A stretch of 19,587 nt of DNA from Clostridia bacterium (GTDB lineage Bacteria > Bacillota_A > Clostridia > Christensenellales > Aristaeellaceae), in the NCBI GenBank assembly GCA_017509065.1, contig JAFWQM010000150.1, positions 1 to 19,587 of the forward strand, in the 5' to 3' direction. This document shows positions 1 through 19,587 of the stretch, piece by piece. Position 1 is the first letter of the stretch. Each line of letters starts with the position of its first letter. Below the pieces are notes generated by a model. It worked only from the letters and a program-made list of their open reading frames with translations. It ran no database searches and was not told the origin of the DNA. Position numbers and translations under genes: made by a program.

Positions 1-24
1 ACCCTCCGTAGTTTTTTCAGTTAT

Positions 25-53
25 ATTATACCATATTACTTAATATTACGCAA
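25..53 (-). promoter_or_regulatory. Leftward sigma-A promoter for a gene outside the window
   Basis: Read on the minus strand there is TTGCGT (48-53), a 17-nt spacer and a perfect TATAAT (25-30). At the very edge of the window (1-8) the minus strand reads CGGAGGGT, a good ribosome binding site. A leftward gene therefore probably begins just outside the window, divergent from the GH3 gene. Confidence 0.6.
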
Positions 54-73
54 TAATATATTTTAAAAACTTG

Positions 74-110
74 ACAAAAAAATAAAGCCCTGCTTGGCTT
101 CCTGGGCTTT
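74..110 (-). terminator. Leftward Rho-independent terminator
   Basis: A 7-bp stem (AAAGCCC 84-90, GGGCTTT 104-110) with a 13-nt loop is followed on the minus strand by A and then seven U residues (complement of A76-82). The U-tract occurs only on this side, so it works leftward. No protein gene lies on the minus strand between it and the GH3 gene, so it may end a short untranslated RNA. Confidence 0.5.
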
Positions 111-137
111 GAGCTTCCTCTTTGCTGTCAAACTCCC

Positions 138-174
138 GTAACTTCCAGTTCCCTACCCCCACTCTGGAAGTTAC
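138..174. repeat. Perfect 11-bp inverted repeat (RNA hairpin)
   Basis: GTAACTTCCAG at 138-148 is exactly mirrored by CTGGAAGTTAC at 164-174 with a 15-nt loop. On the plus strand it is followed by only four T residues (TTTTGC). It could be a weak rightward terminator, or the first stem of a leftward RNA that ends at the terminator at 74-110. Confidence 0.5.
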
Positions 175-225
175 TTTTGCACTTCACTTTACACTTCAGC
201 GCACAAATTACTACCGATCCTATTC

Positions 226-254
226 TTGCAATGATTTCCTAACAATGATATAAT
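226..254 (+). promoter_or_regulatory. Sigma-A promoter of the GH3 operon
   Basis: TTGCAA (226-231), a 17-nt spacer and a perfect TATAAT (249-254). Transcription would start near 261 and give a leader of about 105 nt. The leader contains an imperfect hairpin around GCGC-ACTT-GCGC (about 325-340) and ends in GAGGAGGAAA (350-359), a strong ribosome binding site 7 nt before the ATG at 367. Confidence 0.75.
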
Positions 255-366
255 GAATTTGTTCTATACACTAAAAAGGCTTTTCCGGGAAAATCCAGCC
301 TCTGCGCTTTTTCAGAACAGACGCGCACTTGCGCTCTGAATATACCAACGAGGAGGAAAAACCAAG

Positions 367-3300
367 ATGAAAGGAAAAGGCATCTTTCGTGCTTTGACCG
401 CAGTAGCCGTGTTCGTCCTGGTTGGCTCTCTGGTAGCGGGTCCCATTATGGAATCCTACCGTCAGCCCATCGACACATACTTCGGCGAAACCAGCTACCG
501 TATGGAGGGGTCAGGTCAGGCCGAATGGATCTACCAATCCGAATTCAAGAACCAGACGGAAGCCATCGAAGGGCTTCGGGCTTTCGCCCTGCAGGAGGCG
601 CTGGAGAGCTTTGTTCTTTTGAAGAACGAAGAAAACGCCCTGCCCCTGAATGAAGGCGCGAAGGTGACCCTGCTGGGCCTGCGCAGCTATGCGCCGGTGT
701 ATGGCAACAGCATGGGCGCGGCCCCCGATGCCACCGTGATCGCGGACGGCAACCAGTCCTATCTTGCCATGCAGAAGGCCGGGCTGGATATCAATCCCGC
801 CGTGACCCAGAAGTATAAGGATTGGGTGAAAGCCAACGGCGGCAACCTGACCCCTGCCGGCGAGCTGTATGCTGAATATGCCGGCGCGGGCAGCTCCGGC
901 CCCAGCGAGAGCGGCGATTTGAATTTGACCGGCACCGATAAGGCCGCGGAAGCCAAGCTCGCCGACCTGGGCCTGACTGCCGCGGATTACGAAGGCTATC
1001 AGGACGCGGCCATCGTGATCGTGGGTCGTCCCGGCGGCGAGAGCAAAAACTACGTCACCGGCGGCACAGACAGCACCACCACCAACATCTTCGGCCTGTC
1101 CGCGGATGAAAAGGCCGTGATCGCCGAAGCCAAGGCCAACTTTGACAAGGTGATCCTGCTGGTGAACTCCGTCAATCCCCTGGAGCTGAAGGAAGTAAAG
1201 GAAGACGCCGACGTGGACGCCATCCTCTGGATCGGCTATCCCGGCGCTTACGGCTTCTACGCCGTGCCCGACGTGCTGTGCGGCAAGGTCGCTCCCTCCG
1301 GTCACCTGGGTGATATCTACATCGCCAACTCCGCCGTTTCTCCCGCCATGGTGGCCTTCGGCGGCAATGGCAACGTGGCCTGGTCCAACGCGGCGGAATT
1401 TACGCCCGACGACAACGTGAACAGCTATCTGATCAACGAAGAAGGTATTTACGTTGGCTACCGCTACTTTGAAAGCCGTTACGCCGACGTGGTGGCGGGC
1501 GTGAACAACGCTGCCGCGGCCAAGGCGGGCACCTACACCAACCCGGACACCACCGTGGCCACCGCGGACGGCGCCTGGACCTATGAAAACGAAGTGGTGT
1601 ATCCCTTCGGCTACGGCATGAGCTACACCACCTTCGCCCAGACCCTGGACAGCGTGAATGTGGCGGCGGATAAGAAGACCGCCGACGTGACCGTGACCGT
1701 CACCAACACCGGCGATGCGGCGGGCAAGAGCGTCATTCAGGTGTACGCCCAGAGCCCCTACACCGATTACGACAAACAGAACAAGGTGGAAAAGAGCGCC
1801 GTGCAGCTGATGGACTATGAAAAGACCAAGCTGCTGGCTCCCGGCGAAAGCCAGACGATCGCCATGAAGATCGACCTGGCGAACCTGGCCTCCTACGACG
1901 CCAACGGCGCGGGCACCTTCATCCTGGACGCGGGCGACTATTACTTCGCCATCGGCGAGGACAGCCATGACGCGCTGAACAATATCCTGGCAGCGCAGAG
2001 CCAGAACGTGACCGGCGACGCCGCCAAGACCTTCACCTGGAACTGGGCTGAGCTGGACGCCAAAACCTTCGCCGTTTCCAAGACCGGCGCGGCCATCGGC
2101 AACGTGCTCACCACCGGGGATTATTCCATGGACATCAACAGCTTTGACGGCTATCAGGACACCGCCCATTACATGAGCCGTCAGGACTGGAACGGCACCT
2201 ATCCCACCCTGCATGCGGGCCTGGCCGCCACCGGCCGGATCGCCACCCTCCTCAAGAACGACGTGATCCCCCTCACCGAGGGCGTGGAAGGCTATGACTG
2301 GGGCGTCAACAACGACATGAACATCTATCAAATGATCGGCGCCGAGTGGGACGATCCCCGCTGGGACAAGCTGATCGATCAGGTCACGCCCGATGAATTC
2401 GTCACCTTCGCCTCCAACGCATTCCATAACATTCAGGGCATCGAATCCGTCAGCTACGCTGGCCACAAGGCCGACGACGGCCCCGGCGGTTCCGACGGCG
2501 GCACCTACGCCAACGACGGCCAGTATCAGGGCAAGATGTACAATACCATGGACGATTTCGACGCGAGCAAGGGAGGCTACGGCACCCGCGTCGCGCCCAC
2601 GCCCACCAACCTGGCCTACACCTGGAACAAGGAGCTGGCCTTCCGCAACAGCGAACTGATCCTGGGCGAATCCACCCTGATGTTCAATTATCCCATCATG
2701 ATCGGCCCCGGCGTCAACCTGCACCGGCATGGCTTCAACGGGCGCGGCGCTGAGTATTACAGCGAAGATCCCATCCTGTCCGGCTACACCGCCAGCGCGG
2801 TGGTGCAGGGCGCGCAAAGCAAGGGCACCATCGTGAACCTGAAGCATCTGGCCTTCAACGACCAGGAAATCAACCGTTCCGGCATCGCCGTGTTCATGAC
2901 CGAGCAGGCGGCCCGCGAACTGGAACTGCGCAACTTCCAGCAGGCCATCGAAGCCAACGGCAAGCCCGCCTCCATGGCGGACAACGCCAACATCTACAAT
3001 GAAGGCGCGCTGGGCGTGATGACCTCCTTCAACCGCATCGGCGCGGTGGCCCCCAGCGCCAACAAGGGCGTCTGCCAGGATATCCTGCGCGACGAATGGG
3101 GCTTCAAGGGCTACTCCGTCACCGACTTTACCGGCGTGTCCATGAAGGCCATGCCCAAGGAATCCGTACTGTTTGGCACCGTGGCCTTCTGCGGCTTCGG
3201 CGGCGCGGTGGATTACTTCAACGGCGCCACCCTGATGGCCGATCCCCAGATGGCGGCGGCTATGAAGCAGGATATCAAGTACATCCTGTATCCGCTGGTC

Positions 3301-3477
3301 AACTCCGCGGCCATGAACGGAGCCGACCCCACCACCCATCGGGTAGAAATCGAAACCTCCTGGCGCGCGCTGTATCACAACATCCAGCTTGGCTCCGGCA
3401 TCGCCACCGGCGTGTTTGCCCTGGCCTGGATTGCCTGCGCTGTGCTGGGCGGCAAGAAAAAGAAGGGAGCGAACTGA
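367..3477 (+). CDS. Glycoside hydrolase family 3 beta-glycosidase, domain-permuted, membrane-anchored
   Basis: A 1036-aa GH3 enzyme, probably a beta-glucosidase or beta-xylosidase. The domain order is inverted relative to classical GH3: the alpha/beta sandwich comes first (about 75-420, with VLLKNEENALPL and YPFGYGMSY at 412-419), then a fibronectin III-like domain (about 430-545), then the TIM-barrel-type domain (about 570-960). The barrel carries the KH pair K826/H827 and the GFKGYSVTDF motif with presumed nucleophile D920. Inverted order is known for some ruminal Firmicutes GH3 enzymes. The N-terminus has an uncleaved-looking helix (about 8-28) and the C-terminus a second helix (about 1011-1029) followed by KKKK. 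Both ends would therefore be in the membrane with the catalytic part outside; this topology is inferred. The start is supported by a strong GAGGAGGAAA site. The next gene follows after 1 nt. Substrate specificity cannot be read from the sequence. Confidence 0.9.
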   Translation: MKGKGIFRALTAVAVFVLVGSLVAGPIMESYRQPIDTYFGETSYRMEGSGQAEWIYQSEFKNQTEAIEGLRAFALQEALESFVLLKNEENALPLNEGAKVTLLGLRSYAPVYGNSMGAAPDATVIADGNQSYLAMQKAGLDINPAVTQKYKDWVKANGGNLTPAGELYAEYAGAGSSGPSESGDLNLTGTDKAAEAKLADLGLTAADYEGYQDAAIVIVGRPGGESKNYVTGGTDSTTTNIFGLSADEKAVIAEAKANFDKVILLVNSVNPLELKEVKEDADVDAILWIGYPGAYGFYAVPDVLCGKVAPSGHLGDIYIANSAVSPAMVAFGGNGNVAWSNAAEFTPDDNVNSYLINEEGIYVGYRYFESRYADVVAGVNNAAAAKAGTYTNPDTTVATADGAWTYENEVVYPFGYGMSYTTFAQTLDSVNVAADKKTADVTVTVTNTGDAAGKSVIQVYAQSPYTDYDKQNKVEKSAVQLMDYEKTKLLAPGESQTIAMKIDLANLASYDANGAGTFILDAGDYYFAIGEDSHDALNNILAAQSQNVTGDAAKTFTWNWAELDAKTFAVSKTGAAIGNVLTTGDYSMDINSFDGYQDTAHYMSRQDWNGTYPTLHAGLAATGRIATLLKNDVIPLTEGVEGYDWGVNNDMNIYQMIGAEWDDPRWDKLIDQVTPDEFVTFASNAFHNIQGIESVSYAGHKADDGPGGSDGGTYANDGQYQGKMYNTMDDFDASKGGYGTRVAPTPTNLAYTWNKELAFRNSELILGESTLMFNYPIMIGPGVNLHRHGFNGRGAEYYSEDPILSGYTASAVVQGAQSKGTIVNLKHLAFNDQEINRSGIAVFMTEQAARELELRNFQQAIEANGKPASMADNANIYNEGALGVMTSFNRIGAVAPSANKGVCQDILRDEWGFKGYSVTDFTGVSMKAMPKESVLFGTVAFCGFGGAVDYFNGATLMADPQMAAAMKQDIKYILYPLVNSAAMNGADPTTHRVEIETSWRALYHNIQLGSGIATGVFALAWIACAVLGGKKKKGAN

Positions 3478-3478
3478 G

Positions 3479-3910
3479 ATGGCGAAAAATACCAACGCTT
3501 TCGGTAAGATCCTCTGCGTCTCCGGGCTTCTCGCCCTCGCTGGCCTGATCGTGTACCTGATCAACACGCTCAGCGGATACATGGCCAGCCTGCATACCAC
3601 GGTTGCCCCCCTGGTCGTTATCCTGCCCGCGGCGGTGATCCTGTGCGCCCTGTTCCTGACCATGAAGCCCAAGGCCCTCAAGGGGCTGACCGGCATCGCC
3701 ACCTTCGTGCTGGCCGTGCTGATGGGCGTGGCGACGGTGTTCTTTGTCAAGGAACGGGTGGACGTGATCGGCGACATGCTGAACCCCGTCAACCATCCTG
3801 ATACCCAGAAAACAGCCGTGACCGTTTCCATCGTCGGCATCGCGCTGTATTTCCTGTCCTTCGTGGGTCTGGTGATCACCACCGGCAGCGATAAGCTGGC
3901 GAAGGAATAA
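3479..3910 (+). CDS. Four-helix membrane protein, unknown function
   Basis: A 143-aa integral membrane protein with four predicted helices (about 10-30, 42-61, 69-88 and 112-134) and a polar loop (about 90-111) between helices 3 and 4. The ATG at 3479 is chosen because it follows the GH3 stop by 1 nt and has AAGGGAG about 8 nt upstream. The reading frame stays open further upstream, but that stretch only overlaps the end of the GH3 gene. I do not recognise a family. Tight coupling to a glycosidase anchored at both ends suggests a partner that holds or positions the enzyme in the membrane; this is inference. Confidence 0.75.
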   Translation: MAKNTNAFGKILCVSGLLALAGLIVYLINTLSGYMASLHTTVAPLVVILPAAVILCALFLTMKPKALKGLTGIATFVLAVLMGVATVFFVKERVDVIGDMLNPVNHPDTQKTAVTVSIVGIALYFLSFVGLVITTGSDKLAKE

Positions 3911-3921
3911 GCCATTTTCTG

Positions 3922-3959
3922 CCCCCACAGCGTCCCTAAAAGCGCTGTGGGGGACTTTT
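3922..3959 (+). terminator. Strong intercistronic hairpin / terminator
   Basis: A perfect 11-bp GC-rich stem (CCCCCACAGCG 3922-3932, CGCTGTGGGGG 3943-3953) with a 10-nt loop, followed by ACTTTTC. The T-tract is short, so termination may be partial. Only 38 nt separate it from the next start codon and no promoter is visible there. Confidence 0.7.
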
Positions 3960-3997
3960 CGCTTCATCGAAATCTTTTCCCTTGGAGGACAGCGACC

Positions 3998-5467
3998 ATG
4001 CGCCCGGAACACAAAAGCCTTTCCGTCCTGCTGCGCGAATATGCGGCGTCAGAGCCCAATCGGCGGCTGCTGGGGTCTGAAAACCGGTGGTACACGGCCG
4101 GGGAAATGCAGGCCCATGCCGCCGCTGCGGCGTGCTGGCTGAGGACGCAGGGGATCAGGCCGGGCGATTTTGTGGCCCTTTCAGCGAGGCGCAGCGCTTC
4201 CACCGCGGTTTGCCTGTTTGGCCTGCGGCTGCTGGACTGCGCAGCCGTGCTGACAGACCCCCACGCAACCCCCGAAGCGTTCCTGGCAGAGTGCGCCGCG
4301 GCCCTCCCTGCCGCCGCTGTGCTGGAACCCGGGGCGGATGGCCGCGTGACCCTCCGCAGGCAGGGTGAGGCCATCGCCTTCGATCCGTTTTCCCTGCCCG
4401 CTGCTGACGCCGCGCTGCCGGAAGCGCCTTCCGATCAGGCGGGATATGTGATTTTCACCTCGGGCTCCACCGGGCAAAGGAAAGCAGTGCTGCTCAGCGA
4501 CGATCAATTTTACAATAACCTGCTGGATTCCCAGCCCTTGGGCAAGTATCGGGGGGATGACATCGCTCTGGGCATCCTCCCCCTGGAGCATGTGTTCGGC
4601 CTGGTGCTGCTGTTCGGCGCGGCAGCGCTCCGATACGCGCTGTTTTTCCCCGGGAAAACCGATCCCGATTCGCTGGTGAACGCCATCGAAACGCAGGGGA
4701 TCACGCGGATGAACGGGGTGCCCAGCCAGTATATCGCCCTGGCGGAAGCGAAAGGGGAGAAGCCGCTGCCCACCTTGTCCGCCGGGTTCATCGGGGGCAG
4801 CCCCCTTGCCCCGGACACGTTCATCCATCTGGAAAAAAGGCTGGGTATGAAGCTGATCCCCGTGTACGGCATGAGCGAATGCGTCGGCATCAGCTGCGCC
4901 TACTGGGAGGATTCCGTGGAGGTGCGCGCTCAGACCGTGGGCCGGTTTTACAGCATGAATCGCGGCGTGATCCTGCGCGAGGACGGCAGTGCAGCGCAGA
5001 CGGGGCAAATCGGCGAAATCTGCGTGGACGGCCCCTCCCGCATGCTGGGCTATTACGGCGCGACCGAAGCGCGGGAACGCTTTTTCAGAACCGGCGATCT
5101 GGGGTATTTGGATCAGGATGGGCGGCTGCATCTGACAGGGCGCAGGAAAGAAATCATCATCCGCAACGGGAAGAATTTGTCTCCCGCCCGCATCGAACAG
5201 GCGCTGCTGCGTTTGCCCCAGGTAAAGGCTGCCGCCGTGGTGGGCCTGCCCGATGAAAAGGCCGGGGAGGTGCCCGGGGCCGTGGCGGTGTGCGAAGGGG
5301 CCGAAACGGAAGACGATTTATTGCAGGCCCTGGCCCCGCTTCTGCCCAAGAACGAGCGGCCCGCGGCTTTGCGCGTCGTGAAAGAAATCCCCCTGCTGCC
5401 CACCGGCAAACCGGATAAAATGCGAATTCGGAAGGAGCTGCTGCAATGGCTGAATCGGTCATCCTGA
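3998..5467 (+). CDS. AMP-forming acyl/aminoacyl ligase (DltA-like)
   Basis: A 489-aa adenylate-forming enzyme of the ANL superfamily, near the usual DltA length of about 500 aa. Visible core motifs are FTSGSTGQRK (153-162, ATP loop), VYGMSE (289-294), RTGDLGYLD (adenylate ribose binding), GRRKEIIIRNGKNLSP (hinge region) and the C-terminal PTGKPDK with catalytic K471. All key residues are present, so it should be active. It would activate a carboxylate as acyl-AMP; the substrate is unknown. The start at 3998 is set by TTGGAGGA about 8 nt upstream; upstream in-frame codons read through the terminator hairpin. It is the first gene of a cassette with a small membrane protein, an MBOAT acyltransferase and an SGNH protein, the context of D-alanylation or O-acylation of surface polymers. 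No DltC-type carrier gene is adjacent. It overlaps the next gene by 22 nt. Confidence 0.85.
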   Translation: MRPEHKSLSVLLREYAASEPNRRLLGSENRWYTAGEMQAHAAAAACWLRTQGIRPGDFVALSARRSASTAVCLFGLRLLDCAAVLTDPHATPEAFLAECAAALPAAAVLEPGADGRVTLRRQGEAIAFDPFSLPAADAALPEAPSDQAGYVIFTSGSTGQRKAVLLSDDQFYNNLLDSQPLGKYRGDDIALGILPLEHVFGLVLLFGAAALRYALFFPGKTDPDSLVNAIETQGITRMNGVPSQYIALAEAKGEKPLPTLSAGFIGGSPLAPDTFIHLEKRLGMKLIPVYGMSECVGISCAYWEDSVEVRAQTVGRFYSMNRGVILREDGSAAQTGQIGEICVDGPSRMLGYYGATEARERFFRTGDLGYLDQDGRLHLTGRRKEIIIRNGKNLSPARIEQALLRLPQVKAAAVVGLPDEKAGEVPGAVAVCEGAETEDDLLQALAPLLPKNERPAALRVVKEIPLLPTGKPDKMRIRKELLQWLNRSS

Positions 5468-5679
5468 CGCTGCCCATCGTCCTTGCGGGCTATGGGCTGG
5501 CGCTGCTGCTGCTCCTTACGGATTTCATCCGGAAGCCCGCCGGGGGCGCGCTGCGCTTTGCGTCGGCGTTTCTGGCGGTGGGGGCCACGGCCTGGGGCCT
5601 GCTTATGGGCGTATCCCTTTCGGAAGCCGCCCTGGCGCTGACCGTGTTTCTGCTATTGAATATGGGGGTGAGGAAGTGA
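5446..5679 (+). CDS. Small membrane protein between ligase and MBOAT
   Basis: A 77-aa, strongly hydrophobic protein with two or three membrane helices (about 4-26, 35-55 and 58-74). The ATG lies inside the end of the ligase gene and has GAAGGAG 8-14 nt upstream; the stop overlaps the GTG of the MBOAT gene. It occupies the place where a carrier protein might be expected, but it has no phosphopantetheine DSL-type motif and is clearly membrane-embedded. It may be analogous to DltX, the short DltB-associated membrane protein of Gram-positive dlt operons, but I see no sequence evidence for homology. Confidence 0.7.
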   Translation: MAESVILTLPIVLAGYGLALLLLLTDFIRKPAGGALRFASAFLAVGATAWGLLMGVSLSEAALALTVFLLLNMGVRK

Positions 5680-7139
5680 ATTTTAATTCCCTGGCCTTTC
5701 TCATCTTCCTCCCCATTGCGGTGGGCTTTCACTGGCTGCTGCCCCATCGGGCGCGGAAATACTGGCTGCTGGCGGCTTCCTGGTTCTTTTATATGTACTG
5801 GAACCCGCTGTTCATTTTCCTACTGCTGTTTTCCACGGCGGTGGATTACTTCTGCGGCCGGGGCATGGCGCACTGGCGGGAGCAAAAAAGGATCAAACGG
5901 CTGCTGCTTTCCGTTAGCATGGTGATGAACCTGGGGCTGCTTTTTTTCTTCAAATACTGGGATTTTTTCGGCGGCATCATGAACGGCGTGTGGGCGGCCC
6001 TGGGCCTTTCCTTCCGCACGCCGGAGCTGAACCTGATCCTGCCGGTAGGCATCTCCTTTTACACCTTCCAGACCATGAGCTACACCATCGACGTGTACCG
6101 GGGGAAATTTGAGGCGGAAAAGGATTTCGTCACCTTCGCGCTCTATGTTTCCTTCTTTCCCCAGCTGGTGGCCGGGCCCATCGAAGCCCCGGGCAATCTG
6201 CTGCCCCAGCTGAAAAAAGAGCGTCGGTTCCAGCGCGAGGACGTGTCCGCCGGGCTGCGGCTTTTGCTGTGCGGTTTTTTCCGAAAGTGCGCGGTGGCGG
6301 ACCTTTGCGGCGTGTATGTGAACCGGGTATTTGCCCAGGCGGAGCAAGCGTCCTCCTTCGCCATCTTTTTGGCGGGCGCGCTGTTCTGCTTCCAAATGTA
6401 CTGCGATTTCGCGGGATATTCCGAGATCGCCGCCGGGTCGGCAAGGCTCATGGGCATAAGGCTCATGAAAAACTTCGATCAGCCCTACCTGTCCCAGAGC
6501 TACGGGGAATTCTTCCGCCGTTGGCATATCAGCCTGAACCGCTGGTTCACCAGCTATGTGTACATTCCCCTGGGGGGCTCCCGGCGCGGGACCGCCCGCA
6601 GGATGGCAAACACCCTGATCGTATTCGCGCTGTGCGGATTATGGCATGGGGCCCGGTGGAACTATGTGCTCTGGGGCCTGTACGCGGCGCTTTGGGTTTG
6701 CGTGGAGGGCCTGCTGGAACAGCCCACGGGAAGGCTTGCGGAAAAGTGGAGGCTGCCATTGTCCGCCCCCTGGTTCGTTTGGCTTCGGCGGGGGATCATG
6801 TTTCTGATTTTCGTGCCCGCCGGGCTGATTTTCCGCGCCTCCTCTCTGGAGCAAGTGGGCGTTGTTTTTCATCGGCTGCTTAACGCCCCCGGCAGCGCTG
6901 CCGCCGCCCTGCAGAGCATGGACCTGACCGGCCTAAACGCCCTTCGTTTGATTCTGACGCTGCTGGCCATGGCGCGGCTGAGGCCCTGGGGCGAAGCCGA
7001 TCTGCCCGGTGCGAAAACCGGCCGGGACAGCGCCCGGAAAATGGTCAGCGCCGTGTATTTTCTGCTCATCATCGCCTGCGCCTGGCTGGCCCTGCTGGCT
7101 ACCCAGGACGCGGCGGAGTTTGCTTATTTCCAATTTTGA
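5676..7139 (+). CDS. MBOAT-family membrane O-acyltransferase (DltB/AlgI-like)
   Basis: A 487-aa polytopic protein of the membrane-bound O-acyltransferase family. Diagnostic stretches are FFRRWHISLNRW (conserved H284), YIPLGGSRRG, and CGLWHGARWNYVLWG with the invariant catalytic H324. Also typical are the early YWLLAASWFFYMYWNP segment and LPVGISFYTFQTMSYTIDVYRG. MBOAT proteins of this type carry acyl groups through the membrane to an extracellular acceptor. Translation starts at a GTG that overlaps the preceding stop by 4 nt (GTGA), so it is coupled. Length and motifs are complete. The acyl donor is probably supplied by the ligase at 3998; the acceptor polymer is unknown. Confidence 0.92.
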   Translation: MNFNSLAFLIFLPIAVGFHWLLPHRARKYWLLAASWFFYMYWNPLFIFLLLFSTAVDYFCGRGMAHWREQKRIKRLLLSVSMVMNLGLLFFFKYWDFFGGIMNGVWAALGLSFRTPELNLILPVGISFYTFQTMSYTIDVYRGKFEAEKDFVTFALYVSFFPQLVAGPIEAPGNLLPQLKKERRFQREDVSAGLRLLLCGFFRKCAVADLCGVYVNRVFAQAEQASSFAIFLAGALFCFQMYCDFAGYSEIAAGSARLMGIRLMKNFDQPYLSQSYGEFFRRWHISLNRWFTSYVYIPLGGSRRGTARRMANTLIVFALCGLWHGARWNYVLWGLYAALWVCVEGLLEQPTGRLAEKWRLPLSAPWFVWLRRGIMFLIFVPAGLIFRASSLEQVGVVFHRLLNAPGSAAAALQSMDLTGLNALRLILTLLAMARLRPWGEADLPGAKTGRDSARKMVSAVYFLLIIACAWLALLATQDAAEFAYFQF

Positions 7140-7148
7140 GGAAGCTCC

Positions 7149-8606
7149 ATGAAAAAGAAAACCGTAAGGATCGTATGCGCGCTGCTGCTTGCGGCGCTCA
7201 TCCCCCTCAGCCTGATCACAGCCGACCTGCTGCTTCCGGATTATTACAGCGAAAGCTACTATGCGGCGCTTTCGTCCATGGTGCGCAGGCTGGACAGCGC
7301 CCCGGGAAACAGGCTGATCGTGCTGGGAAACAGCGACGTGGCCTTCGGGCTGGACGGGGCGCTGCTGGAAGAGATGCTGGCTGAAAAAGGGCTGTCCTAT
7401 ACCGTTTGCCCCTTTGGGCTCTATGGGGCGGTGGGCATGTCCGCCATGCTGTCCCTGTCCCAAGGCGCGCTGAAAAAGGGCGATGTTGTGGTGCTCGTCT
7501 GCGAGCCGGTGTCGGACGCGCTGTCCGCTTACTTTGGCGCAAGCGCTTTTTGGAAATGCGCCGAAAGCAGCCGCTGGCTCCTTCCCCGGGTGGGGGAGCA
7601 GCAACGATCGGCCCTCTGGGGCAATTATCTTTCTTATCTTCAGGAGAAAATGGCGATCGCATCCAGCGGGGAGGCCCCAAGGCCCTCGGGCGTTTATGCC
7701 AAAGCGGCTTTTGACGGGCGGTGCGATTTAACATATCCACGGCCCGGGAACGTGCTGCCCCTGGGCTACGATACGTCTTCTCCCGTTGATTTGCGGGAAG
7801 CGCGGGTATCGGCGGACTTTGCCGCCCAGATCAAAGCCTACTGTGAAGAAGCAAAAAAAGCCGGCGCGAAAGTGTGCGTCAGCTTCAGCCCGGTCAACGC
7901 TTTGGCGGTCCTGGACTCTTCCCCCGAAGCGGTAAAAGCATTTTTCGACGAGATCAACCGGGCGTTTCCCTGCCCCGTCATCAGCGACCCCAACCGCTAT
8001 ATCCTGGACAGCGGATGGTTTTACGATACCAATTTTCATTTGAACACAGCCGGAGCCCGGCTGCGCACCTGCCTGCTGGCGGAGGAGCTTTTGCCGTACC
8101 TTGGCTGCTATTCTCCGGTTGCTTATGAACAGCCAGCCATGCCTCCTTCCGCCGCCGCTCTGCCCCAGGAAGGAGAGGACGACGGCAGCTTCCTTTTTGC
8201 CGCAACGCCGGACGGAAGGGGATGGCTGATTTGCGGCGTTTCGGAAGCGGGGCAGAAAAAAGAATCGCTGTCCGTTCCCGCTTTTCACGAGGGCCTGCCT
8301 GTGGCGGGCTTTGCCGACGGCGCGCTGAAGAACGCTGGAAGCATGGCGGAGCTGCGGCTTCCGGCCTCCATCGAGGATCTGCCGGACGGTGTGTTCCGCG
8401 ATTGCGCGTCCCTCAGGCGGGTCGTTTTTTCCCATCGGGAAGCGCCCTGCCGCGTTCATCCGGACACCTTCCAGGGCACGGCGAACCTGCGCGTGTTTGT
8501 GCCCGACACGGATTACGTGCTGTACCGGGACGGCGTGGGCTGCGAAGCGAATCCCTGGGCGGAGCACCTGGACCGGGTCTTCCGCTACTCGCTTCAAGAT
8601 GAATGA
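7149..8606 (+). CDS. Membrane-anchored SGNH acyl-transfer protein with BspA repeats (DltD/AlgJ-like)
   Basis: A 485-aa protein with an N-terminal signal-anchor (about 5-30). The SGNH-type domain follows (about 50-330): block I is IVLGNSDVAFGL with presumed nucleophile S62, and the C-terminal block is FYDTNFHLNTAG with D293 and H297. The last roughly 110 residues (about 375-470) look like BspA-type leucine-rich repeats, for example MAELRLPASIEDLPDGVFRD. It starts 9 nt after the MBOAT stop, with GAGGAAG as ribosome site. DltD and AlgJ/AlgX proteins perform the final extracellular step with MBOAT partners, so this protein probably transfers the acyl group to the surface polymer or removes it. 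The repeats may bind the polymer or the cell wall; this is inferred. Confidence 0.75.
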   Translation: MKKKTVRIVCALLLAALIPLSLITADLLLPDYYSESYYAALSSMVRRLDSAPGNRLIVLGNSDVAFGLDGALLEEMLAEKGLSYTVCPFGLYGAVGMSAMLSLSQGALKKGDVVVLVCEPVSDALSAYFGASAFWKCAESSRWLLPRVGEQQRSALWGNYLSYLQEKMAIASSGEAPRPSGVYAKAAFDGRCDLTYPRPGNVLPLGYDTSSPVDLREARVSADFAAQIKAYCEEAKKAGAKVCVSFSPVNALAVLDSSPEAVKAFFDEINRAFPCPVISDPNRYILDSGWFYDTNFHLNTAGARLRTCLLAEELLPYLGCYSPVAYEQPAMPPSAAALPQEGEDDGSFLFAATPDGRGWLICGVSEAGQKKESLSVPAFHEGLPVAGFADGALKNAGSMAELRLPASIEDLPDGVFRDCASLRRVVFSHREAPCRVHPDTFQGTANLRVFVPDTDYVLYRDGVGCEANPWAEHLDRVFRYSLQDE

Positions 8607-8621
8607 GTAACCAGTGGCCCG

Positions 8622-10409
8622 CTATTTTTCCGGCGGATGATTTTGAAGCTGCCGCTCGATATCCTTGATCCATTGCTCCGTGTTGTGGTAAGCCTGCGGC
8701 GTGAGCAGATGATAGTGGGTATCATAAAAATCCCTGGAGGTGTATAAGTAATCCTGCAAATCGGAAATCATCACCGGGCCGTCCATGTCCTGAACCGCTT
8801 CATGGAACCGGCGGTTCATTTCCGGAATGCGCGCTTTTTCTTCCTCGGTCAGGGCGTCCGTATCCAGGCAGGCCCAGGAAACGAAAACGGGCACGCCCTT
8901 TTGAATGAACGGCGCATACGCCGCCGAAAGGTTTTTGAGGCCATCGGAAAAAATGCCCGGGTCGAGGGTGACGGTATCCTCCAAGCGGGTTTTTCCCTGG
9001 GTGCGGATCAGGGGAATGCTGCCCGTTTCGTCCAGATACGCGTTGCCGCTCGCGTCGCGGTAGCTGTCGGCATAGCTGCCGCCCGGCTTTTTCACTTGCA
9101 GGTAATGGCGCCAGCTGTCCAGAACGCCGGGAACAGTCCTGATATCTACATAAGTAAACAAGTCGTAATTGTATTCCAGCCCGGCCCAGAGCATATCGTC
9201 GCCCGCGTCCATGGAAGTATCCAGCAGCAGCTGCTGGGGGCTTGAAATCTCCGGCGCGTGGAAAAGAATATCCCCGGGCTGGGCCAATTGGGCCAGGATT
9301 TCCATTTGCAGCAGGCTGTTCACGGTACCGTTGAGCCCCATATTGACGACCTGATAATCGGGGAAACGCCTGGCAGCCTCGGACCCGATCAGGTTATACC
9401 AAACGTTGCAGCCGCCGTAGAAAATCATTTTTTTCCGTCCCTGCGCGGTCAGAATCAGGTCTGCCTTGTCGGCGAATACGCTTTCCCGGCGATATTGATA
9501 CCCATAGGGGTCCGTCGCGGCATTGACACGCAGAGTTTGAAGCTGAGCGCAGTCTTGGAAGGCGGCGTCGGAAATTTGCTCGATGGCGTCAAACAGGGTA
9601 ATTTTCCGAAGGCTGGAAGCGGAAAACGCGCCGTCGGCGATTCGTTTTAACGAAAGGGGGAAAACGATTTGCTCTGCTTCGCAGCCCCGGAACGCTTTTG
9701 CGGCGATGGAAACGACGGGCGTTCCTCCCAGCGCGGCGGGAATGACCAGCTTCTTTTCAGCCCCGGTATAGCCCGTTATTTCCGCCCCGTCCTCAACGGG
9801 TTCCCATGCAAAATAACGGGCATCGCTCCATTCCGCCCATTGACCGTATAAGCAGAGCCCTTCCCGGGGAACGGTGACGCGGCTGCCCAGCCCCACCCCT
9901 TCACCTGTGCCGTCCGGGGCGGTATTCCACCCCGTCAGCGTATAGCCGTCACGGTGGATGTCCGCGCCGCTATGCGTATTGGGCCGGGGGTGGATGAGGA
10001 TGCCGTAGGTTTCCTCAAAGGGGGCTGATGTGCCGTCGTTGGGATCATACAGGATGGTCCTGAAATTCCTCAGCTTTGCGGCTTTCGCTTCGTTGATTTT
10101 CTCCGCCTCGATCACAACGCGCGATGGGTACGCAACCTTCAAAAGCGTTAAGGAAAAAGCCCCTTCTCCCGCATTCAGCAGATAATCGCCGCTGTAACGC
10201 ACCGAAGCGACCGTATAGCCGGTATCTGGCACCAGCACGAACGCGGCGTCATCCCCCGGACGGATCCATTTCCCGTTATCCTGAACGGAGATATGCGCTG
10301 TTTCTTCAATAAATACAAGGATCTTTCCCGCCGTATCCTCCTGGGCAGACGCGGGGAAGATCAAAAAGAACAGCCACAGAAGGCTTGTCAAGAATAAATA
10401 ACGGCGCAT
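8622..10409 (-). CDS. Secreted multidomain protein: InlB-type repeat, BspA repeats, SGNH-like domain with Cys nucleophile position
   Basis: A 595-aa protein with a clear signal peptide (1-22, cleavage near SAQ). After an N-terminal domain there is an InlB B-repeat/Listeria-Bacteroides-type segment (about 120-190, with GYTLTGWNTAPDGTG and LYGQW). BspA-type leucine-rich repeats follow (about 205-310), then an SGNH/DltD-like domain (about 325-590). Block I reads FYGGCNVWYN, so C334 sits where serine is normal. The terminal block FYDTHYHLLTP keeps D563 and H567. It is convergent with the 7149-8606 gene (15-nt gap), which carries the same two domain types in the opposite order. No membrane anchor or sorting signal is visible at the C-terminus. 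Its start has GGAGAG upstream and a well-formed promoter. It may act on or bind the same surface polymer, or be a catalytically altered relative. Confidence 0.7.
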   Translation of the reverse strand: MRRYLFLTSLLWLFFLIFPASAQEDTAGKILVFIEETAHISVQDNGKWIRPGDDAAFVLVPDTGYTVASVRYSGDYLLNAGEGAFSLTLLKVAYPSRVVIEAEKINEAKAAKLRNFRTILYDPNDGTSAPFEETYGILIHPRPNTHSGADIHRDGYTLTGWNTAPDGTGEGVGLGSRVTVPREGLCLYGQWAEWSDARYFAWEPVEDGAEITGYTGAEKKLVIPAALGGTPVVSIAAKAFRGCEAEQIVFPLSLKRIADGAFSASSLRKITLFDAIEQISDAAFQDCAQLQTLRVNAATDPYGYQYRRESVFADKADLILTAQGRKKMIFYGGCNVWYNLIGSEAARRFPDYQVVNMGLNGTVNSLLQMEILAQLAQPGDILFHAPEISSPQQLLLDTSMDAGDDMLWAGLEYNYDLFTYVDIRTVPGVLDSWRHYLQVKKPGGSYADSYRDASGNAYLDETGSIPLIRTQGKTRLEDTVTLDPGIFSDGLKNLSAAYAPFIQKGVPVFVSWACLDTDALTEEEKARIPEMNRRFHEAVQDMDGPVMISDLQDYLYTSRDFYDTHYHLLTPQAYHNTEQWIKDIERQLQNHPPEK

Positions 10410-10456
10410 AAGCTACTCTCCAAAATACATTTCCATGGATCATGCGGTGAAAAAAA

Positions 10457-10485
10457 ATAGTAGCATAAGAACCAGCGTTTGTCAA
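10457..10485 (-). promoter_or_regulatory. Sigma-A promoter of the secreted SGNH/BspA gene
   Basis: On the minus strand a perfect TTGACA (10480-10485), a 17-nt spacer and TACTAT (10457-10462). Predicted start is near 10450, giving a leader of about 40 nt with GGAGAG before the ATG at 10409. Confidence 0.78.
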
Positions 10486-10523
10486 ACTTCCATAGAGCCA
10501 ATCAAAACAAAAGGAAAACGTGA

Positions 10524-13559
<3,036 letters not shown>

Positions 13560-13602
13560 TAAACAGAGTATTTGCAAACATTTCCCCAAAAACCGGGCAA
13601 AA

Positions 13603-13636
13603 CAAATGCTCATTCTCGATTCATTTGATCTTTTTT
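13603..13636 (+). terminator. Weak terminator candidate after the GH2 gene
   Basis: CAAATG (13603-13608) pairs with CATTTG (13622-13627) across a 13-nt loop, and six T residues follow (13631-13636). The stem is short and AT-rich, so confidence is low. It overlaps the 3' end of the minus-strand small ORF. Confidence 0.3.
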
Positions 13637-13756
13637 CTGTTGCTCTGCCCGCTGCTCCTGGATGCGTTTCTGCTCTTTCAGCACTGAATCAATCTGCGCC
13701 TTGATGCGGAAAAGTTCTCTGGATGCTTCCCGCTGCTGCTTCAATTTTTGATACAT
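13610..13756 (-). CDS. 48-aa coiled-coil small ORF, mobile-element remnant
   Basis: Read on the minus strand, ATG at 13756 to TGA at 13612-13610 gives 48 residues, almost entirely charged and Gln-rich (it contains QQREASRELFRIKAQIDSVL), consistent with one coiled-coil helix. The upstream site (GAAGT) is weak. It begins 13 nt after the stop of another minus-strand fragment, so the two may once have been neighbouring genes of a mobile element. I do not recognise the family, and it could be a remnant. Confidence 0.4.
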   Translation of the reverse strand: MYQKLKQQREASRELFRIKAQIDSVLKEQKRIQEQRAEQQKKDQMNRE

Positions 13757-13769
13757 TCGTTTACTTCAA

Positions 13770-13901
13770 TCATGATTCATTCTGGCCTTTGTACATGAAA
13801 GCGGAAAATTCTACGGCTTCCGTTTTCGTTCCTATTTGTGCCGGTGCCGCACTGGTATGGGGATTATCAGGGAAGAAGTCATCAATACTTTGTAAACAAG
13901 C
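13770..13901 (-). pseudogene. C-terminal fragment of an unrecognised minus-strand gene
   Basis: The minus-strand frame ending at 13770 gives about 42 residues of normal-looking protein composition (for example SIDDFFPDNPHTSAAPAQIG and KTEAVEFSAFMYKGQNES). Further upstream the same frame runs antisense through the traG fragment and looks like shadow sequence. The natural N-terminal part appears lost at the inverted repeat at 13902-13938. The competing plus-strand reading of this stretch resembles nothing. Low confidence. Confidence 0.3.
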
Positions 13902-13938
13902 AGCCGCTGACAAGATCACACCGATCCTGACAGCGGCT
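13902..13938. repeat. Inverted repeat at the junction of two truncated genes
   Basis: AGCCGCTG (13902-13909) is mirrored by CAGCGGCT (13931-13938). A nested GATC-ACACC-GATC can pair inside it. On the plus strand TTTTGC follows. It lies exactly between the minus-strand fragment ending on its left and the TraG-like homology starting at 13939 on its right, so it may be a recombination scar or an old terminator. Confidence 0.4.
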
Positions 13939-14274
13939 TTTGCATATATCCACAGCGAGAAAGATATTTTGAAGCTGGTGAATACCCTGATCCTGAACAC
14001 GAAAGGCGATGGACAGGGCGGCGACCCCTTCTGGACGAAAGCGGAAACCTTGCTGCTGACCTCCCTGGTAGGGTATCTGCATTATCACATGCTGCCCAAG
14101 GAGCAGAATTTCTCCATGCTGCTGGATATGCTGAATCTCATGGATGTGAGAGAGGACGACGAGGATTATAAGAATCCTGTCGATCTGCTGTTTGAGAAGA
14201 TCGAAAAGAAAAATCCCCATGGCTTTGCGGTGCGCCAGTACAAAAAATATAAGTTAAGCGCGGGTGTGACATAA
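13939..14274 (+). pseudogene. Fragment of a TraG/VirD4-type conjugative coupling protein
   Basis: About 111 residues match the middle of type IV coupling proteins of Clostridial conjugative elements: FAYIHSEKDILKLVNTLI, GDPFWTKAETLLLTSLVGYL, then EEQNFSMLLDMLNLMDVRED and HGFAVRQYKKYKLSAG. The intact family is about 600 aa. The Walker A region that should precede this segment and the Walker B and C-terminal part that should follow are absent. The reading frame is open to the left as far as 13723, but residues before FAYIH do not look like the family. The homology stops at SAGVT, where a stop codon follows, 67 nt before the recombinase start. It is a double-truncated remnant. Confidence 0.75.
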
Positions 14275-14314
14275 TGTACACGACATCTTACTCATGAGAT
14301 AATGAAGGAGATGA

Positions 14315-16599
<2,285 letters not shown>

Positions 16600-16615
16600 T
16601 GAGAAGGTGATCGTT

Positions 16616-16711
16616 ATGAGAATGGTGAGATTCTTTCTTCACATCCTTGGATTCATGTTCACGATCCTGTCATCAGTTTTTCACCAACCGGGGTTTTTAT
16701 TTTCCATGTAG
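16616..16711 (+). CDS. 31-aa hydrophobic peptide ORF
   Basis: ATG at 16616 to TAG at 16711 encodes 31 residues, mostly hydrophobic (it contains RFFLHILGFMFTILSSVF), with one possible membrane helix. GAGAAGGTG lies about 5-13 nt upstream and the ORF begins 16 nt after the tnpV stop, so it could be the third gene of the recombinase operon. No family recognised. It may be a small membrane peptide or a chance ORF. Confidence 0.4.
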   Translation: MRMVRFFLHILGFMFTILSSVFHQPGFLFSM

Positions 16712-16737
16712 ACATCACTTGCCATCACTGCTATAAT
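16709..16737 (+). promoter_or_regulatory. Sigma-A promoter at the right edge of the element
   Basis: TAGACA (16709-16714), a 17-nt spacer and a perfect TATAAT (16732-16737), pointing right. The next intact gene downstream is the ligase-GHKL fusion at 17125, about 380 nt away; a truncated ORF lies between. Confidence 0.6.
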
Positions 16738-16761
16738 ACGTTTATAAAAAACGCATTCTGA

Positions 16762-17076
16762 CAAGCATTACCGAAGTTCCATGCTGCTGATTGGAGTCGA
16801 GGGAAGCCGGAGATAGCGGATGCTTTCAGACAGACTTTGCCTCTCCCCGCAGGGGCGGATTCTGGGTTTTACGCAGAACTGCTCACTCATATCGACGTGA
16901 GCAACAATCAAGGCCTGATGCTGCTGGCCGCCATTATGAACGACGTCATCGTGGCGGCCGGGCGGGAGGAGCGGCCAGCCACGCCGTTGGAGACCTTTCC
17001 GGATTGGCTGCGGTATAAACGGACACATGAGATACAAGATGCAAAACCACAGGACATACAGAATCCGGGAATCTGA
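16762..17076 (+). pseudogene. 5'-truncated ORF of unknown family
   Basis: The frame from 16762 to the stop at 17074-17076 gives about 104 residues of ordinary protein composition (for example GKPEIADAFRQTLPLPAGAD, LTHIDVSNNQGLMLLAAIMN and FPDWLRYKRTHEIQD). No ATG or GTG opens the frame; the only candidate is a TTG at 16837 without a ribosome site, which would remove about 25 residues that look equally protein-like. I interpret it as the C-terminal part of a gene broken by the mobile element. Function unknown. Confidence 0.4.
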
Positions 17077-17124
17077 TTTGTCTGGAAACATAACTATTCA
17101 GTGAAACAGGAAGGGTGAAATGCT

Positions 17125-19116
17125 TTGGAAAGCAGGCTATTGTCTACGCGGATCTGCCGGGACTATCCGGGCCGTCCGGCCATCGTCGACAACGGCGGCA
17201 GCTGTACCTACGAGGACATGCTTAAGGGCATCCGTGGACTTGAGAAAAGGCTTCGGGAGATGGGCGTTGAAAAGGGCAGCCGGGTAGCGCTGTGGGGCTA
17301 CAACTCCGCCAACTGGCTGATCGCGTTTTTCGCCATCGTCCGGGTGGGCGGCACCGCTGTACTGGTGAATTACAGCATGGGCAGCGCCGACGCTGCCGAA
17401 CTGCTGACGATGACGGAGACGGGCTTCCTGCTGTGTGGTGACAACGGGGAGACAAAGAAGGACCCGGACGCGATGCGCAAGCTGGCATCGCTTTCGGGCA
17501 TCCCGGAGGACCGTTGCCTGGATATCCGTCCCGCCGCGCTGGACCTGGGGTATATGTTCCGTGACGTAGCGGGGGACGATGCGCCCGATACCTCCGACGA
17601 GAACGCCACCGCCTTCATCATATTCACCTCCGGCACCACCTCCCAGCCCAAGGCGGTGCAGATCTCCCAGAAAGCGCTGTCCTTCGACGCGGACGCCTTC
17701 AACGAAAACATCGGCGCATACGCGGGCCGCAGCGTGTGCGTGGCTGTGCCGCTGTTCCACATACTGGGTTTGCTGATGAGTTACGCCTACCTGTGCCGGG
17801 GGGCAACGGTGTGCCTGCCCGACAACTACAAGCCGGAAACGCTGGTTCGGGAGATAGACGCCTACCGCATTTCGGACATGGCGGCAGTGGGCGCAATCTA
17901 CCTGAGCCTGGCCGACGCGGAGGGCTTTGAGAAGAACGTGGTGCCCAACCTGCACCTGTGCATGATCGCGGGGGGCATGTCCACCCCGGTGCAGATGATG
18001 CGGTTGGAACTGCAATACGCCAACGCTACCTTCATCAACATGTACGGCCAGAGCGAGGCCGCGCCACTGACGATGGTGCGCCCCTCCGACATGGTGGAGA
18101 AGCGGGCCCAGACCGTGGGCCAGGCCATCGGGGGCTTGGATATACGCATTTCCGATGGCAAGGGCGGCTTCCTGCCCCAGGGCGAGATCGGCGAAGTGGT
18201 AGCCCGCGGCAACAACCTGATGAACGGTTATGATCGACTGCCGCGGGAAAAACAGCCCATCGATGAAAATGGATGGCTGCATACCGGGGATTTGGGCTAT
18301 TTCGACCCGGAAGGTTTTCTGCATCTGTCAGGGCGCATCAAAGACGTGATCATCCGGGGCGGGGAAAATATTTCTCCCTCAGAGATCGAAGCCGCCCTGA
18401 ACCAGCTGGAAAACGTGCGGGAAGCCAAGGTCATGGGCGCGCCCCATCCCATCTACGGTGAGAGCGTGGAGGCCTGCGTCACCATGACAGATGGTGGCAA
18501 GAGCTTCGATCAGGAGGCGTTGAAGGCCGCGCTGCGGCGGGTGATCGCCCGGTTCAAGGTGCCCTCCCACATCTTCCTGTACGACAGCTTCCCGTTGAAT
18601 GTGAACGGCAAGCTGGACCAGCGCACGCTCCACGCGGACATGCTCACCCGCCTGCGGCGGCTGGCGGTGGACGAGGAGCTGGCGGGCGGCGTGACCGTGT
18701 TCGACGTGGTGGTGCGCAACAGCGACTACGCCATCGTGCCCGTCACCAGCATGGCCAGCGAGCTGGCCCAGGCCGTGGGCTTCAGCCGCCGCCGCTTGAT
18801 GTCCATTCGCCTGGCGGTGGAGGAGATGCTCACCGAGCGCATTACAGACGCCTATTCCGCCGCCGGCGACATCCGTATGCGGATCACGCTGATGCCCGAA
18901 TGGCTGCGCATCTCGTTCAGCGACGACGGCGCGGAGTACTTCATCGACAAGCGCCGGGACACCTCCATGAGCGCGAAGATCATCCTGAAGGCCGTCAGCG
19001 ACTTCCACACCGATTACCCGAATGGCAAGCCCGTCTACTGCATGGACTTCCTGTATGAAAACGAATTCAGCATCCAGGAATTTTTGATGAAGAGCAAGGA
19101 GGAGATCGAAGCATGA
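17125..19116 (+). CDS. Adenylate-forming ligase fused to an RsbW-like GHKL ATPase domain
   Basis: A 663-aa two-part protein. Residues 1-505 are a complete ANL-superfamily ligase: FTSGTTSQPK (167-176), NMYGQSEAAPL, HTGDLGYFDPEGF, GRIKDVIIRGGENISPSEIE and VNGKLDQ with catalytic K496. Residues about 520-650 resemble the anti-sigma-factor type of GHKL/histidine-kinase ATPase. IRLAVEEMLTERITDAY aligns with the N-box helix of RsbW (E567 kept, E571 where Asn is expected), and ISFSDDGAEY (D600-D601-G602) resembles the G1 box. Translation starts at a TTG with AGGAAGG about 10 nt upstream; a TGA at 17116 blocks earlier starts. The next gene, with a condensation-type motif, overlaps by 4 nt (ATGA), so the two products probably work together. 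The acyl or amino acid substrate and the role of the ATPase domain are unknown. Confidence 0.82.
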   Translation: MESRLLSTRICRDYPGRPAIVDNGGSCTYEDMLKGIRGLEKRLREMGVEKGSRVALWGYNSANWLIAFFAIVRVGGTAVLVNYSMGSADAAELLTMTETGFLLCGDNGETKKDPDAMRKLASLSGIPEDRCLDIRPAALDLGYMFRDVAGDDAPDTSDENATAFIIFTSGTTSQPKAVQISQKALSFDADAFNENIGAYAGRSVCVAVPLFHILGLLMSYAYLCRGATVCLPDNYKPETLVREIDAYRISDMAAVGAIYLSLADAEGFEKNVVPNLHLCMIAGGMSTPVQMMRLELQYANATFINMYGQSEAAPLTMVRPSDMVEKRAQTVGQAIGGLDIRISDGKGGFLPQGEIGEVVARGNNLMNGYDRLPREKQPIDENGWLHTGDLGYFDPEGFLHLSGRIKDVIIRGGENISPSEIEAALNQLENVREAKVMGAPHPIYGESVEACVTMTDGGKSFDQEALKAALRRVIARFKVPSHIFLYDSFPLNVNGKLDQRTLHADMLTRLRRLAVDEELAGGVTVFDVVVRNSDYAIVPVTSMASELAQAVGFSRRRLMSIRLAVEEMLTERITDAYSAAGDIRMRITLMPEWLRISFSDDGAEYFIDKRRDTSMSAKIILKAVSDFHTDYPNGKPVYCMDFLYENEFSIQEFLMKSKEEIEA

Positions 19117-19587
19117 GCAACACGCGCCCCAGCTTTGAAAAGAAGGAATTGGCCATTTCCAGCAGCCCCTATATCTATCTGCCGATAGACATTCCCGCCT
19201 ACACCGTGGAGCTCACCCACCGGGACCCCGTCGACGGGACGCTGCTCCAGCGCGCACTGAACCGGACGATCCAGCGCATGCCCTATCTTTCCGATACGCT
19301 TGTCATCGACCACGGCGCCGTGTATTACGCAAACAATCCGCTGCCCATGGAGGCCGCCCATGTGGCGGGCATACGCCACGTCGGGGGCAGCGAGACCAAC
19401 TATCACATGCTGGATCTCACCTATGACGGCAAAGTGACCTGGTTCACCATGTACCACGGCTTCTGCGACGGGCAGGGCATCTACACCTTCCTGGAATCGG
19501 TGCTGTATCACTATTACTGCATGAAGGATGGCGTGGAATACGACCCCAATGGTATCCGCTGCGACAGCACCGAGGCCACGGAGGCCG
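19113..19587 (+). CDS. Condensation/acyltransferase-family protein, partial
   Basis: The first 158 residues of a gene cut by the window end. The motif MYHGFCDGQG places H115 and D119-G120 in the HxxxDG signature of condensation-domain and alcohol acetyltransferase/PapA-type acyltransferases. The preceding segment (LLQRALNRTIQRMPYLSDTL) matches the helix found before that motif in these families. The first His of the classical HH pair is Tyr here. The start overlaps the ligase-GHKL stop by 4 nt with AAGGAGG about 10 nt upstream. It would transfer an activated acyl or aminoacyl group to an amine or alcohol. NRPS condensation domain and stand-alone acyltransferase cannot be told apart from this fragment. 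Confidence 0.72.
   Translation, partial: MSNTRPSFEKKELAISSSPYIYLPIDIPAYTVELTHRDPVDGTLLQRALNRTIQRMPYLSDTLVIDHGAVYYANNPLPMEAAHVAGIRHVGGSETNYHMLDLTYDGKVTWFTMYHGFCDGQGIYTFLESVLYHYYCMKDGVEYDPNGIRCDSTEATEA

What the first reader, a model, noticed from the sequence alone, without database searches (positions are those of the whole stretch)
17125..19587. Adenylating enzyme fused to a GHKL ATPase, coupled to a condensation-type acyltransferase
One polypeptide joins a complete acyl/aminoacyl-adenylating enzyme to an RsbW-like ATPase domain, and the next overlapping gene carries an HxxxDG acyltransferase motif. Ligase plus condensation enzyme is biosynthetic logic; a GHKL anti-sigma-type domain belongs to partner-switching regulation. 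A fused form suggests a product-forming pathway whose enzyme also senses or signals, or an ATPase fold reused for catalysis or binding. I do not know a described system with this architecture.
Basis: partly seen in the sequence, partly recalled or inferred. Interest (0 to 1): 0.8.

Follow-up and report, generated by a model that had tools for sequence, protein, structure and literature searches.

The report
Acyl-activating enzyme with pseudo-kinase docking domain
In gut and rumen bacteria, an enzyme that activates acids for attachment carries a worn-down copy of a signalling-kinase domain and sits next to acyl-transfer enzymes and, in a number of relatives, to parts of a phosphorylation switch, suggesting that a biosynthetic pathway is controlled directly by a switch best known from gene regulation.

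Summary
Window 17125-19116 encodes one 663-aa protein: a complete acyl-CoA-ligase-type enzyme plus a C-terminal GHKL-fold domain. The next gene, overlapping by ATGA and cut by the window end, is a condensation-fold (PapA5-like) acyltransferase with HGFCDG. The fusion is no artefact: 338 protein hits and 55 genome loci, in Bacillota, Actinomycetota and one Spirochaetales bin. But the GHKL domain is degenerate: the N-box Asn is Glu in 163 of 164 sequences, and ATP-lid and glycine box are replaced by a conserved DTSxSA, so kinase activity is unlikely. Predicted neighbours exist in relatives: a 98.6%-identical contig continues acyltransferase, acyltransferase, methyltransferase-STAS, MATE exporter; L027 adds SpoIIE phosphatase, STAS and an intact GHKL kinase in one run. 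STAS and SpoIIE genes lie within 10 kb in 8 and 7 of 27 genomes, five- to six-fold above expectation; 17 of 27 show neither. No listed sigma gene lies there. Best reading: the ligase is the target of a partner-switching circuit, docking a STAS protein through its pseudo-GHKL domain. Docking and product are untested. Partner switching of enzymes is known (HsbA-HsbD, SiaC-SiaD); a GHKL-derived receiver fused to a biosynthetic enzyme looks like a new variant.

The parts
17125..19116 (+). 663-aa fusion: ANL acyl-adenylating enzyme + degenerate GHKL domain (TTG start; ATG at this place in L008)
17155..18231 (+). AMP-binding domain (residues 11-369); TSGTT 168-172, YGQSE 307-311, TGD 387-389
18382..18612 (+). 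AMP-binding_C domain (420-496) ending with the catalytic-type Lys496 (NGK), 164 of 164 conserved
18691..19053 (+). GHKL/RsbW-like fold, residues 523-643
18820..18855 (+). degenerate N box EEMLTERITDAY (566-577): Asn replaced by Glu571 in 163 of 164
18922..18930 (+). retained G1-box DxG (D600, G602), 164 of 164
18958..18975 (+). DTSMSA (612-617) in place of the lid and GGLG box; S614 and A617 in 164 of 164
19113..19587 (+). condensation-fold (PapA5-like) acyltransferase, cut by the window end (158 codons); full-length relative L060:237-1538
19455..19472 (+). HGFCDG active-site motif (HxxxDG) of the acyltransferase

Best explanation
The protein is an acyl-CoA-ligase-type enzyme that feeds activated acyl groups to the condensation-fold acyltransferases encoded right behind it. 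Its C-terminal domain is a pseudo-GHKL: a former RsbW/SpoIIAB-type kinase domain that lost the ATP-binding motifs and now serves as receiver of a partner-switching circuit. A separate intact GHKL kinase phosphorylates, and a SpoIIE-type phosphatase dephosphorylates, a STAS protein (stand-alone, or fused to a methyltransferase or an APH-type kinase); the unphosphorylated STAS domain docks on the pseudo-GHKL and switches or recruits the ligase. Shown: fusion, motif loss and its fixation, intact ligase motifs, acyltransferase fold and adjacency, enrichment of STAS and SpoIIE genes nearby. Inferred: docking, direction of control, acyl-CoA as product, final product.
For: Motif state in 164 sequences (116 of the 120 listed proteins, those of at least 600 aa, plus 48 rows from the window and loci): N-box Asn->Glu 163, S614 and A617 164, ligase Lys496, Glu311, Asp389 164; the 15 canonical kinases that I aligned all keep N and GG.G. 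STAS within 10 kb of the fusion in 8 of 27 genomes (expected 1.28, P 2e-5), SpoIIE in 7 of 27 (expected 1.30, P 2e-4). Among the 55 fusion loci, methyltransferase-STAS proteins lie in 8 and small STAS proteins in 6 (union 13 of 55), SpoIIE-cluster proteins in 8 of 55, four of these eight tested with Pfam. L027 holds fusion, 2 acyltransferases, SpoIIE, MATE, HAD, FGGY kinase, intact GHKL, STAS in one run; L051 fusion, GHKL, STAS, SpoIIE. An acyltransferase-cluster gene starts within 400 b downstream in 39 of 55 loci; 3 loci end too early, 13 lack it there. The methyltransferase domain occurs in 14 of 27 fusion genomes (11 with 200 bits or more; two of these supplied rows of the profile) against 4 of 398 phylum-sample genomes, all 4 under 140 bits.
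Against: No interaction was tested. In 17 of 27 genomes neither STAS nor SpoIIE was listed within 10 kb (lists cut, many contigs short). 13 of 27 genomes gave no methyltransferase match at all, so that protein cannot be the general partner. HATPase_c_2 gave no match in G408, and in G410 only the fusion itself and two long frames that may be sensor kinases, so an intact RsbW-type kinase is not shown in every carrier. Pocket positions are nearly invariant, more than simple docking needs, so the pocket may hold a ligand. STAS/SpoIIE counts include ordinary modules such as spoIIA-type operons (G402, G405, G411, G422). The genomes are related, so counts are not independent; habitat and lineage may confound the phylum comparison.
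Confidence: 0.45

Rival explanations
1. The degenerate GHKL pocket binds a small ligand (a nucleotide or pathway metabolite) and regulates the ligase allosterically; STAS proteins are only neighbours.
For: Near-total invariance of pocket-side residues: R572, D600, G602, K609, S614, A617 in 164 of 164, E567 and E571 in 163, with DxG retained. In 17 of 27 genomes no STAS or SpoIIE was listed within 10 kb.
Against: STAS and SpoIIE genes cluster with the fusion above chance; glycine box and lid are gone, so ordinary ATP binding is unlikely.
Confidence: 0.2
2. Docking scaffold rather than switch: STAS tags on the methyltransferase and the APH-type kinase and the pseudo-GHKL tag on the ligase hold a multi-enzyme assembly together, as docking domains do in assembly lines.
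For: Two enzyme kinds with STAS tags near the fusion; in L060, 98.6% identical to the window's last 710 bases, a methyltransferase-STAS follows the two acyltransferases.
Against: The STAS tags mostly keep a Ser-containing S[SA]xGLR-type phospho-site stretch, which a pure tag would not need; the L006 copy lacks it; stand-alone STAS proteins occur as well; 13 of 27 genomes gave no methyltransferase match.
Confidence: 0.15
3. The fused domain is an active kinase of an unusual kind that phosphorylates STAS partners, coupling acyl supply to signalling.
For: GHKL homology and retained N-box Glu567 and DxG; G408 carries the fusion, STAS and SpoIIE but gave no HATPase_c_2 match.
Against: Asn to Glu in 163 of 164; lid and glycine box lost in all 14 rows of A1; HATPase_c_2 matches other than the fusion occur in 26 of 27 genomes, though some lie in long frames that may be sensor kinases.
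Confidence: 0.07
4. Structural relic: the domain only stabilises or dimerises the ligase.
For: The fusion is the only arrangement I recognised in the 120 listed long proteins. A search for short proteins with the domain gave 54 hits, 5 of them on contigs over 10 kb, which I did not check; so stand-alone copies are neither shown nor excluded.
Against: Fixation of pocket-side residues and neighbour enrichment.
Confidence: 0.13

Closest known systems
RsbW / SpoIIAB anti-sigma kinases (GHKL, HATPase_c_2)
   Same: Fold and sequence homology of the C-terminal domain
   Different: Fused to an enzyme; N-box Asn and glycine box lost; no listed sigma match nearby
Partner switching of enzymes: HsbA-HsbD, BgrV-BgrR and SiaC-SiaD diguanylate cyclases (PMC8457831; abstract, outline and passages seen)
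   Same: A STAS or STAS-like protein, gated by phosphorylation, controls an enzyme instead of a sigma factor
   Different: There the enzyme is a diguanylate cyclase, and in SiaD the binding site is a stalk; here the enzyme is an acyl-activating ligase carrying a degenerate GHKL domain
Acyl-CoA ligases (oxalate-CoA ligase 5ie0, feruloyl-CoA synthetase 8wev, PRK06187 long-chain type)
   Same: Complete ANL core and motifs
   Different: Extra GHKL domain; below the cut-off of all 25 NCBIfam models shown; substrate unknown
FadD-PapA5 pairing of mycobacterial lipid assembly (pairing recalled; PapA5 1q9j is the top structure hit)
   Same: AMP-forming ligase plus condensation-fold acyltransferase
   Different: About 14% identity; no PKS or carrier protein recognised among the scanned neighbours
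STAS fused to glycosyltransferase, all4160 of Anabaena (PMC8256260, passages seen)
   Same: STAS domain on an enzyme
   Different: Here methyltransferase and APH-type kinase carry STAS, and the ligase carries the GHKL side

Membership tests
ANL acyl-CoA ligase | AMP-binding and AMP-binding_C domains over cut-off | tested here: met
   221.4 and 51.3 bits against 29.9 and 24.5
ANL acyl-CoA ligase | P-loop, YGxxE, TGD and catalytic Lys (roles recalled) | tested here: met
   T168, G170-T172, E311, D389, R404, K496 in 164 of 164; S169 in 162
ANL acyl-CoA ligase | CoA as acceptor | not testable with these tools
   needs assay; nearest solved relatives are CoA ligases and amide-bond synthetases
RsbW/SpoIIAB GHKL kinase | GHKL fold | tested here: met
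   HATPase_c_2 itself 25.3 bits, under its 27.4 cut-off
RsbW/SpoIIAB GHKL kinase | N-box Asn (Mg site; function recalled) | tested here: not met
   Glu in 163 of 164, Lys in 1; Asn in 15 of 15 canonical kinases aligned
RsbW/SpoIIAB GHKL kinase | ATP lid and glycine box | tested here: not met
   replaced by DTSxSA or near variants
RsbW/SpoIIAB GHKL kinase | linked sigma factor | tested here: inconclusive
   none of the listed Sigma70_r2 matches lies within 10 kb of the fusion in 27 genomes; list cut
Condensation/PapA-type acyltransferase | HxxxDG | tested here: met
   window copy has HGFCDG; H115, D119, G120 in 19 of 19 picked rows; a few cluster members lack it
Condensation/PapA-type acyltransferase | two-lobe CoA-dependent acyltransferase fold | tested here: met
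   model pLDDT 91.4; PapA5 E 5.7e-15; no Pfam family over cut-off
Partner-switching system | STAS protein and SpoIIE phosphatase in the genome | tested here: met
   27 of 27 genomes each
Partner-switching system | separate intact GHKL kinase in the genome | tested here: inconclusive
   HATPase_c_2 matches in 26 of 27 genomes, none in G408; some are the fusion itself or lie in long frames
Partner-switching system | STAS protein binds the target | not testable with these tools
   needs binding assay

The most novel reading that the evidence does not exclude
Bacteria have turned the GHKL-STAS pair from a gene-regulation switch into a phosphorylation-gated docking code for enzymes: the ligase bears a pseudo-GHKL socket, tailoring enzymes (methyltransferase, APH-type kinase) bear STAS plugs, and a SpoIIE phosphatase with an intact GHKL kinase decides which enzymes assemble and hence what product is made and exported.
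Probability: 0.18. Interest if true: 0.85.

Novelty: new variant of a known kind. Interest (0 to 1): 0.6.

Why it matters
If right, it gives a directly testable case in which partner switching acts on a biosynthetic enzyme through a domain derived from the switch's own kinase, with STAS domains also built into neighbouring enzymes. It could explain part of the STAS/SpoIIE/GHKL genes without an adjacent sigma gene in these gut and rumen anaerobes, and points to an unidentified acylated product.

Tried and rejected
Assembly error or isolated case: rejected (338 protein hits; 55 of the 57 loci fetched). NRPS-like system with carrier protein: none seen in the protein or in the neighbours scanned with Pfam, a part of all neighbours. 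Defence system: no PADLOC match for 4 proteins. Stand-alone copies of the degenerate domain: the search with the domain alone could only return proteins of roughly 80-250 aa; 54 hits, 5 on contigs over 10 kb, not checked one by one, so the question stays open. Phylum-wide survey: 0 of 398 genomes carry the fusion at E<=1e-6 (the same profile found it in 27 of 27 genomes known to hold it); 3 of 247 genomes of the order of G415, all three already known positives. So the fusion is rare and these samples could not give a background by family. PDB structure lists for the whole model were filled by the ligase part and say nothing about the GHKL part. Recent transfer between phyla: not supported; Bacillota and Actinomycetota rows each need one change on the tree, the Bacillota branch with weak support. 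Literature: nine searches listed no paper that by title or start of abstract describes this fusion; only open-licence PMC papers are held.

Full report
What is there. ORF 17125-19116 encodes 663 aa, and ORF 19113-19587 starts within its last codons (ATGA) and runs off the window. Pfam gives AMP-binding (2.2e-65), AMP-binding_C (2.4e-13) and HATPase_c_2 (1.7e-5, slightly under cut-off).

The fusion is real and widespread, though rare. A search with the C-terminal stretch gave 338 proteins; the 120 listed are mostly of about 660 aa and all carry the ligase domain. 57 genome loci were fetched, of which 55 hold whole or partial copies; L061 matches only the ligase at 25% and L062 only 35 residues. 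28 of these loci, lying in 27 genomes, were searched again and all 27 genomes gave the domain, 24 of them once. The full-length rows run from 97% to 43% identity, over Bacillota, Actinomycetota and one bin labelled Spirochaetales; on a 48-row tree the Bacillota rows (weak support) and the Actinomycetota rows each need one change. In a sample of 398 genomes of the nearest phylum none had it, and in 247 genomes of the order of G415 only three already known ones.

The ligase part. Nearest solved relatives are oxalate-, feruloyl- and fatty-acyl-CoA ligases and, by Foldseek, amide-bond synthetases and malonyl-CoA ligase as well. NCBIfam's best model is a long-chain fatty-acid-CoA ligase subfamily, below its cut-off. 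Catalytic-type motif residues are fixed: T168, G170-T172, E311, D389, R404, K496 in 164 of 164 sequences.

The GHKL part. The predicted order of strands and helices at 523-643 is that of RsbW/SpoIIAB (the comparison of the order is my own, and confidence is low, 57-69, around the N box and the lid). Foldseek lists a phage HK/HSP90-like ATPase (E 9.5e-5; range not shown), the profile finds B. subtilis RsbW (E 2.2e-5), and profile-profile comparison with 15 intact GHKL kinases, taken from L027, L051 and the stretches, gives E 4.3e-9. But the N-box Asn, present in 15 of 15 of those kinases, is Glu in 163 of 164 fusion sequences; the lid and GGxG stretch is replaced by DTSxSA, with S614 and A617 in 164, T613 and S616 in 162; DxG of the first glycine box stays. 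The reading as a pseudo-kinase whose altered pocket is under strong selection is inference from this.

The acyltransferase. 19 rows, picked for diversity, align with invariant H, D and G of HxxxDG; in the whole cluster a few members, such as L055 12328-13548, lack the full motif. The model of the full-length relative L060:237-1535 (pLDDT 91.4) matches PapA5 (E 5.7e-15), TRI101 and NRPS condensation domains, although no Pfam family reaches its cut-off. A gene of this cluster starts within 400 b behind the fusion in 39 of 55 loci; three loci end too early; of the other 13, L031 has one upstream and L056 one 557 b downstream. Several loci carry two or more copies, L055 six.

What lies to the right of the window. 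Contig L060 is 98.6% identical to the window's last 710 bases and continues with acyltransferase, a second acyltransferase, a 421-aa methyltransferase-like protein with a C-terminal STAS domain, and a MATE exporter (MATE by clustering with the Pfam-tested L027 protein). The STAS part matches STAS at 2e-11; the methyltransferase part is weak: LCM 0.0012 and TIGR00027 5.6e-6, both under cut-off. A search with this second fusion gave 1,536 hits, the 120 listed being 70-99% identical.

Partner-switching genes. L051: fusion, intact GHKL, STAS, HAMP-SpoIIE. L027: fusion, two acyltransferases, SpoIIE (by clustering), MATE, HAD, FGGY kinase, GHKL, STAS. L032: fusion, two acyltransferases, SpoIIE, STAS. 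L055/L056: STAS-APH or STAS, membrane acyltransferase, fusion, STAS, many acyltransferases, STAS-APH; further along SpoIIE and GHKL, 16-25 kb from the fusion. Stretches L074 and L080 hold the same SpoIIE-STAS-GHKL-MATE set without the fusion. In 27 genomes, STAS lies within 10 kb of the fusion in 8 (expected 1.28, P 2e-5) and SpoIIE in 7 (expected 1.30, P 2e-4); either in 10, neither in 17. The positions come; the lists are cut, so counts are lower bounds; the genomes are related, so the P values are rough. The methyltransferase domain occurs in 14 of 27 fusion genomes (11 with at least 200 bits; G403 and G415 supplied rows of the profile) and in 4 of 398 genomes of the phylum sample, all under 140 bits; the two sets differ in habitat and lineage. 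HATPase_c_2 matches were found in 26 of 27 genomes, none in G408, and some are the fusion itself or lie in long frames. None of the listed sigma-factor matches lies within 10 kb of the fusion, whereas spoIIA-type STAS-GHKL-sigma runs do appear elsewhere in G402, G405, G411 and G422, which shows that the method sees them.

How it most likely works. The ligase activates an acid; acyltransferases move it to an unknown acceptor; MATE may export the product. The pseudo-GHKL domain is proposed as the receiver for a STAS protein whose phosphorylation is set by an intact GHKL kinase and SpoIIE. Precedents for enzyme targets are HsbA-HsbD, BgrV-BgrR and SiaC-SiaD (PMC8457831: abstract, outline and passages seen). 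Every binding step is inference.

Limits. Only single-chain models could be made; the product is unknown; the near-invariant pocket leaves a ligand-sensing role open; 17 of 27 genomes show no listed STAS or SpoIIE within 10 kb.

Noticed in passing
window 3947-8606: A second AMP-binding enzyme (506 aa), a 77-aa ORF without a Pfam hit, an MBOAT protein and a 485-aa protein in a row: looks like a surface-acylation operon of dlt/alg type (label recalled).
   Followed up: partly
window 14342-16599: Serine recombinase with DUF4368 and TnpV protein upstream of the fusion gene, with a weak T4SS coupling-protein match below cut-off at 13723-14274: mobile DNA borders the locus; a gene of the same cluster as TnpV lies behind the acyltransferases in L058.
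   Followed up: no
window 16837-17076; L006 2015-2440; L007 147-392: Short ORF conserved upstream of the fusion in the window and its two closest loci; no Pfam match for the window and L007 copies.
   Followed up: partly
L006 near 8139 against L060 4047-4089: The methyltransferase-STAS gene of L006 lacks about 42 bases that in L060 encode the STAS phospho-site stretch; in-frame, may be real or an assembly fault.
   Followed up: no
L055 7581-8756, 20009-21295; L056 20440-21678; L081 2182-3363: STAS domain fused to an APH-type kinase near or in partner-switching loci (Pfam for L055 7581 and L056; the others by sequence similarity).
   Followed up: partly
L074, L080, L027: Recurrent block SpoIIE, STAS, GHKL, MATE, in L074 and L027 with HAD and FGGY kinase, without a sigma gene recognised by eye: a partner-switching module that may have no sigma target.
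   Followed up: partly
L034 3520-4530, L035 3716-4831, L051 2657-3904, L055 8814-9935, L056 8850-9956, L067 4638-5789: Membrane acyltransferase (Acyl_transf_3/HGSNAT type; L034 and L056 by clustering only, L034 without Pfam hit) directly before the fusion in several deep-branching members, and between STAS and SpoIIE in L067.
   Followed up: partly
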